Source: an uncultured Allobosea sp.
GTDB lineage: Bacteria; Pseudomonadota; Alphaproteobacteria; Rhizobiales; Beijerinckiaceae
Length of the DNA: 64,000 nucleotides
Reading direction: 5' to 3'
Assembly: GCF_945957345.1 (NCBI RefSeq)
Contig: NZ_CAMFKW010000026.1
Coordinates: forward strand, 1-64,000
The position numbers and the translations under genes are program-made. Positions within the stretch are counted from its first letter, which is position 1. Each line of letters opens with the position of its first letter. The notes beneath the pieces were generated by a model that saw nothing but the letters and a program-made list of their open reading frames with translations, ran no database searches and was not told the DNA's origin. Of this stretch, positions 1-64,000 are shown in pieces.

Positions 1-53
1 CGCCGGCACAAACGCAGGCGCTCCACTGGATGGTTTTCTCACCGCCGTGCACA
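1..53. mobile_element. IS21-family terminal end (remnant)
   Basis: These 53 bases match 48446-48498 with 5 differences. That second copy lies just upstream of an istA-like reading frame, so both are read as the same IS21-type terminus, ending in TGTGCAC when read from the outside. The body of the element would lie to the left of the window. The orientation is the same as at 48.4 kb. Confidence 0.6.
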
Positions 54-178
54 CCTCGACTTCGCCGATCAGCTCGGCGCGCTTCCGCTTCAGTTCTTCG
101 TCGAACCTCACCTGCTCCCGCTCCGTCAATGGGAGCCGGAAGCTATCAAACTGATCGGATCAGGTCTGGTGGTTTTTG

Positions 179-685
179 CTACCTAATGCCGCTATTAAGG
201 TGCGGCCGAGCCGCTTGCGTCATAAAGAAAATGCCGAAGATGTTGGTCTGAAAGGTGCGGCGAAGCTGCTCCTCTGTGATGTCGGTTATGTCCTTGTCTG
301 GATGTTGCTCGCCCGCGTTATTGACCAGGATGTCAATCTTGCCGAATTGTTCGATCGTCCGGGCTACGGCCTCGGTGCAAAATGCCTTATCGCCGACATC
401 TCCAGCGATTGAGATGGCACGACGCCCCTCCTTCTCAACGATGCTCACCGTCGCTTTGGCGTCGTCGTGCTCACTCAGGTAGACGATGGCCACGTCAGCC
501 CCTTCGCGAGCAAAGAGGGCAGCGACAGCGCGACCGATACCGCTATCGCCACCCGTGACGAGTGCCACCTTGCCATCGAGACGGCCGGAGCCCGCATAGC
601 GAGGACGCCACTCGGGCTTCGGCTGCAAGGCCGATTCATGACCTGGAAGACCATCTTCATGAATCATCGGATCACGGGCGGGCAT
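179..685 (-). pseudogene. short-chain dehydrogenase/reductase, C-terminally truncated
   Basis: The N-terminal 160 residues are a typical classical SDR of the YghA/general-stress type, with a long N-terminal extension. The Rossmann motif is TGGDSGIGRA near residue 44 and the NNAG motif is near residue 122. The frame stops right after the helix ending ARPHLNSGIR, before the catalytic Ser and the YxxxK motif, so about 115 residues are missing and the product should be inactive. An AAGGAG ribosome site precedes the ATG. It lies 49 bp downstream of the YciF-like gene on the same strand and probably formed a stress operon with it. The break lies close to the IS21 end at the window start, which suggests insertion or deletion damage. 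Confidence 0.8.
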
Positions 686-734
686 GGCTGCTCCTTGTCC
701 TCACTCCGTTCGCGATGGTCGAAGCCCAGTGGGG

Positions 735-1238
735 TCACGCCGCCTTGCGATTGATGACGCTCGTCGCAAGCTTGGTGAGCTTTGCGTCGGTTTCCGCCTC
801 TTCATCGAGATTTTGCTTCAGGAGCGCCGCGCAGTCCTCGCGGCCGAGTTGCTTCGCCCAAGCGACAAGTGTGCCATAGCGCGTGATCTCGTAGTGCTCG
901 ACGGCTTGCGCTGCAGCAATCAGAGCCGCATCCAGAACCTGCTTGTCGGCGACGTCGCCTGCAACATCGCTCGCTTCGGATAGAATGCCGTCGATCGCTG
1001 GACAGGTTACGCCCTTTTCTTCCGCGCCATGCTGCTTGAACACCTGCTTCAGGCGCTCGATATGGCCTTCCGTCTGCCGGAGGTGCTGCTCGAAGCCGGA
1101 TTTCAGCTCGGGGCTCGTCGCCTTGTCGATCATATCCGGCAGCGATTTCCGGATTTGGTTCTCGGCGTAATAAATGTCCTGGAGCGTGTGGACGAAGAGA
1201 TCGTCCATCGTTTCGATGTCTTTGGTGAACCATCCCAT
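735..1238 (-). CDS. YciF/YciE-type ferritin-like stress protein (DUF892)
   Basis: A 167-residue protein that starts MGWFTKDIETMDDLFVHTLQ. It has the YciF pattern: an N-terminal LQDIYYAENQI helix, then a second helix with QTEGHIERL and a third with EHYEITRYGT. These supply the Glu/His residues expected of a four-helix ferritin-like di-metal fold. Length matches the family. Family members are cytoplasmic and induced by osmotic, oxidative or desiccation stress; the biochemical role is not settled. An EcfG-like promoter lies 45-70 bp upstream at 1283-1307, and the truncated SDR follows on the same strand. Confidence 0.88.
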   Translation of the reverse strand: MGWFTKDIETMDDLFVHTLQDIYYAENQIRKSLPDMIDKATSPELKSGFEQHLRQTEGHIERLKQVFKQHGAEEKGVTCPAIDGILSEASDVAGDVADKQVLDAALIAAAQAVEHYEITRYGTLVAWAKQLGREDCAALLKQNLDEEAETDAKLTKLATSVINRKAA

Positions 1239-1282
1239 TGGGAGCCTCCTGATGTGAGGGGACCCCAGCCGCAGACTTGGTG

Positions 1283-1307
1283 AACCTCCTCGAGCGCCCG
1301 ATGTTCC
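1283..1307 (-). promoter_or_regulatory. EcfG-like promoter for the YciF-type gene
   Basis: On the minus strand it reads GGAAC, 16 bases, GGTT. The alphaproteobacterial general stress sigma factor EcfG recognises GGAAC-N16/17-CGTT; the -10 here differs in one base. It is placed 45 bp before the start codon at 1238. Confidence 0.5.
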
Positions 1308-1413
1308 CCAGCCCTGCGATCATCCTCGAGGATTGATCTCACATCGCCTGAGCCTCAACAATTTAGCCGCATAAATTACTTTGCTGGCAGTCCTGACATG
1401 CCGCGACGAGCGT

Positions 1414-1439
1414 GGAACAGAATCGCGGTCCGGGCCGTT
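1414..1439 (+). promoter_or_regulatory. EcfG-like promoter for the secreted 99-residue protein
   Basis: It reads GGAAC, 17 bases, CGTT, an exact match to the EcfG consensus. It ends 49 bp before the ATG at 1489 and probably also drives the gene at 1823. Confidence 0.6.
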
Positions 1440-1488
1440 CGATTCCCATTCAGCGGCCTCAGCCGCTTCTCATCAGGAGTGTCGGACA

Positions 1489-1788
1489 ATGAAGACAACC
1501 ATCCTCGTGTCACTCGTGGCGGCCAGCGTTTCCTTCGGTGCGGTGGCTCAGACGAGCACAACGTCTCCGATGCCGGCGCCAAAGGCCGACGCCGACAAGA
1601 ACGCACCACTGCCGGGCGCCAACAGCTTCACCGAAGGTCAAGCCAAGAGCCGTCTCGAAGCGAACGGCTATTCGAATGTTGGCGCTCTGAAGAAGGACGA
1701 CAGCGGCGTCTGGAAGGGAACGGCCACGCATGCCGGCGCTCAAGTGAATGTCTCCGTCGACTATCGCGGCAACATCACCCGCAACTGA
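1489..1788 (+). CDS. small exported protein, PepSY-like
   Basis: A 99-residue protein with a clear Sec signal peptide (MKTTILVSLVAASVSFGAVAQ), a Pro/Ala/Asp-rich linker and a C-terminal region of about 45 residues reading FTEGQAKSRLEANGYSNV, then KKDDSGVWKGTA and VSVDYRGNI. That layout is typical of small periplasmic PepSY-like stress proteins common in Rhizobiales. The start is fixed by AGGAG nine bases upstream and by the signal peptide; the longer upstream frame would overlap the EcfG-like promoter. No enzymatic role is assigned. Confidence 0.75.
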   Translation: MKTTILVSLVAASVSFGAVAQTSTTSPMPAPKADADKNAPLPGANSFTEGQAKSRLEANGYSNVGALKKDDSGVWKGTATHAGAQVNVSVDYRGNITRN

Positions 1789-1822
1789 TCTCGGCGCTCG
1801 AGCCCAATCATTGGAGGCAAAT

Positions 1823-2359
1823 ATGACCCGCACCCTGACCCGCACCTATGACAATTACGAAACGGCTCGCTCCGTCGTGGAGCAACTGGAATCTGCCGGT
1901 GTTTCCAGTAACGACATCAGCGTGGTGGGCCGCGCCGGCTCGGCCGACGAGACCAACGCGACTGAAGGCGCCGGTATTGGCGCAGGCATCGGCGGTGCTG
2001 CCGGTCTTCTGGCTGGCATCGGCATGCTTGCCATCCCTGGTATCGGCCCTGTTGTTGCAGCCGGCTGGCTTGCGTCGACCGCTGCTGGCGCCGTTGCCGG
2101 CGCTGCCGCTGGCGGCCTCGTCGGCTCCTTCGTCAAGGAAGGCCATGACCAAGAAGAGGCGCATTACTACGCCGAGACGGTCCGGCGCGGAGGCTCCGTG
2201 ATTTCGGTTCGAACCGAGCCCGAGCATGAAGCCACGGTTCAGGCCATTCTCGATGGTGCGACCCCGATCGACCGGGTGGTCCGCGAGGCTGAGTATCGTG
2301 CCGGCGGCTGGGAACGTTTCGACGAGAACGCTGGCCCTTACCGCCCGCCTATCGTGTGA
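1823..2359 (+). CDS. general stress protein 17M-like, glycine-zipper membrane protein
   Basis: A 178-residue protein. Residues 1-45 (MTRTLTRTYDNYETARSVVE) form the compact alpha/beta domain seen in heat-induced YflT/GSP17M-type proteins. The central 70 residues are a Gly/Ala-rich segment of glycine-zipper type able to insert in a membrane, and the C-terminal 60 residues (YYAETVRRGGSVISVRTE) resemble the second half of such domains. The start is set by GGAGG at 1813-1817, and it follows the exported protein by 34 bp. A strong terminator follows. Function is unknown; context suggests general stress. Confidence 0.78.
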   Translation: MTRTLTRTYDNYETARSVVEQLESAGVSSNDISVVGRAGSADETNATEGAGIGAGIGGAAGLLAGIGMLAIPGIGPVVAAGWLASTAAGAVAGAAAGGLVGSFVKEGHDQEEAHYYAETVRRGGSVISVRTEPEHEATVQAILDGATPIDRVVREAEYRAGGWERFDENAGPYRPPIV

Positions 2360-2373
2360 GTGCCTATAGATCT

Positions 2374-2406
2374 GCGGCCTCGGGAAACCGGGGCCGCTTC
2401 TGTTTT
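2374..2406 (+). terminator. rho-independent terminator
   Basis: A ten-pair GC-rich stem (2374-2383 with 2388-2397) closed by a GAAA tetraloop and followed by TTCTGTTTT. It ends the two-gene unit 1489-2359. Confidence 0.8.
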
Positions 2407-2445
2407 GCGGAGACAAGTCACACGATTTCCGTGCGCGGTTACCTA

Positions 2446-2730
2446 ATGAATGATCCGAAGCGGATGGAGCAAGACGACTTTGTTGGTAGCGTTCTAGATG
2501 GCGCGCCGCTCTTCGGCCCAGACAAAAGCAAGATCGGAACGGTCGCTCAGATTCACGGCAAGGGCGAGGCTATGCAGGTGATCGTCAGCTTGGGTGGCAT
2601 TCTCGGCATTGGCGCGAAAATCGCAGTCCTTGGACGAGGCGATCTGCAATTCGAGCGTGGCGAGGATGGCAGTATCCGCGCGATGACACAGCTCACGTCA
2701 GACCAACTTGCAGAGAGGTCGCCGATCTGA
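2446..2730 (+). CDS. PRC-barrel domain protein
   Basis: A 94-residue protein that is essentially one PRC-barrel: GAPLFGPDKSKIGTVAQIHG, then VIVSLGGILGIGAKIAV and a final DGSIRAMTQLT strand. The longer frame from 2356 would start in the preceding terminator, so the ATG at 2446 is preferred. It is a paralogue of the C-terminal half of the protein at 4800-5363, which shares the GGxLGIGA core and the DDGSIRAxTxLT end. PRC-barrels are small beta-barrels for RNA or protein binding; here they are probably stress-induced and cytoplasmic. Confidence 0.8.
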   Translation: MNDPKRMEQDDFVGSVLDGAPLFGPDKSKIGTVAQIHGKGEAMQVIVSLGGILGIGAKIAVLGRGDLQFERGEDGSIRAMTQLTSDQLAERSPI

Positions 2731-2860
2731 GCGTTGCTGGCCCGTACCGTTCTGTTCGGTCATTGAATTCGCATTTTGCGCACTTTGCGGATTGATTTTC
2801 GCTCGCCTGTTCGCCGTTGCGGTGGCGCAATTCGGATATAGCCCCAAGGAATAGGATTAT

Positions 2861-3103
2861 ATGGCTGCTGTCGAAAACGTCGGTAAGCCCGAAAGCAAAA
2901 AAGGTGGTCAAGGCTCTTCCCTGGCCTCCCCTGCAACGGCGCCCGTTCGGGGGGTGCTAAAAATACTGGTGCGGGCCAGTTCTTCGCGCTCTGCAACCGG
3001 GCGTTTCGCGGCCCTGCTCGTTCTGTTGGGGACGCTCTTGGCCTTCGCATTCCTTGGATTTTATCTGCCGTCGGCATTGGCCACATGGTCCGGGTTGCCC
3101 TGA
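2861..3103 (+). CDS. small membrane protein, unknown
   Basis: An 80-residue frame with a Lys/Gly/Ser-rich N-terminus and one hydrophobic segment (FAALLVLLGTLLAFAFLGFY) near residues 49-68, predicting one transmembrane helix. No family is recognised. It lies among stress genes of similar size. Confidence 0.45.
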   Translation: MAAVENVGKPESKKGGQGSSLASPATAPVRGVLKILVRASSSRSATGRFAALLVLLGTLLAFAFLGFYLPSALATWSGLP

Positions 3104-3192
3104 CCGCGAACTGACCGTCCGCCAACAGCCCAAGCTTTGGGGAACCTCTTTGCATGTTGCGCGTAGAACGCCTGCAAACCTCGGGTCAGGCC

Positions 3193-3276
3193 ATGGAAGA
3201 GCCAGTTTTCGTTGCGGTCGGAATGGTGGCAGTGGCCGTACTCGCCTGGTACGCCTCTCAAGTTTGGGACATCTGA
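3193..3276 (+). CDS. possible 27-residue single-helix membrane peptide
   Basis: A short frame encoding MEEPVFVAVGMVAVAVLAWY and ending SQVWDI. Two acidic residues are followed by a 20-residue hydrophobic helix. It is directly followed by the gene at 3282. Only a weak purine-rich stretch precedes the ATG. It may be a real micropeptide or chance. Confidence 0.3.
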   Translation: MEEPVFVAVGMVAVAVLAWYASQVWDI

Positions 3277-3281
3277 CGTCC

Positions 3282-3539
3282 ATGTGGCGAAGCGTGACGG
3301 AGCCGAACCCCTTCGCAATCCTCGATGACCCGGTCGTCATGGCGCGAGCCGAAGCAGCCTGGGCCACGGCATGGAGCTACGTCGAGCAAAGTCTGAAGGA
3401 AGAGGAACGAGAGCGCCAGAGCCAGCGCATGATATTCATCGTGGCCTCGACGGCGTTAGAAACCGACGATGTGCACGAACTGGCTCATCGCTCCATAAAG
3501 CGGTTTTTACAGGAAGGGCCGCTGCAGCGGCCAACTTAG
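3282..3539 (+). CDS. hypothetical protein, 85 residues
   Basis: The frame begins MWRSVTEPNPFAILDDPVVM and continues as an alpha-helical, highly charged protein (SLKEEERERQSQRM) without signal peptide or membrane segment. The preferred ATG is at 3282 because the upstream extension is Arg-rich and unstructured. No family is recognised. Its place between small stress genes is the only hint of role. Confidence 0.45.
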   Translation: MWRSVTEPNPFAILDDPVVMARAEAAWATAWSYVEQSLKEEERERQSQRMIFIVASTALETDDVHELAHRSIKRFLQEGPLQRPT

Positions 3540-3587
3540 ACCCGATGCTTCGCGCGTCACATCTCGACATCGAAACGGGGCAGCCTT

Positions 3588-3809
3588 CTAAAGCCACCGC
3601 ATAACCGTTTCAGGACCAATCTGATACATATCGATCTCAGCGTCGCTGAGCCGGCGTTCCGGTTTAAGCACCGGTTGCGGCAATAACTCACTGTTGCCGG
3701 CGAGCGCTGCTATAGCCTCCTCCTGAGACGCTGCGGCAACGAAGAACACCTGGCGATCGGCCGAGGCCGGCGACGTCACCTCGATTTGGTATGCATTGAA
3801 CAGGCTCAT
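3588..3809 (-). CDS. hypothetical protein, 73 residues
   Basis: A small soluble protein, MSLFNAYQIEVTSPASADRQ, with a helix rich in Ala/Glu (ASQEEAIAALAGN) and a conserved-looking tail LSDAEIDMYQIGPETVMRWL. The beta-alpha-beta pattern resembles small uncharacterised proteins of Rhizobiales stress clusters. No function can be given. Confidence 0.5.
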   Translation of the reverse strand: MSLFNAYQIEVTSPASADRQVFFVAAASQEEAIAALAGNSELLPQPVLKPERRLSDAEIDMYQIGPETVMRWL

Positions 3810-3971
3810 GGTGTTCCCGGTGATGAGTTTCCTGGTGCCTTAGCACTGATCCGGGCGCCTGCGCGATTGTTGCCGACAGTCATGTTCGAGCTTCACCGAT
3901 GTCGAAGCGAGCGGGGTGCAGGCTCGCGGGTACGAGCGCCAACAGTAGGCTCAATCAGCCCACCGGCGGTC

Positions 3972-4223
3972 CTAGCGCATCTTCGAGAGGCGCCTGACAT
4001 TGGCGCGCACCTTACGGCGATAGCCACGAACAATGCCGAGAGGAGCCTTTCCAGTGGCAGCTTTAAAGAAGGCGTCTTGGCCAGCCGAGACCTTTTCGCT
4101 CACCATCAGACCCGCTTCCCGCTCGGCGGCAGAGCCGCCTGCTGCCAGCTTCATCCCCCTGAGCCAGATTGCCTGCTGCGCCTCGAATGCCAACATCGAC
4201 ATCTCAAGGAAGAGCTTAAACAT
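3972..4223 (-). CDS. phasin-like small helical protein
   Basis: An 83-residue protein, MFKLFLEMSMLAFEAQQAIW. Its amphipathic helices (FEAQQAIWLRGMKLAAGGSA, EAGLMVSEKVSA) resemble the phasin-type proteins that coat polyhydroxyalkanoate granules, but it is shorter than a full phasin. The start overlaps the end of the upstream gene by 8 bases, so translation is probably coupled. It shares the EcfG-like promoter at 4569-4593. A role in polymer granules is only suggested by resemblance. Confidence 0.6.
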   Translation of the reverse strand: MFKLFLEMSMLAFEAQQAIWLRGMKLAAGGSAAEREAGLMVSEKVSAGQDAFFKAATGKAPLGIVRGYRRKVRANVRRLSKMR

Positions 4224-4530
4224 CGGCTTTGCCTTCAGTCGGGACAGGCTTCGCGGTCCCGCGGCTAGCCGCTGTGCGCCGAGTCGAAGGCCGCGCCCTC
4301 TTGGCGGACGGCGTCGGAGCGTCTGGTGTAACATCCCGCGCTGTCGTTGCACGGATCTCCTGCTTCCACCGATAAAACCCGTACCCGATGGCTCCTGCGA
4401 GAAGAATCGGCGTCGGGATGCGCGCGGCCAGAAATGCCAAGGGAACAGCGAACTTCTCGGGGATATCGCCGCGTTCGACATTCCGTGCGATCCACGCGCC
4501 AGCTACCCCGGATAATGCGCCTCTGATCAT
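4216..4530 (-). CDS. small membrane-associated protein, unknown
   Basis: A 104-residue protein. Residues 1-20 (MIRGALSGVAGAWIARNVER) and 28-52 (PLAFLAARIPTPILLAGAIGYGFYRW) are hydrophobic and likely membrane-bound. The C-terminal half is a basic, disordered tail rich in Ala/Pro/Arg/Thr. It is first in a two-gene unit with the phasin-like gene, and an EcfG-like promoter sits 39 bp upstream. No family function is recognised. Confidence 0.6.
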   Translation of the reverse strand: MIRGALSGVAGAWIARNVERGDIPEKFAVPLAFLAARIPTPILLAGAIGYGFYRWKQEIRATTARDVTPDAPTPSAKRARPSTRRTAASRGTAKPVPTEGKADV

Positions 4531-4568
4531 CTCTTGTCCTCGCAGCCGATTTCGCCGTGAGCGGGTTT

Positions 4569-4593
4569 AACGCGGGGTGAAGTATACCGTTCC
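4569..4593 (-). promoter_or_regulatory. EcfG-like promoter for the 4530-3972 gene pair
   Basis: On the minus strand it reads GGAAC, 16 bases, CGTT, an exact consensus match, ending 38 bp before the ATG at 4530. Confidence 0.6.
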
Positions 4594-4799
4594 AAGCAGT
4601 ACGGCGGCGCGATACATCGTTCCCCAGAGGCCTGTCGCACCACGAAAGCCAGGTGCCTACGACAAAACTTCACGCCGCCCCACGAGCAGCCGGGAGGATG
4701 CCCGCGTAATCAGCTCCGAAGTTGTCATAAGCTAAGATCGAGCCGGCATTGACCTGATAACGTTGTCGGCGGCTCCGGGGACATCGTCAGGGACAACAC

Positions 4800-5363
4800 A
4801 TGCCGCATCGATTCAAGTTGGGCGAACGCGTCGGTCTAGCGTTTGGCTTCCACGATCAGGATGCTAGCGGGCTCTATGAAATCACTGCGCAGCTTCCGAC
4901 GCGGCCCGATGGCGAGCCGCAGTATCGGATCAAGGGCAGTGACGATCGGGAGCGCGTGATCGGAGAAGGCCAGATTGCCCACCCGAGTAACGCATCGAGG
5001 TCTCAGCGCCATCCAAGCTCTCACAATCCGATCACCAACGAACTCAACCGTCTTCGTGACGGCCAACGGGATGTTGCCCAGCAATCGGTGATCCAGCGTG
5101 ACGAGCCTGCAGACAAGCTATACGGCGCCCCTGTCTTTGACTCGGCCGGCAAGAAGATGGGGACTGTGCTGCAGATCCAGGGAGCTGGCCAATCGTTGCA
5201 GATTATCGTGGAATTCGGAGGGTTTCTCGGGATAGGCGCGAGACCCATTGCTCTCTACGAGAGTGAGATCGTCTTCAGCAGGGCCGATGATGGCTCCATT
5301 CGGGCAGAAACGACGCTGACCAAGGAAGACTTGAAGGATCGCGCGACAAATCACGAGATGTAG
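4800..5363 (+). CDS. two-part protein: N-terminal SH3-like region plus PRC-barrel
   Basis: A 187-residue protein. Residues 1-60 (MPHRFKLGERVGLAFGFHDQ, YEITAQLPTRPDGEPQYRIK) form a small beta-domain found alone in many Rhizobiales proteins. A Ser/His/Arg linker follows, and residues 105-180 are a PRC-barrel (GAPVFDSAGKKMGTVLQIQG, GFLGIGARPIALYESEIVF) close to that of 2446-2730. The fusion suggests that the two domains work together. It lies between minus-strand stress genes; no promoter of the EcfG type was found in the 270 bp before it. Confidence 0.72.
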   Translation: MPHRFKLGERVGLAFGFHDQDASGLYEITAQLPTRPDGEPQYRIKGSDDRERVIGEGQIAHPSNASRSQRHPSSHNPITNELNRLRDGQRDVAQQSVIQRDEPADKLYGAPVFDSAGKKMGTVLQIQGAGQSLQIIVEFGGFLGIGARPIALYESEIVFSRADDGSIRAETTLTKEDLKDRATNHEM

Positions 5364-5589
5364 CTTTACGTCGCAGTATTCGCAGCCTTAAAGGGAGCAG
5401 AATTGTATCGTTATGCGGTGGGCAGCTTTCCGCTTTTGTCTTTGGGTTGCTCCAGATGAGCCTCACGTCTGATCGCGCTCTTGCGGCGAGGCGGGAGTTC
5501 TGCCGACTTTCTCAAAACCAGGATAGAAATTTCTCCCACTCCATGCTGCGTCGATCAACGGCGCATTGGTCGCGCGCGTTCCTCCAAGG

Positions 5590-5940
5590 CTAGGCGTCCG
5601 AATGAAAGAGAACGTCAGCATCGGCTGCGACACCAACCCCGCTCGTTTCGCTGCCCGCTCCCTTCGCCTTCCCCTCCACGAATTTGAGACGGGTCGCGGC
5701 CGAATTCGGTAATCCTCTTGCTTGAAGCCAGGCCAAAAATTCTTCAGGCCGTATCGTAACGATCTGAAGAGCTCGCCCACGCGCCAGCCAAGCATTGACG
5801 GCGCTTACCGCGGAGGCGTGCCAAACATCATAATCACTCGGCATGTCGTCTTGATCATGCGCCAATTCCCAAAGGCGGAGAAAATCAGCGCGCTCGTACC
5901 ATGGTAGCGCGACCGTGTACGTCTCAACTGTCGGTTTCAC
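5590..5940 (-). CDS. hypothetical protein, 116 residues
   Basis: It begins MKPTVETYTVALPWYERADF and contains LRLWELAHDQDDMPSDYDVW, then a helix and TIRPEEFLAWLQARGL. This pattern (xPWYEREDY...LPxxYDxW...RPExFxxW) is seen in a widespread small family of unknown function in alphaproteobacteria. This frame is preferred to the overlapping Arg-rich frame at 5463-5795, which has no such pattern. The last 30 residues are low-complexity Gly/Ala/Ser. Confidence 0.6.
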   Translation of the reverse strand: MKPTVETYTVALPWYERADFLRLWELAHDQDDMPSDYDVWHASAVSAVNAWLARGRALQIVTIRPEEFLAWLQARGLPNSAATRLKFVEGKAKGAGSETSGVGVAADADVLFHSDA

Positions 5941-6086
5941 TGTTTCGGCCGATCGTCCGCGTGCGACGCGGAAACGGAGGGTGCTAACCGCCCAATCGGG
6001 GGTAGTCGGCTCTTTTGGATGGGGCGCCGCTATGCCCGCCTGGTCAACAGCAAATGACAGGATCGGCTTTCGCTTTCAGGAGCGAC

Positions 6087-6296
6087 CTAACGGTCGGCAC
6101 CCTTTTTAGAACTCAGCGCGAACAGATGATTTTGCGCTTCTCGACTGAGATTGACCGTTGCACCGATGCGCTTTGCTAGACGCTCCGCGGCCTCGATCGT
6201 TTCGAAGAGATCAGACGACCGACCATAATTCGACCCGGTCACGTCGCGGGCAACCCACTCCCCCGCAGTCCGGTGGATCGTCAGCTTCTGCACCAT
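6087..6296 (-). CDS. small DUF2188-like protein
   Basis: A 69-residue protein, MVQKLTIHRTAGEWVARDVT, then GSNYGRSSDLFETIEAAERL. This beta-beta-alpha pattern, in which a tryptophan strand is followed by a loop and an AERLAKRIGA helix, resembles DUF2188-like proteins, but the match is weak. The ATG at 6296 is chosen because an EcfG-like promoter lies 26 bp upstream; the longer frame would include that promoter. Confidence 0.5.
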   Translation of the reverse strand: MVQKLTIHRTAGEWVARDVTGSNYGRSSDLFETIEAAERLAKRIGATVNLSREAQNHLFALSSKKGADR

Positions 6297-6321
6297 TTTA
6301 TCGGCCCCAGTTCGAAGGACG

Positions 6322-6346
6322 AACAAGGGCCGGCTTGTAATGTTCC
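6322..6346 (-). promoter_or_regulatory. EcfG-like promoter
   Basis: On the minus strand it reads GGAAC, 16 bases, TGTT. It ends 26 bp before the ATG at 6296. The -35 is exact and the -10 has one mismatch. Confidence 0.45.
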
Positions 6347-6444
6347 AGAAGGAAAATTCCACAGCCCCGGAGATACTTGGCGTTGGGTGCTGCCGCCGGT
6401 TTGCCCTCTCGTTCGGCCGCCGGTCAGTGAAAGGCGAAGAGGCT

Positions 6445-6699
6445 CTAATCTTCTCGCCGACCATCATTCACGAGCGGTCCGATGTCCGTGCTCAGGAATG
6501 TGATATGGCCCCGATAGATAATGCGCTCGGCGTTTTGGACCTGAAAAGTTAACTCGCCGTGGTCACCATCGGTAAGAATATCATGGGCCGCCTCCGAGAA
6601 CGCCCTTCTGCCTTCCGCCCTGGCAGCCCTGTCGTTCGGCAGGTCGAGGTCAACGTAATGCGAGCTGCCATTGTCGGTGATGAAGCGATAGGTGGGCAT
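6445..6699 (-). CDS. DUF6894-type small protein
   Basis: An 84-residue protein, MPTYRFITDNGSSHYVDLDL, PNDRAARAEGRRAFSEAAHD, then TFQVQNAERIIYRGHITF. This fits the family of small Rhizobiales proteins with a beta-hairpin start (xYxFxxxDG), an alpha-helix of EAxRxA type and a final strand. The family is very common in Bosea, Methylobacterium and Bradyrhizobium, and its function is unknown. It overlaps nothing convincing. Confidence 0.62.
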   Translation of the reverse strand: MPTYRFITDNGSSHYVDLDLPNDRAARAEGRRAFSEAAHDILTDGDHGELTFQVQNAERIIYRGHITFLSTDIGPLVNDGRRED

Positions 6700-6714
6700 G
6701 AACGTGTCCGACGC

Positions 6715-6924
6715 TTAGTTCGAGGCGGCAGCGTCGGCGTGGCACTTTTCCCACGCAATGATCGCTTCCATGAGCGAGGCAAGTTCATCCGCGTGATCGG
6801 AGCCGTTGGGATATTCACCCAGCTCTCTCGCTCGCTTCTTCGCTTCCTCGTACTCGCCAATCGAACCAATACTGAAGACGGTGCTCTGCAAAGGCATCGG
6901 GACCGGAACCTGTTCGAATGGCAT
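6715..6924 (-). CDS. hypothetical protein, 69 residues
   Basis: MPFEQVPVPMPLQSTVFSIG is followed by two acidic helices (EYEEAKKRARELGEYPNG, DELASLMEAIIAWEKCHA). It is soluble and of no recognised family. It is preceded by an EcfG-like promoter and sits 15 bp upstream of the DUF6894-type gene, which it may be cotranscribed with. Confidence 0.5.
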   Translation of the reverse strand: MPFEQVPVPMPLQSTVFSIGSIGEYEEAKKRARELGEYPNGSDHADELASLMEAIIAWEKCHADAAASN

Positions 6925-6951
6925 AGCTGGATCTCCATCTGATCAGCAGCT

Positions 6952-6976
6952 AACTGCCCGCAGCGTAAGCAGTTCC
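6952..6976 (-). promoter_or_regulatory. EcfG-like promoter
   Basis: On the minus strand it reads GGAAC, 16 bases, AGTT, ending 27 bp before the ATG at 6924. The -35 is exact and the -10 has one mismatch. Confidence 0.45.
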
Positions 6977-7530
6977 CGCTTGTATCATCCGGCCAGCACC
7001 AGAAGTTCGCAGCTTCGTTGATCAACCGAATAGTCGATGGAAGGATGGAGCATAAGAAGCTCCGCGATAGACGGACATGTAAACGCGCGCGGCGCTTCCA
7101 AGGTTTCCGGCAGCTCGACTCGTAGCCTTCAATCGGAACGTTCTAGGGGCTGCCGCGCATGGCGCTCATGCCGGCGCATTGGTTCACTTCGCCGGCTTAT
7201 GTCGCGACGCCAAACGTTGGTGACTGCTTTGCCGTGCCCAATGCGGAGCGTGCAGCGGAATTTCTCTTGTCCTGGAAAGGCCGGGGTTGAGACCAGGGGT
7301 GGAGAAGCTCCGTTGTGTCCTGCATGGCAGCAATGAACGGCCAGGGATCAACGGCGGACGCCAGATAGGTGTTCGAAACTGCTGCTAGATAGAGCGGAAT
7401 GCTTCTCCAAGAAGCCGGCCAATCATGAGCGATCGCGTTCCGATGTCGACCGAAATGAAACTCAAGACTTCGAATGTCAGCTTCCAGGGAAGTATCTATA
7501 GTCCGAAACTAACGTGATCCGGCAGACAAA
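6977..7530. other. gene-poor stretch
   Basis: A frame of 99 codons on the plus strand (7037-7336) is Arg/Ser-rich, has no recognisable domain and lacks a ribosome site. I see no RNA gene, repeat or terminator here. It separates the stress cluster from the RpoE/ChrR locus. Confidence 0.4.
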
Positions 7531-8382
7531 TTACGCTGCGCTGTTTCTAAGAAATATGACGACGTCGTCGAGAATTGGTGCTTGCCATTGCAGAAGCCTG
7601 GATAGTGTCGTGGCTGTGTTGGCATGGCCTAGTCCTGGGTAGATCTTGAGAGAAACCGCTTGGGCGCCGGCCCTTCTAAGCGTCTGCGCGAGGCGCTCGC
7701 TGTTGCGTGGGAGGACCGTCGTATCCTCCGATCCGGTCGCCAGAAAAATCGGTGGGGCGTCGCGCCTTGCAAAGTTGATCGGCTGCGTCTGGGCGGGTTC
7801 GCGCGCGTTTCCAAACGCCGCCTTCGTCACATCGATATCGAACGGCAGAAAGTCGTAGGGGCCGGAAAGACCTACGGTGGAGCGAATATCGCCGGCACGC
7901 ATTCCCACGGCGGCAAGATAACGCCGGTCCAGCGTCAGCATCATCGCGTTGTAGGCGCCCGCCGAATGTCCCAACAGGTGGATTGCCCCTGGGTCGCCGC
8001 CAAAGCGGGCGATGTTGTCTCGCACAAAACGCAGCGCCAGCGCACCGTCTTCGATGAAGACCGGGAAGCGGACCTCCGGGACCAGGCGGTAATCCGCGAT
8101 CACCGTGACAAAGCCGCGAGCAGCGAGCGCGTCCCCCACGAAAGAGTAGGTTTCCTTGGCGCCGTTGGCCCAGGACCCGCCATAGATGAAGAAGACCACC
8201 GGCTTCGCCGCGCTCCCGCCGCCGGAAGGCACGTAGATATCCATTCGCTGTCGGGGATGTGGGCCATAAGCTACGTCGCGTGCGCCGTCCGTCAGGCGGC
8301 CGGGACGCAGGGCTGCGCATGCGGGAAGGGTCAGGCCGGCCAGCAGCGGCAGGATCGTGCGTCGGGCAATTCGGGTCGTCAT
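7531..8382 (-). CDS. alpha/beta hydrolase lipoprotein (carboxylesterase type)
   Basis: A 283-residue alpha/beta hydrolase of the BD-FAE/hormone-sensitive lipase type. A twin-arginine-like start (MTTRIARRTILPLL) leads into a lipobox ending LPAC, so it is probably an outer-leaflet lipoprotein. The oxyanion motif is YGGSW, the nucleophile elbow GHSAGA, the acid GSEDTTV and the catalytic His lies in GLGHANT. The start at 8382 is chosen over 8406 because the ECF-type promoter at 8412-8441 places the transcript start near 8405. Substrate is unknown; coregulation with lipid-modifying genes suggests an acyl ester. Confidence 0.85.
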   Translation of the reverse strand: MTTRIARRTILPLLAGLTLPACAALRPGRLTDGARDVAYGPHPRQRMDIYVPSGGGSAAKPVVFFIYGGSWANGAKETYSFVGDALAARGFVTVIADYRLVPEVRFPVFIEDGALALRFVRDNIARFGGDPGAIHLLGHSAGAYNAMMLTLDRRYLAAVGMRAGDIRSTVGLSGPYDFLPFDIDVTKAAFGNAREPAQTQPINFARRDAPPIFLATGSEDTTVLPRNSERLAQTLRRAGAQAVSLKIYPGLGHANTATTLSRLLQWQAPILDDVVIFLRNSAA

Positions 8383-8411
8383 CGTCGCCAGGGGCCGGAG
8401 AAGCATCGCAG

Positions 8412-8441
8412 TCTATACGTCCTCTGCACTGCGGTGGATCA
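8412..8441 (-). promoter_or_regulatory. RpoE/ECF11-type promoter for the hydrolase
   Basis: On the minus strand it reads TGATCC, 18 bases, TATAGA. TGATCC with an 18-base spacer and a TA-rich -10 is the pattern reported for RpoE/ChrR-controlled promoters in Rhodobacter and Caulobacter. Confidence 0.6.
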
Positions 8442-8473
8442 GCGCCGCGGCCGCGCAATATCCATGGCGATAC

Positions 8474-8503
8474 TGAACCGCGCCGGCCCGCCGCACGTAT
8501 CTC
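8474..8503 (+). promoter_or_regulatory. ECF11-type promoter for the DUF2177 gene
   Basis: It reads TGAACC, 18 bases, TATCTC. The spacing and -10 are the same as at the rpoE promoter (12028-12057). It lies 23 bp before the ATG at 8527. Confidence 0.5.
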
Positions 8504-8526
8504 CCCGTAGAATCCTGGAGGTCGCC

Positions 8527-8940
8527 ATGCGCTTCGTCGCCGGTTACATCGCCTTTATCGTCGCCTTCGGTATCTGTGACGCTCTCTGGCTGGGCACGAT
8601 GACGGCGCGGCTCTATCGGCCCGCGCTCGGCGATCTGATCGTCGAGCAGGTGCGCTACTGGCCGGCGGCGCTATTCTATTTCGGCTTCCCGCTCGGCGTG
8701 GTCTATTTCGCGCTGATGCCGGCCCTGCGTGACGGCAGCGCCGGCACCGCGCTGCTGAATGGTGCGCTCATCGGCCTGCTCGCCTATGCGACCTATGACC
8801 TGACCAACTACGCCACGCTGCGTCCCTGGACGCTGACGATCACGCTCGTCGATCTCGTCTACGGCACGGTCGTCGTCGGCCTCTGCACCTGGATCGCCTA
8901 TGGCGTCGTCCGCCGGGCCGCCGACTGGGGCTGGTTCTAG
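8527..8940 (+). CDS. DUF2177 family integral membrane protein
   Basis: A 137-residue protein with four predicted transmembrane segments: residues 4-20, 42-62, 75-95 and 108-128. The family pattern shows in DALWLGTMTARLYRPALG near the N-terminus and YATYDLTNYATLRPW in the third segment. GGAGG six bases upstream fixes the start. Family members often accompany Cfa/DUF1365/amine-oxidase clusters in light and singlet-oxygen stress regulons, as here. The biochemical role is unknown. Confidence 0.85.
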   Translation: MRFVAGYIAFIVAFGICDALWLGTMTARLYRPALGDLIVEQVRYWPAALFYFGFPLGVVYFALMPALRDGSAGTALLNGALIGLLAYATYDLTNYATLRPWTLTITLVDLVYGTVVVGLCTWIAYGVVRRAADWGWF

Positions 8941-8960
8941 CCCCAGAGCCGGCCGATCCG

Positions 8961-9983
8961 TCAGGTCGCGCGCAGCCTATAGTGATGGACACCCCAGGCG
9001 TCACCGCCGGCATGGCCGAACAGCCCGCTCGTCGCCAGGAAGAACAGGCGCCAGCGACGGCGCCAGAGCGGTGCGTCCGCACCATAGGTCTCACGCAGGA
9101 TCGGATCGATCTGTGCCAGGTTGCGGTCGAAATTCGCCAGCCAGTCCTCCGCCGTCGCCCGGTAGTGCTCGCCGCCCCAGCGCCACTCGTCTTCGACGGC
9201 GAAGAGATCGGGAAACTGGTGCGCGAGCGCAGCACTCGGCATCAGGCCGCCGGTGAAAAAATGCTGCGCGATCCAGTCGCCGGTATCGGTGGCATCGAAG
9301 CGGTAGCAGCCCTGCCGGTGGGCGAAGACATGGATGAAGAGCCGGCCATCAGGCTTCAGCCAGCCGCGAATCCGCCTGAGCAGCGCGCGCCAGTTCGCCA
9401 TATGCTCGAACATCTCGACGGAGACGACGCGATCAAAACGGTCTCCTGTCGCAAAGTCGTTCATATCGGCCGTGACGACCGTCAGATTCCTGAGGTTGCG
9501 CCGCAGCGCCCGCTCTTCGATGAAGGTACGTTGCGAGGCCGAGTTGGAGACCGAGACGATCCGCGCTTTCGGATAATGCTCGGCCATCCATAACGACAGC
9601 GAGCCCCAGCCGCAGCCGAGTTCGAGGATGTCCTGACCGTCGGCGAGACCGGCATGCTCGGCTGTCAGTTCCAGCGCCTTCTCTTCCGCGGTCGCCAACG
9701 TGTCGCCGGGATCGGCGAAATAGCAGCAGGAATACTTGCGCCGCGGGCCGAGCACCTGATCGAAGAAGGCGGCCGGCACCTCGTAATGCTGGGCGTTGGC
9801 GGCATCGGTATGAACCGCGATCGGAAACTCCACCATGTTGCGAGCGAAGGCTGCGGGATCGGCCGGCTGCGCGGCGAGAGAACGATCCGTGCGCCCGACC
9901 AGTGACGCGATCACCATGCGGCTGACGGCATCGGGAACGGGGAGGCCTTCGCCCCAGGTCGAGAGCCTCTGCATGATCGTCAT
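8961..9983 (-). CDS. Cfa-like SAM-dependent fatty-acyl methyltransferase
   Basis: A 340-residue cyclopropane-fatty-acid-synthase-type enzyme. The SAM-binding motif is ILELGCGWGSLSLWMAEHYP near residue 130, the acidic strand is VTADMNDF and the substrate segment is RVVSVEMFEHM. It also carries HYEVPAAFFDQVLGPRRKYS, the family counterpart of HYDLGNDFY. It differs clearly from the classical Cfa at 15362 and resembles the shorter Cfa homologues that methylate unsaturated phospholipid acyl chains without closing a ring. It is last in the rpoE operon, its start overlapping the DUF1295 stop by one base. The ATG at 9983 avoids a long spurious extension. Confidence 0.85.
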   Translation of the reverse strand: MTIMQRLSTWGEGLPVPDAVSRMVIASLVGRTDRSLAAQPADPAAFARNMVEFPIAVHTDAANAQHYEVPAAFFDQVLGPRRKYSCCYFADPGDTLATAEEKALELTAEHAGLADGQDILELGCGWGSLSLWMAEHYPKARIVSVSNSASQRTFIEERALRRNLRNLTVVTADMNDFATGDRFDRVVSVEMFEHMANWRALLRRIRGWLKPDGRLFIHVFAHRQGCYRFDATDTGDWIAQHFFTGGLMPSAALAHQFPDLFAVEDEWRWGGEHYRATAEDWLANFDRNLAQIDPILRETYGADAPLWRRRWRLFFLATSGLFGHAGGDAWGVHHYRLRAT

Positions 9984-10783
9984 CACGTCGCTCCTTTCGG
10001 CGGCAGCGGGATCAGGGCGCTGGTTCGATGCTGGTATGCACGATAGGCCTCGCCGTGCTTGGCCAGCATGTGCTCTTCCAGAGGCGGTATGCCGGAGATG
10101 CGCGTGAGCAGCAGCGTGATGCAGGCTGGCGCCAGCAAGGCGAGCCAGCCCCAGGGATAGCCGGAAGCGGGCGCGATCAGCGCATAGGAGGACCAGAGCA
10201 GGCACTCGAAGAAGTAGTTGGGATGCCGCGACCAGCGCCACAGGCCCCGGTCGCAGACGCCACCCGCTCCCGAGCGCGCGAAGGCACGCAATTGGCCGTC
10301 GGCGATGGCGCCGCCTGCAAGGCCAGCAGCGAATAGGGCGATACCGGCGCAATCCCGCCAACCCAGCAATGGCGCGGGGCTATGCGCCGCGACGATGATC
10401 CCCAATCCCAGGGGAATGCTGACCAGCGCCTGCATCTGCAGCAGCCGGGCCAGTTGCCGCGGCGCGTCGCCGCCCCAGTCGCGCTTCAGCTTGGCATAGC
10501 GGGGGTCTTCCGCGATGCCGCGCGTGCGCCGCGCGATGTGCAGGCCGAGCCGAAGCGCCCAGGCCAGTGCAAGTGCGGCCACGAGCAGCCTTCGCGATGT
10601 CGGCCCCGCGCCAAGGGGCAGCAGTGCGCCGGCGATGCCCGTCAGGCCCAGCCCGAAAGTCCAGACCACATCGATCCAGCCGGAATTGCCAGTGCGGCGC
10701 TCGACCAACGTCGCCAAGGCCATGAAGGCGGACATGGCCACGGCCACGAAGACAAGGGCCGCGATGAAGGACGCGGTCGTCAA
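9983..10783 (-). CDS. DUF1295 membrane protein (steroid-reductase/isoprenylcysteine-methyltransferase fold)
   Basis: A 266-residue protein with about six to seven transmembrane helices. The C-terminal part has the signature LWRWSRHPNYFFECLLWSSY followed by the EEHMLAKHGEAYRAYQHRTS region, typical of DUF1295 and related ICMT/5-alpha-reductase-like enzymes that act on lipids at the membrane using NAD(P)H or SAM. It overlaps chrR by 4 bases and the Cfa-like gene by 1 base, so it is translated as part of the rpoE operon. The reaction is not known. Confidence 0.85.
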   Translation of the reverse strand: MTTASFIAALVFVAVAMSAFMALATLVERRTGNSGWIDVVWTFGLGLTGIAGALLPLGAGPTSRRLLVAALALAWALRLGLHIARRTRGIAEDPRYAKLKRDWGGDAPRQLARLLQMQALVSIPLGLGIIVAAHSPAPLLGWRDCAGIALFAAGLAGGAIADGQLRAFARSGAGGVCDRGLWRWSRHPNYFFECLLWSSYALIAPASGYPWGWLALLAPACITLLLTRISGIPPLEEHMLAKHGEAYRAYQHRTSALIPLPPKGAT

Positions 10784-11406
10784 AACCGTACCAGAGGCTG
10801 CAGCAGCCGGCCGAGCCAGCCCTGCAACTGCACGCTCCCCGTCATCGCGACGATGCAGGTGCAGCCCTCGACAGGGTCGACGCGCGGCGTGTGATCATGC
10901 TCGGAATCGGCCTCGTCGAAATCCCCGGCGGCATAGCGCCCGTATTCATGCTCATAGGCACCGGCGAGGATCGTGGTCCATTCGACCCCGGTATGCTTGT
11001 GGTGCGGCAAGGCAATGCCCGGCCCGGCGCGCAGCATGAAGACGCGCGCCGACGCACCCGGAACATCGACGCGCCGCATGGCGATGCGGATGCCGATCGG
11101 GCGCCAAGGACCGAAGCCATAGGGGCGCAGCACCTGCGGCATCCCGGTTTCGTGGGCCGCTTCGGAGATGTCGGAGGCCGATCCCGTTTGTACGTCGGCA
11201 TTCGGATCACAGGGGCCGGACCTCATCGCGACGGGCTCGATCTTATCCAGCAGTGCGCCTTGCACGGCCTCAAGATTCTGCAGGCGGCGCCGGCTCTCCT
11301 GATCTGCCTCGATATGGCAGGCGACGACGACCGCCAGGCCTTCGTCGAGCTGTCCTGCGGCGAAGGCGGCGAGCGTCTCGTCGGACGGGCGATGCACAAT
11401 GTTCAT
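10780..11406 (-). CDS. chrR: ChrR-like cupin anti-sigma factor, altered zinc motif
   Basis: A 208-residue protein with the two-domain layout of ChrR: an N-terminal anti-sigma domain (residues 1-90) and a C-terminal cupin (110-200). The cupin keeps a metal site (HHKHTGVEW, then EHDHTP). In Rhodobacter ChrR the anti-sigma zinc is held by His6, His31, Cys35 and Cys38. Here the equivalent stretch is CHIEADQES: the His is present but both cysteines are replaced by Asp and Ser, with a Cys just before the His. The start overlaps rpoE by 4 bases. It most likely sequesters the adjacent sigma factor and responds to singlet oxygen or peroxides. Confidence 0.85.
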   Translation of the reverse strand: MNIVHRPSDETLAAFAAGQLDEGLAVVVACHIEADQESRRRLQNLEAVQGALLDKIEPVAMRSGPCDPNADVQTGSASDISEAAHETGMPQVLRPYGFGPWRPIGIRIAMRRVDVPGASARVFMLRAGPGIALPHHKHTGVEWTTILAGAYEHEYGRYAAGDFDEADSEHDHTPRVDPVEGCTCIVAMTGSVQLQGWLGRLLQPLVRF

Positions 11407-11990
11407 CGCAGATCCTCCAGCCGGCCGCGTAGATGCGACAGTGCCAGGCGCAGGCGAGACTTCACCGTGCCCAGCGGAATGGCGAGGCGATCGGCGACAT
11501 CCTGATGACTGAAGCCTTCGATGAACGCGAGCTCAACCACGCGATACTGGTCGGGTGAAAGCTGGGTCATCGCGGCACGCACGCGCGCATCGCGTTCGGC
11601 ACCGGAGAGTGTCGCATCGGGCTGTTCGGGGGCTTCTTCATCCAAGATCTCGTAAACTTGCGACAGCCGCGAGCGCGTTTCGCGACGGGCGATGTCGATG
11701 CGCAGGTTGCGCGCGATCGTAGCGATCCATGTCGAAGCGCTGGCCTTTGCCGGGTCGAACAGGCCAGCCTTGCGCCAGACGGCCAACAGCGTTTCCTGCG
11801 CGACCTCCTCGGCCAGTTCCGCCGGGGCGCCGCCACGCATCAGCAATCCCTTCACGCGCGGCGCGAAATGGTCGAACAGCGCGGCGAAAGCGTCCCGGTC
11901 CCCCGAGTGCGCGATGGCTGCGATCAGTCGGTTGGGGTCGAACAAAGCGATGAAACGACCTCCTTGCGCGCCAGCTCCCGCCTTGCGCAT
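11403..11990 (-). CDS. rpoE: RpoE-type ECF sigma factor (ECF11)
   Basis: An ECF sigma factor of about 195 residues. Region 2 is DAFAALFDHFAPRVKGLLMR through AEEVAQETLLAVWRKAGLFD, and region 4 ends in FSHQDVADRLAIPLGTVKSR. It resembles RpoE of Rhodobacter and ECF11 members paired with ChrR. The first in-frame ATG is at 12023, but the promoter read at 12028-12057 puts the transcript start at about 12021, so the ATG at 11990 (MRKAGAG) is preferred. A GGAGG at 11959-11963 also leaves an internal TTG start possible. It heads an operon of four overlapping genes and is probably autoregulated. Confidence 0.88.
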   Translation of the reverse strand: MRKAGAGAQGGRFIALFDPNRLIAAIAHSGDRDAFAALFDHFAPRVKGLLMRGGAPAELAEEVAQETLLAVWRKAGLFDPAKASASTWIATIARNLRIDIARRETRSRLSQVYEILDEEAPEQPDATLSGAERDARVRAAMTQLSPDQYRVVELAFIEGFSHQDVADRLAIPLGTVKSRLRLALSHLRGRLEDLR

Positions 11991-12027
11991 GCCGTCGACA
12001 GTCAGGGCGAGTGCGGGAACCATATGT

Positions 12028-12057
12028 GAGATACGCGGGCGTCGCTGCAGCGGATCA
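12028..12057 (-). promoter_or_regulatory. autoregulatory ECF11-type promoter of rpoE
   Basis: On the minus strand it reads TGATCC, 18 bases, TATCTC. This is a full -35 match to the RpoE/ChrR consensus and decides the rpoE start downstream of 12023. Confidence 0.65.
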
Positions 12058-12078
12058 CCCGGATGAGATCGGACGCCA

Positions 12079-12447
12079 TCACTCGGCAGCCTTCCAGGTG
12101 ACGTCGCGGCAGATCAGGCCACCTACGACGCAGCCGCGCGTGGTCAGCGCGCCGGCGCTGGCGGTGATCGTCATCGCGTAGGTCCAGTCACGCTTGGCAT
12201 CATAGGCGCTGCCGGCAAAGGTGCCGTCAGGCTTGCGCACCAATGTCATGACCAGCTTGTCGCCGGCCGCCTCGCCCTTGCTCGTGTCGCCGATCCAGAG
12301 ATTGGTGGCGCAGATCTTGTCGCCGCAGGGCGCAATCCGCACACGCGCGTTGCCGTCATCGCGCAACCATGTCCCGTCGAGATCGTTGGCGGCCGCGCTG
12401 CCAATCACAGCCGCAGCGAGGGCGGAAGCAAGCAGAAGACGCATCAT
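12079..12447 (-). CDS. DUF2147 periplasmic protein
   Basis: A 122-residue protein with a Sec signal peptide (MMRLLLASALAAAVIGSAAA) and the DUF2147 pattern: LDGTWLRDDGNARVRIAPCG, then a YDAKRDWTYAMTIT strand pair and a C-terminal LTTRGCVVGGLICRDVTW. Four cysteines are present, compatible with two disulfides. The family folds as a small lipocalin-like barrel. It lies 36 bp behind the membrane gene at 12484 on the same strand and may be cotranscribed from the promoter at 13111-13140. Confidence 0.8.
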   Translation of the reverse strand: MMRLLLASALAAAVIGSAAANDLDGTWLRDDGNARVRIAPCGDKICATNLWIGDTSKGEAAGDKLVMTLVRKPDGTFAGSAYDAKRDWTYAMTITASAGALTTRGCVVGGLICRDVTWKAAE

Positions 12448-12483
12448 GGCGTTGTCCTTTCGGTGCGTGCATCTCGTCTACGC

Positions 12484-13083
12484 TCAGCTTGTCCCGGTGG
12501 TTTCATCCGCACGCGAAATTGTGTCGAGGCGTCCGGCGAAGAGCCATCCGATGAGGGCGGTCAGGGAGAGTGCGCTCAAGAGGTTGAGGCGCTGCAAGGC
12601 TGCATATTCGCCGGGCTCGTAGAGATATAGCGGCGTACCCAGCAGTGCCGGCGGCAGCAGATACGTGACGAAGACGAGCACCGCGAAGCTCAACGCGAAG
12701 GCGCGCTCCGGGCGGCGGAACAGCATCAGCGCAAGCATCAGGCAGGGAAACAGGAAGACCTCGACCCCTGAGCCGGTTCCGAAGGCGACACGGCAGAGCA
12801 AGGTGTTGCCGATACCGGCCACGAGAAGCAGGGACCGCCCGAACCGGGTGCTGCGCCGCATGGCGGCCGGCACGGCCGCGAAGAGCGGCGTCGAGAGGAA
12901 GGTGACATAAGATGGCGTGACCACGGGCGACACCGCCCAATGAAGATAGAGCGGGTAGAAGGGCTGGTTGGAGACGATCACGAGCGCAACGGTACTGGCG
13001 ATCGCCGCCCGCGGATCGGGATGCGCGGCATAGGCGCGGATCGCTGCGACCACTCGCTTCAATCGGCTCATTGGCATCGTCAC
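12484..13083 (-). CDS. integral membrane protein, unknown
   Basis: A 199-residue protein with about five transmembrane helices, including TVALVIVSNQPFYPLYLHWA, VEVFLFPCLMLALMLF, FALSFAVLVFVTYLLP and LLSALSLTALIGWLFAG. It looks like the free-standing sensory or transport membrane half of larger proteins but carries no output domain. GAGGGG precedes the ATG at 13083. It sits divergently from the FAD oxidoreductase operon. Confidence 0.6.
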   Translation of the reverse strand: MTMPMSRLKRVVAAIRAYAAHPDPRAAIASTVALVIVSNQPFYPLYLHWAVSPVVTPSYVTFLSTPLFAAVPAAMRRSTRFGRSLLLVAGIGNTLLCRVAFGTGSGVEVFLFPCLMLALMLFRRPERAFALSFAVLVFVTYLLPPALLGTPLYLYEPGEYAALQRLNLLSALSLTALIGWLFAGRLDTISRADETTGTS

Positions 13084-13110
13084 CCCTCGCGGAAAGCCCA
13101 GGCCTTTCCT

Positions 13111-13140
13111 CGTTTACGCAGCAGGGGCTGTAACGGGTCA
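13111..13140 (-). promoter_or_regulatory. possible ECF11-type promoter for the 13083-12079 genes
   Basis: On the minus strand it reads TGACCC, 18 bases, TAAACG. The -35 has one mismatch to TGATCC and the spacer length equals those of the neighbouring sites. Confidence 0.4.
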
Positions 13141-13172
13141 CCTGGCCGGTGCGCTTTTGGTCGCGCGGCGGC

Positions 13173-13202
13173 AAATCCAGTCTGGCCCCCGCCGCGTATA
13201 CC
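13173..13202 (+). promoter_or_regulatory. possible ECF11-type promoter for the FAD oxidoreductase operon
   Basis: It reads AAATCC, 18 bases, TATACC. The -35 is imperfect, but spacing and position facing the operon fit. It would place the transcript start near 13209, which favours the ATG at 13252 over 13207. Confidence 0.4.
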
Positions 13203-13251
13203 CGTCATGGCAAATGAAACAGCGGCGATAGAACGAGCACAGGGCAAGGCG

Positions 13252-14565
13252 ATGCGCCTCGCCGTGATCGGTGGTGGCATATCAGGCCTCTCGGCGGCAT
13301 GGCTGCTGGGGCAGGCGCATGATGTGGTGCTGTTCGAGGCTGCGCCTCGCCTCGGCGGTCACGCCAATACGGTTCGCGTCGCCGGCACCGGCGGCGAGAC
13401 GGCGGTCGATACCGGTTTCATCGTCTATAACGAGGCGACATACCCGAACTTCATCGCGCTGATGGAGCATCTGCGCGTCGCCACGCAGCCGACGGAGATG
13501 TCCTTCGCCGTGTCGCTCGATGGCGGCCGGCTCGAATATAGCGGCACCAGCGTGGCCGGGTTGTTCGCCCAGCGTAGTAATCTGGTGCGCCCACGCTTCT
13601 GGGCGATGCTTCAGGATATCACCCGCTTCTATCGGAACGCGTCGAGGGACGTGCTCGCGCGCGGCGCGGCCGGCATCTCGCTGGGCGAATATCTCGTGGC
13701 CGGCGGCTACGGCGCCGCATTCCGGGACGATCATCTCCTGCCGATGGCCGCGGCGATCTGGTCAGCTCCCTGCGCGGAGATCCTATCCTATCCCGCCGCC
13801 GCCTTCCTGCGTTTCCATCACAATCACGGACTGCTCCAACTCAGCGACAGGCCAGTCTGGCGCACCGTGACCGGCGGCAGCAGCACTTATGTGCAGAAGC
13901 TGCGCGCCGCTTTTTCGGGCGACGTCAGGACCGGCTCGCCGGTGCGGCGGGTTCGACGTGAGGCAGACGAGGTGGTTCTGACGGGCGATGGCTGGACCGA
14001 GACCTTTGACCAAGTCGTCTTCGCCAGCCATGCCGACCAGACGCTCGCCATGCTCGACGATCCGGGATCGGCCGAAGCCGAGGCCCTCGGCGCCTTCCGC
14101 TACAGCCGCAACCGCGCCGTGCTGCATGGCGACGAAGCGCTAATGCCGAAGCGCCGCCGTGCCTGGGCGAGTTGGAACCATATCGGTGATCGCGCCCAAC
14201 CGGATGCTGCCTGCGCTGTGACCTATTGGATGAACCGACTCCAGGGCTTGCCGGAGGCTCAGGCTTTCTTCGTCACGCTCAACCCGCCGGGTACGCTGCG
14301 CGACGAGACCATTTTCCACGAGGAGATCTACGAACACCCGCTGTTCGATACTGCGGCGCTCGATGCGCAGGAACGGCTCTGGTCGTTGCAAGGCGCGCGT
14401 CGGAGCTGGTTCTGCGGCGCCTATTTCGGATCCGGGTTCCATGAAGATGGCCTGCAAGCCGGGCTCGCCGTCGCCGAAGCGCTTGGCGGCATCCGCCGGC
14501 CATGGAGCGTTCGCGATGAATCCGGGCGCATTCCGATCCTGCCCCGGCTGGAGCAGGCCGCATGA
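13252..14565 (+). CDS. FAD-dependent amine-oxidase-like oxidoreductase
   Basis: A 437-residue flavoprotein that begins with the dinucleotide-binding motif MRLAVIGGGISGLSAAWLLG and has the family pattern RLGGHANTV, VDTGFIVYNEATYPNF and a C-terminal FAD contact FCGAYFGSGFHEDGLQAGLA. It belongs to the predicted NAD/FAD-binding proteins that form a conserved trio with DUF1365 and Cfa. Known or proposed roles of the trio lie in modifying membrane fatty acids under photo-oxidative stress. The ATG at 13207 would add 15 residues but falls beside the putative -10. Its stop overlaps the DUF1365 start by 4 bases. Confidence 0.87.
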   Translation: MRLAVIGGGISGLSAAWLLGQAHDVVLFEAAPRLGGHANTVRVAGTGGETAVDTGFIVYNEATYPNFIALMEHLRVATQPTEMSFAVSLDGGRLEYSGTSVAGLFAQRSNLVRPRFWAMLQDITRFYRNASRDVLARGAAGISLGEYLVAGGYGAAFRDDHLLPMAAAIWSAPCAEILSYPAAAFLRFHHNHGLLQLSDRPVWRTVTGGSSTYVQKLRAAFSGDVRTGSPVRRVRREADEVVLTGDGWTETFDQVVFASHADQTLAMLDDPGSAEAEALGAFRYSRNRAVLHGDEALMPKRRRAWASWNHIGDRAQPDAACAVTYWMNRLQGLPEAQAFFVTLNPPGTLRDETIFHEEIYEHPLFDTAALDAQERLWSLQGARRSWFCGAYFGSGFHEDGLQAGLAVAEALGGIRRPWSVRDESGRIPILPRLEQAA

Positions 14566-15365
14566 CCTTGCAATCCGCCCTCTATGTTGGCCGCGTCAGG
14601 CATCATCGGTTCCGGCCGCGACCGCATGCGCTGGCCTATCGCGTGTTCTGGCTGCTGCTCGACCTCGACGAGATCGAACAGCTTGCGACGAAGCTTCGCT
14701 TCTTTTCGCGCCACGGCTTCAATCTCTACGCCTTTCGCGACACGGATTACGGGGATCGCAGCGGGCGGCCCTTGAGGCCGCAGATCGAAGAGACCTTGGC
14801 GAAAGCCGGGATCGCACATGACGGCGGCCCGATCCGATTGCTGACCATGCCGCGTATCCTGGGCTACGCCTTCAACCCGCTCAGCACCTATTTCTGCTAT
14901 CGCCGCGACGGCACCCTCTGCGCCATCGTTTACGAGGTGCACAACACCTTCGGCGAGATCCATAGCTATGTGGCACCGGCCGATCGTTCCGAAGGCGCAT
15001 TGAGGCAGGAAGCAGACAAGGTCTTCCACGTCTCGCCGTTCATGAATCTCGACATGCGCTACGCCTTCACGGTCGCCCCGCCGGGAGAGCGCGTCTCCGT
15101 CGCCATCGAGGGCAGCGACACGGAAGGACGCCTGATCACCGCCGTGTTGAGCGGCAAGAGAGCAGAGCTCAGCGACGCGGCCTTGTTGCGGCTGCTCGCG
15201 ACCCATCCGCTGCTCACGCTGAAGGTCACCGCCGCCATCCACTGGCACGCGCTGCGCCTGCTGGCGAAGCGGATTTCCTGGCGGCCCCATCCGGCTGCGC
15301 CCGAGCGCCCCTTCAGTCTCGGCAGAGCCGCGACGGGTCATGCGAAAGGACCCATGCAGTCATGA
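14562..15365 (+). CDS. DUF1365 protein
   Basis: A 267-residue protein with the family signature: RVRHHRFRPRPHALAYRVFW at the N-terminus, then LTMPRILGYAFNPLSTYFCY, YEVHNTFGEIHSY and KVFHVSPFMNLDMRY. No classical catalytic motif is evident; the His/Tyr/Asn clusters suggest a lipid or cofactor site. It overlaps both neighbours by 4 bases, so FAD oxidoreductase, DUF1365 and Cfa are translationally coupled. The function is unproven; context points to fatty-acyl modification. Confidence 0.88.
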   Translation: MTLQSALYVGRVRHHRFRPRPHALAYRVFWLLLDLDEIEQLATKLRFFSRHGFNLYAFRDTDYGDRSGRPLRPQIEETLAKAGIAHDGGPIRLLTMPRILGYAFNPLSTYFCYRRDGTLCAIVYEVHNTFGEIHSYVAPADRSEGALRQEADKVFHVSPFMNLDMRYAFTVAPPGERVSVAIEGSDTEGRLITAVLSGKRAELSDAALLRLLATHPLLTLKVTAAIHWHALRLLAKRISWRPHPAAPERPFSLGRAATGHAKGPMQS

Positions 15366-16597
15366 GCCGGCCCGATGTGGAACAGCATTTTCGCATACCG
15401 GAACAGGCCTTCGCGCCGCCGAGCGGCATGGGCCTGTCGCGCTGGTTCCTGCGCCGCGTGCTTTCCCGGATCACGATCGGCCATCTGACGGTGTTCACGC
15501 CGGATGGCGAACGGCTTTGCAGCGCGCCCGGCCTGCCCGGTCCACAGGCGACGATGATCCTGAACAACTGGCGGTCGATGCGCCACCTTCTGCTCGATGG
15601 CGATATCGGCTTGGCCGAGGCCTATCGCGACGGTGACCTTCACACGCCGGACCTGACGGCCTTGATCGAGCTCGGCGCGCGCAACGACGCGACGCTGCGC
15701 AAGCTGGTTTCGGGCGCCTGGCCGGCGCGGCTGCTGAACCGCCTGCGGCACGTTCTCAACGCCAATACGCGTCGCGGCAGCCGTCGCAACATCACCGCGC
15801 ATTACGATCTCGGCAATGATTTCTACGGCCACTGGCTCGACGCCAGCATGATGTATTCCTCGGCGCTCTACGAGACGCCGACGGAGACGCTCGAAACCGC
15901 GCAGCAGCGCCGGCTCGACCGGATCGTCGCCATGCTCGACCTTTCGGGCGGCGAGCACATCCTTGAGATCGGTTGCGGCTGGGGTGCGTTGGCGGAGCGG
16001 CTTGCCCGCGAAGGCTGTCGCGTGACGGCGATTACTCTGTCGCCGGCCCAGCTCGAAGCGGCGCAGAAGCGTATCGCAAACGCAGGCCTGTCCGAGCGCG
16101 TCACCATTGAACTCCGGGACTATCGCGACATTGCCGGGCAGTTCGACCGCATCGTTTCGATCGAGATGATCGAGGCGGTCGGCCGCGCCTACTGGCCGTC
16201 CTATTTCGATACGCTGAACCGCTCGCTCGGACCTGGCGGGCGGGCCGTATTGCAAGCGATCACGATCGACGATGCGCTGTTCGAGAGCTACCAGCAGGGC
16301 ACCGATTTCATCCAGCGCTACATCTTCCCCGGAGGCAGCCTGCCATCGGTCCCGGCTTTGAAGAACAGTGCCGACGCAGCCGCTCTCGCAGTCGTCGAGC
16401 AACTCGACTTCGGCGACAGCTACGCCTTGACCCTGAAGGAGTGGCGCCGGCGCTTCCTGGAGAACTGGAGCGAGATCGCGCCGCTGGGCTTCGACGAGCC
16501 GTTTCGCCGGCTCTGGGAGTTCTATCTCTGCTACTGCGAAGCCGGCTTCCGCGCCCGGACGATCGACGTCAACCTGATCGCCCTGCAAGGCCGCTGA
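15362..16597 (+). CDS. cfa: cyclopropane-fatty-acyl-phospholipid synthase
   Basis: A 411-residue SAM-dependent enzyme acting on unsaturated acyl chains of membrane phospholipids. The Cfa hallmarks are all visible: ITAHYDLGNDFYGHWLDASM near residue 142, the SAM loop ILEIGCGWGALAERLAREG near 200, IVSIEMIEAVG, and the active-site end TDFIQRYIFPGGSLPSV. The C-terminal helix WRRRFLENWSEIAPLGFDEP and CEAGFRARTIDVN are complete. It is third in the coupled operon. A second, shorter Cfa-like gene lies at 8961-9983, so the locus encodes two acyl-chain methyltransferases. Confidence 0.92.
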   Translation: MSRPDVEQHFRIPEQAFAPPSGMGLSRWFLRRVLSRITIGHLTVFTPDGERLCSAPGLPGPQATMILNNWRSMRHLLLDGDIGLAEAYRDGDLHTPDLTALIELGARNDATLRKLVSGAWPARLLNRLRHVLNANTRRGSRRNITAHYDLGNDFYGHWLDASMMYSSALYETPTETLETAQQRRLDRIVAMLDLSGGEHILEIGCGWGALAERLAREGCRVTAITLSPAQLEAAQKRIANAGLSERVTIELRDYRDIAGQFDRIVSIEMIEAVGRAYWPSYFDTLNRSLGPGGRAVLQAITIDDALFESYQQGTDFIQRYIFPGGSLPSVPALKNSADAAALAVVEQLDFGDSYALTLKEWRRRFLENWSEIAPLGFDEPFRRLWEFYLCYCEAGFRARTIDVNLIALQGR

Positions 16598-16638
16598 CGG
16601 GCGCGGCGTTTCCCACCGCACCCGCTTGCGCGGATCTC

Positions 16639-17361
16639 CTAGAGGCGTCGCGCGGTCAGCCCCTTCGCGACGATCGGGCCCGTCGGGCGTCCGATGGGAG
16701 AACCACCGGCCGGTTCGACCGTGATCTCGAAGAGCTGGCCGGTGCCCAGCGGCAGGTTGTCCAATCGCAAGGGAACGGCGCGAGCCCGGTCGATGAGGCC
16801 GATCGAACGCGGCCCGGCGGCGCGGTCCCACAGCGTCCAGATTTCCAGCGCACGCCCCTGCGGCACGGCGATATCCTGAAGCGGGAGCAACTCGACGCGT
16901 CCGTCCGCGAACGTGTTGACCACCGCCGCGGCGACATTTGTGTCGGTCAGCAGAACGGCGACCATTGCGGGCTGGCGGTTCGCATGATCGAGGGCCGCGA
17001 AGAGCCCGAAGGCGAGCAGAAGCGCAGCGGCGGCACCGGCAAACGCGGTCCCGCGCCAAAGCCAAAGGCTATCCCACCACTGCGAGAGTCGCGCGCCGCG
17101 CCCGGATTGCGAAGCCACGGCTTGGCTTCGAGCGGGAGCTTGGTCGAGGCCGCTTTCGATGCGCCGCCAGAGGCCTGTCGACGGCTCGACCGGCCGGGCG
17201 GTGGCATCGATCGGCGCCAGCCATGCCTGCCAGCGGGCGACCGCGGCATCCAGCTTCGCGTCACCCGCCATCCGCCCCTCGAACGCTTCCTTGTCGGCGC
17301 CGTCGAGCAGGCCCAGCACATATTCGCCCGCGGCACTCTCGCGATCCGGTTCCTGCGTCAT
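16639..17361 (-). CDS. RskA-type transmembrane anti-sigma factor
   Basis: A 240-residue protein. The cytoplasmic N-terminal anti-sigma domain contains SAAGEYVLGLLDGADKEAFEGRM. A transmembrane helix spans about residues 100-122 (GTAFAGAAAALLLAFGLFAA). The periplasmic RskA domain is recognisable from VAAAVVNTFADGRVELLPLQ, then ALEIWTLWDRAAGPRSIGLI and the final FEITVEPAGGSPIGRPTGPI. The start at 17361 overlaps the sigma gene stop by 4 bases. It holds the partner sigma factor at the membrane until a signal leads to its release, usually by proteolysis. Confidence 0.88.
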   Translation of the reverse strand: MTQEPDRESAAGEYVLGLLDGADKEAFEGRMAGDAKLDAAVARWQAWLAPIDATARPVEPSTGLWRRIESGLDQAPARSQAVASQSGRGARLSQWWDSLWLWRGTAFAGAAAALLLAFGLFAALDHANRQPAMVAVLLTDTNVAAAVVNTFADGRVELLPLQDIAVPQGRALEIWTLWDRAAGPRSIGLIDRARAVPLRLDNLPLGTGQLFEITVEPAGGSPIGRPTGPIVAKGLTARRL

Positions 17362-17918
17362 CCCAAGCACTCCTTGAGTGCGATCAACGAACGGCGGATC
17401 CATGATTTCACCGTCCCGAGCGGCATGCCGAGCTTGCCGGCGATCTCGCCATGGCTCAGCCCCTGCACGAAGGCGAGCAGCACCATCCCGCGCCGCTGAG
17501 CCGGCAGGGTCTCCAGGCAGCCGCGCAAGGCCTTGGCATCGGAGAGCTTCGCCATGACGGTCTCGGGATCATCCTCCTCGCTGGCGGCCTCCTGGCCGAT
17601 CGGGCTCTCGTCGGTCTCCATGCGCCGCTCGTCACGCAGGATCGACAGCGTGCGGTTGCGCAGGATGGCGTAGATCCAGGTCAGCCCCGAACCGCGTTGC
17701 GGATCGAAGCGTCCCGCATGCCGCCAGATCAGGATGAAACTGTCCTGCACCGCTTCCTCCGCCAGGGCCCGGCGCTTCAGCATGCGCTGTGCCACACCGA
17801 TCATACGCGGGCATTCCTGGTCGTAGATGCGCCGGAGTGCGTTTTTATCGCCGCCAGCGCAGGCCATCAGCGCCTGCTCGATGCCTGCTTCCTGCGATTG
17901 CGCGCCAGTGACGGCCAT
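17358..17918 (-). CDS. ECF sigma factor, SigK/RskA-associated type
   Basis: A 186-residue ECF sigma factor starting MAVTGAQSQEAGIEQALMAC. Region 2 is NALRRIYDQECPRMIGVAQR to EEAVQDSFILIWRHAGRFDP and region 4 ends LSHGEIAGKLGMPLGTVKSW. The frame is open back to 17984, but the promoter at 17964-17993 lies inside that extension, so the start at 17918 is correct. It is followed by its overlapping RskA partner. A matching promoter in front of the DUF4394 gene identifies that gene as a target. Confidence 0.9.
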   Translation of the reverse strand: MAVTGAQSQEAGIEQALMACAGGDKNALRRIYDQECPRMIGVAQRMLKRRALAEEAVQDSFILIWRHAGRFDPQRGSGLTWIYAILRNRTLSILRDERRMETDESPIGQEAASEEDDPETVMAKLSDAKALRGCLETLPAQRRGMVLLAFVQGLSHGEIAGKLGMPLGTVKSWIRRSLIALKECLG

Positions 17919-17963
17919 GCGGAATCCCTGCACTCGGCAGCCCCGAATGGGCGGCACGACGGG

Positions 17964-17993
17964 AGGATACGCTGCCAGCGCCATGATGGATGC
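17964..17993 (-). promoter_or_regulatory. autoregulatory promoter of the ECF sigma gene
   Basis: On the minus strand it reads GCATCC (preceded by T), 18 bases, TATCCT. The same -35, spacer length and TATCC core recur in the opposite direction at 18020-18049. Confidence 0.65.
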
Positions 17994-18019
17994 ACCCAGG
18001 TGGCTTTATTTTTTCGAGT

Positions 18020-18049
18020 GCATCCAATGCTTTGCCTCAACGCTATCCG
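18020..18049 (+). promoter_or_regulatory. ECF promoter of the DUF4394 gene
   Basis: It reads GTGCATCC, 18 bases, TATCCG. It shares TGCATCC and TATCC with the divergent sigma-gene promoter and lies 59 bp before the ATG. Confidence 0.65.
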
Positions 18050-18107
18050 GCACGAGCGCCGCCAGCAGGCATCCAGGCCACGGCGCGTGACAGAACCGGA
18101 GGACAAG

Positions 18108-18890
18108 ATGACCAAGACGATCCGTTTCGCCCTCGTCGTTTCCACGTTTCTCGGCAGCGGAATCGCCGCGCAGGCCGCCATGCTGGCGGCTCTCACCGGC
18201 GACGACACCCTCACCATGGTCGATACCACGACTCTCAAGGCCGGCAAGCAGATGAAGGTCACCGGCATTGGCGGCAAGATCGCCGGCATCGATGTCCGGC
18301 CGGCAGACGGCATGCTCTACGCGCTTGGTGTCGATGGCACGATCTACACGATCGACAAGGCCGGCAAGGCGACGATGAAGTCCAAGATGGACACCGTGCT
18401 GCCTGCCGGCGCCATGGCAACCGTCGATTTCAACCCGGCTGCGGATCGGCTCCGCGTGATCGGCTCGGACGGCACCAACCTTCGGGTGAATGTCGATGAC
18501 GGCAAGACCACGGTCGACGGCAAGCTGAAATTCGCCGAGACCGACATGCACAAGGGCGAGGCGCCGATGATCGTGGCCGGCGCCTATACCAACTCCGTCA
18601 AAGGCACGAAGGAGACGGCGCTCTACGACATCGACGGCAAGATCGGCGGCCTGATCAAGCAGGCGCCGCCCAATGACGGCGTCCTCGGCGCAGTCGGCAA
18701 GCTCGGGATCATGCCGAAGGCGATCGCCTTCGACATCGAGACGGCCGCCGATGGAACCAATACGGGCTGGCTGCTCGCCGACGGCGCGCTGCACAAGGTC
18801 GATCTTGCGACGGGCAAGGCGACTGCGATCGGCAAGATTTCAGGCCTGGGCGCTGCCGCCAGGGATATCGCGGTCCTTCCTGCTATGTAG
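18108..18890 (+). CDS. DUF4394 exported beta-propeller-like protein
   Basis: A 260-residue protein with a signal peptide (MTKTIRFALVVSTFLGSGIA) and internal repeats typical of DUF4394: LTGDDTLTMVDTTTLKAGKQ, GIDVRPADGMLYALGVDGTI, TVDFNPAADRLRVIGSDGTN and IAFDIETAADGTNTGWLLAD. GGAGGA lies just upstream of the ATG. It is predicted to be periplasmic or secreted, and the ligand is unknown. Such proteins are frequent targets of nearby ECF/anti-sigma pairs, and the shared promoter supports that here. Confidence 0.87.
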   Translation: MTKTIRFALVVSTFLGSGIAAQAAMLAALTGDDTLTMVDTTTLKAGKQMKVTGIGGKIAGIDVRPADGMLYALGVDGTIYTIDKAGKATMKSKMDTVLPAGAMATVDFNPAADRLRVIGSDGTNLRVNVDDGKTTVDGKLKFAETDMHKGEAPMIVAGAYTNSVKGTKETALYDIDGKIGGLIKQAPPNDGVLGAVGKLGIMPKAIAFDIETAADGTNTGWLLADGALHKVDLATGKATAIGKISGLGAAARDIAVLPAM

Positions 18891-18909
18891 GCCTACTCCG
18901 CATTTTTCG

Positions 18910-18933
18910 GACGCTCGCCATCCGGCGGGCGTC
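18910..18933 (+). terminator. hairpin terminator after the DUF4394 gene
   Basis: A ten-pair GC-rich stem (18910-18919 with 18924-18933, loop ATCC). Only a weak T-rich tail follows, so termination efficiency is uncertain. Confidence 0.5.
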
Positions 18934-19046
18934 TCGATCGTTTCTCGCCTGACGTTCGATGAGCCGATCAACCGTTTCAAATGTCTGCTTTCTGGCAAGT
19001 GAACAGCGTCCGCTTATGGCGCGCAGCAGCAGGTATGGAGGTCGGC

Positions 19047-19976
19047 TCAATCCGGAGTGACGGCTATCTGGGGAAGCGTTTCGCAGCGGGCCGAAAACAG
19101 ACGTTCCCCGACAAAATCGACGAAGACCCTGACCTTCGGCGAGAGGTTGCGGTTGGAGGGCCAGATCAGGCTGAAATGGCCGGGAGCATCAATCCGGTCG
19201 TCGAGCAGGGTGCGAAGCTCTCCTTTCGCCAGCGGATCGCGCGCCAGGAAATCCGGCATGCAGCCGATGCCGAGGCCGGCGATGGTGGCGCCGCGCAACG
19301 CCTCCATATTGTTGCAGGTCAACACCGTGCGCGTGCGCAGATCCGGTTCGCCGACCGGCAGCGTGAGTGGCCATGCCTGGATCTTGCCGCTGTTGGGATA
19401 GCGGAAGCGGATGCCGAGATGCCGGTCGAGGTCGCGCGGACACTCCGGCCTGCCGTGGCGCTCCAGATAGGATGGCGCGGCGCAGAGCAGCATCTGGAAC
19501 GGGCGCAAGGTCCGCGTCATCAGGCGCGAATCCGGAAGCTCGCCGCTGCGGATCGCGACATCGACGCCCTCGTCGATCAGATCGACGATGCGGTCATTGA
19601 AGTCGAGATCGACCTCGATCTCCGGATAGCGCGCCATGAATTCCGGCAGGACCGGCAAGAGCAGGTGATAGCTGACGATCGGCGTGCTGATGCGCAGGCG
19701 CCCGCGCGGCGCGTCCATCGTGCGGGCCAGCATGGCTCGGGCATCGTCGAGATCATCGAGGATGCCCCGGCAACGCTCGTAGAAGGCGCGGCCCTCCTCG
19801 GTCAGCCGTAGGCTGCGGGTGGAGCGCTGGAACAGGCGGATGCCGAGCTGCTGTTCGAGCTTGGTCACGGCCTTGCCGACCGCCGACGCAGAGAGCCCGA
19901 GCATGCGCCCGGCCGCGACGAAGCTACCGAGGTCAGCCGTCCGTACGAAGGCCATCAGACCATTCAGTGAATCCAT
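19047..19976 (-). CDS. LysR-family transcriptional regulator
   Basis: A 309-residue regulator. The winged helix-turn-helix at residues 1-60 reads MDSLNGLMAFVRTADLGSFV, LGLSASAVGKAVTKLEQQLG, LFQRSTRSLRLTEEG. The effector domain has the SRPRRLRIS-like start (PRGRLRISTPI) and a periplasmic-binding fold ending SPKVRVFVDFVGERL. It is of the CrgA/AaeR-like type that usually controls an adjacent divergent efflux gene. The MFS transporter starts 157 bp away in the opposite direction, so the shared intergenic region is the probable operator. Confidence 0.9.
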   Translation of the reverse strand: MDSLNGLMAFVRTADLGSFVAAGRMLGLSASAVGKAVTKLEQQLGIRLFQRSTRSLRLTEEGRAFYERCRGILDDLDDARAMLARTMDAPRGRLRISTPIVSYHLLLPVLPEFMARYPEIEVDLDFNDRIVDLIDEGVDVAIRSGELPDSRLMTRTLRPFQMLLCAAPSYLERHGRPECPRDLDRHLGIRFRYPNSGKIQAWPLTLPVGEPDLRTRTVLTCNNMEALRGATIAGLGIGCMPDFLARDPLAKGELRTLLDDRIDAPGHFSLIWPSNRNLSPKVRVFVDFVGERLFSARCETLPQIAVTPD

Positions 19977-20133
19977 CCCCGCCCCTCTCGATGCAGGATC
20001 ATTCGAGCGTACTGTTCCGATAAGATTGGAATTACTGCCTCATTGGCAGGTATCCCATCGAGAATATCCTGTTTCGACGGAAAGGCGAGCACCAGCTGAG
20101 GTCGCGGCGCCGCTCGAACAGGGTCTTCAATCA

Positions 20134-21684
20134 ATGACGCAAACCATCACGCGGCCGCGCGCGGCCGAACAGACACTCGTGCTCCTCTCCATCTGCCTCG
20201 CCGCTGCCGCGATGCCGCTGACCTTCACCGGCCCGGCAGTGGCGCTTCCAGCCATCGGCAAAGCGCTGGGCGGCAGCCCGATCGCGCTCAACTGGGTCAC
20301 CAACGCCTTCATGCTGACCTTCGGATCGAGTCTGATGGCGGCGGGTGGGCTGGCGGATGCCTATGGCCGCAAGCGCGTCTTCCTCGTCGGCGTTGGCGCG
20401 TTCGCCCTGCTCTCTATGGCACTGGCGGCTGCGCCCGATATCCTGTGGTTCGATCTGGGGCGAGCGGCGCAGGGCGTCGCGGCAGCGGCCGCCTTTTCCG
20501 GTGGCATGGCGGCGCTCGCGCAGGAGTTCGAGGGGGGTTCGCGCATCCGTGCCTTCAGCATCGTCGGCACGAGCTTCGGCGTCGGCCTCGCCTTCGGGCC
20601 GATCGCGTCAGGGCTGATGATCGACGCCTTCGGCTGGCGCAGCATCTTTGCACTCGTGGTCGTTCTGGGGGCGCTTGCCCTGGCGTTGGGCGCACGCTTT
20701 CTGCACGAGACGCGCGACCCGGGTGCCGCCGGCCTCGACTGGCCGGGCGCGCTCAGCTTCACCCTGGCCCTGGCGCTCTTTACCTATGGCATCCTGCTGG
20801 CGCCGGAACGCGGCTGGTCCGAGCCGGCCGTGATCAGCGTGCTGGCGGGCTCCGTCGCGCTCTTCATCGCCTTCGGCGTGATCGAGCGGCGTGTCATGCG
20901 GCCGATGCTCGACCTCACCTTGTTCCGCTACCCCCGCTTCGTCGGGGTGCAACTGCTGGCGGCTGCGCCGGCCTATGCCTTCGTCGTGCTACTGATCCTC
21001 CTGCCCGTGCGCTTCATCGGCATCGAGGGCCTGAGCGAGATTGCGGCCGGCCGGCTGATGATTGCGCTCTCCGCGCCGCTGCTGGTTCTGCCGATCGCGG
21101 CCGGACTGCTGACGCGCTGGTTCCCACCGGCGGCGATCTGCGGCTCGGGCCTCTTGATCTGCGCCGCTGGCCTATTCTGGCTGAGCCGTCTCCCGCTCGG
21201 GGGCGAGACAATCAGCGTCGCCATGCCCATGGCATTGATCGGCATCGGCATCAGCCTGCCCTGGGGACTGATGGACGGGCTTGCCGTCAGCGTCGTGCCC
21301 AAGGAGCGCGCCGGCATGGCGACCGGCATCTTCAGCACGACGCGCGTAGCGGGCGAAGGCGTGGCGCTCGCCGTGGTCAGCGCCGTGCTGTCAGAGCTGA
21401 CGGCCGGGCATCTCGCGGCTGGCGGGTCCGCAGTGCATGCAGGCCCGGCCGCCCAGCGGCTCGTCACGGGCGATATCGGGAGCGCTGCGGCTGGGTTGCC
21501 GCAGATGAGCCGTGCCGCGATCGTCCAGAGCTATGGCGACGCCTTCTCGACACTGCTCCTGATGCTCTGCGCCATCACCATCGTCACGGCTGTCGTCGTC
21601 TTTGCTTTCCTCGGGCGCAGAGAGCGACCGCAAACCGAGCCGATGGAGGAGGCAGAAGAGCGTTTCTGCACATCCGAAGCCTGA
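20134..21684 (+). CDS. MFS efflux transporter, DHA2 type (14 TMS)
   Basis: A 516-residue inner-membrane protein with about 14 hydrophobic segments. It carries the DHA motif A region GGLADAYGRKRVFLVGVGAF after helix 2 and motif C-like GTSFGVGLAFGPIASGL in helix 5. The first helix motif is MPLTFTGPAVALPAIGKALG. It is a predicted proton-driven exporter of drugs or other small organic compounds. The ATG at 20134 gives a normal cytosolic N-terminus; the longer frame is spurious. It is probably controlled by the divergent LysR. Confidence 0.88.
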   Translation: MTQTITRPRAAEQTLVLLSICLAAAAMPLTFTGPAVALPAIGKALGGSPIALNWVTNAFMLTFGSSLMAAGGLADAYGRKRVFLVGVGAFALLSMALAAAPDILWFDLGRAAQGVAAAAAFSGGMAALAQEFEGGSRIRAFSIVGTSFGVGLAFGPIASGLMIDAFGWRSIFALVVVLGALALALGARFLHETRDPGAAGLDWPGALSFTLALALFTYGILLAPERGWSEPAVISVLAGSVALFIAFGVIERRVMRPMLDLTLFRYPRFVGVQLLAAAPAYAFVVLLILLPVRFIGIEGLSEIAAGRLMIALSAPLLVLPIAAGLLTRWFPPAAICGSGLLICAAGLFWLSRLPLGGETISVAMPMALIGIGISLPWGLMDGLAVSVVPKERAGMATGIFSTTRVAGEGVALAVVSAVLSELTAGHLAAGGSAVHAGPAAQRLVTGDIGSAAAGLPQMSRAAIVQSYGDAFSTLLLMLCAITIVTAVVVFAFLGRRERPQTEPMEEAEERFCTSEA

Positions 21685-21932
21685 CTCGGCGCGCTCCACT
21701 GCGATCTTGATGGGCGGCGTGCGGCCGGCAAAGACGGCAGGCGCCATCAAACCGAACGCGACAGCCCGGTGGCCGAAAGAGTTTACGCCGATCACCACGC
21801 CCAGCGTCCGCTTCCTGGCAATGTCCGAATGTCCGCGGCTGGCACTTAGCGTTCTGGGAGAATTGCAAGAAGCGCGGACGTTGATCGTCGGGCACAAGGT
21901 CACCTGCCCGCGGCTGCCAGCTTCGCGTGCGG

Positions 21933-22829
21933 TCAGGGACCCCTGCGGAACGCCTCGAACACCAGCGCACGGAGCCAGCGATGGCCGGCATCGGCATCCA
22001 TCCGCGGATGCCAGATCTGCGACACGACGATCTCCGGCATCGGGATCGGCAGATCGAACAGCACGGTGTCGTATCCCGCCAAGGCCAGGCAAGCTGAACG
22101 CGGGACGAGCCCCAGGAGGTTTGAGGCCGAAACCACTGCGATCACCGCCGGAAAGCCCGGAACGATGACGACCACGCGGCGTGAGAGCCCCTGGAGGGCC
22201 AGCGCCTCGTCTGCCGGGCTGGAGCGACCCCGCCGCCGCGCGAACACCACATGGCCCCAGGCGCAGAGGCGCTCCGGTGTGACCGGCGCATCGAGGAGCG
22301 GATGGCCGGCCCGGGCCACCCCGACATAGGCATCGCGATAGAGCGTCTGGGCGCGAAGCTCTCCGCCATTCTCGGAGATCACGCCGATCTCGAGATCGAC
22401 CGTACCGTCCCGCAGAGGCCCGATATCCTTGTCGGGCTTCGTCACGAAGCGCAGCCGCACGCCGGGGGCCAGGGCGGCCACTGCCGCGCTCAGCTTTGCC
22501 GCATAGAGCTGCGTGAAGGCGTCGTTGGCGCGGACAGTGAACTCGCGCTCCATGCTCCGGGGGTCGATCGGCTGCGGCGGCCGCAACACCGCCTGCGCGC
22601 CCAGGCGCAGCGTGTGGACCTGTTCGGCAATGGCCTCGGCATGGGGTGTAAGTACCAGTGCACGGCCGGCCGGCGCCAGGATCGGATCGCCGAGCGCCTC
22701 CCTGAGCCGTGACAGGGTGCGACTCATCGCGGAGGTGCTGAGCCGGAGCCTGAGCGCAGCCCGCGTCACGCTGCGTTCCTGAAGCAGGACATCGAGAGCG
22801 TTCAACAGGTTCAGGTCGATGTCACGCAT
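21933..22829 (-). CDS. LysR-family transcriptional regulator, NodD/SyrM-like branch
   Basis: A 298-residue regulator. MRDIDLNLLNALDVLLQERS is the typical opening of the NahR/NodD/LinR branch, followed by the HTH LRLSTSAMSRTLSRLREALG. The effector domain includes MEREFTVRANDAFTQLYAAK and LRFVTKPDKDIGPLRDGTVD. The ATG at 22829 is preferred over 22922 on that conserved start. It faces the MFS gene at 22921 across 91 bp and probably regulates it. Confidence 0.9.
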   Translation of the reverse strand: MRDIDLNLLNALDVLLQERSVTRAALRLRLSTSAMSRTLSRLREALGDPILAPAGRALVLTPHAEAIAEQVHTLRLGAQAVLRPPQPIDPRSMEREFTVRANDAFTQLYAAKLSAAVAALAPGVRLRFVTKPDKDIGPLRDGTVDLEIGVISENGGELRAQTLYRDAYVGVARAGHPLLDAPVTPERLCAWGHVVFARRRGRSSPADEALALQGLSRRVVVIVPGFPAVIAVVSASNLLGLVPRSACLALAGYDTVLFDLPIPMPEIVVSQIWHPRMDADAGHRWLRALVFEAFRRGP

Positions 22830-22920
22830 GGCGCTCTGCGCAAACGTCAGTTGAATTCGTTGCGTCTGGTGCAAACCCTGGCTGCGGCATACCAGAATGG
22901 GGTCACCACGGAAAGTCCCC

Positions 22921-24291
22921 ATGCCGCAATCTGCTCTTCATCCCCATGCCGACGGCCTGCCGGCGCCACGCCGCTACTTCGCGATAGCCGTCCTCCTCCT
23001 GACCCTGGTGCTCGTCGTGCTCGATGGCGCCATCGCCAATGTCGCCCTGCCCTCGATCGCTGCTTCACTCCATGCCGGCCCGAGCGATGCGGTCTGGGTC
23101 GTTTCGAGCTATCAGCTCGCGGTCCTGGTCGCGCTGCTGCCCTGCGGCGCCATCGGCGAGATGGTCGGGCCCCGGCGGGTCTTCCTCGCGGGCGTCGCGC
23201 TCTTCACCCTGGCCTCGGCGGCCTGCGCCTTCTCGAGCGCCCTGTCCATGTTGGTGGCGGCGCGGTTCGTGCAAGGTCTCGGCGGCGGCGCGGTGATGGC
23301 CCTGGGCGTGACGAATTTGCGGCTCTGCGTGCCGCACCGCCTCCTCGGCGCGATCATCGGGGTCAATGCGATGACGATCGCCATCGCCTCGGCCGCAGGG
23401 CCGGGCATCGCCGGCGCCATCCTCGCAGTGGCGGACTGGCCGTGGCTCTTCGCCGTCAACGTACCGCTCGGCATCGCCGTGCTGGCAGCGGGCGCCGTTC
23501 TGGTCCGGACGACGGGTGTGCCACGCCGGCTCGATGGCAGGGCGATGGCCGCCAACAGCCTGATGTTCATCCTGTTTTTCCTCGGCGCGGACCGCGTCGC
23601 GCAGTCGCCGGTGACGGGCGGCCTCCTGATCACCGCATCGGTCGCCTGCTTCGTCCTGCTGCTGCGGATCGAGCGCCGAAGCGCGGCGCCGCTCGTGCCG
23701 ACCGATCTTTTCGCCGTAGCCGCCTTCCGCTTCTCCGCCATCGCATCGGTCTGCTGCTTCACCGGCCAGATGCTGGGCCTGCTCGCCTTGCCCTTCTATC
23801 TCCAGCACAGGCTCGGCATGAGGGCGACAGAGACGGGCCTTTACATGATGCCCTGGCCCGCGGCGGTGGCGCTGATCGCGCCCCTGTCCGGATGGCTGGC
23901 CAATCGCGTGAAGACGGCCTGGCTCTGCGCCGCGGGCGGCGCGCTGCTGGTCATCGGACTCGCAGGTATCGGCCTGTTGCCGGCCGGGCCGCACGGAGCG
24001 ACCTTCATCGTCGGCACGGTGATCGCCGGCCTGGGCTTCGGGCTTTTCCAAACCCCGAACAACCGCATCCTGCTCTTGTCAGCGCCTAAGGCGCGCAGCG
24101 GCGCAGCCGGCGCCATGCAGGGCACTGCACGGCTGACCGGGCAGACCCTCGGCGCAGTTGCGATGGCCGCCATCTTCGAGATCATCCCGCTCGCGGTGGC
24201 GCCGGAGGTCGCACTGGTGCTGGCCGCGATCTTCGCCGGCCTCGCCGCGCTCGTCAGCCTCGGGCGTGTGCGCCACGAAGTTGAAGGCTGA
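22921..24291 (+). CDS. MFS multidrug transporter, DHA2 type
   Basis: A protein of about 456 residues with 12-14 transmembrane segments. Helix 1 carries LVLVVLDGAIANVALPSIAA, followed by the DHA2-type VWVVSSYQLAVLVALLPCGA and motif A MVGPRRVFLAGVALF. Motif C-like AMTIAIASAAGPGIAGAIL lies in helix 5. It is predicted to export amphipathic drugs or metabolites with proton antiport. ATG codons at 22897 and 22921 are both possible; the second gives a more usual N-terminus. Paired with the divergent LysR gene. Confidence 0.87.
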   Translation: MPQSALHPHADGLPAPRRYFAIAVLLLTLVLVVLDGAIANVALPSIAASLHAGPSDAVWVVSSYQLAVLVALLPCGAIGEMVGPRRVFLAGVALFTLASAACAFSSALSMLVAARFVQGLGGGAVMALGVTNLRLCVPHRLLGAIIGVNAMTIAIASAAGPGIAGAILAVADWPWLFAVNVPLGIAVLAAGAVLVRTTGVPRRLDGRAMAANSLMFILFFLGADRVAQSPVTGGLLITASVACFVLLLRIERRSAAPLVPTDLFAVAAFRFSAIASVCCFTGQMLGLLALPFYLQHRLGMRATETGLYMMPWPAAVALIAPLSGWLANRVKTAWLCAAGGALLVIGLAGIGLLPAGPHGATFIVGTVIAGLGFGLFQTPNNRILLLSAPKARSGAAGAMQGTARLTGQTLGAVAMAAIFEIIPLAVAPEVALVLAAIFAGLAALVSLGRVRHEVEG

Positions 24292-24344
24292 AGTAAATAA
24301 CCTTGCACGGCTGTCTGCTGAACCCTATTCCCGTTTCTGGCGCG

Positions 24345-25250
24345 TTACACCAATTGCGCGAACTCACGCTGAATGCCTGCTATAAAGTCCTGAGCAGGAC
24401 CCGAGAGGTGGGTATTTTGCGTCGTCACCAAGCTGAAACTGACCTCGATACGCGGATCGAGCGATTTGAAGCAGACTGCCGGGTCGCGCACAGCGGCTGC
24501 AGTGAACGGATCGACGATAGCCAAGCCGCCCCCAGCAGCCACCAGCGAACAGGCGATCAGGGAAAGTGGGGTCTCCGGGCCGAGTTGACGACGGACGCCT
24601 TGTGACAGGAAGAAGGCATCAATCCGGGTGCGCAACTGCGTGGCGCGCGCGATCGAAACGAACGGATTCCCTTCGAAATCGGACGGGGCGAGCATCTGAT
24701 TGCCGGCCAACGGATGCGCGGCCGGCACCACTGCGACCGCCGAGACACCAGCAAGCTCCTCGCGCCGCAGACGTGGATGGTCGAAAGGCGAATCGACGAA
24801 GCCGATGTCGCAGCGGCCACTCGAAACCAATTCGATGGTCGCCTCTGACGAATTTCCGATCAGTTCGATGTCGAGATCGGGGCGCTGGGCGAGAAAGCGC
24901 CCGATGAAGCGCGGCAAGAGATCGACATAGAGGGCGGGCAGAGAGGCCACCCTCAGCGTCCCGCGGCTGCGGCGCCTGAGGCCGGCCGCGGACTGGTCGA
25001 TCTGCTCGAGGCCAATGAAATAGCGCTCCACGTCCTGAAACAGTGCTGCGGCGTCCGCGGTTGCGCGCAGGCGGCCGCCTGCGCGCCGTTCGAAGAGGGT
25101 GACGCCGATCCGCGCTTCAAGGTCGCGGATCAATCGGCTGACGGCCGGCTGCGAGATCCGCATGGCAGCGGCCGCCGTGGTGATCCCCCCTGAGACCATA
25201 ACGGCCCGGAAAGCCTCGATCTGCCGCTGATTGAGCATGCGCAAACCCAT
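24345..25250 (-). CDS. LysR-family regulator of the opine-like operon (OccR/NocR-like)
   Basis: A 301-residue regulator whose N-terminus, MLNQRQIEAFRAVMVSGGIT TA-type with MRISQPAVSRLIRDLEARIG, matches OccR/NocR and other regulators of opine and arginine catabolism. The effector domain begins GTLRVASLPALYVDLLPRFI. It is divergent from the binding-protein gene at 25353, with a 102-bp AT-rich gap that should contain the operator. Its position argues that the ligand is the substrate or a product of the operon. Confidence 0.87.
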   Translation of the reverse strand: MGLRMLNQRQIEAFRAVMVSGGITTAAAAMRISQPAVSRLIRDLEARIGVTLFERRAGGRLRATADAAALFQDVERYFIGLEQIDQSAAGLRRRSRGTLRVASLPALYVDLLPRFIGRFLAQRPDLDIELIGNSSEATIELVSSGRCDIGFVDSPFDHPRLRREELAGVSAVAVVPAAHPLAGNQMLAPSDFEGNPFVSIARATQLRTRIDAFFLSQGVRRQLGPETPLSLIACSLVAAGGGLAIVDPFTAAAVRDPAVCFKSLDPRIEVSFSLVTTQNTHLSGPAQDFIAGIQREFAQLV

Positions 25251-25352
25251 AACATTGGATTCTTAGCCAAAGCCCGAATTATATTTGACCAGCTTCAGCC
25301 TGACTGAGAACCTCGCAGAAAATAAAGCCAAATCCAACAAGAGGGGATCAAA

Positions 25353-26393
25353 ATGAAGGTCAGAGGACTGCTTCTCGCAGCAGCTGCTGCATGCGTGACC
25401 CATGCCATTCCCGCATCGGCTCAAGACAAGACGCTTTACATCGCCGGATCAGGCGGATCGATGGAAAAGGCGATCCGCAGCGAGGTCTTTCCGCCCTTCG
25501 CCGCCAAGCACGGCGTGAAGCTGGAATACATCGCCGGTAACTCGACCGATGTCCTCGCCAAGCTCCAGGCCCAGAAGGGCAGCCAGCAGATCGATGTCGC
25601 CATCATTGACGACGGTCCGATGGCGCAGGCCGCGGCGCTCGGCTTCTGCCGGCCGCTCGATCTCGGGCCGGTTGTCAACGATCTTTATGACATCGCCCGC
25701 TTTCCGGATGGCAAGTCGCTGGCCTTCGCCCTGCTCGGCGCCGGCTTCGTCTATAGCAAGGAGGCCTTCGCCAAGCACAACTGGCCGGCACCGACCTCCT
25801 GGAACGATCTGTCCGACCCGAAATTCAAGGGCATGATCGTTATTCCGCCGCTGAACAACACCTATGGCGTTATCACCCTAGTGCAGGTCGCCAAGGCGAA
25901 TGGCGGCGGCGAGAAGAATGTCGATCCGGGCTTTGCTGCCTTCAAAAACAAGATCGGCCCGAACGTCCTTGCCTACGAACCTTCGCCTGGCAAGATGACC
26001 GAGCTCCTACAGAGCGGGCAGGCGGCGCTCGCCGTCTGGGGATCGAGCCGCGCCAAGGCGCTAGCCGACAGCGGCTTCGCTTCAGAATTCGTCTATCCGA
26101 AGGAGGGCGGCGTGGTCATAGGCGTCGGCATCTGTCCGGTCGCAGGCGGCAAGGAGAGCCCGCTGGCGCAGCAGTTCATCGCGCATCTGCTCTCGCCTGA
26201 CATGCAGGTGGCCATGTCGAAGGCCTCCGGCCTTGCGCCGGTCAACAAGAAGGCCGTGCTGCCGCCGGAGAATCAGGCCGGCATGCCCTACGGCCCGGAG
26301 CAGGTCGCGCAACTCAAGACCATCGACTGGGTCGAGATCAACCGCCAGCGCGACGACTGGAACAAGCGCTGGGTTCGCGAGATCGAGCGCTGA
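25353..26393 (+). CDS. ABC transporter substrate-binding protein (PotD-like, family 1)
   Basis: A 346-residue periplasmic protein with a signal peptide (MKVRGLLLAAAAACVTHAIP, cleaved near PASAQ). The mature part reads LYIAGSGGSMEKAIRSEVFP, VDVAIIDDGPMAQA-type loops, and VWGSSRAKALADSGFASEFV. This is the fold used for polyamines, opines or iron complexes (PotD/AfuA-like). It is the first gene of an eight-gene plus-strand operon whose ATPase and permeases are at 30635-33365. The ligand cannot be read from sequence; the enzymes behind it suggest an amino-acid derivative. Confidence 0.88.
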   Translation: MKVRGLLLAAAAACVTHAIPASAQDKTLYIAGSGGSMEKAIRSEVFPPFAAKHGVKLEYIAGNSTDVLAKLQAQKGSQQIDVAIIDDGPMAQAAALGFCRPLDLGPVVNDLYDIARFPDGKSLAFALLGAGFVYSKEAFAKHNWPAPTSWNDLSDPKFKGMIVIPPLNNTYGVITLVQVAKANGGGEKNVDPGFAAFKNKIGPNVLAYEPSPGKMTELLQSGQAALAVWGSSRAKALADSGFASEFVYPKEGGVVIGVGICPVAGGKESPLAQQFIAHLLSPDMQVAMSKASGLAPVNKKAVLPPENQAGMPYGPEQVAQLKTIDWVEINRQRDDWNKRWVREIER

Positions 26394-26481
26394 GCAGCAC
26401 TTGACATCACGCCGGCTCGTCAAGGCGGGCCGGCGCCTTCAGAAGCCACGTGCCTCGGCGGGCGCGTCGGGGAGCCTTGCC

Positions 26482-27600
26482 GTGACATCCGACTATGATA
26501 TCGCTGTGATCGGCGGCGGCCTGGTGGGCACTGCGATCGCCTACGGCCTGGCTAAGGCCGGCCAGCGCGTCGCTCTGCTGGACGAGGACGACCGGGCCAG
26601 GCGCGCCTCGGTTGCGAATTTCTCGCTGATCTGGGTCCAGACCAAGGGCCTCGGCATGCCGGAATACGCCGACTGGTCGCGCGGCGCCGCCGATCTTTGG
26701 CCGCAGTTCCGGGACGAGATCGCAGCGCTGACCGAGATCGATCTCGCCTTCACCCGGCCGGGCGGATTCCACCTGTGCCTGTCGGATGCGGAGGTCGAGG
26801 CGCGGAGCTCCCATCTGTCCCGGATCAACGCCCAGCCGGGCATGACGCCGCTCCCCTACGAAATTCTCGGCCATAACGCGGTGCGCGAGATGCTGCCGGA
26901 CATCGGACCGGAGGTCGTCGGAGCCAGCTACTGCCCGCTCGACGGCCAGTGCAATTCGATGCGACTGTTCTGGGGTCTGCACACGGCCTTCTACCGCTCC
27001 GGCGGCCATTATCGCAGCCGCCATCGCGTCCAGTCGCTTGCCGCCAGGGACGGAGGTTTCATCGCCACGACCGAGTCCGGCGCGATCTCCGCCGGCAAGG
27101 TGGTGATCGCCGCCGGCAACGACAGCCGCCGGCTCGGCGCGATGGTCGGCATTGACGCCCAGGTCCGCCCGCAGCGTGGCCAGGTGCTGGTCACCGAGCG
27201 CATGAAGCCCTTCCTGCACTATCCGACCATCACGGTGCGCCAGGCAGACGAAGGCTCGGTAATGCTGGGCGACGCCATCGAGGAGGGCGACACCAGCCTC
27301 GCTGTCGGAACCGATGTCCTGGCCAAGATGGCCGACCGCGCCCGCCGGATGTTCCCGGGGCTCGCCAACGTCAATGTCGTGCGGACCTGGGCAGCCCAGC
27401 GGGTCATGACCCGCGACGGATGCCCGATCTACGACGAATCCCGCAGCCATCCCGGCGCCTTCGTCGCCAATTGTCACAGCGGCGTAACGCTGGCGCCGCG
27501 CCATGCCCTGACGCTCGCGCCGCTGATTGCAGGCTCGCATGTCGCGGCCGAACTGCCCGCCTTCGGAACGGAGAGATTTGATGTTTCGACGGTTTACTGA
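26482..27600 (+). CDS. FAD-dependent D-amino-acid-oxidase-like subunit (HcnC/OoxB-like)
   Basis: A 372-residue DAO-family flavoprotein, with IAVIGGGLVGTAIAYGLAKA at the N-terminus and GDAIEEGDTSLAVGTDVLAK plus a C-terminal NCHSGVTLAPRHALTLAPLI contact. The start is a GTG at 26482 with GGGGAG seven bases upstream; longer frames run into the binding-protein gene. In HcnABC, octopine oxidase and hydroxyproline dehydrogenase, this subunit removes two electrons from the alpha-carbon-nitrogen bond and works with a [2Fe-2S] protein and a second flavoprotein, which are the next two genes. The [2Fe-2S] gene overlaps its 3' end by 20 bases. Confidence 0.88.
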   Translation: MTSDYDIAVIGGGLVGTAIAYGLAKAGQRVALLDEDDRARRASVANFSLIWVQTKGLGMPEYADWSRGAADLWPQFRDEIAALTEIDLAFTRPGGFHLCLSDAEVEARSSHLSRINAQPGMTPLPYEILGHNAVREMLPDIGPEVVGASYCPLDGQCNSMRLFWGLHTAFYRSGGHYRSRHRVQSLAARDGGFIATTESGAISAGKVVIAAGNDSRRLGAMVGIDAQVRPQRGQVLVTERMKPFLHYPTITVRQADEGSVMLGDAIEEGDTSLAVGTDVLAKMADRARRMFPGLANVNVVRTWAAQRVMTRDGCPIYDESRSHPGAFVANCHSGVTLAPRHALTLAPLIAGSHVAAELPAFGTERFDVSTVY

Positions 27601-27877
27601 TCGCGAGCAATCCAACGTGACCATTTTGGTTGATGGTCGCCCGATCGTGGCGAAGGCGACGGACTCGGTCGCGGCCGCCATGTTCGCCGCAGGCATCGCC
27701 GCCTGCCGAACCACTGCCGTCGAAGACCGTCCGCGCGGCCCCTATTGCATGATGGGTGTCTGCTTCGACTGCCTCGCGGTGGTCGATGGCATCGGCAGCC
27801 GGCAGGGCTGCATGACGCGGGTCCGAGACGGCATGGTCGTCGAAACCCAGAAAGGCCGGCGGGAAATCGGACGATGA
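27581..27877 (+). CDS. [2Fe-2S] subunit of the amine dehydrogenase (HcnA-like)
   Basis: A 98-residue protein of the HcnA/SoxA-N-terminal type: MFRRFTDREQSNVTILVDGR, SVAAAMFAAGIAACRTTAVE, then the cluster-binding GPYCMMGVCFDCLAVVDG and a fourth Cys in SRQGCMTRVRDGM. It is a short ferredoxin-fold electron carrier between the two flavoprotein subunits. The ATG lies within the previous gene and its stop overlaps the next start (ATGA), so the three subunits are translationally coupled. Confidence 0.9.
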   Translation: MFRRFTDREQSNVTILVDGRPIVAKATDSVAAAMFAAGIAACRTTAVEDRPRGPYCMMGVCFDCLAVVDGIGSRQGCMTRVRDGMVVETQKGRREIGR

Positions 27878-29295
27878 TCGACAAGGCTCTTCCCGATTCC
27901 TGCGATCTCGCGGTCATCGGCGCCGGCCCATCCGGCATGGCCGCGGCGGCAACGGCCGCCGCCCTCGGCCTGTCCACGGTTCTGCTCGATGAGCAGCCGG
28001 CTCCGGGCGGCCAGATTTATCGTGGCATCACCGAGACGGCCGCTGCGACGCGCGCCGCGCTCGGGGCCGATTACCGCCGTGGCGAAGCGCTCGTCGAAGC
28101 GCTCGTCGCCAGCAAGACCAAGTATAGCCCCGGCAGCTCCGTCTTCGACGTCTCGCCCTCCGGCGAAATTGCGTTCCTCGCTGGCGGGCGCACGCATCTT
28201 CTCGCGGCAAAGCGCATCCTCGCCGCAACCGGCGGGCAGGAACGGCCCTTTCCCATCGAGGGCTGGACGCTGCCCGGCGTCATGACCGCGGGCGCCGCGC
28301 AGACCTTGCTCAAGCAGGCCGATCTCGTGCCGTCAGGCCGTGTCGTGCTCGCGGGCTCCGGCCCTCTGCTCTGGTTGCTGGCTGCGCAGATCCTGCGCGC
28401 CGGCGGCACGATCTCGACGATCCTTGACACGACGCCGAAAGCCAACTGGCGCGCCGCTCTGCCGCATCTGCCGCGCTTCCTCGCTTCCCCCTATGCCGCC
28501 AAGGGGCTGGCGCTGCTGGCGCGGGTCCGGCTCTCGGTGAAGGTGGTCTCCGGAGTGACCTTCCTGCGGGCCTCGGGCGGGGAGCGCCTGCGCGAGGTCA
28601 CTTATCGCTGCGGCAGCGCGGAGGTGACGGTCGCAGCCGATGCCCTGCTGCTGCATCAGGGCGTAGTGCCGAGCCTGCACATGCCCGACACGCTCGGCTG
28701 CAGGATCCTCTGGAACGGGGAGCAGCGCGCCTTCCAGCCGGAAGCTGACGAGTGGGGCGCGACCTCTGTCGCGCATGCCGCCATCGCCGGCGACGGGGCA
28801 GGCATCGGCGGGGCGCGCTCCGCTGCGCGGCGCGGGCGCCTCGCGGCCTGGGATGCCGCGCATCGCCTCGGCCGAATTGACCGCGCGGAGCGCGATCGGC
28901 TGGCCTCGGATGATCTGGCAGCGCTGCAGCGCGATCTCGCGGCACGGCGTTTCCTGGATGTGCTCTACGAGCCGGCCGCAGCGTTCCGGGCACCCACCGG
29001 CGACACGATCGTTTGCCGCTGCGAGGAGGTGCGGGCCTCGAAGATCGAGGCGGCGATCGCGCAGGGTATCCTGGGTCCCAACCAGCTGAAGTTCTTCATG
29101 CGCTGCGGCATGGGGCCCTGCCAGGGCCGTCTCTGCGGCCTGAGCGTGACCGAGATGTTCGCGCAGGCGCGGGGCGTCTCGCCGGCCGAGATCGGCCATT
29201 ATCGCCTGCGGACACCGATCAAGCCCGTGACCGTCGCGGAGATGGCCTCCCTGCCGTTCGGCGAACATGCCGACAAAGCCGTCGTGAGGTTGTGA
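27874..29295 (+). CDS. FAD/NAD(P)-binding subunit with C-terminal BFD-like [2Fe-2S] domain (HcnB/OoxA-like)
   Basis: A 473-residue flavoprotein. The first Rossmann motif is LAVIGAGPSGMAAAATAAAL near residue 11 and a second nucleotide site VVLAGSGPLLWLLAAQILRA lies near residue 155. The C-terminal 80 residues carry a BFD-like cluster domain, IVCRCEEVRASKIEAAIAQG then KFFMRCGMGPCQGRLCGLSV, with four cysteines. It is the subunit A of octopine/nopaline oxidase and HcnB type. Together with the two preceding genes it should form a membrane-linked heterotrimeric dehydrogenase. Confidence 0.9.
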   Translation: MIDKALPDSCDLAVIGAGPSGMAAAATAAALGLSTVLLDEQPAPGGQIYRGITETAAATRAALGADYRRGEALVEALVASKTKYSPGSSVFDVSPSGEIAFLAGGRTHLLAAKRILAATGGQERPFPIEGWTLPGVMTAGAAQTLLKQADLVPSGRVVLAGSGPLLWLLAAQILRAGGTISTILDTTPKANWRAALPHLPRFLASPYAAKGLALLARVRLSVKVVSGVTFLRASGGERLREVTYRCGSAEVTVAADALLLHQGVVPSLHMPDTLGCRILWNGEQRAFQPEADEWGATSVAHAAIAGDGAGIGGARSAARRGRLAAWDAAHRLGRIDRAERDRLASDDLAALQRDLAARRFLDVLYEPAAAFRAPTGDTIVCRCEEVRASKIEAAIAQGILGPNQLKFFMRCGMGPCQGRLCGLSVTEMFAQARGVSPAEIGHYRLRTPIKPVTVAEMASLPFGEHADKAVVRL

Positions 29296-29297
29296 CG

Positions 29298-30638
29298 ATG
29301 AATGTTGCCCCCCTGATCGTGAACGGCGCTGCCGACATCTCCTGGCTGCATACGGGATACTTCGAGGATGCCCCCGTGCTGGCCGATCCGGCGATCGCGC
29401 GCCTGATCGCCCTGGAAGAGACGCGCCAGCGCGAGTCTGTCGAACTGGTCGCTTCGGAGAATTTCGTCAGCCGGGCCGTCCTCGCAGCGCAGGGCTCGGC
29501 CTTCACCAACAAGACGGTGGTCGGGTATCCCGGAAGGCGCTTCCATGCCGGTGCGGAATGGGCCGACGAGTTGGAGCGGTTGGCGATCGAGCGGGCCTGC
29601 GCGGCGTTCTCGTGCCGCTTCGCCAATGTCCAGCCGCATTCCGGCATCCAGGCCAATCTCGCGGTGTTCCGGGCGCTGCTCTCGCCGGGAGACGGCGTCC
29701 TCTCGATGTCCGGCCAGGCCGGCGGGCATTTCAGCCATGGCGGCGGATCCAATCTCAGCGGCTCGATGGCGCAGGCGAGCTTCTACGGCGTCGAGCGCAA
29801 GAACGGCCTGATCGACTATGAGGAGGTCCGCAGCCTCTCGAACGCCCATAAGCCGAAGCTGATCGTCGCGGGCGGAGCAGCCTATCCGCGCGCCATCGAC
29901 TTTGCGGCCCTGCGCACCATCGCCGACGAGGTCGGCGCGAAGCTGCTGGTCGATATCGCGCATTTCGCCGGTCTCGTGGTCGCCAGCGCGCATCCGCACC
30001 CCTTCCCCTTCGCCGACATCGTCACGACGACGACCTACAAATCCCTGCGCGGCGCACGCGGCGGGCTGATCCTGACCAATGACGAAGACATCGCGGTCGC
30101 GCTGGAAAAGGCCCTGTCTCCCGGCGTCCAGGGCAGCCCCCTGCTGCATGCGATCGCCGCCAAGGCCGTCTGCCTCGGCGAAGTTCTACGGCCGGAATTC
30201 TCCGCCTATGGCCGGGCCGTGCTGGAGAATGCCCGCGCCTTCGCTGAGGAACTCCAGGCGTTGGGTATCCCGGTCTCGACCGGCGGCACCGACACGCCGC
30301 TGGTCATCGCCGATCTGCGGTCGCTGGGCCTGCGCGGGCAGGCGATGGTCGAGAGCCTCGACCGCGCCGGCATCACCTGCAATCGCTGCGAGATCCCCTT
30401 CGACGAGACGGATCCGGCGCAGACATCCGGGCTGCGCTTCGGATTGTCCGCCTGCACGACGCGCGGCCTCGAGACTGAGGGCTCCCGTCAGGTTGCGCGC
30501 TGGATCGCCGAAATCCTCCACGGCCACGCCTCCGGCGACAAGGCCATGGCAACTCGCGAGGCGGAGATAAAACTCCGCGCGGCCGCCTTGATGGCGCCGC
30601 TGCCGCTCTACCCCGAAACAGGCGGGGACGGCCGATGA
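29298..30638 (+). CDS. SHMT-family PLP enzyme with altered active-site residues
   Basis: A 446-residue member of the serine hydroxymethyltransferase family. SVELVASENFVSRAVLAAQG, VQPHSGIQANLAVF and the PLP-lysine region TTTTYKSLRGARGGLI are recognisable. Three positions differ from housekeeping GlyA: the His before the PLP lysine (HK) is Tyr, and the Tyr-Tyr of the YPGKRYYGG motif is Phe-His here (YPGRRFHAG). These residues shape substrate and folate chemistry, so a different substrate such as an alpha-substituted serine or another beta-hydroxy amino acid is plausible. It follows the dehydrogenase by 2 bp and overlaps the ABC ATPase start. Confidence 0.85.
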   Translation: MNVAPLIVNGAADISWLHTGYFEDAPVLADPAIARLIALEETRQRESVELVASENFVSRAVLAAQGSAFTNKTVVGYPGRRFHAGAEWADELERLAIERACAAFSCRFANVQPHSGIQANLAVFRALLSPGDGVLSMSGQAGGHFSHGGGSNLSGSMAQASFYGVERKNGLIDYEEVRSLSNAHKPKLIVAGGAAYPRAIDFAALRTIADEVGAKLLVDIAHFAGLVVASAHPHPFPFADIVTTTTYKSLRGARGGLILTNDEDIAVALEKALSPGVQGSPLLHAIAAKAVCLGEVLRPEFSAYGRAVLENARAFAEELQALGIPVSTGGTDTPLVIADLRSLGLRGQAMVESLDRAGITCNRCEIPFDETDPAQTSGLRFGLSACTTRGLETEGSRQVARWIAEILHGHASGDKAMATREAEIKLRAAALMAPLPLYPETGGDGR

Positions 30639-31681
30639 GCTATCTGCGGATCGAGCAGCTCACAAAGGAATTCGGCAGCTACAGGGCCGTCGAGGGGCTG
30701 ACGCTGACGATCGAGAAGGGCGAATTCGTCTCCCTGCTCGGCCCATCGGGTTGCGGGAAGACCACGACGCTCCAGATGATCGCCGGCTTCGTCGAGCCCA
30801 GCGCCGGCAGCGTCGTGCTCGGCGGCAAGGACCTGCTCGCCGTGCCGCCCTATAAACGCGGCCTCGGCATCGTCTTTCAAAGCTATGCGCTGTTCCCGCA
30901 TATGACGGCAGCGGAGAACGTCGCCTTCGGCCTGGAGATGGCGGGCGTCGGCCGCGACGAAAGGCGGCGCAGGGCCGGCGACATGCTCGAACTGGTCGGG
31001 CTCAGCGGCTTCGCCGACCGGTTCCCGCGCCGGATGTCGGGCGGGCAGCAACAGCGCGTCGCCCTCGCACGCGCGCTGGTCATCCGGCCGAGCATCCTCC
31101 TGCTCGACGAACCCCTGTCCAATCTCGATGCCAAGCTGCGCGAGGGCATGCAGGTGGAACTGCGGCAGATCCAGCGCCAGCTCGGCACCACGACGGTGCT
31201 CGTCACCCATGATCAGGCCGAGGCGATGGCGCTGTCGGACCGGATCGTCGTGATGAACAAGGGCCGCGCCGAGCAAGTCGGGCCGCCGGAAGAGACCTAT
31301 GAACGGCCCGCTTCGGCCTTCGTCTCGGATTTCCTCGGCCGCACGAACACCTTGACGGCGCAGGTCGATGGCGAGGGTACGGTCCGGCTGAGGGGCGTCG
31401 CGATCCCGATGGCGAAGCTCGCGCCGGGGCCGGTCTCGCTTTCGGTCAGGCCCGAAAAGGTCGGCTTCACGGAAGCGGGCGCTGGCTTCGTCAACGCCGT
31501 CGTGACGGCGAAGGTCTTCCAGGGGACGCACTGGCTCTATCAGCTCGAGACGCCTGACGGGGCGGTCGTTGTCATCCGCCAGAACGATGGCAGCGGCGGC
31601 CCCGCCGAAGGCGCGTCGGTCGGCCTGCGCTGGGCAGTCGAGCATTGTCTGGTCGAGCCCGAGCGGCGGAGCGCCCCATGA
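30635..31681 (+). CDS. ABC transporter ATP-binding protein (PotA-like)
   Basis: A 348-residue ATPase. Walker A is GPSGCGKTTTLQM near residue 37, the signature is MSGGQQQRVALARALVIRPS, Walker B is ILLLDEPLSNLDA and the switch is LVTHDQAEAMALSD. The C-terminal 100 residues form the TOBE domain (VSLSVRPEKVGFTEAGAGFV) of the spermidine/putrescine/iron importer class. It powers uptake of the compound bound by the product of 25353. ATGA overlaps link it to both neighbours. Confidence 0.93.
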   Translation: MSYLRIEQLTKEFGSYRAVEGLTLTIEKGEFVSLLGPSGCGKTTTLQMIAGFVEPSAGSVVLGGKDLLAVPPYKRGLGIVFQSYALFPHMTAAENVAFGLEMAGVGRDERRRRAGDMLELVGLSGFADRFPRRMSGGQQQRVALARALVIRPSILLLDEPLSNLDAKLREGMQVELRQIQRQLGTTTVLVTHDQAEAMALSDRIVVMNKGRAEQVGPPEETYERPASAFVSDFLGRTNTLTAQVDGEGTVRLRGVAIPMAKLAPGPVSLSVRPEKVGFTEAGAGFVNAVVTAKVFQGTHWLYQLETPDGAVVVIRQNDGSGGPAEGASVGLRWAVEHCLVEPERRSAP

Positions 31682-32562
31682 GCGCAGCGGTTTCCGGAGA
31701 CGGGCGTTCGCGAAACTGGGCGCCCTATCTGCTCAGCGGCCCGGCGCTCCTGCTCTTCATCGGCGTCGTGGTCGCTCCGATTGCGATGACGGCCCTGCTG
31801 TCCTTCCAGAGCTGGGACCGGGTCAAGGGCATCGGCGACGTGCTGGTGCTCGCTCACTGGCGCGAGGTGCTGTCGGATGGATACTTTGCCGAGATGTTCT
31901 TGCGGACCTTGCGGCTTTCGGTGATCGTCACGGTTCTGACCGCGGTCATCGGCGCCCCGGAAGCCTATATCCTTCACCGCATGACGTCGCGCTGGAAGGG
32001 CGTCTGCCTGCTCGTGATCCTGGGGCCGCTGCTGATCTCGGTGGTCGCGCGTACGCTCGGCTGGGCCCTGCTGTTCGGCGGCGCCAACGGCGTGGTCAAC
32101 CAGGCGCTGATCAAGCTCGGGATCATTTCCGCTCCGCTGCCATTCATGTTCACGGAAACCGGCGTCGCGATCGCTCTCGCCCATGTGCTGATGCCCTTCA
32201 TGGTGCTCGCCGTTTCCGCCTCACTGCAGAAGGTCGATCCCAAGATCGAGCATGCCGCCGCGTCGCTGGGCGCGCGGCCGGCGACGGTCGTCTTCAGGAT
32301 CGTGCTGCCGCAGGTAATGCCGGGCCTACTTTCGGGCGCCATCATCGTCTTCGCGTTGGCCGCGAGCTCCTTTGCGACCCCGGCTATCATCGGCGGTCGC
32401 AGGCTGAAGGTCGCCTCGACGCTGATCTATGACGAATTCCTGAACTCGCTGAACTGGCCGCTAGGCGCGGTGATCGCGATGATTCTGCTGCTGGCGCTCG
32501 TCGCCATCGTCGCCGGCAGCAACCGCATCGTCGAGCGCCGCTATGCCGAGGCCTTCTCATGA
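31678..32562 (+). CDS. ABC transporter permease (PotB-like)
   Basis: A 294-residue inner-membrane protein with six predicted helices: first hydrophobic segment YLLSGPALLLFIGVVVAPIA, and the EAA loop EHAAASLGARPATVVFRIVL near residue 198. It pairs with the next permease to form the channel. The start at 31678 overlaps the ATPase stop by 4 bases. Confidence 0.9.
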   Translation: MSAAVSGDGRSRNWAPYLLSGPALLLFIGVVVAPIAMTALLSFQSWDRVKGIGDVLVLAHWREVLSDGYFAEMFLRTLRLSVIVTVLTAVIGAPEAYILHRMTSRWKGVCLLVILGPLLISVVARTLGWALLFGGANGVVNQALIKLGIISAPLPFMFTETGVAIALAHVLMPFMVLAVSASLQKVDPKIEHAAASLGARPATVVFRIVLPQVMPGLLSGAIIVFALAASSFATPAIIGGRRLKVASTLIYDEFLNSLNWPLGAVIAMILLLALVAIVAGSNRIVERRYAEAFS

Positions 32563-33365
32563 GCCGCAACGGCCGGCTCGCCTTGGCGTTTCACTGCGCC
32601 TTCCTGATCTTCATGCTCGCGCCGATCCTTGTCGTCTGCGTGGTGGCCTTCACGCCCGAAGGCTATCTCAGCCTGCCGGTGAACGGGCTCTCGCTGCGCT
32701 GGTTCAGGGCGATCGCAGACTATCCGGAGTTCCTGCGCGCCGGCTGGACGAGCCTGTCCCTCGGCCTTATGTCAGCGACGATTGTACTCGTCTTCGCCGT
32801 GCCGGCGGCGCTCTCGATCGCGCGCCATCGTTTCCCCGGCCGCGACGCCATGGCGACGCTGTTCCTTTCCCCGCTGATGATCCCTCATGCGGTTCTCGGC
32901 ATCGCCTTCCTGCGCTTTTTCACCCAGATCGGGCTAGCCGGAAGCATGACCGGCCTCGTTCTTGCGCATCTGGTCATCGTCCTGCCCTTCGCGCTTCGGC
33001 TGACCCTGGCCTCCGCGATGGGGCTGGACCCACGCATCGAACAGGCCGCCATCTCCCTCGGAGCGACACGGTGGCGCGTTTTCCGGCGCGTGACCTGGCC
33101 GCTGATCCTGCCCGGCGTCGTCAGCGGCTGGGCGTTGGCCTTCATCCAGTCCTTCGACGAGGTGACGATGACGGTCTTTATCGCGACGCCGGGAACCGAA
33201 ACCTTGCCGGTGCGGACCTTCCTCTACATCCAGGACAACATCGATCCGCTGGTCGCATCTGTTTCGGCCTGTGTCATCGGCCTGACGATCGCGATGCTGA
33301 TCGTCATGGACAGGCTGTTCGGACTGGAGCGTCTCCTGCTGGGACGCGATGACGATCAACGTTGA
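32559..33365 (+). CDS. ABC transporter permease (PotC-like)
   Basis: A 268-residue permease with six helices. The N-terminal segment is LALAFHCAFLIFMLAPILVV, and the EAA motif is EQAAISLGATRWRVFRRVTW near residue 160, followed by LPGVVSGWALAFIQSFDEVT, typical of PotC. It is last in the operon; no clear terminator was seen in the 180 bp before the tRNA gene. Confidence 0.9.
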   Translation: MSRNGRLALAFHCAFLIFMLAPILVVCVVAFTPEGYLSLPVNGLSLRWFRAIADYPEFLRAGWTSLSLGLMSATIVLVFAVPAALSIARHRFPGRDAMATLFLSPLMIPHAVLGIAFLRFFTQIGLAGSMTGLVLAHLVIVLPFALRLTLASAMGLDPRIEQAAISLGATRWRVFRRVTWPLILPGVVSGWALAFIQSFDEVTMTVFIATPGTETLPVRTFLYIQDNIDPLVASVSACVIGLTIAMLIVMDRLFGLERLLLGRDDDQR

Positions 33366-33544
33366 ATGTCGGCTTCCGGCGCATACTCCAAGGTCAGCTT
33401 ATGGCGCCAGGCAGAAGAGCATTGCTCAATGCACGACGCGTGCATCACCATCCAAAACCGTTACGGGCGGTCGAGAGTGTTGGGGCGGAGGTCGCCTGCA
33501 AGGTATAATTTATCAATCCATACAATTAGTTAGGATCGACATAA

Positions 33545-33634
33545 TGGCGGACAGGGCGGGATTCGAACCCGCGATACGGTTTCCCGTATACACACTTTCC
33601 AGGCGTGCGCCTTCAACCACTCGGCCACCTGTCC
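33545..33634 (-). tRNA. tRNA-Ser (GGA)
   Basis: A 90-nt class II tRNA including an encoded CCA. The acceptor stem GGACAGG pairs with CCTGTCC; the anticodon loop reads CTGGAAA, with anticodon GGA. The long variable arm (stem ATACGG/CCGTAT) and the T-loop GGTTCGAATCC are all present. It decodes UCC/UCU. It is intact; no island attaches here although tRNA-Ser genes are frequent integration sites. Confidence 0.96.
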
Positions 33635-33824
33635 GGCGCGCTGCTTATGACTGCCGGCCCGCCATCTTTCAAGGGCCGAGATGCAGTGTTTTGCACAATC
33701 CCGCTAAATCATGCGCAATCGGTTGCGATCTGTGGCGGGCATGGTCACATCTGGTCGTCGGCAGAGTCGGGTTGGCCGGCGGAGCCACGGCACGGACCTG
33801 TGCGGCGGATGGCGACGGGAGCGG

Positions 33825-34148
33825 ATGGTGCGGTTTCTTCTCCGGTTGATCGGTTATCTCTCTGTCGCGGCGGGATTCGTCGCGCTCGTGATCGATGGTG
33901 CCCGCTCGATCGCCAATGCCGGATTGCGCTTTACGTCGCTTGGCGAGGTGCTGATTGCCGTCATTCAAGAGCGCTATCAGCTCATCCAGCCGGCGGTCGA
34001 ACGCAATATCCATCCCTTGCTCTGGGATCCGGTCGTCGTCACCGTACTGCACGCCCCGGTGGCGGCGGTCGCGCTCCTGCTCGGCTTCGCGCTGCTCTGG
34101 CTGGGGCGGCGCCCGCAGGAGGTCATCGGCATCGTAACGCGTCGGTGA
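33825..34148 (+). CDS. small two-helix membrane protein, unknown
   Basis: A 107-residue protein starting MVRFLLRLIGYLSVAAGFVA with one hydrophobic helix near residues 5-25 and a second at 77-97 (LHAPVAAVALLLGFALLWLG), joined by a loop of about 45 residues (RYQLIQPAVERNIHPLLWDP). Proteins of this layout are conserved next to tRNA-Ser in Rhizobiales. Function is unknown. Confidence 0.65.
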   Translation: MVRFLLRLIGYLSVAAGFVALVIDGARSIANAGLRFTSLGEVLIAVIQERYQLIQPAVERNIHPLLWDPVVVTVLHAPVAAVALLLGFALLWLGRRPQEVIGIVTRR

Positions 34149-34228
34149 TGGCACGCCTGCGTTCCCGCCCCTGTCCGAACCGCTCGCGGGCGCTTACATA
34201 AGCGTCGAGCCCGAACGAAACGGAGCCA

Positions 34229-34888
34229 ATGATGTTCTCCCTGCGCAAGAAGACCGAGATTCCGACTGCGGCCGAGGCGCTGCCCGGCCGCCCTGCGGCG
34301 ATTCCGACCGCCGAAACCCATTTCGTCAATGGCCGCCCGTTGGCCGGGCCTTACCCGGAGGGAACCCGCAAGGCCCTGTTCGGCCTCGGCTGCTTCTGGG
34401 GCGCCGAGCGCAAGTTCTGGCAGAGCGGCGAAGGCATCTGGGTCACGGCCGTGGGCTATGCCGGCGGCTCGACGCCCAACCCGACCTATGAAGAGGTCTG
34501 TAGCGGTATGACCGGCCACACCGAGGTCGTCCTCGTCGTCTTCGACCTCGCCAAAATCGCCTATGAGGACCTGCTGAAGATCTTCTGGGAGAATCACGAT
34601 CCGACCCAGGGCATGCGGCAGGGCGGCGATATCGGCACGCAGTACCGTTCGGCGATCTACACCTATGATGCCGAGCAGCAGGCGGCAGCCGAGCGTTCGC
34701 GTGCCGAATACGGCAAGGCGCTGGCCGCGGGCGGCTACGGCCCGATCACGACGGAGATTCGCGAGGCACCGGCGCTCTATTTCGCCGAGGACTACCACCA
34801 GCAATACCTGGCGAAGAATCCGGGCGGCTATTGCGGCCTGGGCGGCACCGGCGTCGCCTGCCAGATCGGCCTCGGCGTCGAGGCCTGA
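34229..34888 (+). CDS. msrA: peptide methionine sulfoxide reductase A
   Basis: A 219-residue enzyme that reduces methionine-S-sulfoxide in proteins. The catalytic motif [15 protein letters not shown] carries the nucleophilic Cys near residue 54. Other family elements are [40 protein letters not shown] and the C-terminal [20 protein letters not shown] with a resolving Cys. Adjacent ATGs at 34229 and 34232 are possible starts. A strong terminator follows. Confidence 0.95.
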
Positions 34889-34890
34889 CG

Positions 34891-34921
34891 AAAAGGGGAG
34901 GCATCGCCTCCCCTTCTTTTT
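34891..34921 (+). terminator. rho-independent terminator after msrA
   Basis: AAGGGGAGGC and GCCTCCCCTT form a ten-pair stem with a three-base loop, followed by CTTTTTT. Confidence 0.85.
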
Positions 34922-35003
34922 GACGTGCTGGGTTCCTGATATGTTCTTGCGTCGACGTAAAAGCTTCGCTAGCTTTCCCAAGGGGTAAGGAGCGGGGCCG
35001 GAG

Positions 35004-35645
35004 ATGGTGGCGCGAGTAGCGACCGTGGCGTTCGAGGGCATCGAGGCGCGCGCCGTCGACGTTCAGGTCCAGATCGCGCCGGGCGGCGTCGCCTTCGTGC
35101 TGGTCGGATTGCCCGACAAGGCGGTTGCCGAAAGCCGCGAGCGGGTCCGCGCCGCGCTGCTCGCCTCGGGGCTCGCGCTGCCGGCCAAGCGCGTCACCGT
35201 CAATCTGGCTCCGGCCGATCTGCCCAAGGAAGGCAGCCATTACGATCTACCGATCGCGCTCGCCGTGATGGCCGCGATCGGGGCGCTTCCCGCCGACGCT
35301 CTCTCCGGTTACGCCGTACTTGGCGAATTGGCGCTCGACGGTTCGATCGCACCGGTCGCGGGCGTCCTGCCCGCGGCGATCGCGGCCTATGCGAAGGGGC
35401 AGGGGTTGATCTGCCCAGCCGCGTCCGGCCCGGAGGCGGCCTGGGCTGCCGCCGATATCGATATCCTGGCGCCACGCTCTCTGATCCAGCTCGCCAATCA
35501 TTTCAAGGGCACGCAGGTCATGGCCCGGCCTGAGCCGGCGGTCGCGCGCCAGGTCGGCCCCTTGCCGGATCTCGCCGACGTCAAGGGCCAGGAAAGCGCG
35601 CGGCGCGTGCTCGAGATCGCCGCGGCCGGCGGGCATAACCTCCTA
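35004..35645 (+). pseudogene. comM: comM (YifB-like Mg-chelatase-fold ATPase), 3' part missing
   Basis: The N-terminal 214 residues of ComM are intact: MVARVATVAFEGIEARAVDV, VGLPDKAVAESRERVRAALL, VNLAPADLPKEGSHYDLPIA, then LPDLADVKGQESARRVLEIA. The gene breaks at AAGGHNLL, just before the Walker A motif (GPPGSGKS) expected next, and 12 foreign codons lead to a stop at 35681. About 300 residues, including the whole ATPase core, are absent here and were not found elsewhere in the window. ComM is a hexameric helicase that extends branch migration in natural transformation and other recombination. The next gene is a serine recombinase, so the break is read as an integration site. Confidence 0.9.
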
Positions 35646-35709
35646 ATATCAGCTTTATTATTGTCAGTGGGTGCGAGTTAATGAACAATGTCTGAACCCG
35701 AGCAAACCA

Positions 35710-37299
35710 ATGGCACGATCCAGGACCAATCTACAGCCGCCACCGAGCAAGCCTCTCGCGTATTCATACGTGCGCTTTTCGACGCCGGAGCAGGCTCGGG
35801 GCGAGAGCTTTCGCCGGCAGATTGAGCTGGCGCGCGCCTATGCGGCCAAGCATGGCCTGCATCTTGACGAGAGCTTCCGCGACGAGGGTGTGTCCGCCTT
35901 CAAAGGCCGCCACCGCGATGAGCGCGCAGCGTTGGGCGCTTTCCTAAGGCGCGTGGAAAGTGGCGACGTCGCTAAGGGGTCGTATCTCCTTGTCGAGAGT
36001 CTCGATCGCTTGTCACGCGAAGAGGTCGTCGATGCGCTGGAGCTGTTTCTGGGCCTGACCCGGAACGGCATCGTCATCGTCACACTGGCCGACCAGCGGG
36101 TCTATTCGCGAGCGAGCCTGCGTGCCGACCAGACGCAACTGATCATCAGCATCGTTGTGATGTCGCGCGCTCACGAAGAGAGTGCGATGAAGTCCAAGCG
36201 CGTCTCCGATGCCTGGGCAGCCAAACGCCAACGTGCCGCCGATGAGCGGCAGGCGATGACGGCGCGCTGCCCCGCCTGGCTCGAGCTCGTCGGTGGGCCG
36301 AGATCCGGGCGCTATGTCGAGATCCTCAAGCGCGTCGAGATCGTCCGAAAGATGTTTGCGGACACGATCGCCGGTATCGGACGCCGCACGATTCAAAAAG
36401 AGCTGAACGACAAGGAGGTGCCGACCTGGGGCATCGGCAGGAAGCGCAGCCAGTTCTGGCATGACAGCTATATCGCAAAGATCTTGTCGAACCCGGCCGC
36501 CTATGGACGCTATGTCCCGCGCGGCAAACTCGCCGGTGGTTCGGATGCTACGGCGGAGGCGCCGATCGACGGGTATTTTCCGGCAATCATCGACGAGGCG
36601 ACCTTTTGGGCGGCACAGGCTGCCTCAAAATCTCGCGGCTTCGGCAAGGGCACGCCAGGTCGCCGCAAGAACCTTCTGTCGAAGCTCGTGCGCTGCGAGG
36701 CGTGCAGCAACAACCTTGTCTTCATCGACAAAACGGTTCGCGGCGGCGGTCACAAGCTCAAATGCGGCCGTGCACATGCGAGCGCCGGCTGCGATCACCG
36801 GACGATGTACGACTACAAGCGCGTCGAGCTCGCGGTGGTGTTCGGTCTGGGCCAGCGCCGCAAAGGCCTGATCGCGGCAGCCACCGACCGGCAGAGCCAA
36901 GCAAAAGCCGCGCTCTCGGCGGCGCAAGCCCGCCGCGACGACCTTGAGCGTCAGCTCGACAATCTGATCCAACTCGTTCAGGCGTCCGGTGGCGGCAGCC
37001 GCCTCGGCAAACAGGTCCAGGCGCTCGAAGCCGCAGTCGACGCGGCCGACGATGAGATCGTGGCGCTGGACCGAGCTTTCCGACAATCACAATCCGCCGA
37101 TGTCGATAGCGCGACCGAGGGACTGCAGGCGGTCTACGACAGGCTCAGCGCCGATCCCGACGATTTAGCCATCCGCGCCGCCTTTCAGCAGCGCCTTAAG
37201 CTGCTGGTCGATCACGTTGTACTCGGCCCGAACGGATTTGTCGTGACCCACACCGACGGCTCGACCTCGAGCACAAGTTTCGCCGGTCCAGACCGTTAG
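35710..37299 (+). CDS. large serine recombinase (integrase)
   Basis: A 529-residue recombinase. The catalytic domain (residues 15-165) begins AYSYVRFSTPEQARGESFRR, with the active Ser probably at residue 24, and includes LLVESLDRLSREEV. The recombinase domain follows (RRTIQKELNDKEVP, ILSNPAAYGRYVPRG), then a zinc ribbon with four cysteines (LVRCEACSNNLVF, LKCGRAHASAGC), a coiled coil (about 400-470) and a short C-terminal part. Such enzymes integrate phages and mobile elements at specific sites. It starts 64 bp after the comM break and is oriented inward. The ATG at 35710 is preferred over 35671. Confidence 0.92.
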   Translation: MARSRTNLQPPPSKPLAYSYVRFSTPEQARGESFRRQIELARAYAAKHGLHLDESFRDEGVSAFKGRHRDERAALGAFLRRVESGDVAKGSYLLVESLDRLSREEVVDALELFLGLTRNGIVIVTLADQRVYSRASLRADQTQLIISIVVMSRAHEESAMKSKRVSDAWAAKRQRAADERQAMTARCPAWLELVGGPRSGRYVEILKRVEIVRKMFADTIAGIGRRTIQKELNDKEVPTWGIGRKRSQFWHDSYIAKILSNPAAYGRYVPRGKLAGGSDATAEAPIDGYFPAIIDEATFWAAQAASKSRGFGKGTPGRRKNLLSKLVRCEACSNNLVFIDKTVRGGGHKLKCGRAHASAGCDHRTMYDYKRVELAVVFGLGQRRKGLIAAATDRQSQAKAALSAAQARRDDLERQLDNLIQLVQASGGGSRLGKQVQALEAAVDAADDEIVALDRAFRQSQSADVDSATEGLQAVYDRLSADPDDLAIRAAFQQRLKLLVDHVVLGPNGFVVTHTDGSTSSTSFAGPDR

Positions 37300-37409
37300 C
37301 GGCGACGCTGCAAATCCGCATTGCCGATGTGCTCTAACGGCATAAACTGAGCCGATCTACCCGAGACCGGCTGCGCATTGCCGGCTCGAAGCCCGCAATG
37401 GTGGGCACT

Positions 37410-37661
37410 CTACTCGCCGTCGCCGCTGTCGGTCTTTGGTTTTGCGCGGATACCGACGCCGCGCCCGTTCTCGAACAGGAACTCGACGCCTTGCTGTTCG
37501 AGGGCGGTTTGCAAGTCGCGAAGCGTGCGGTCGTGGGGGAGGCGGTCGCCTCCTTCAAAATGGCTGATCGTGCGCTTCGATACGCCTGTCAGATCGGCAA
37601 GATCCTGTTGCGACAGACCCAGCCAACCCCGCGCAGCGCTTATTTGCTGCCTATTAACCAC
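37410..37661 (-). CDS. XRE-family helix-turn-helix regulator
   Basis: An 83-residue protein that is almost entirely one Cro/C1-type HTH: ISAARGWLGLSQQDLADLTG, VSKRTISHFEGGDRLPHDRT, then the helix LRDLQTALEQQGVEFLFENG. The final ...GVEFLFENGRGVGIR pattern is typical of short XRE regulators in rhizobial elements. It is divergent from the nuclease gene, and the palindrome at 37682-37704 lies between them, 21 bp from its ATG, consistent with autoregulation. Confidence 0.85.
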   Translation of the reverse strand: MVNRQQISAARGWLGLSQQDLADLTGVSKRTISHFEGGDRLPHDRTLRDLQTALEQQGVEFLFENGRGVGIRAKPKTDSGDGE

Positions 37662-37681
37662 AGTTGTACTTCAAAATTGCA

Positions 37682-37704
37682 ATTGTGCATTTTATGAGCA
37701 CAAT
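37682..37704. promoter_or_regulatory. palindromic operator candidate
   Basis: A perfect inverted repeat, ATTGTGC and GCACAAT, separated by nine AT-rich bases. It lies in the divergent gap between the XRE gene (start 37661) and the nuclease gene (start 37746). Half-site length and position fit an XRE dimer site. Confidence 0.55.
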
Positions 37705-37745
37705 GATTCCCGTGGACACGCCGTCCACGAGAGGAACCTTACGCC

Positions 37746-38612
37746 ATGCATCATGCAGCCTCCAGCCCTGTTTCCGCCGTCGTCCCCGCCATCCCCACGG
37801 CCATGCCGGTCTCGCCGCCGCGCGCCTTGCCGGCCAATCTGCTCGCCCGGATCGAGAAGGCGGTGTCGGGCGCGGGTTCGGCCGAGTTCGCGGTCGATCC
37901 GCTGCTCGGCCACAGCCTCAGCGCTGTGACGTCGTTCCTGACCTCGGTGGTCAAGCGCTCGGGCGCGGTGATCGAGGACGCGCTCTATGCCGCACTGGTG
38001 CGCAATCGCCGTTTCCTGGTGATGCAGCAGGTGCGCATCCCGATCACCAGGGCGGCCGAGATGTATGTCCAGGAGAACGGTCCCGGACGCGTCGGCGAGC
38101 TCGCGCTCGCCAGCGACGGCGCGACCGTCCGGGTCGGGCATTTCGACATGATCGTGATCGACCAGCAGCGCTCGGTCGCGATGGTGATCGAGATCAAGAG
38201 GGGCTCCGGCATTACCGAGAGCAAGAAGCGCAAGGCGACCGAGCGCGATCTCGCCTGCGCCAGGCTCCAGCTCGCCTCCTATCTGCGCACGCTTCTGGGC
38301 ATCAAGTTGAAGCACTATCGCTGCCACGTCATCGACTTCTACGGCCGGTCGGGGTTCCGCGACGAGCTGACCGTGACCCGCGAGGGGCTCGACAACCTGT
38401 TCGGCGTGCCGGTGATCCCGACCATCGACGCGGCGCTTTCCGCGCTCGAGGCCAGGATGGTCGCGCGCGTGCCGCCGATGCTGCAGATCGCGCAGGAGCG
38501 GCTCGCCGACCGCACGGCCGAACCCGTGCCCCGCCGCGCCGGCCGCGGCGCGCTGGCAATTCTGAGCGGGCGCCAGGCTGGTCCGGCCCTCGCGCTGAGC
38601 CCGCCCGCCTGA
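37746..38612 (+). CDS. predicted PD-(D/E)XK nuclease-like protein
   Basis: A 288-residue protein of no named family. Residues 1-35 are a Pro/Ala-rich lead. A helix with E77 (GAVIEDALYAALVRNRRFLV) is followed by VRVGHFDMIVIDQQRSVAMV (D134) and IEIKRGSGITESKKRKATER (E149-x-K151). This E...D...ExK order is the core of PD-(D/E)XK nucleases; a second helix with RLQLASYLRTLLGIKLKHYR follows, as in that fold. The C-terminal 60 residues are Ala/Arg-rich. It heads the genes that include the AAA+/M41 protease and faces an XRE regulator. Nuclease activity is an inference from the motif alone. Confidence 0.6.
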   Translation: MHHAASSPVSAVVPAIPTAMPVSPPRALPANLLARIEKAVSGAGSAEFAVDPLLGHSLSAVTSFLTSVVKRSGAVIEDALYAALVRNRRFLVMQQVRIPITRAAEMYVQENGPGRVGELALASDGATVRVGHFDMIVIDQQRSVAMVIEIKRGSGITESKKRKATERDLACARLQLASYLRTLLGIKLKHYRCHVIDFYGRSGFRDELTVTREGLDNLFGVPVIPTIDAALSALEARMVARVPPMLQIAQERLADRTAEPVPRRAGRGALAILSGRQAGPALALSPPA

Positions 38613-38706
38613 TCTGACGGCGGCGCTCGCCGCCGCCGGCCTTCGTCTTTACCTCACCTTTGACCCGACGCCGGCCCCGTGCCGGCGATCGCTGGAGCTC
38701 GCCCCA

Positions 38707-39192
38707 ATGACCGCCGCCATCCTTGCCCATCCCGCCACGACCCGAACCATGCCGCACGTAGCCATCGCCGCCTCGGCTTGCGAGGTTGGCGGCTCGGCCC
38801 CGCTGCTGCGGCTCTGGCGCAGCGTGCCTGCCGACGCGATCGCCGATCGCGACCGGGTCGAGCTGCGCGCTCTGATTTGCGCCGTCACGCCGCTTCGGGT
38901 CGAGCACTGGCGCGAGGCGCTCGCCGGCGACCCGGCCGCCGCCGTCGCTGCGGCGCTGAAGCTGTCCGGGCTCGACGTGCTCGACACCCCGCGCCACGAC
39001 CTCGTGATGTCCTTGGTCCTGCTGCACGCGCTTGCCGGCTCGGATGCAGCGCGCACGACGCTCGCCTTCGTGTTGCAGCGCCGGCGCTATCTCGGCGAGG
39101 ATGTCGAGCGGCTGATCGCTTCCTGGCGCAGGAGCGACCGCTCCGCGATCCGCCGCGCCTCCATCAAGGCTCTCATGGAGGCCCTGTCATGA
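38707..39192 (+). CDS. all-helical 161-residue protein, unknown
   Basis: It starts MTAAILAHPATTRTMPHVAI and is Ala/Leu/Arg-rich with at least six predicted helices, for example LLRLWRSVPADAIADRDRVE and HDLVMSLVLLHALAGSDAAR. No catalytic motif or membrane segment is visible and no family is recognised. Its ATGA overlap with the AAA+/M41 gene implies coupled translation and possibly a stoichiometric partner or adaptor of the protease. Confidence 0.6.
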   Translation: MTAAILAHPATTRTMPHVAIAASACEVGGSAPLLRLWRSVPADAIADRDRVELRALICAVTPLRVEHWREALAGDPAAAVAAALKLSGLDVLDTPRHDLVMSLVLLHALAGSDAARTTLAFVLQRRRYLGEDVERLIASWRRSDRSAIRRASIKALMEALS

Positions 39193-41126
39193 GCGCCGAC
39201 ACCACTGCCGACGACGACGCGTTCATCACCGGTATCGACAGCCTGTCGGATAACGGCAGGGATGTCGCCACGACGCCATTGATTCCGCTCGACCTGCTCG
39301 CGCTGATCGCCTGGCACGAGGCCGGAGGCCCGCGCCTGATCTCGCGGATGAAGCGTGGCCAGGCGGTCTTGATCAAGACCCCCTCCGAGATCTGGTATGA
39401 TCCGATCAAGGCGATCGTCGATCGCGAGAAGACCGGCGCGATCGTCTTCGAGGGCAAGCGCAAGGGCGGCGACAAGAAGCCGAGCGATGCCTTCGTCGTC
39501 GATCTCCTGCAGGACGGGCGTGGCGTAGTCGGCCTCAGTGTCGATGCCGGCCTGCTGCCGCCGCTGCTGCGCACCAGCGCCGATGCCGAGCTGATCATCC
39601 CGGCGCTGAGCCCCGCTTTGGTCCGCCGGGCGATCGCCGGATTTTTTGGCAAGCGCAGCCCGGTCGTGAAGCCGGACGACATCGCCGGCCTCGACCTGAT
39701 CGAGATCGCCGCCGCGATCCGGCCGTCCTCCAGTCCGCAGGCGAGCCTGCGCCGGCTGCGACAGGCGAGCGCGCGCAAGGCCGCGCCCGACGCGATCGAC
39801 GACACGCCCTTGCTTTCCGAACTCTCAGGCCTCGGCGAAGCAAAGGATTGGTGTCTCGATCTCTGCGCCGCGCTCGATGAGGCTCGCGCCGGCACGATCT
39901 CTTACGGCGAGATCGAAAGCGGCATCTTCTACGGGCCGCCCGGCACCGGCAAGACCCTGCTCGCCCGCTCGCTCGCCAGGAGTGCGAGGGTTCCCCTCGT
40001 CGCGACCAGCGTGCCCGACTGGTTCATGCGCAAGACCGGTCATCTCGGGGATGTCATTCAGCAGATCGACGAAGTCTTTGCCCAGGCGCTCTCGCTAGCG
40101 CCGAGCGTCCTCTTCCTCGATGAGATCGACGCCTTGCCAGATCGTGCCGTCGCCGATGCCCGGTCGCGGGAGTGGTGGGCAAGCGTCGTGTCGGCGCTTC
40201 TCACCCGGATCGATGGATGCCGTGCCGCCAAGCGCGGGGTCGTGCTCCTGGCCGCGACCAATTTCCTGTCGCATCTCGACGCGGCGCTGACGCGGCCAGG
40301 CCGCTTCGACCGCAAGCTGCACGTCCCGCCACCCGACACCGCAGGCCTCGCCGCCATCCTTCGTTCCCATCTAAAGGGTGATTTGGCGCAAGCCGATCTT
40401 CTTCCGCTCGCCCGCCTGATGCCGGGCGCGACCGGCGCCGACATCACCGCGATCGTCAAGGCGGCGCGTCGCCTCGCCCGCAGCGAAGGGCGCCCGCTCA
40501 ACCTCGCCGATCTCCACCGCGCCATCCTGCCGGCGGACGGGCGCAGCGAGACCGAGCGCCGCCATGTCGCGATCCATGAGGCCGGCCATACCGCAGTCGC
40601 GCTCGCGCTCGGGTTCGAGGTCGCGCGGGTCTCGATCCGCAGCGAGGGCACGGCAGGCGGCGTAACCGAACACGCGATCCCGAGCGTCTCGACGCTCGCC
40701 GACATCGAGCGCCGCGTCCTCGTCCTGCTCGCCGGCCGCGCCGCCAACATGGCGGCCGGCGCCGCGCCCGACACCGGCGCCGCCAGTGATATCAGCGAAG
40801 CGACGAGGCTGCTCACCGCAGCCCAGGTCAGCTTCGGGCTCGGCGACGGGCTCGTTGCCCGCACCAGCCCGGACGGCGCACTCGCACTGGTCGGGCGCGA
40901 TCTTGCGCTCGCCAGTACCGTCGACGTCCGGCTCAAGAGCCTGATGCGGCAGGCGCATCAGCTCGTCGCCAGCGAGCGCACCCTGATCGAGGCGATCACG
41001 GAGGCCCTGATGCGCCAGCAGGTCGTCGATGGCGATGAGCTCGCGGCGATCGCCAATCGCAGAGACGGCGATGCGGACGGGCTTGGCTCTGCCGCCTCGC
41101 CGGCGGTAGCGACTGCAAGGCCCTGA
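39189..41126 (+). CDS. soluble AAA+/peptidase M41 (FtsH-like) protease
   Basis: A 645-residue protein. Residues 1-240 are a unique region with no transmembrane helix. The AAA+ module follows: Walker A FYGPPGTGKTLLARSL (249-256), a pore-loop-like VPDWFMRKTGHLGDV, Walker B VLFLDEIDAL (308-314) and the arginine finger ALTRPGRFDRKL. The M41 domain has the zinc motif HEAGH (463-467) and the later acidic ligand in GAASDISEATRLLTAAQ. It thus keeps all FtsH catalytic parts but lacks the two membrane helices of true FtsH, so it should be cytosolic with a different substrate-recognition domain. The ATG at 39189 overlaps the preceding stop. Confidence 0.85.
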   Translation: MSADTTADDDAFITGIDSLSDNGRDVATTPLIPLDLLALIAWHEAGGPRLISRMKRGQAVLIKTPSEIWYDPIKAIVDREKTGAIVFEGKRKGGDKKPSDAFVVDLLQDGRGVVGLSVDAGLLPPLLRTSADAELIIPALSPALVRRAIAGFFGKRSPVVKPDDIAGLDLIEIAAAIRPSSSPQASLRRLRQASARKAAPDAIDDTPLLSELSGLGEAKDWCLDLCAALDEARAGTISYGEIESGIFYGPPGTGKTLLARSLARSARVPLVATSVPDWFMRKTGHLGDVIQQIDEVFAQALSLAPSVLFLDEIDALPDRAVADARSREWWASVVSALLTRIDGCRAAKRGVVLLAATNFLSHLDAALTRPGRFDRKLHVPPPDTAGLAAILRSHLKGDLAQADLLPLARLMPGATGADITAIVKAARRLARSEGRPLNLADLHRAILPADGRSETERRHVAIHEAGHTAVALALGFEVARVSIRSEGTAGGVTEHAIPSVSTLADIERRVLVLLAGRAANMAAGAAPDTGAASDISEATRLLTAAQVSFGLGDGLVARTSPDGALALVGRDLALASTVDVRLKSLMRQAHQLVASERTLIEAITEALMRQQVVDGDELAAIANRRDGDADGLGSAASPAVATARP

Positions 41127-41294
41127 CGACATGTTGGTCAGCAACCACGCGCGTTGCCGTAGGCGCCCGAGCCGAATACCTGCTCGTGACCGCCCGGACA
41201 TCCCAGTGGCGGGCGAGCTGGCACACCGTCGCACATCCACACATTCGCGATTGCCGCGCCATGGCGCGAACTGTCCCTCCCGATGGAGACGCTG

Positions 41295-41807
41295 ATGTCA
41301 CGCCGCAAGCATGCCGACTGGCAGGCCGAGATTTATGACAAGCACGCCGGCTGGCTCGCCGGCACCCGGCCGCATATGGCAATCGGCGACGGCTGGGCGG
41401 ATGTCGTCTCAAGGTTGTTCGATCGGATTTCTCAGGCGCTCGCCGGCGAGCCATCATCGACCAAAATCGTCATCATCGACATCAAGGAAAAATATGGCGA
41501 ACTTCGTGTTGAAATCTTCGCCCCCGTAGGGCCTGAGACCGAAGCAGCGATCGATCAGGCGATCCTGCTCGCCGAGTTGCGTTCCGAATGCACCTGCGAC
41601 GAATGCGGCGCAGCCGGGCGGATGAGGTCGACCCTTGGTCAATCCGCCTGGCTCGCCGTCAAGTGCGATTATCATCAAAGCGGCTATCCCCGGACAGTCG
41701 GGGAGAGGTCCCCAAAGCGTCGAATCAAGGATCGCTTTGGCCTCTTCGAGATCACCTACGACAGGGCCGCAGACAGCATCGCCAAGATCAGTGTCGCGGA
41801 GCGTTGA
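41295..41807 (+). CDS. phage-type hypothetical protein with CxxC motif
   Basis: A 170-residue protein, MSRRKHADWQAEIYDKHAGW. The middle part GDGWADVVSRLFDRISQALA, VIIDIKEKYGELRVEIFAPV and the zinc-knuckle-like ECTCDECGAAGRMR follow a layout common in phage and mobile-element proteins (GWxxL, then KEKFGxLRxY, then CxxCG). Function is unknown. It is transcribed in the same direction as the AAA+ gene after a 168-bp gap. An ATG at 41283 is an alternative start. Confidence 0.6.
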   Translation: MSRRKHADWQAEIYDKHAGWLAGTRPHMAIGDGWADVVSRLFDRISQALAGEPSSTKIVIIDIKEKYGELRVEIFAPVGPETEAAIDQAILLAELRSECTCDECGAAGRMRSTLGQSAWLAVKCDYHQSGYPRTVGERSPKRRIKDRFGLFEITYDRAADSIAKISVAER

Positions 41808-42124
41808 GAGGCAGAATAAAGCTCGATCTCGCTTCCTGGAACCATGCAGCGGCCGCAGCGCGTTGCAGGCCACCGCCGACAGGTGGAGGCCGGGCCGAGC
41901 CAGCTGATTTTACCACCGCTTGCGCGCGCTGCAGCCGGCCCGCCGCGGATTCAGCTCTGTAGCCTGTAGCATGTAGCCTACACCCTACAGGCGCTACATG
42001 GATCGGAGGGGGCTGGAGCGGTGAGTTAACCGCTCGATCGGGCGCGCCGTCAGTCGAACTTGGACGGCGGCGTGAATCGTGGTAATGTGTGTTATACATT
42101 CCTCAAACGCGAGCCACAACCGCC
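41808..42124. other. noncoding control region upstream of the kfrA-like gene
   Basis: About 317 bp without a credible gene. The notable content is the heptad array at 41957-42000, listed separately. An alternative GTG start for the KfrA-like protein lies at 42089. Confidence 0.5.
41957..42000. repeat. symmetrical TGTAGC heptad array
   Basis: Three direct copies of TGTAGC at 7-bp steps (41958, 41965, 41972) are followed by the reverse motif three times (CCTACA at 41977 and 41984, GCTACA at 41993). The whole forms an imperfect palindrome of direct and inverted repeats, 125 bp before the KfrA-like start. Plausible roles are operator for that protein or an origin/partition site. Confidence 0.65.
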
Positions 42125-42721
42125 ATGCCGACCGACGACGACCAGCCCGAGATCAACCCGCCGCCCTTCACCGAGGGTCCCACCGAGGACGAGCGCGTCG
42201 AGGAGCGCCACGTTCATGCCGCCTGCGACGCGTTGAACGCGCAGGGCAAGAAGCCGACCCATGACGGCATCCGCGAGCTCTTGGGCAAGGGCTCCTACAC
42301 CACCATCACCGCGTTCCGCGCGACCTGGCGGCCGAAGTCGCTCGATCTTGCGCCACCCTTGCCGGAGAAACTGATCGAGACCGGACATTCCTTCGCGGCC
42401 GAGTTCTGGCGCGAGGCGGTGCTTTTGGCTAACGGCCAGCTGGTGCAGGAGCGCAAGGCGGCCAGGGAGATGCTTGACGAGGCGCAAGGCGCGATCCGCG
42501 CGCTCGAAGCGCAGGTCGAGGTCGGCGAGGCGAGGCTTGCCGAGGCGCGCGGCAAGCTCGAGGAGGCGGCCGGCAAGCTGCGCGCCGCCCATCACCAGCA
42601 AACCGAACTGCGCGACAAGATCGTCCGTTGCGAGGGCGAGCTCAAGGTGCTGCGCCCGCTGATGGAGCGCCTGCAGCTTTCGGCCGGCGCGGGCGATGCC
42701 GGGGCTGCCGGCAGTCCGTGA
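42125..42721 (+). CDS. KfrA-like DNA-binding coiled-coil protein
   Basis: A 198-residue protein. Residues 20-75 (ERVEERHVHAACDALNAQGK, THDGIRELLGKGSYTTITAF) match the KfrA N-terminal DNA-binding domain of plasmids and mobile elements. From about residue 95 to 190 it is a long coiled coil (LLANGQLVQERKAAREMLDE, EVGEARLAEARGKLEEAAGK). KfrA of broad-host-range plasmids binds its own promoter and supports stable inheritance. The array at 41957-42000 is the obvious candidate site. The ATG at 42125 is preferred to a GTG at 42089. Confidence 0.8.
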   Translation: MPTDDDQPEINPPPFTEGPTEDERVEERHVHAACDALNAQGKKPTHDGIRELLGKGSYTTITAFRATWRPKSLDLAPPLPEKLIETGHSFAAEFWREAVLLANGQLVQERKAAREMLDEAQGAIRALEAQVEVGEARLAEARGKLEEAAGKLRAAHHQQTELRDKIVRCEGELKVLRPLMERLQLSAGAGDAGAAGSP

Positions 42722-42724
42722 CGA

Positions 42725-43822
42725 TCAGGCCGCGAAGCGCGGCGGCGCGCGGCCGCGCTCGATCGCGCGCGTCAGCCGCATCGCCTCGAACCGAACCATG
42801 CGCTCGACCGATGCCGGCCGCGGCTGCCGCTCGCTGAAGGTTCCGACCAGCCCGCCGCCGCCGCGCCTGCCATGCTCGGCGCGGCCATAGCGCGACTGGC
42901 TGCGGATGCTGCAGTGGCCTGCGCCGGCGGCGACCATCTCAGCGTTGGGAAGCGTCACCTTCCCGTCCGCGATGCACTGCGCGCGAAACGAGTTCGGCGA
43001 GACATTGCTGAAGCCGAGCCTCGCCGCGATCCGGCCGACCGCCTTGCGCAAGCCCTCCGTGCTCTCGACCGCGATCTCGATCGCGCCGCCGGCCTCGTCG
43101 CACATCGTTGCAAGATGCGCCGCCGGCGCCCCACCCTGCGCGATGGCGACCGTCACGCCCGACATGCTCAGCCCGTATTTGCCGCCATGGCTCTTCTGCG
43201 CGATCGTGAATATCTCCAAGAGCCCGTCGCGCTTGATGACCCTGACGCCGGGCGAGTACTGCTGGTCCCGGATGGTCTCGGCATACTCGCCGACGCGGCA
43301 GGTCGACAGGCACATCGCCGCGATCGCGGCCTTGTAGGGGCTGGTTTCCGGCGTCGCGGCGAAGACCTGCTCGCGCCAGTCGGCCGGCTTGTCTTTCAGG
43401 CTGTGCTTCTTCGAGCCGGCGCCACGGCGGGGCGCGTCCGGCTTGGCGCGGAACGGCGAGGCGGCGCGGTAGTCCGGATCGGCGCAGGGCGGGTGCGCCA
43501 GGATCGCCGGTTCGACCCGATCGAGGTAGAGCGCCAGCGCCTCCGCGGTCAGGCTCGCAGCCTTACGCTCTCCGGCGCGCGACCGCGCTTCGAGGTCGGC
43601 CTTCAGCCGCAGCAGGGTCTCGCGGGCGCAGAAGTGCAGCGCAGCCCGTGCCCGGTTGTAGCTCGCCGGACAGGCGCAGGCCATCGGGTCGTAGCAGCCC
43701 GCCCGGCGCATCCGCTCATGCACGCCACGGTACTGGCGCATCGTCCCTTCGGAGGGGGTTCTCTCGGGCAGCAGCGCCAGCAGACGCTCCATCCGGGCAT
43801 GGGTTTCGACAAGGCTCGTCAT
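42725..43822 (-). CDS. divergent tyrosine-recombinase-like protein
   Basis: A 365-residue protein. The N-terminal half is helical with a Cys-containing stretch (CYDPMACACPASYNRARAAL). The C-terminal half follows the tyrosine-recombinase plan: AIAAMCLSTCRVGEYAETIR for the first Arg box, VSPNSFRAQCIADGKV where HxxR is expected (His replaced by Asn), and AGAGHCSIRSQSRYGRAEHG for the His and Tyr of the last box. It may be an active but divergent recombinase or a degenerate DNA-binding relative. It converges on the KfrA-like gene, with 3 bp between stops. Confidence 0.55.
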   Translation of the reverse strand: MTSLVETHARMERLLALLPERTPSEGTMRQYRGVHERMRRAGCYDPMACACPASYNRARAALHFCARETLLRLKADLEARSRAGERKAASLTAEALALYLDRVEPAILAHPPCADPDYRAASPFRAKPDAPRRGAGSKKHSLKDKPADWREQVFAATPETSPYKAAIAAMCLSTCRVGEYAETIRDQQYSPGVRVIKRDGLLEIFTIAQKSHGGKYGLSMSGVTVAIAQGGAPAAHLATMCDEAGGAIEIAVESTEGLRKAVGRIAARLGFSNVSPNSFRAQCIADGKVTLPNAEMVAAGAGHCSIRSQSRYGRAEHGRRGGGGLVGTFSERQPRPASVERMVRFEAMRLTRAIERGRAPPRFAA

Positions 43823-43882
43823 GGCTGACCTCGACCGACGCCGCTGGGCGCCCCTTATTATCGGACGGTCGTTATCATCGAA

Positions 43883-44674
43883 TCAGACGGCGCAAGGGAC
43901 AATGGCCTGGCTCCACCGTCCGCGCGAGACCGACCTGACATCCTGGCCGGCGCCGATCCCGAAACGTCCCGTGGTCGATGCGATGACATCGAAGCTCAGC
44001 CCGTTGCGATCCCTGAACGCCTCGTAGGACGCCAGCGCGCCGGGCTCCGCCAGGACCATCAGCGCCTCGCTCTGCCGGCTGTGAAAATGGGCCCGCAGGC
44101 ACCAGTCGACCCGCCGCCCATCGTAGCGCTCGCGGTCGCCGTAGGGGCCGACGATGATGACGAAGACCGGCCATCGTGGATGAACCCACCAGCAAAGATC
44201 GAACGGGACCGCGAACCCGCCGACGACATAGCGTTCGACCTTGCCGCCGATCGCCGCAAAGCTCGCAGCGACCGCCTCCCGAAAAACCTGGTCAGCTCGC
44301 CTGTCCGGGCTCGGCTGATCGGCGCCGCTCGAACGCGCCGCCCGCTCCGCCTGCGCGATCGCGCGCACGCTGAGCTCGCCATCCGCCACACGCCGCGCCG
44401 CCACCAGCGCGCCCTGCCGATCGTGCCGTTGCCAGCGCGCGATGAACTCGACCGACGCCATCGGCGCGAGCCTAAGCCGCGAGCCCAGTTCGCCGGGGCC
44501 GTCGAAGTCGTCGCGCAGAAAACGCACCGCAGCCGCTTCGCGCCGCAATGTCTGCGCCGCAACGCCAAGCGTCGCGGAAAGCCCCGCAATCACCCCGTCA
44601 CGCTCGCCATAACGCGCAACAGAAACCGCAGCCAATGTCGCCTCGCCACGTTCATGCCAACCCGTCGTCATCAT
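43883..44674 (-). CDS. hypothetical DNA-binding-like protein of the element
   Basis: A 263-residue protein. The N-terminal 120 residues (MMTTGWHERGEATLAAVSVA, LSATLGVAAQTLRREAAAVR) are helical with a possible helix-turn-helix. The C-terminal half has a beta-rich globular part (VERYVVGGFAVPFDLCWWVH, FVIIVGPYGDRERYDGRRVD, CLRAHFHSRQSEALMVLAEP). No family is recognised. It lies 60 bp upstream of the recombinase-like gene on the same strand, so the two may be cotranscribed. Confidence 0.5.
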   Translation of the reverse strand: MMTTGWHERGEATLAAVSVARYGERDGVIAGLSATLGVAAQTLRREAAAVRFLRDDFDGPGELGSRLRLAPMASVEFIARWQRHDRQGALVAARRVADGELSVRAIAQAERAARSSGADQPSPDRRADQVFREAVAASFAAIGGKVERYVVGGFAVPFDLCWWVHPRWPVFVIIVGPYGDRERYDGRRVDWCLRAHFHSRQSEALMVLAEPGALASYEAFRDRNGLSFDVIASTTGRFGIGAGQDVRSVSRGRWSQAIVPCAV

Positions 44675-44883
44675 ACCTGGATATATGAGATCGGTACGAA
44701 GTTCATCTAAGGCCTATGGCTGCCGAAGTTCGCGTCCGCGCAGGTTGTGTAATTTCGGGGAGCGCTTCCCGTGGAAACGGCAGTGGAGAATCCGCTGCGT
44801 TTTTGGCCTGAGCCGGTGTGGGCACCGGGCCCGTTTGAGAAGGTGGAGTTGCGAGACTTCGACCTGACCGAAACGGAGAACCG

Positions 44884-45651
44884 ATGACCGAGGACAGATT
44901 AGCGCTTGCCGAGCTTTCCGCGAAGAGCGGCGACCCTGATTTTCTGCGGACGATTGCCGAGAGCGTGCTGCAACTGATCATGGAGGCCGATGTCGATGGC
45001 CTGATCGGGGCCGGGCGCTACGAGCGCGGCGAGGCCCGGCAGGCCTGGCGCAATGGCTACCGAGACCGGACGCTCGACACCAGGCTGGGCAAGCTGAACC
45101 TGAAAATCCCGAAGATGCGCAGCGGAGCCTACTTCCCCGGCTTCCTGGAGCCGAGAAAGAAGGTGGAGAAGGCGCTGGTCGCCGTCATCCAGGAAGCCTG
45201 GATCAACGGCGTCTCGACCCGCAAGGTCGATGAACTGGTGCAGGCCATGGGGATGACGCGCATCTCGAAATCGTCGGTGTCGAAGCTGTGCCGCTGGAGT
45301 GTGGAGGAGAAGCGCGTGGTCGTGGCCGAGGCGCTGTCGAGCGGGAACGTGATCGCGACGGCGAAGCGCCATGGGATCCAGGCTCAGCAGATCTACCGGG
45401 GGCGCAAGCGGATTGGTGAGCCGCAAAGTGCGACCGCGTTTCTGCCGGTGTCGATCGCGTCAGATTCCGTGTCGCTCAGTCCGGCACCGGTGCTGGATCA
45501 GAGCAGTCAGGATCACAGTCCAGCAGCAATGCTGGATCGCCCGCAGCGGGTCGAGATCGTGTTGTCCGCTGGTCGGCGCGTCATCGCCGAGGGCGGCGTC
45601 GATGTCGATGTGATGCTCAGGTTGGCGCGAGGCCTCGAGGCGCTCAGGTGA
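44884..45651 (+). pseudogene. chimeric frame: IS256 transposase N-terminus joined to IS66 TnpA
   Basis: Residues 1-137 are the start of an IS256-family transposase (LQLIMEADVDGLIGAGRYER, PKMRSGAYFPGFLEPRKKVE, MGMTRISKSSVSKLC). From there the frame continues without a break as IS66 TnpA ([60 protein letters not shown]). The junction is near 45294. Neither transposase is complete. It records insertion of one element into another followed by deletion. Confidence 0.8.
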
Positions 45652-46139
45652 TCCCGGTCCCTGTCGGCGTGAAGGTTTGGCTGGCGACGGGCCACACCGA
45701 TATGCGCAAGGGGTTCGCCTCGTTGGCGCTGGTGGCGCAGGAGGTTCTGAAGTGTCCGCCGTCAGCGCCCTTGAGACAGTTTAGGGGTTTTCGGGAAGGG
45801 GGATTTCTAGATCATCGCAGCCATTCAGGAGCGCAGATGAGACAGAAATCCGGGCCGGAGAAAGCACCGGCTGAGCAGGGAGCGACGCGGCGGCAGTTTT
45901 CGGCGGAAGAGAAGATCCGCATCGTGCTGGAAGGGGTGCGCGGCGAAGAGAGTATCGCCGAACTGTGCCGACGCGAGGGCATCGCCGCGTCGATGTATTA
46001 CGGCTGGTCGAAGGGGTTTCTCGACGCCGGCAAGCGCCGGCTGGCCGGCGACACGGCACGGGCGGCGACATCTGACGAGGTCAAGGAACTGCGCCGCGAG
46101 GGTAAGCGCCACGCCAGCACCCTATGGATTAGGGGTTGA
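45648..46139 (+). pseudogene. chimeric frame: IS66 TnpB N-terminus joined to IS3-family OrfA
   Basis: The first 36 codons are the typical IS66 TnpB opening ([23 protein letters not shown]...). The frame then runs through an IS3 end into OrfA, which starts at 45837 ([60 protein letters not shown]) and breaks off after VKELRREG near 46100, where IS66 sequence resumes on the other strand. The start overlaps the TnpA stop as in intact IS66. Confidence 0.75.
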
Positions 46140-46686
46140 GGATTTCCGGAAGCGCCACGGCATGAGATCTTCGACGCCGCTTTGCGGGTGGCCGTTGATG
46201 ATGGCGTCGAGGGTTTCAGCGATATAGGCGACGGGATTGACGTCGTTGAGTCTGCATGTGGCGACGAGGGATGAGAGCAGCGCCCAGTTTTCCGCCCCGA
46301 CCTCGTGGTCCGCGAACAGGGCGATTTTCCGGGTCAGGCAGATTGGCCTGATCGCGTTTTCGACCGGGTTGGTGTCGAGCTCGAGGCGGCCATCGTCGAG
46401 GAAGCGGGTGAGCTCTTCCCAGTGGGCGAGCCCATAGCGGATGTCTTCGGCCAGCCTGGAGCCGGAAGAGATCATCGAGAGTTGCTTCTCGAACCACGGC
46501 TTGAGGGCGGCGATGATCGGCGCGGAATGCTCCCACCGGGCGGCGAGCCGCAGTTGCGGCGCTGTCCCGCGAACCGTTGCCTCGATGGCATAGAGCGCCG
46601 CGATCTGGCGGATCGCCGCTTCGGCGATCGGCGATTTGGTGTTGCGCGCGAGCTTGGCGAAGCGCCGGCGCAGGTGGCTCCAGCAA
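46122..46686 (-). pseudogene. IS66 TnpC transposase, C-terminal part
   Basis: An open minus-strand frame without its own start. It reads PIIAALKPWFEKQLS, then SGSRLAEDIRYGLAHWEELT, RFLDDGRLELDTNPVENAIR, PICLTRKIALFADHEVGAEN, the conserved end of IS66 TnpC. The N-terminal two thirds are missing because the IS256 element begins at 46687. Confidence 0.8.
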
Positions 46687-48005
46687 GGGACTGTTAGGAT
46701 TTCCGTGTGCGGGCGGCGGGTTGAACATCAGGCCGCCATGGCCCTTGTGAAGCGCTCGCCGAAGATGACGGCGAACTGGGCCTTGGCCATGACCCACTCA
46801 CGGGGCGCCATCTTCCACTCCTTTTCCGAGCGGTTCAAGACAAGGAAGAGGAGCTTCATCGCGGCCTCGTCGGTCGGAAAGTGACCTCTGGCCCGGACCG
46901 CGCGGCGCAGCTTGGCGTTCAGGGCTTCTATGGCGTTCGTAGTGTATAAGATGCGCCGGACGTCGAAATGAAATGCGTAGAACGGCACGACCTCGGTCCA
47001 GGCGCGCCGCCAGCTCTGGGCGATGGCCGGATAGCGGCGGCCCCAGAGGCCGTCCTCGAAGGCGCCTAGCTCAGCTTCGCCAGCTTGGGCGTCGACGGCG
47101 CGATAAATCATCTTCAGCGCGGCGGCGACGGGCTTGCGATCCTTGTAGGATACGAAGTCGAGGCTGTGGCGCAGCAGGTGAACCACGCAAGTCTGGACCA
47201 TGGCCTCCGGGAACACGGCCCGGATCGCGTCGGGAAAGCCCTTCAGCCCGTCGACGACGGCGAGCAGGATATCCTCGACGCCGCGGTTGCGCAGCTCGTT
47301 CATGACGCGCAGCCAGAACTTCGCGCCTTCGTTTTGCTCCAGCCAGAGGCCGAGAATCTCCTTGGCGCCGTCGGCGCGCACGCCGAGCGCGATGTGGACG
47401 GCCTTGTTGCGGACGATGCCCTCGTCGCGGACCTTGACGCGCAGGGCGTCGAAGAAGACCAGCGGATAGACCGGTTCCAGCGGCCGCGCCTGCCAGGCGG
47501 CGATTTCCTCCAGCACCGCGTCGGTCACGGCGCTGATGAGATCGGGCGAGACTTCGATGCCGTAGAGCTCGCGCAGATGCCCGACGATCTCCCGGGCGCT
47601 CATGCCGCGGGCGTACATCGACACGATCTTGTCGTCGAAGCCTGGGAACCGGCGCTGGTATTTTGCGATCAGTTGTGGATCGAAGCTCGCCTGTCGATCG
47701 CGCGGGATCTCCAGCTCGATCCGGCCGGTCTCGGTCGTCACCGTCTTGCGGCCGTAGCCGTTGCGGCTGTTGCCGGCCTCATCGCCCGCCAGGTGATGAT
47801 CCATCTCGGCGTTCAGGGCCCGCTCGGCCAGGGCCTTCTTCAGATCGTCGAGCAGGCCATTGGCATCGAATGCCGTCTTGGGATCGGCGCCGGCCAGCAA
47901 CTGGTCCAGGAGCGCGTCAGGAATGCGGGGAGCTTTGCGTCGTGCCATCGGGAACCTCCTTCGGGTCCATTATGGCCGCCCGCACACGGAAATCCTGACA
48001 GTCCC
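46687..48005. mobile_element. complete IS256-family insertion sequence
   Basis: A 1319-bp element. Terminal inverted repeats of 30 bp, starting GGGACTGT, lie at 46687-46716 and 47976-48005 and differ at one position. One intact transposase gene lies between them on the minus strand. The flanks (AGCAA on the left, GATCA on the right) show no 8-9 bp target duplication; the left flank is IS66 and the right flank IS21. Confidence 0.9.
46728..47948 (-). CDS. IS256-family transposase
   Basis: A 406-residue DDE transposase, full length. The N-terminus is MARRKAPRIPDALLDQLLAG. The middle has GNSRNGYGRKTVTTETGRIE, VYPLVFFDALRVKVRDEGIV (first Asp) and DILLAVVDGLKGFPDAIRAV (second Asp). The Glu region is RILYTTNAIEALNAKLRRAV near the C-terminus. 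All motifs are present, so it may be active. It is unlike the IS256 fragment at 44884. Confidence 0.93.
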   Translation of the reverse strand: MARRKAPRIPDALLDQLLAGADPKTAFDANGLLDDLKKALAERALNAEMDHHLAGDEAGNSRNGYGRKTVTTETGRIELEIPRDRQASFDPQLIAKYQRRFPGFDDKIVSMYARGMSAREIVGHLRELYGIEVSPDLISAVTDAVLEEIAAWQARPLEPVYPLVFFDALRVKVRDEGIVRNKAVHIALGVRADGAKEILGLWLEQNEGAKFWLRVMNELRNRGVEDILLAVVDGLKGFPDAIRAVFPEAMVQTCVVHLLRHSLDFVSYKDRKPVAAALKMIYRAVDAQAGEAELGAFEDGLWGRRYPAIAQSWRRAWTEVVPFYAFHFDVRRILYTTNAIEALNAKLRRAVRARGHFPTDEAAMKLLFLVLNRSEKEWKMAPREWVMAKAQFAVIFGERFTRAMAA

Positions 48006-48498
48006 GATCAGGCTTGAGGTCAGCGACAGGTCGCGCAGAAGGTCCATTCGGATCAGTCTCGCAACCACGCGCCCGGCCGATCCTTCGCAGCCGTGTAGCC
48101 GCCGGCAAAGCGAGCTAGCCCCCGAAGACTCTCGTAAATCCGCTTTGCCGTATGGCGCTGCTTCACAGGTGCCGTCCGGTCCTGCTCCAGGATCGCGTTG
48201 ATCAACTTCAGCAACGGGCCCAGCTTCGGCTTCTCGACCGGCTTCGGCCGCACATATCCCGGCGGCCTCGAGAACCGGCACATCTTCACGATCGTCTCGC
48301 TGCTCTGCTCGAACACCCGCGCCGCCTCCCGGCGGCTTATCCCCTGAGTGAAAACGAAATCCGGAACCGCCGCGTAGACCTCAAACATCCCCGCCGACCC
48401 CGAAAAGGGATCAGCCTATCCAGTGGGCGGGTTTTATGCCGCCCGCGCCAGCACAAACGCCGGCGCTTCCCTGGATGGTTTTCTCTCCGCCGTGCACA
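48006..48498 (-). mobile_element. IS21-family left end with truncated istA
   Basis: The frame 48388-48053 encodes the N-terminal HTH of IstA ([60 protein letters not shown]). It then goes out of frame near the IS256 boundary. The IS21 terminus, matching 1-53, ends at 48498. istB and the other end are absent. Confidence 0.75.
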
Positions 48499-48666
48499 AC
48501 AGGCAGAAAGCCCGCAAAATCCAAAACCGGCGCAGTCGCTTGCTCTGCAATGCTCCTCCTTCCTTTCGGAAGAAATCTTTGGTCGTGCGAGACAAGTCCA
48601 AGGATCAGAGTGAACGTAGAGTTGGCGGCCAGATCGCCCGAACCGGCTCTCTTGGAGGCCCAACGG

Positions 48667-49725
48667 TTAGTGCATTTTGGAGAACCGGAGGGAGAGCTTC
48701 TTGACCAAGGCCGGGGCGGCGTCCAGCCGCCCCACCGCAATGCCGTTCCAATTTTTCAGCAAGGGAGCACGCAGGTTTCCAATGAAGCTGCGTTCAGCAT
48801 CGTCCATCGGAACCAACGTTTCGATGACCGCCGCCGTCACGACTTGCGCGCCACGCGAATTGCCATCGTCGATCTTCAGGGCAACACCCAGTCCAAGCTC
48901 CGGCAGGGCAGCGCAAAACACCCCTTCCGCCCCGGATTTGCAAAACACGCGGAGGCCGAACTGCTCCATGACCTGCGTGCCGAAACGGCCAGTGCCGGCC
49001 GTCATAAACGGCGCGCGCGCGACCGCTTCGCGCAGTCGGGTGGCTGCCTGCGCCTGGTCGGGACCGAGCCCCTGCCCCGTCGCGATACGGGCAAAGCCCA
49101 GCGCAATGGACGATAGCGGCATCGCATAGGTCGGGATCGAGCATCCATCGGTGCCGACCGGCGCCTTCGCCAGATCGACGCCCGTCGCGGTTTGCAGGGC
49201 ATGGCCAACCTCGCGCATTACGGGATGATCGGCGCCGACATAGCCGCGCAGGTACTCGCGCGTATCATGCCCCAACGAACGCGCCATGATGCAGCCCAGG
49301 CAGACGAAGCCGGCATGTTTCCCCGAGCAGTTGTTGTGCAAGGCGCTCGGTTCGCCCCCATCGCATGACAAGGCACGGGCCGCAGGCTCATTGCTCGGCC
49401 AATGCGCGCCGCATTCGAGGGAGCCGACATCCACCCCGGCTTTGGCCAGCATGGCGGAAGCGGTCGCGACATGGCGAGGCTCGCCGGTATGGGAGGCACA
49501 AGCGATTGCCAGTTCCTCGTCGCTCAGCGCCAACGCATCGGCCGCGCCGCTGGTCACCAGGGGCAGCGCCTGCATCACCTTGACAGCCGAGCGCGGAAAG
49601 ATCGGCCGCTGGATTTCTCCCAGGGAAAACACGACCTTGCCGCCGGCATCGACGATCGCCACCGCGCCCGTATGAGCCGACTCGACATGCTGACCACGCC
49701 AGGCTTCGACCAGAACCGGATTCAT
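48667..49725 (-). CDS. L-asparaginase of the ReAV (class 3, Rhizobium) type
   Basis: A 352-residue enzyme hydrolysing L-asparagine to aspartate and ammonia. The family residues known from Rhizobium etli ReAV are all visible: the SxxK pair in FPRSAVKVMQ, the CxxK pair in NNCSGKHAGF, Asp and Cys in GTDGCSIPTY, a Cys in LRVFCKSGAEG and Lys in VALKIDDGNSR. There is no signal peptide. It is last in the peptide-uptake operon, 36 bp behind the aminopeptidase gene. The final residues lie close to IS21 debris, but the normal end (NWNGIAVGRL) is present. Confidence 0.9.
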   Translation of the reverse strand: MNPVLVEAWRGQHVESAHTGAVAIVDAGGKVVFSLGEIQRPIFPRSAVKVMQALPLVTSGAADALALSDEELAIACASHTGEPRHVATASAMLAKAGVDVGSLECGAHWPSNEPAARALSCDGGEPSALHNNCSGKHAGFVCLGCIMARSLGHDTREYLRGYVGADHPVMREVGHALQTATGVDLAKAPVGTDGCSIPTYAMPLSSIALGFARIATGQGLGPDQAQAATRLREAVARAPFMTAGTGRFGTQVMEQFGLRVFCKSGAEGVFCAALPELGLGVALKIDDGNSRGAQVVTAAVIETLVPMDDAERSFIGNLRAPLLKNWNGIAVGRLDAAPALVKKLSLRFSKMH

Positions 49726-49761
49726 TTTTGTCGTCTTTCCCTGCTACCGCGCCCAAATCCC

Positions 49762-50580
49762 TCAGCGCAGCATGTATGACATGGCCGAGAGGCTGTTCAG
49801 GACGCGGATCGCCGATGCCATGCTCTCGACCGTGAAGCGCAGGGTCACGCCGTCGATCCGTTCGAGCGTCGGCCACAGGCAAAACAGATCGGCGAGGGCC
49901 GTCGTCTGGACCTGCAGCCGGCACTCGATCGGCGCGGCTATGCGCATGGGCCGCAGGGCGGCTCGCTCACCGAGCGCCAAGCGCGCGGCCGTCGCAATCG
50001 CCTCGCAGGATTGCTGCTGAGACAGGGAGACGCCGCTGCCCTGACCGTGCGCCGACTTGGTCTGCACCCAGCGGGTGCCGGGCAAAAGCCCCTGGTTTTC
50101 TGCGATAAAGACGTCGTCGCCAGCCGCCATAAGCACCGGCACGTCCATCTCGCCGGCCAGCGCGCCGTAGAGACCAGCCTCGCCGAGCTCCTGTCCGTTG
50201 ATGAACACGCGGGAGAATGCGAATCCGTTGATCGTATGCGCCAGGATACCGCGCCCCTGCGCCCGCGAGTGATAGCCGACGAGCATGACACCGTCGCAGC
50301 CCTCCTCAAGGCCGCCCATCATGCCGAGCCGGCGCGGCTTGCCCTGCACGACGCGCACCCGCGGGTCGAGCTGATGGGACAGGATATTGCGGAAGCCGCC
50401 ATGGGAATCATTGACGATGACCTCGGTCGCGCCACCATCGAGCGCGCCGATAGCGGCGGCGTTCGCCTCCGCCGTCATCCAGACGCGGGCCCGTTCGTAT
50501 TCCGGGTTGCCGGGCCGCGCCTGCTCGGCGTGAAAGACGCCGGCAACACCTTCGATATCGGTCGAAATCAGAATCCGCAT
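49762..50580 (-). CDS. M55 family D-aminopeptidase (DppA-like)
   Basis: A 272-residue zinc enzyme of peptidase family M55. MRILISTDIEGVAGVFHAEQ carries the Asp and Glu metal ligands, IVNDSHGGFRNIL a His, MLVGYHSRAQG a further His, and INGQELGEAGL the Glu. Bacillus DppA removes N-terminal D-amino acids from D-peptides. The gene sits between the peptide permease and asparaginase genes, so it probably trims imported peptides, for example from cell walls. The ATG at 50580 is preferred over the one three codons earlier. Confidence 0.9.
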   Translation of the reverse strand: MRILISTDIEGVAGVFHAEQARPGNPEYERARVWMTAEANAAAIGALDGGATEVIVNDSHGGFRNILSHQLDPRVRVVQGKPRRLGMMGGLEEGCDGVMLVGYHSRAQGRGILAHTINGFAFSRVFINGQELGEAGLYGALAGEMDVPVLMAAGDDVFIAENQGLLPGTRWVQTKSAHGQGSGVSLSQQQSCEAIATAARLALGERAALRPMRIAAPIECRLQVQTTALADLFCLWPTLERIDGVTLRFTVESMASAIRVLNSLSAMSYMLR

Positions 50581-50620
50581 GAACTTCAAACCTCCGGGGC
50601 AGTGGTCGCCGACGCCGTTT

Positions 50621-51517
50621 TCACCGCAACTGGTCGACCTTTGGATCGAGCGCGTCGCGCAAGCCGTCGCCGAGCAGGTTGAATGCGAGCACGGTCAGGA
50701 ATATCGCCAATGCCGGGAATAGCGCGATATGCGGCGCGGTCACCATGTCGGCGCGCGCCTCATTGAGCATGGCGCCCCATTCCGGCATCGGCGGCTGTGC
50801 GCCCATGCCGAGGAAGGACAGGCTCGCGGCGGTCAGGATCGAGGTGCCTATCCGCATCGTCGCGTAGACGACGATGGGCGAGATTGTGCCCGGCAGGATA
50901 TGGCGCCAGATGATGGTGAAATCCGACGCACCGATGCTGCTCACAGCCTCGACATAGGTCCTGTGCTTCAGCCCCAGCGTCGTGGCGCGGACCAGGCGGG
51001 CAAAGGTCGGGATGCTGAATATGGCGACCGCGACGACGACATTGACGATGCTGGAGCCCATGATGGCGACGATGCCGATCGCAAGCAGCATGCCGGGAAA
51101 GGCGAACAGCACGTCCGACAGGCGCATCGTGATGCGGTCCCACCAGCCTTCATAGTAGCCGGCGAGCAAGCCGAAGACGGTGCCGACCACGGCCCCCAAC
51201 AGGACCGAAAGCAGCCCCGCCGTCAGCGAGATCCGCGCGCCCATCAGGATCCTGCTGTAGATGTCACGCCCCAGAGCGTCGACGCCGAACCAATGCGCTG
51301 CAGAGGGCGGCGTGTTCAGCGCATCGTAATCAAAGGAATACTCGGCATCGTAAGGAACGATCCAAGGAGCCAGGACAGCGGCCAGTATCAGCAGCACGAT
51401 AAAGACCGAAGCCGCCATCGCCATGCGCTGCTTGCGGAATTTACGCCAGAATTCGTTCAGCGGCGTACGAACGCGCTTGGGGGAGGAGGTGGAGACAGGA
51501 GTGTCCATCGCGGTCAT
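50621..51517 (-). CDS. peptide ABC transporter permease (DppC/GsiD type)
   Basis: A 298-residue inner-membrane protein. A soluble N-terminus precedes the first helix ([20 protein letters not shown]), then [20 protein letters not shown] and the EAA loop [20 protein letters not shown] near residue 193. [20 protein letters not shown] and the [15 protein letters not shown] end are typical of OppC/DppC. It is seven bases from the DppB-type gene. Confidence 0.92.
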
Positions 51518-51524
51518 CGGACCC

Positions 51525-52448
51525 TCACTTGTAGCGAATGGTGGGGTTGATCAGACCGTAGAGCACATCGACGATCAGGTTGATCAGGATGAACTCGAGC
51601 GAAAAGAGCAGCACGAGACCCTGTATGACGGGATAGTCGCGCATGTTGACGGCATCGACCAGCAAGCGCCCCAGACCAGGCCAGTTGAACACCGTTTCCA
51701 CGACGATCGAGCCGCCGAGCAGAAAGCCGAACTGCAGGCCCATCATCGTCACGACGGGTATCAGCGCATTGCGCAATGCGTGGTGGCCGACCACGCTGGG
51801 TTCGCTCGCGCCCTTGGCCCGCGCGGTGCGGACATAATCCTCGTGGATCACATCGATGAAGGAAGAGCGCGTGAAGCGGGCCATCACCGCCGCGACAGCC
51901 GTGCCCAGCGTGATCGAGGGCAGGATGTAATGGCGCCAGCTATCGGCGCCGACCGTCGGCAGCCAGCCCAGATTCACCGAGAATATCTGCATCAGCAGCA
52001 TGCCGAGCGCGAAATTAGGAAAGGAGATACCCGACACCGCAGCCGTCATGCCGGCACGGTCCGGCCACCGGTTGCGGAACACCGCTGACATGATGCCGAC
52101 CAGCATCCCCAGCACCACCGACCAGGCCATGCTGGTCAAGGTTAGCAGCATCGTCGGCATGAAGCGGGTGCTGATCTCGGTCGTGACCGGCAGCTTCGTG
52201 CGCAGCGAGACGCCCATATTGCCCTGCGCCAGGTTCAGGACATAGGTCAGGAACTGCTCCGGCAGCGGCCGATCGAGTCCCAGTTGTTTGCGCACCAGCT
52301 CGACCGTCTCCAGATTGGCATCCGGGCCGGCCGCAAGCCTCGCGGGATCGCCGGGCATCATGTGGACGAATAGGAACACCACAAGAACCACGATCATTAG
52401 CGTCGGCAGCATGCCCAGCAAGCGCTTAAGGAGATAACTCGGCATCAC
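51525..52448 (-). CDS. peptide ABC transporter permease (DppB/GsiC type)
   Basis: A 307-residue permease. [20 protein letters not shown] opens it, [20 protein letters not shown] follows, and [20 protein letters not shown] is the EAA motif near residue 205. The C-terminal [20 protein letters not shown] and [10 protein letters not shown] are the standard end. It pairs with the DppC-type permease. Confidence 0.92.
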
Positions 52449-52542
52449 ATGTTCCAGAGTGGAGAAGCTTGGATATTCAGCAACTCGGAAGTGGATCGCT
52501 CGCGGGCGCCCCAGCTCACCAGAAAACCCGCGAGCAAGGACA

Positions 52543-54099
52543 TCATTTCATTTCGATGTCGGCATAGGACAGCCCATTATCGGGCATGACATAGACGCCC
52601 GAGAGCTTCTTGTTACGCAGATAGACGTTGTTGGCGGTGTTCAGGAAGACCCACGGTGCATCCTTCCAGATCTGCTCCTGAACAATTTTGTAGATTTCGG
52701 CCTTCTCCTCACGCTTCGTGACGCGCAGAGCCTTGGCGATATTCGCATCGACCACGTCGTTCTTGTAATACGCGGTGTTGTTGAGCTGCGGCGGCCAGGC
52801 CTCGGACGCCAGCAACGGGCGCAGCGCCCAATCCGCTTCGCCCGTCGAAGCCGACCAAGTCGCATAGAGCATGCGTACGCCGGCCTGTTTCGGGTCCGGG
52901 GCCTGAGAGACACGCTGGACACGCTGGCCGGGTTCCAAAATTTCGAGGCTGGCCTTGATACCAACCTGAGCGAGCTGCTGCTGCAGGAACTGCACCGATT
53001 TCGCCGAGGTGCTGTCGTTATAGGCCGACCACAGGGAGGTTTCGAAGCCGTTGGGATAGCCGGCCTCCTTCAGGAGCTCGCGCGCCTTGGCGGGGTTGTA
53101 CGGCCATGGGCCGGAGACATGGGCAAAGTCCACGCCCTTCGGCACAACACCGTCCATAAGCTGCGCATGCCCGGCATAGACGACCTTGCCGAACGCTTCC
53201 TTGTTGACGGCATAGTTGATCGCGTGGCGGACGCGAACATCGTCGAAGGGCTTCTGCAAGACGTTCATGCTGACATAGCGAACGCTGATCGACGGCGCGT
53301 CGATCACGTCGACCTTGCCTTCATCCTTGAGCTGCTGCGCGCGTTCGAACGGCACGGGGAAGCCGAAATGGGCCTCGCCGGTCTGTACCATTGCGGTGCG
53401 GGTATTGGCGTCCGGTACCGGACGGAAGGTCAGCGTATCGACCTTCGGGTAGCCCTTGCGCCAATAGCCGTCGAATTTCTTGACCTTGAGATAGTCGGTC
53501 TGCTTCCACTCCACGAACTGGAAGGGGCCCGTGCCGACCGGGTTGAAGCCGATGTCCTTGCCGAATTTCTGCAGCGCAGCGGGTGAGATCATCATCGCCG
53601 ACGGGTGGCCGATCGCGTTGATGAAGGGGGAGAAGGGCTCGGTCAGCGTGACCTTGACCGTCGTCGGGTCCACGACCTCGGTCTTCGCGATGCGGTTGAA
53701 CTGGTTGTAGCGGGCAAGCCTGTTGTCGCGATTGGAGGCCCGATCAAAATTGACCTTGACCGCATCCGCGTTGAAATCGGTGCCGTCGTGGAACTTCACG
53801 CCCTGGCGCAGCTTGAAGGTATAGACAAGCCCGTCGCTGCTAACCTCATGGCTCTCCGCAAGCAGCGGAACGAGAACGAGATCCTGATTGAACCCGTACA
53901 AGCCCTCGTAATAGGCCCGGCCGGCCGATTGGGTTCCGGTCGAATTGGTGTTGTAGGGGTCAAGCGTCTCGAAGGCCTGGCCAACGGCGAACACGACATC
54001 GCCGGCAGCGAGAGCGACGCCGGGCGCCGCCAGGGAGACGGCGAGGATGCTGCCCAGACACAGGGTTCGCCAGCCGCGCGGCAGTACGAAATTCTTCAT
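52543..54099 (-). CDS. peptide/glutathione-type ABC substrate-binding protein (family 5)
   Basis: A 518-residue periplasmic protein with a signal peptide ([20 protein letters not shown], cleaved near ALAAG). Family 5 features are [60 protein letters not shown] and [20 protein letters not shown]. It resembles GsiB. The ATG at 54099 fits the signal peptide; the longer frame from 54234 would overlap the ATPase gene. Confidence 0.92.
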
Positions 54100-54184
54100 T
54101 CTTGGATCTCCTCTGAAGATGGTCGAAACGCAGGCGATACGGCGGGGCCGGGAGCATGGGCGGAGAGCCCGTCTCTCCCGGCTG

Positions 54185-56056
54185 TTAGTAGAGTTTGCCA
54201 ATCCGGTGGCGGGCGACGAAATGGCCCGAGGCATCGACCGCGACGAGCGGTTTCACCACCGGCTGGTCGTCGATCTTGCGGATTGGGCTGGGAATTTCAT
54301 CGACCTGGAGTTCGCGCCGGCGGCGACGGCGCGTCGGATCGGCAATCGGCACTGCGGCCATCAGCTTCTTGGTATACGGGTGTTGCGGGTTCTCGAAGAT
54401 CGCACGCCGCGGGCCGATTTCGACGATCTGGCCGAGATACATCACCGCCACCCGGTGGCTGACACGCTCGACGACCGCCATATCGTGCGAAATGAAGACG
54501 AAGGCGATGCCGAGGTCGCGCTGCAGATCGAGCAGCAAATTGACGATCTGCGCCTGGATGGAGACATCCAGCGCGGACACGGATTCGTCAGCGATCACGA
54601 CCTTGGGGTTGAGCGCGAGCGCGCGGGCGATGCAGATCCGCTGGCGTTGACCGCCGGAGAATTCGTGCGGATAGCGCTGCGCCATCTCGGGCAAAAGGCC
54701 GACCTTTTCCAGCAGCCAGGCCACGCGCTCCTCCGCCTCCTTGCGCGAACAGACGCGGTGGATCAGTAGCGGCTCCAGGATCGAGAAGCCGACGGTCAGC
54801 CGCGGGTCGAGCGAAGCGAAGGGGTCCTGAAAAATGAACTGAATATTCCGCCGCAGCATCTGCATCGCCGGCCCGGAGAGTGTGCTGATATCGTGACCGC
54901 CGAATTCGACCGTACCGCCCTGCGTCGGCACAAGACGCAGCAGGGAACGGCCCGTCGTCGACTTGCCGCAACCGGACTCGCCGACAAGCGCCAGAGTTTC
55001 GCCGGGATAAAGGTCGAAGCTGACCTGCTCCACCGCATGGACGCGACGCCTGACCCGCCCGAAGAGTCCTTCGCGCAGATCAAATCGGGTCACCAGATCG
55101 CGCACCCTCAGGACCGGCTCCGCGGCTTCGGGCACAGTGCGCTGGCTTGCAGGCTCCGGCGGCCTCGCCTGCGCCTCGATCTGGACAAGCGGAAAGGGCG
55201 CTGGATCGGTCGTTCCCCGCATGGCCCCGAGCTGTGGCACCGCGGACAGCAGCGCCTGCGTGTAGCGATGTTGCGGCCGTGCGAACACGGTTTCAGACGC
55301 GCCCTGCTCGACAGCGCGGCCGCGCCACATCACCAGCACCCGATCGGCCACCTCGGCAACCACGCCCATGTCATGCGTGATGAAGATCACGCCCATGCGC
55401 AGATCATCCTGCAGCGAACGGATCAGGCCCAGGATCTGGGCTTGGATCGTGACGTCGAGCGCCGTCGTGGGCTCGTCGGCAATCAACAAGCCCGGCCTGC
55501 ATGACAGGGCCATGGCGATCATCACGCGTTGCCGCATGCCGCCCGATAGCTGGTGCGGATAGCGGCCCGTCACCGAGCGCGCATCGGGAATGCGCACGAG
55601 ATCGAGCATACGCAGGGCCTCGGCCTTGGCCGCCGACCGATCCATGCCCTGATGCAGCCGGATCGCCTCGGCGATCTGGTCCCCGGCCGTGAAGACCGGG
55701 TTCAGCGAGGTCATAGGCTCCTGGAAGATCATCGCAACGTCGGCGCCACGAATGCCACGCATCGTCGATGGATTTGCCTTGGCCAGGTCTAGCGTCGCAC
55801 CGTCCCGCCGTCGCAGCAGCATGCGTCCGCCTGCGATCTGTCCGCCGCCATGTTCCACCAGCCGCATTAGCGCCAGCGACGTGACCGATTTTCCCGAACC
55901 GGACTCGCCGACGATCGCCAGCGTCTCGCCATGATCGACATGGAAGGACAAGTCGCTGACGGCTGCGATCGCCCCCTCCGACGTCCCGAAACAAACGCTG
56001 AGATCGTCGACCTGTATGACGCGATCGGACGGGAGCGATTCAATACCGATATTCAT
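54185..56056 (-). CDS. fused dipeptide ABC transporter ATPase (GsiA-like)
   Basis: A 623-residue protein with two complete ABC domains. First: [20 protein letters not shown], the signature [20 protein letters not shown] and Walker [14 protein letters not shown]. Second: [40 protein letters not shown] and [13 protein letters not shown]. Each is followed by the oligopeptide-binding C-terminal segment ([28 protein letters not shown]). It replaces separate DppD and DppF subunits. First gene of the operon, followed by the binding protein, permeases, aminopeptidase and asparaginase. The ATG at 56056 is preferred over 56092. Confidence 0.93.
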
Positions 56057-56444
56057 CCCGATACACTCATTGCCCACATCGTGGCCTGCCACGCAGGAAA
56101 TCGACGACCAACCGACCTACCCGCCGTCCTGTCCGCGGAAGGGCTCCACGGCAGAGGCGAATAGAACCCCCACTCCTGCACGCCTCTGAACAACGTGTCA
56201 TTTCATATGTGAAACCGTACCCGGATGCGGCGGCCACTTGTCGCGATCGACTATAACCGCTTGTAAAGTGTGCGGATCCGAGAACTGGCTAAGTTGACGC
56301 ATAGTGGGTTTCCGCCTTGGTTATGCCGCGGTCGGGATTGGCAGCAGTGCGTTGAAGTAGGCTTGGTTCGGAGTCTGGCGTCAGTACGGGATACCCTGCC
56401 GCAGGGGGACGAGGCTTTCGTGGTCGTACACGCTGAAGCTCCGG
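56057..56444. other. intergenic region with possible IS remnant
   Basis: The first half should hold the promoter of the peptide operon. 56270-56420 includes a stretch (TTGAAGTAGGCTTGGTTCGG) resembling the 3' end of rhizobial IS3-type elements, but no transposase frame is left. No gene is visible. Confidence 0.35.
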
Positions 56445-57467
56445 TCAGCGAACGGGCGGGGCGAACTGATAGCCGCCCTGGGTCCAGAGGCGATTGGGCC
56501 CACGTGCAAGTTTCAAGGATGACCCTTCACCGAGGTTGCGATCGAAGCTCTCTCCGTAGTTGCCGACGGCCGATACCATCCTGACAACCCAATCATTGGT
56601 CACGCCCAGCAACTCGCCAAACTTGCCCTCAACGCCAAGGAGGCGGCGGATTTCGGGATTGTCGGATTTCTTCATGTCTTGGACATTGGCGCGCGTCACC
56701 CCGAGTTCCTCGGCATTGAGCAGGGCAAACACGGTCCAGCGAACAAGGTCCAGCCATTGATCATCGATGTTCCGGACCCATGGCCCGACGGGTTCCTTCG
56801 AGATGATTTCGCCGAGAATGACGTGCTGATCAGGCTCCTTCAGTTTCGAGCGATATGACGCGAGGACGGAAGTATCATTGGTCACCGCATCGCAGCGGCC
56901 CGAGGTGTAAGCGTTGAAGGCCTCCTCGGAGCCGACAAACGCGACAACCTCGTACTTCATGTTCCGCGTCCGGAAATAGTCGGCGAGGTTGAGTTCCGAG
57001 GTGGTCCCCTGAGAGACGCATATCGACGCGCCTTCCAGCTCTTTCACGCCCGATATGTTGAGCTTTTTATTCACCATGAAGCCCTGGCCATCATAATAAT
57101 TGACGGCCGTGAAATTGAGGCCAAGACCGGCGTCGCGGCCGAGCGTCCACGTCGCCTGTCGGGACACCAGGTCGACTTCGCCGGTCTGGAGGACGGTGAA
57201 CCGATCCTTGGTCGCGACCGGGACAAACTTCACCTGCATGGGGTCGTCGAAGATTGCCGCCGCCACAGCCCGGCAGATGTCGATATCGAAACCTTCCCAC
57301 TCACCCGCGGTGTTTGGCAAGGAAAAGCCAGGAACGCCTTGGCTCGTCGCGCAGATAAGTTGGCCGCGGCTCCTCACGCGTTCCAGCGTCGATTGGGCGC
57401 AGGCCTCCGAGGCCGACAGGCCGATCAATCCTGCGATGCAGGTCGCGACAAATGCCTTGATAGTCAC
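56445..57467 (-). CDS. amino-acid ABC transporter substrate-binding protein (AapJ-like), orphan
   Basis: A 340-residue periplasmic protein with a signal peptide (MTIKAFVATCIAGLIGLSAS, then EACAQ). The AapJ/BztA pattern is clear: LERVRSRGQLICATSQGVPG, GFDIDICRAVAAAIFDDPMQ, VDLVSRQATWTLGRDAGLGL, YDGQGFMVNKKLNISGVKEL, and DNPEIRRLLGVEGKFGELLG. AapJ homologues usually precede aapQ, aapM and aapP permease/ATPase genes, but none is found here; downstream is IS-like sequence. It could feed a transporter encoded elsewhere. RpiR regulator directly upstream on the same strand. Confidence 0.9.
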   Translation of the reverse strand: MTIKAFVATCIAGLIGLSASEACAQSTLERVRSRGQLICATSQGVPGFSLPNTAGEWEGFDIDICRAVAAAIFDDPMQVKFVPVATKDRFTVLQTGEVDLVSRQATWTLGRDAGLGLNFTAVNYYDGQGFMVNKKLNISGVKELEGASICVSQGTTSELNLADYFRTRNMKYEVVAFVGSEEAFNAYTSGRCDAVTNDTSVLASYRSKLKEPDQHVILGEIISKEPVGPWVRNIDDQWLDLVRWTVFALLNAEELGVTRANVQDMKKSDNPEIRRLLGVEGKFGELLGVTNDWVVRMVSAVGNYGESFDRNLGEGSSLKLARGPNRLWTQGGYQFAPPVR

Positions 57468-57499
57468 TAATCCCTCCCATTTGATTGGCGTTTTCGCCT

Positions 57500-58363
57500 T
57501 TATTCCGAGATGTAGCCTTCAGAAATCTCGGTGAATGCAGCTAGTTTCGCGTCTGCATCTGGTGCCTGAACCGCCAATGCAGTCGATAGCGCTTCGACGA
57601 AAGCCATTGCCGGTACCGACGAGGCGGCGTGGAACCGATCATCTGACGGTAGGACAACCGGAAGTGTCGAAACTGCAATCAGAGGCGAAAGCAGATTGTC
57701 GGTGATGCCGACGACACTGGCGCCCCGCGTGAGCGCTGCTTTTGCCAAGTTGACCGTATCGCGAGAGTAGCGCGGCAGAGTGATTGCGATGATGAGGTCA
57801 CCGGGGCCAATTGCATGCAGGCGACGCGCAGCATCCTCGGCTCCGCCGGCCGTGGCACACTCGCGTAGATCGTCCACGAGAGGCTCCAGCATATGGGCGG
57901 CCAGGCGCGCTATCGCGTTGGACGTCCCAAATCCGAGGATGTAGACCCGCTTCGCTGACCTGACGGCATCCGCCACCGCCGTAAAGACCTGGCCTCCGAC
58001 GACGCTGGCCGCTGACTGCAAGTTGTCCGCAGCCTCGGTGAAAGCCATGTAGCCCGGGTTGGTGACAGGAGCAGCGCGTCCAGATTTCAGCTTGTCTTCA
58101 GGCTTCAGGATCCGCCGGACTTCGGCGAAAAGAGCCTGCCGGAAATCGCTGTAACGCTCAAAACCCAATTGCCGAGCGAACCGATTGGCAGAGGCGGTCG
58201 ATACGCCCGCGGTTTTGGCCAGCACGTCGATTGCCGCAGTCGCTGACTCGAATGGGTCCGTGAGGACCACCTCCGCAAGTTTCTGCCCAGCGATCGGCAT
58301 GTCCACCCGGAGGCTGGAGATGCGCTGGAACAGCATCGAGTCATCTTGCGAATGAATTTTCAT
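57500..58363 (-). CDS. RpiR/MurR-family transcriptional regulator with SIS domain
   Basis: A 287-residue regulator. The N-terminal HTH reads VLTDPFESATAAIDVLAKTA, GVSTASANRFARQLGFERYS. The C-terminal SIS domain has VYILGFGTSNAIARLAAHML and GPGDLIIAITLPRYSRDTVN, the sugar-phosphate-binding core of the family. It lies 32 bp upstream of the AapJ-like gene, which it may control. Its upstream side is IS110 debris, so its original promoter region may be damaged beyond the AT-rich 80 bp that remain. Confidence 0.9.
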   Translation of the reverse strand: MKIHSQDDSMLFQRISSLRVDMPIAGQKLAEVVLTDPFESATAAIDVLAKTAGVSTASANRFARQLGFERYSDFRQALFAEVRRILKPEDKLKSGRAAPVTNPGYMAFTEAADNLQSAASVVGGQVFTAVADAVRSAKRVYILGFGTSNAIARLAAHMLEPLVDDLRECATAGGAEDAARRLHAIGPGDLIIAITLPRYSRDTVNLAKAALTRGASVVGITDNLLSPLIAVSTLPVVLPSDDRFHAASSVPAMAFVEALSTALAVQAPDADAKLAAFTEISEGYISE

Positions 58364-58447
58364 ACAAGATCGATGATTGAAAATTATTTATCTGTCAATT
58401 GCTCCGTGTGTTTTCATCTCGGGTTGCAAGACAAGTATCCGTGTTGG

Positions 58448-58840
58448 TCAAGCGTGGCTCGTGGTCCATCGACGGCGGTCGCGGATGAGGGCATTGGCCA
58501 TCACGATGATTTTCCGCATGATCGCGGTTAGGGCGACCTTCTTCTCCTTCCCGGCCGCGATGAGCGCTTCGTACTTTCTTTTGAGATCGGGGTTGAAGCG
58601 TGCCGCGGCTATTGCCGGGAAGTAGAGCGCTTGTCGCAACGTGGCGCGACCGCCTTGGATGCGTTCTTTGCCCTGCCATTTGCCGGACTGGCGGGCGACA
58701 GGTGCCAGTCCGGCCAGGCTCGCTGCCTGCTTTCCCTCAAGCTCCCCGAGCTCCGGCATCTCGATAATGAGCGCTATGGCGGTGACGTCGCCGACGCCGG
58801 GTATGCTGCGCAGGATGGCAAGGCGCTCCGCCAGCCCACC
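58448..58840 (-). pseudogene. IS110-family transposase, C-terminal part
   Basis: Minus-strand frame: [80 protein letters not shown]. This is the IS116/IS110/IS902 C-terminal domain. The N-terminal DEDD part is absent because the IS3 element begins near 58845. Confidence 0.85.
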
Positions 58841-58862
58841 CATAAGACAAGAAGGTGGAGCC

Positions 58863-59192
58863 ATGACGAGCAAGACGACGAACAAGTTCTCGCCTGAGGT
58901 GCGTGCCCGCGCGGTGCGGATGTTGCTGGATCACGAGGCCGAGCATCCGTCGCGCTGGGCGGCGATCACGTCGATTTCGGGCAAGATCGGTTGCACGGCG
59001 CAGACGCTGAACGAGTGGGTGAAGAAGGCAGAGGTCGACAGTGGCTGTAAGCCCGGCCTGACGACGGACATGGCGGCCAAGCTCAAGGCTCTCGAACGCG
59101 AGAACCGCGAGTTGCGTCAGGCCAATGAGATCCTGCGTAAGGCATCGGGGTATTTTGCCCAGGCGGAGCTCGACCGCCCGTTCAAGCGATGA
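58863..59192 (+). CDS. IS3-family OrfA
   Basis: A 109-residue HTH protein, [40 protein letters not shown], with a C-terminal leucine-zipper-like helix [27 protein letters not shown] lies just upstream. Its stop overlaps the OrfB start (ATGA). Intact in itself, but its OrfB partner is broken. Confidence 0.88.
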
Positions 59193-59710
59193 TCGCTTTC
59201 ATCGATGATTACCGAAGGATCTATGGGGTCGAGCCGATCTGCAGGGTGTTGCCGATCGCCCCGTCAACCTACCATGCTCATGCCTCGCGGCGTGGCGATC
59301 CTACCAAATTTTCGAACAGGGCGAGGCGCGATGCCGCCCTGTTGACCGAGGTCAAACGGGTTTTCGACCAGAACTTCCAAGTCTATGGCGTGCGCAAGGT
59401 CTGGCGGCAGATGAAGCGAGAAGGACACCAACTCGCTCGCTGCACCGTGGCGCGCCTGATGCGTAGAGCGGGTCTGCACGGTGTGATCCGCGGCAAACCC
59501 ATGCGCACCACGGTGGCCGACAAGGCGGCACCGTGCCCGCTCGATCATGTGAACCGGGTCTTCCGTGCGCCAGCACCGAACATGCTTTGGCTCTCGGACT
59601 TTACCTATGTCAGCACCTGGTCGGGCTTCGTCTATGTCGCCTTCGTCATCGACGCCTACGCCCGCCGCATTGTTGGCTGGCGCGTGTCGCGGACCGCGCA
59701 TGCCAGCTTC
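59189..59710 (+). pseudogene. IS3-family OrfB transposase, truncated
   Basis: [40 protein letters not shown] and the first two catalytic Asp residues (LWLSDFTYV, VIDAYARRIVGW) are present. After RTAHASF the sequence switches to IS110, so the third catalytic residue (Glu) and the C-terminus are lost. Confidence 0.85.
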
Positions 59711-59723
59711 GACCGACAGCAGC

Positions 59724-59867
59724 CTGCGCACGTGGGGCCTCAAGCTCCGGGAGAGGATTGGCTTCAAACGGGCTGCCGTGGCCGTGGCGCGCAAACTGGC
59801 GGTCATCATGCATTCGATGCTCAAGACGGGGGAGTTCTTTCATCGAAATGCAGGGGTCACAATGTGA
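59724..59867 (+). pseudogene. IS110-family transposase C-terminal tail
   Basis: A 47-codon fragment, LRTWGLKLRERIGFKRAAVA, VARKLAVIMHSMLKTGEFFH, the characteristic end of IS110 transposases. It is on the opposite strand to the IS110 fragment at 58448, so it derives from another copy. Confidence 0.75.
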
Positions 59868-60102
59868 GATCTGGCAAATAGCGCTCAAGATCTGAGCGTT
59901 TGAGGCGTCCCTGCCGGGACGTGAGCCGAGCCATTCCGCGGATGGGGTTGCACCGCTGTCTCAGCAAAGTGCGTCGTCCACATTGAAGGCTCGCCCGCGA
60001 AGCTCCATCATGCGGCGGCTGATGCCAACCGCGAAGACAACCCTGCACCCGGCAAACACGTCTCCAAGATCGCAAGCGCCTTGACTGCATATCGGCGATT
60101 AG

Positions 60103-60294
60103 ACAACCCCATCAGTTCAGAAGCAGCTCAAGGGCAAGGTCAAGGAGCAGTGGGGCAAGCTGACCGATGACGATCTCGACGTCATCGCAGGCAAGCGCGA
60201 TCAGCTCGAAGGCAAGATCCAGGAGCGCTACGGCATCGAGAAGGACAAGGTGAAGACTGACTTCGACACCTGGTACAATCGCCAGACATGGTGA
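60103..60294 (+). pseudogene. csbD: CsbD-like stress protein, 5'-truncated
   Basis: The frame encodes QKQLKGKVKEQWGKLTDDDL, DVIAGKRDQLEGKIQERYGI and DKVKTDFDTWYNRQTW, nearly the whole CsbD domain. No start codon exists between the in-frame stop at 60100-60102 and the domain; the first residues (MNWDxVEGxW) are replaced by IS-derived sequence. CsbD proteins are small and general-stress-induced. A terminator hairpin follows. Confidence 0.8.
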
Positions 60295-60343
60295 TTACCG
60301 ACGGCTGAGCCCCTCGCTGCCCAGCGTGTGCTCGCAGCGTGAG

Positions 60344-60376
60344 AAAGCCCGGCCCTTTCCAGTGGGGCCGGGCTTT
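60344..60376. terminator. hairpin terminator after the csbD remnant
   Basis: AAAGCCCGGCCC pairs with GGGCCGGGCTTT over 12 bases with a nine-base loop. The A/T ends make it usable in both directions, serving csbD and, on the other strand, the xthA remnant. Confidence 0.65.
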
Positions 60377-60443
60377 CGCGCGTTAAGGGCCGGGCATTGT
60401 GTTGAGAGCCTGTGAAACGGTGAAAGCTCTGGCGCACCCAAGC

Positions 60444-60629
60444 CTATGCCGGCAGAAGGTCGACCATCACCGGCGCGTGGTCGCTCGTGTGCTCCCAGCC
60501 TCGCGGCGACCGTTGGACCTCAGCGGATTTCAACCGCGGCGCCAGGGTCGGGCTAAGCAGGAGGTGGTCGAGGCGAAGGCCGGCGTCGCGTTCGAACGAG
60601 TTCCGCCACTACTTCCAGAACGTGTAGAT
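60444..60629 (-). pseudogene. xthA: exodeoxyribonuclease III remnant (C-terminal)
   Basis: Minus-strand codons read IYTFWK, stop, WRNSFERDAGLRLDHLLLSP, TLAPRLKSAEVQRSPRGWEH, TSDHAPVMVDLLPA, stop. The LDHLLLSP and SDHAP motifs of the exonuclease III family are intact, but a TAG at 60609-60611 interrupts the frame where DY is expected, and the N-terminal 200 residues are missing. Confidence 0.75.
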
Positions 60630-60936
60630 GCGCGCTCTCGGGTGAAGGTGCCTGGAGTGAAAACTTCGGCCGCCCGTGTCGGGCGCCGTCACGCGGATTG
60701 ACGGCCGCCCCGGTTGATTGGCAAGGCGAACGAGCGCTCCTTCCAGGTTCCGGCGAAACGACCGCACAAGGCTGTCGCGTGGAACACCGGCGAGTTGCGC
60801 GAACGGTGCCGGCCGGCGGCGGCCACGCAGTGGAAATCATGGAGGATGCCTGTATCCACGCGCAGCCCGTGATAGCATTCGTGCGCGGCGGAAGCACCGC
60901 GGGCCGAGTTGAGATTATCCGGGAGAGGTTGTCAGC

Positions 60937-61863
60937 ATGACGGATTTCCGGAGTCTCGAGCTCTTCTATTGGGCCGCTGAACTCAACAGCTTCAGCCGGG
61001 CAGCGGAACGAGCCAACACGACCCAACCCGCCGTCTCGCAACGGATCGCGGCGCTTGAAGCCGAGCTCGGCGTCAAGCTGTTCGATCGCAATGCACGTTC
61101 GATCCGCCTGACGCATCAGGGGCGCAAACTCGTCCAATATGCTGAGCGTTTCCTGATGCTGCGCGCGGAGATGTTGTCCGAAGTCGGCTCTACCGTCGCC
61201 ATGAGGGGCGTCTTGCGCCTAGGCGTTTCGGAGACGATCGCGCAGACTTGGCTCAGCCGCTTCATAGAGCGAGCCCATGCGGTCTACCCCAACATTGTCA
61301 TCGACCTAACGGTCGACGTCTCTTCGGTCATGCGCGAACTCCTGGGGCGCGGCGATCTCGACCTGGTCTTCCTGCTGGGTTCGGTCCACGAACTCACCAC
61401 GGCAAGCTGCGACATCTGTGCCTACCCACTTGCCGTGATTGCCTCGCCCGATCTCGAACTGGGTGACGAGCCGCTGAGCATCGCCCGAATCCGAGAATTT
61501 CCGGTCATCACCTATCCCAGGACGACGGCGCCTTACCAGCGGCTGCGTGAGGCACTGTACGATCCGAGGCAGCCGCCACCGCGCATCTTCGGCAATTCCT
61601 CGCTGACCACCATCGTACAGATGACGCTCGATCGGATCGGACTGAGCCTGATCCCGCCAATCGCCGTGCAGAAGGAACTTGAGGCCGGCCGCCTGCGTAT
61701 CGTCGATTCGGCGCTACGGCTGCCGGACATGGCCTTCAAGGCCGCTTTCTCGCTGACGCTGAGCGGCAGCCTCGCCCGGCCCATGGCTGAACTCGCCCAG
61801 GAGGTTGCACGCGCCTATGACGCTCAGGCGCCGGCTCGGTTGGTCGCCCGCGACCGCTTGTGA
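60937..61863 (+). CDS. LysR-family transcriptional regulator
   Basis: A 308-residue regulator. MTDFRSLELFYWAAELNSFS, RAAERANTTQPAVSQRIAAL, LFDRNARSIRLTHQGRKLVQ form the HTH. The effector domain starts MRGVLRLGVSETIAQTWLSR and contains NSSLTTIVQMTLDRIGLSLI. It precedes the DUF1445 hydro-lyase and a peptide-type binding protein on the same strand, so these are its likely targets. Confidence 0.9.
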   Translation: MTDFRSLELFYWAAELNSFSRAAERANTTQPAVSQRIAALEAELGVKLFDRNARSIRLTHQGRKLVQYAERFLMLRAEMLSEVGSTVAMRGVLRLGVSETIAQTWLSRFIERAHAVYPNIVIDLTVDVSSVMRELLGRGDLDLVFLLGSVHELTTASCDICAYPLAVIASPDLELGDEPLSIARIREFPVITYPRTTAPYQRLREALYDPRQPPPRIFGNSSLTTIVQMTLDRIGLSLIPPIAVQKELEAGRLRIVDSALRLPDMAFKAAFSLTLSGSLARPMAELAQEVARAYDAQAPARLVARDRL

Positions 61864-62058
61864 CATCCTGCAGCTATGGCAGAGGCAGGAAGCAGAAACG
61901 CAGGTTTCCGGTTTCAAGCCAACGGCTTGTGCGCAGCTCGCGTGCCTTGGCTGCATAATGGAATCTTATTGTGATCCATCCTTAATCACGATTGGACTAG
62001 TCAGCTTGAGAATGCCCCATTGTGCCGTGACAAACAGCACGATCGAGGCTCCGGCGCG

Positions 62059-62889
62059 ATGGCTCAGGCAAGTTCTCTGACGACATGGCGTGGTCTGGCT
62101 GGAGCCGGCGACGCAGCTTCGGCACTAGCAGTCCGGCTGGCCTGCCGCGACGGCTCGCTGACGGGTCCGACATCGGGTTTGGCGCCGGGCTTTGTCCAGG
62201 GCAATCTCGCGGTCCTGCCGGCCGATCTCGCCGCCGATTTCCTGCGCTTCTGTCAAGCCAATCCGCGTCCCTGTCCGATCATTGGCATGTCCGATGTCGG
62301 CAGCCCGAGAATTTCCGCGCTTGGCGAAGACCTCGATATCCGCACCGATTTCCCCGGCTATCGCGTCTGGCGGGAGGGCGAGCTGATCGCCGAGACCCAT
62401 GAGGTTATCGATTACTGGCGCGATGATCTGGTCTCCTTCGTGATCGGCTGCTCGTTCTCCTTCGAGGAGGCGTTGCTGCGGGAAGGCATTCCGTTACGCC
62501 ATATTGAACGAGGGACCCGCGTGCCGATGTTCCGCACCACGATCCCCTGCGCGTCAGCCGGCCGTTTCGACGGACCGATGGTGGTCTCGATGCGGCCGCT
62601 GAAGGCGGCGCATGCGATCCGCGCCATCCAGATCACCTCACGCTTTCCGGCGGTGCATGGCGCGCCGGTTCATATCAGCGATCCCGCGTTAATCGGCATC
62701 CGCGACATCGCGCGGCCGGATTATGGCGATCCTGTCGAGGTGCTGCCGGACGAGATCCCTGTGTTCTGGGCCTGCGGGGTCACGCCGCAATCGGTCATCG
62801 CCAAGGCGAAGCCGTCCTTCGCGATCACGCATGCGCCGGGCTGCATGCTGGTCACCGATCGCCGCAACACGGAGTTCGCCGTCATCTGA
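62059..62889 (+). CDS. putative hydro-lyase (DUF1445, D-glutamate cyclase-like)
   Basis: A 276-residue protein of the DUF1445/YcsI family: [20 protein letters not shown] near residue 32, [40 protein letters not shown] and the C-terminal [20 protein letters not shown]. Related mammalian proteins convert D-glutamate to 5-oxo-D-proline, and bacterial members occur next to oxoprolinase and amino-acid transporters. The gene is followed by a family 5 binding protein. The ATG at 62059 is chosen; the reaction here is unproven. Confidence 0.88.
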
Positions 62890-62949
62890 CGTTTTCAACC
62901 TGCCGGCCGGCAACGAGCCACGCAGTCACCAGAAGAAGGAGGGATTACG

Positions 62950-64000
62950 ATGAAAAAAAAGCTGCATTGCTTGAGCCTTGTCGCGTTTTTGGCGCTCGCG
63001 CCGCAGATGGCCCTCGCCGGAAAGGCCGACGACACCTTCAACGTGGCGTTTACAGTTGAGCCCACTACGATGGACACTTACAAGGAGACGACCCGTGAGG
63101 GGTACATCCTTGCTCGCCTGATTTATGACTGCCTGATCGAGAAGGACACCTCGACCGGCGAGTTCAAGCCGTCGCTTGCATCGTCCTTCAAGGTCACCGA
63201 CGATACCACGCTTGATTTCGTGCTGCGCACCGACGTGAAGTTCCACGACGGCACGCTGATGACGGCCGACGACGTGGTCTATACGCTCAATATGGTATCC
63301 TCGAGGGAATACGGCGCCCGCTACCAGATCGCCGTCGACTGGATCGAGAGGGTCGAGAAGACCGGCGAGAACGCGGTCCGCATCAAGATGAAGCGGCCTT
63401 CTCCGCTTGCGCTCGAGATGCTCGCAGGCAATCTGCCGATCTATCCCAAAGCCTACTACGAGAAAGCCGGACCGGCCGGCATGACGACGAAGCCCGTCGG
63501 CACGGGGCCCTATCGCCTCGTCGAGGTCTCGCCCGGCTCGCGCTACGTGTTGGAGCGTTTCGCCGACTATTACGCGGGCAGCCCGAAGGGCCAGCCCGCC
63601 ATCAAGCGCATCGTGGTGCGCGTCCTGCCCGAGACGAACACGCAATATGCCGAGCTGATGAACGGCAGCCTCGACTGGGTTTGGAAGGTCTCGCCCGACG
63701 ACGCGCGCCGCCTACAGAGCCGGCCGAACCTCAAGGTCCAGAGCACTGAAATCCTGCGCTACGCGTTCATCGGCATCAATCCCAACTTCCAGGACAAGAA
63801 GAGCCCCTTCGCCGACGTCCGCGTCAGGCAGGCCTTCAACTACGCGGTGAACCGCCCCGCGATCATCAAGGCCTTCGTCGGCGGCTCCGCTCAGCCGGCC
63901 TATGCGCCGTGCTCGCATCTCCAGTTCGGCTGCACCTATGATGTCGATCGCTACGAATTCGACGTCGCCAAGGCGAAGGCGCTGCTCGCCGAAGCTGGCT
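62950..64000 (+). CDS. peptide-type ABC substrate-binding protein (family 5), cut by window end
   Basis: An open frame of 350 codons to the window edge. Signal peptide MKKKLHCLSLVAFLALAPQM with cleavage near ALAGK. The mature protein has FTVEPTTMDTYKETTREGYI, FVLRTDVKFHDGTLMTADDV, KPVGTGPYRLVEVSPGSRYV and VRVRQAFNYAVNRPAIIKAF, all hallmarks of DppA/OppA-type proteins. AGGAGG lies about seven bases before the ATG. Permease genes should follow outside the window. The DUF1445 gene ends 60 bp upstream. Confidence 0.93.
   Translation, partial: MKKKLHCLSLVAFLALAPQMALAGKADDTFNVAFTVEPTTMDTYKETTREGYILARLIYDCLIEKDTSTGEFKPSLASSFKVTDDTTLDFVLRTDVKFHDGTLMTADDVVYTLNMVSSREYGARYQIAVDWIERVEKTGENAVRIKMKRPSPLALEMLAGNLPIYPKAYYEKAGPAGMTTKPVGTGPYRLVEVSPGSRYVLERFADYYAGSPKGQPAIKRIVVRVLPETNTQYAELMNGSLDWVWKVSPDDARRLQSRPNLKVQSTEILRYAFIGINPNFQDKKSPFADVRVRQAFNYAVNRPAIIKAFVGGSAQPAYAPCSHLQFGCTYDVDRYEFDVAKAKALLAEAG

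Follow-up and report, generated by a model that had tools for sequence, protein, structure and literature searches.

The window (the whole stretch of 64,000 nucleotides analysed here) contains, within an integrated element, genes for a protein with a predicted nuclease fold (P1), a small helical protein (P2) and an AAA+/M41 protease (P3). We regard it as an even call whether this module is an undescribed conflict system borne by mobile elements, most likely directed against phages or plasmids, in which an AAA+ ring would control a nuclease. The reading draws on computed features: the predicted nuclease fold, the core of the protease, active sites that are conserved, the linkage of the genes, exchangeable slots and several mobile settings. 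Among the papers listed in searches of the open-access literature, none describes the module. The locus is laid out as follows.

35004..35681, + strand: 5' half of yifB (comM), the insertion gene of the element (TIGR00368 positions 5-216)
35671..37299, + strand: serine recombinase of the large type, at the element's left end (Pfam Resolvase and Recombinase both above cut-off)
37410..37661, - strand: XRE-type regulator, divergent from P1 (HTH_31, HTH_3)
37682..37704, no strand: operator-like dyad in the gap between the XRE gene and P1 (ATTGTGC-N9-GCACAAT)
37711..37729, + strand: second dyad, CGTGGACACGCCGTCCACG, directly 5' of P1 (RNA folding z -2.07)
37746..38612, + strand: P1, predicted PD-(D/E)XK-fold nuclease with D134, E149 and K151 (predicted model, fold matches, conservation)
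38707..39192, + strand: P2, small helical protein, likely coupler (Pfam-negative; in one frame with GIY-YIG-like parts elsewhere)
39189..41126, + strand: P3, AAA+/M41 protease, membrane helix not expected (Pfam, model, conservation)
39285..39788, + strand: P3 N-terminal domain, residues 33-200 (strands and helices in the model)
39924..40328, + strand: P3 AAA+ ATPase domain, residues 246-380 (PF00004, 3.2e-30)
40545..41048, + strand: P3 M41 peptidase domain, residues 453-620, with HEAGH (PF01434, 1.1e-16)

The rest of the TIGR00368 match (positions 213-499) was found on contig C68. The serine recombinase matches the XisF model with an E value of 4.8e-15, but its 55.5 bits fall short of the 375 that the model requires. 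A divergent XRE gene with a palindromic operator, as proposed in the first-pass annotation, is borne out by the HTH_31 and HTH_3 matches and by the operator-like dyad at 37682..37704; the second dyad is identical in loci L059 and L060, and L061 carries a variant with 6-base arms.

The predicted nuclease and its helical neighbour

The P1 model (mean pLDDT 84.2) displays an alpha-beta core whose strands bear the D and (E/D)xK residues, and a second-look fold comparison supports the PD-(D/E)XK fold, with XisH entries among the matches. D134 is kept in all 33 aligned rows and K151 in 32 of them, in line with the nuclease core that had been proposed from the sequence. The following were counted against the preferred reading: position 151 is isoleucine in the one remaining row, position 149 is E or D in 26 of 33 rows and S or N in the other 7, and Foldseek returned 0 matches to the model at E <= 0.001, reaching 1.8e-3. 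The family search with P1 gave nothing above cut-off; its weak matches were SduA_C (0.09), HSDR_N_2 (0.23), a ClpXP specificity-enhancing factor model (0.16) and a PHROG (0.18). An assignment to Shedu (SduA) was rejected, PF14082 scoring 13.4 bits (E 0.09) against a cut-off of 27. At E values up to 1, neither P1 nor P2 matched PADLOC, and the P1 profile matched no PDB sequence. P1 is probably a PD-(D/E)XK nuclease by predicted fold, and would be expected to cut DNA.

P2 likewise has no Pfam family above cut-off, and none is listed for its 106 homologues. Within the order it was found in 15 of 397 genomes, and a profile search across 398 genomes of the phylum matched 8; two matches outside the order were dropped as marginal (E about 5e-4), one of them having stops, as was the P2 of G232 (L050), which has one internal stop and was not recovered by a better P2 model. 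In L043, L048 and L052, P2 shares one frame with GIY-YIG-like parts, and its likely role is to couple the nuclease to the AAA+ ring.

A soluble relative of FtsH

FtsH is usually a membrane-bound quality-control protease. P3 (645 residues) combines PF00004 and PF01434 matches above cut-off with a conserved HExxH, the AAA+ plus M41 arrangement of FtsH; its highest 19-residue hydropathy is 1.5, so the N-terminal membrane helices of FtsH are not expected. The earlier description of an AAA+/M41 protease without an expected membrane helix stands on its Pfam domains, active site and hydropathy. P3 differs from FtsH (HflB) also in its N-terminal domain, in its partner genes and in scoring 188.2 bits on NCBIfam TIGR01241, below the cut-off of 600; another gene of the same genome, truncated at a contig end, scores 636.5 bits on this model. 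In an alignment of 63 rows, the ATPase and HExxH sites are covered by 52-53 rows; the Walker A lysine is present in 52/53 and Walker B and the arginine fingers in 53/53, and the H, E and H of the protease site are kept in 52/52, 52/52 and 51/52, respectively.

One p97 chain, 7lmz_A, aligns with P3 across residues 16-448. In a profile comparison, the N-terminal domain of P3 matched the AAA domain of its own family weakly, with a probability of 23.5% (P 0.00087; controls 0.061 to 0.56). Model and profile are no more than suggestive of a degenerate, AAA-like N-terminal domain that lacks a P-loop.

P3-type N-terminal domains are commoner than P1 (57 versus 18 of 397 genomes), so P3 also has other contexts. 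P3 matches occur in 110 of 50,697 phage records, none covering >80% of P3 among the matches listed, and in 1,477 plasmid records, 6 covering >80% among the matches listed. P1 itself was found in 3 plasmid records (one record with L064 as query); among viral contigs, 25 stretches fit the P1 pattern and none encodes a relative.

Gene linkage, exchange and defence neighbours

Thirty-two distinct P1 loci were drawn from a pattern scan (12), the 397-genome survey (18 genomes with P1) and plasmids (3), with L040 and L068, which are one Bradyrhizobium place, counted once. P3 adjoins P1 in 20 of the 32 (9/12 in the pattern scan, 9/18 in the survey genomes and 2/3 on plasmids), and P3 or another AAA+ gene, here called MoxR-like, is present in 23; in the other 9 an AAA+ partner is absent within the stretch examined, L069 ending at a contig edge. 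A divergent XRE gene precedes P1 in 20 loci, the window's own included, and P2 is present in 14 and absent in 18. Most HMMs behind these gene maps were seeded from members of the mapped loci, and the map matches are not independent of those seeds. The distances of P1 correlate with those of P3 (r 0.62, 18 loci) and of P2 (r 0.86, 9 loci), values reached by 0 of 2000 label permutations in either case. The linkage expected in unrelated genomes is found, since homologues co-occur. No profile above its cut-off assigns P1 to a family other than nucleases, or P3 to conjugation. As a unit, the trio fared less evenly; its linkage recurs in unrelated mobile elements, but P2 occurs in 14 of 32 loci, and the trio is one version among several.

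Both the nuclease slot and the AAA+ slot are exchangeable. GIY-YIG-like genes take the place of P1, fused to P2 in 3 of 6 cases; a different AAA+ gene, often with DUF2130, takes the place of P3; and phosphoesterase, DUF6634 and exonuclease genes recur. The M41 domain is absent from the Bradyrhizobium version, so proteolysis cannot be essential in every version. Several loci sit inside integrase, serine-recombinase or Tn7-like elements, and the hosts are soil or plant-associated bacteria of many species, with mobile DNA as the carrier.

Recognisable defence genes lie near 6 of the 32 P1 loci, a count that includes no systematic scan of the flanks of the 15 survey loci. They include Cap15 beside L063, AbiEii in two flanks, PRTase-CE and ORC-CDC6-like genes beside L060, and an Mrr-helicase with a GHKL ATPase beside L132; CBASS matches are in the flank tally, and one Tn7-like element holds CBASS plus P1. 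The scan covered 78 of 165 flanking genes (those of L059-L070), and its tally gives 25 of 76 families with members unnamed, loci being assigned through Pfam, annotation and by eye. The control, a seed-drawn 78 of 218 genes from 20 regions chosen at round coordinates, contained 0 CBASS or AbiE matches; its matches were to mad2 and mad3, with 2 members apiece, and to mad8 and a desaturase, with 1 apiece. Among the matches in the flanks, some (IscS-like, SbcB) may be equally unspecific. Between defence and control of the element itself, both raised in the first-pass annotation, the neighbours in this minority of loci favour defence, a role that we still infer.

Known systems, proposed mechanism and alternatives

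ATPase-nuclease pairs are a recurrent theme in bacterial immunity. McrBC pairs the AAA+ protein McrB with the PD-(D/E)XK protein McrC; P3 differs in its FtsH-type AAA+ plus M41 protease, P2 and the XRE regulator are additional here, and with E values up to 1 allowed, neither P1 nor P3 hits an McrB or McrC family in Pfam or PADLOC. IetAS consists of the AAA ATPase IetA and the protease IetS. The AAA+ domain of P3 is alike (PADLOC IetA, 1.4e-25), the match spanning that domain and little beyond, whereas P3 has its own M41 protease built in; with IetA models hitting the AAA part only and an IetS match absent among the seven window genes scanned, this assignment was rejected. Upx (structure 9wuf), which has a defence role, differs in its chain of 1212 residues, and P1 lacks a PADLOC match at E up to 1. 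DUF4297-HerA, likened here by description only, is a two-gene ATPase-nuclease anti-phage complex whose assembly activates its enzymes (PMC11291478); that account does not present HerA as a protease, unlike P3.

In the mechanism that we infer, the XRE repressor would hold expression of the operon low, and its products would be the PD-(D/E)XK nuclease P1, the small coupling protein P2 and the FtsH-type protease P3, forming a cytosolic, probably hexameric ring. P2 would tether either the nuclease or its target complex to this ring. Unfolding driven by ATP, together with proteolysis where an M41 domain is present, would restrain or remodel the nuclease, and infection would tip the balance so that DNA is cut. 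More tentatively, and with rather less than even confidence, this may amount to nuclease immunity gated by proteolysis, in which an FtsH-type protease, a degenerate AAA-like sensor and a P2 adaptor serve exchangeable PD-(D/E)XK or GIY-YIG-like nucleases, and infection alters proteolysis of the nuclease or of an inhibitor. If so, it would be a modular architecture found mainly in mobile elements of Hyphomicrobiales, and a soluble FtsH relative working with exchangeable nucleases would bring in a further principle of control, in which the effector complex is proteolysed or itself carries out proteolysis; we know of no earlier case in which an FtsH-type protease controls a nuclease-based defence system. 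The linked families P1, P2, P3, DUF6634 and phosphoesterase form a testable unit, in which P1 and P2 lack family annotation here, and the module may account for part of the uncharacterised mobile-element cargo of bacteria related to Bosea, Bradyrhizobium, Methylobacterium and Rhizobium.

The XRE gene with its operator-like dyad, the conserved protease and carriage by plasmids and integrated elements would also suit a toxin-antitoxin or addiction device that keeps the element, P1 being a toxin that damages DNA and is kept in check by P2, by P3 or by the two together, with phage effects secondary. We consider this unlikely: many P1-P3 loci lack P2, and a 645-residue AAA+ protease, elsewhere with phosphoesterase and exonucleases, would seem to exceed the needs of such a device. 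A main rival, to which we assign a low and slightly smaller probability, is that the module governs how its own element is excised, transferred or repaired, with P1 acting on element DNA in the manner of XisH, Hjc or TnsA and P3 removing a repressor or recombinase. The XisH proteins among the P1 fold matches, small proteins of integrated elements, fit excision control; P1 is without a sequence family match, however, and its partner genes differ from those of XisH. A quality-control or stress-response function without a conflict role, carried by mobile DNA by chance, is very improbable: P3 is FtsH-like, and many loci hold metallophosphoesterases and DUF6634 proteins of no assigned role, but the settings are mobile and presence is patchy, with P1 in 18 of 397 genomes.

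Gene order and linkage of the four genes

The gene set proposed in the first-pass annotation is confirmed: behind a large serine recombinase lie the divergent XRE regulator gene, P1 (the predicted PD-(D/E)XK-fold nuclease), P2 (the small helical protein) and P3 (the FtsH-type AAA+/M41 protease), all at the positions first given and with an ATGA overlap between P2 and P3. The genome is Bosea-like, the named relatives of its P1 and P3 being Bosea proteins (76–87% identity). One half of yifB is on contig C26 and the other on contig C68 and, since the recombinase is located at this break, the region represents an integrated element, of which the right end was not seen. Other features of the window are:

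35671-37299, large serine recombinase, at the yifB break
42089-42721, KfrA_N protein, a plasmid-type gene adjoining the module
59147-59263, ALIL pseudoknot (Rfam, 112.9 bits), which we take to be an IS3-type frameshift element

The further proposal of a single system stands as regards linkage, the homologues being found together: among 32 distinct P1 loci pooled from all sources (the window plus 31 recounted loci), P3 is present in 20 and any AAA+ partner in 23, with XRE in 20 and P2 in 14; defence as the function is probable. When genome contigs were pattern-scanned using the P1 profile, an approach biased to close relatives, 12 loci emerged. All 12 have P2 behind P1 (weakly in L061, at 39 bits, and cut at a contig edge in L069), XRE precedes P1 in 11, and P3 lies downstream in nine (cut by a contig edge in L066); of the others, one has another AAA+ gene plus DUF2130, L068 has DUF2130 without AAA+, and L069 stops at the contig edge. 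In the survey of the order, P1 is present in 18 of 397 genomes (14 of 141 genera), with P3 adjacent in nine, another AAA+ in two, XRE in seven and P2 in three. The P3 N-domain has matches in 57 of the 397 genomes, about one place per four genomes, so chance adjacency of P1 and P3 is estimated at far below one case. Distances are correlated between P1 and P3 (r 0.62, 18 loci), P1 and P2 (0.86, 9 loci) and P2 and P3 (0.88, 9 loci), values reached by none of 2000 permutations and partly reflecting shared species history.

Exchanged parts and the helical protein

In the window's own genome, P2 and P3 recur as another pair (56% and about 50% identity; L006 2554-6031, contig C87) with a GIY-YIG-like gene in the P1 slot; a separate serine recombinase and a small HEAGH protein (8512-9030; M41 E 0.029, under the cut-off) follow. 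A third P3-type gene (L007 6765-8882, contig C12) has a Mu-transposase-type gene near it and a DUF6634 gene downstream. Bradyrhizobium-type loci (L038, L062) read XRE-P1-P2-phosphoesterase-DUF6634-AAA+-DUF2130, with a variant (L042) in which P2 has no preceding P1; the AAA+ protein replacing P3, which we label ‘MoxR-like’, matches Pfam AAA, and AAA_5 weakly. Three loci (L064, L065, L067) read XRE-P1-P2-phosphoesterase-P3-RNase_T exonuclease, and four (L125, L126, L128, L131) P1-DUF6634-P3, while in L135–L137 the M41 part stands apart, as its own gene or piece (confirmed as M41 in L137). Three plasmids carry P1: in one, the order is XRE-P1-P3 and P3 contains a transposase-like gene (by eye); another has P1 together with genes for an ATP-binding protein and, separately, a Zn-protease; the third reads XRE-P1-exonuclease. 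In L041, L045 and L051, P2, phosphoesterase and P3 are preceded by a protein that starts ParA-like (by eye) and ends in DUF6634.

P2 matches no Pfam family above cut-off, nor is one listed for any of 106 homologues; W37 and D98 are invariant across 26 aligned sequences. In L043, L048 and L052 it shares one open frame with an upstream part bearing GIY-YIG-like motifs. Two unfused relatives match Pfam GIY-YIG slightly below cut-off (0.0012 and 0.007) and are therefore probable, rather than certain, nucleases. This in-frame arrangement, together with the position ahead of the AAA+ gene, marks P2 as the likely coupler. The credible P2 places of two genome surveys lie inside the order; P2 was further found under other labels: Thiobacillaceae for a short contig (L069), Proteobacteria alone for a MAG (L064) and Stutzerimonas stutzeri for a protein from a MAG.

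The XRE-P1 gap

XRE and P1 are separated by 84 bases, within which lie two perfect dyads with 7-base arms; shuffling produced two dyads in 0 of 2000 cases and one or more in 85 of 2000. The second, CGTGGACACGCCGTCCACG, is unchanged in two further Bosea loci (L059, L060) and shorter in a third (L061). L065–L067 have a different hairpin (780-830 in L065), whose loop contains the likely ribosome-binding site of P1, making translational control possible there; five leaders gave folding z-scores of modest size (-1.23 to -2.23), so RNA-level control is a lead only.

Defence neighbours and proposed action

L066 and L067 have integrases next to the module, L067 beside a Dus gene. On plasmid NZ_CP090580, a Tn7-like element (L102 3390-17844) has CBASS genes adjoining XRE-P1-exonuclease; its P1 carries S at the position of E149. 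A Cap15 gene adjoins L063, PRTase-CE and ORC-CDC6-like genes neighbour L060, and AbiEii is confirmed in L064 and assigned to L067 from a tally of two plus inspection by eye. The flank tally includes matches to CBASS cyclase, E1-E2 and phospholipase; the 78 control genes gave no CBASS or AbiE matches, and did match mad2, mad3, mad8 and desaturase. The neighbours, a small sample, thus support conflict-system cargo. L132 also counts among them: its P1 relative lies beside an Mrr-helicase and a GHKL ATPase (Pfam-confirmed), as does that of L133 (by eye), possibly another undescribed set.

The shared core is a nuclease-fold protein plus an AAA+ ring, in many cases under an XRE gene; P2 is frequently a third component. 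The favoured reading is that an ATPase-controlled nuclease would attack foreign DNA or abort infection. McrBC, an ATPase-controlled nuclease, likewise does so, although by other means than the module. DUF4297-HerA is another such nuclease that acts by other means (PMC11291478). The module belongs among these ATPase-nuclease modules as a variant with a protease component, for which no precedent was found among the papers listed in searches of the open-access literature. Where P3 is used, its conserved HExxH speaks for a role of proteolysis; P3 might restrain P1 by degrading it or activate it by removing an inhibitor, the sequence fitting either, and in versions with another AAA+ protein, remodelling would have to suffice. 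P3-type genes also occur near transposase-like genes of ~740–820 residues in L176, L177, L179 and L186 (by eye; Pfam support weak in L176), that of L186 also adjoining an OLD-like ATPase.
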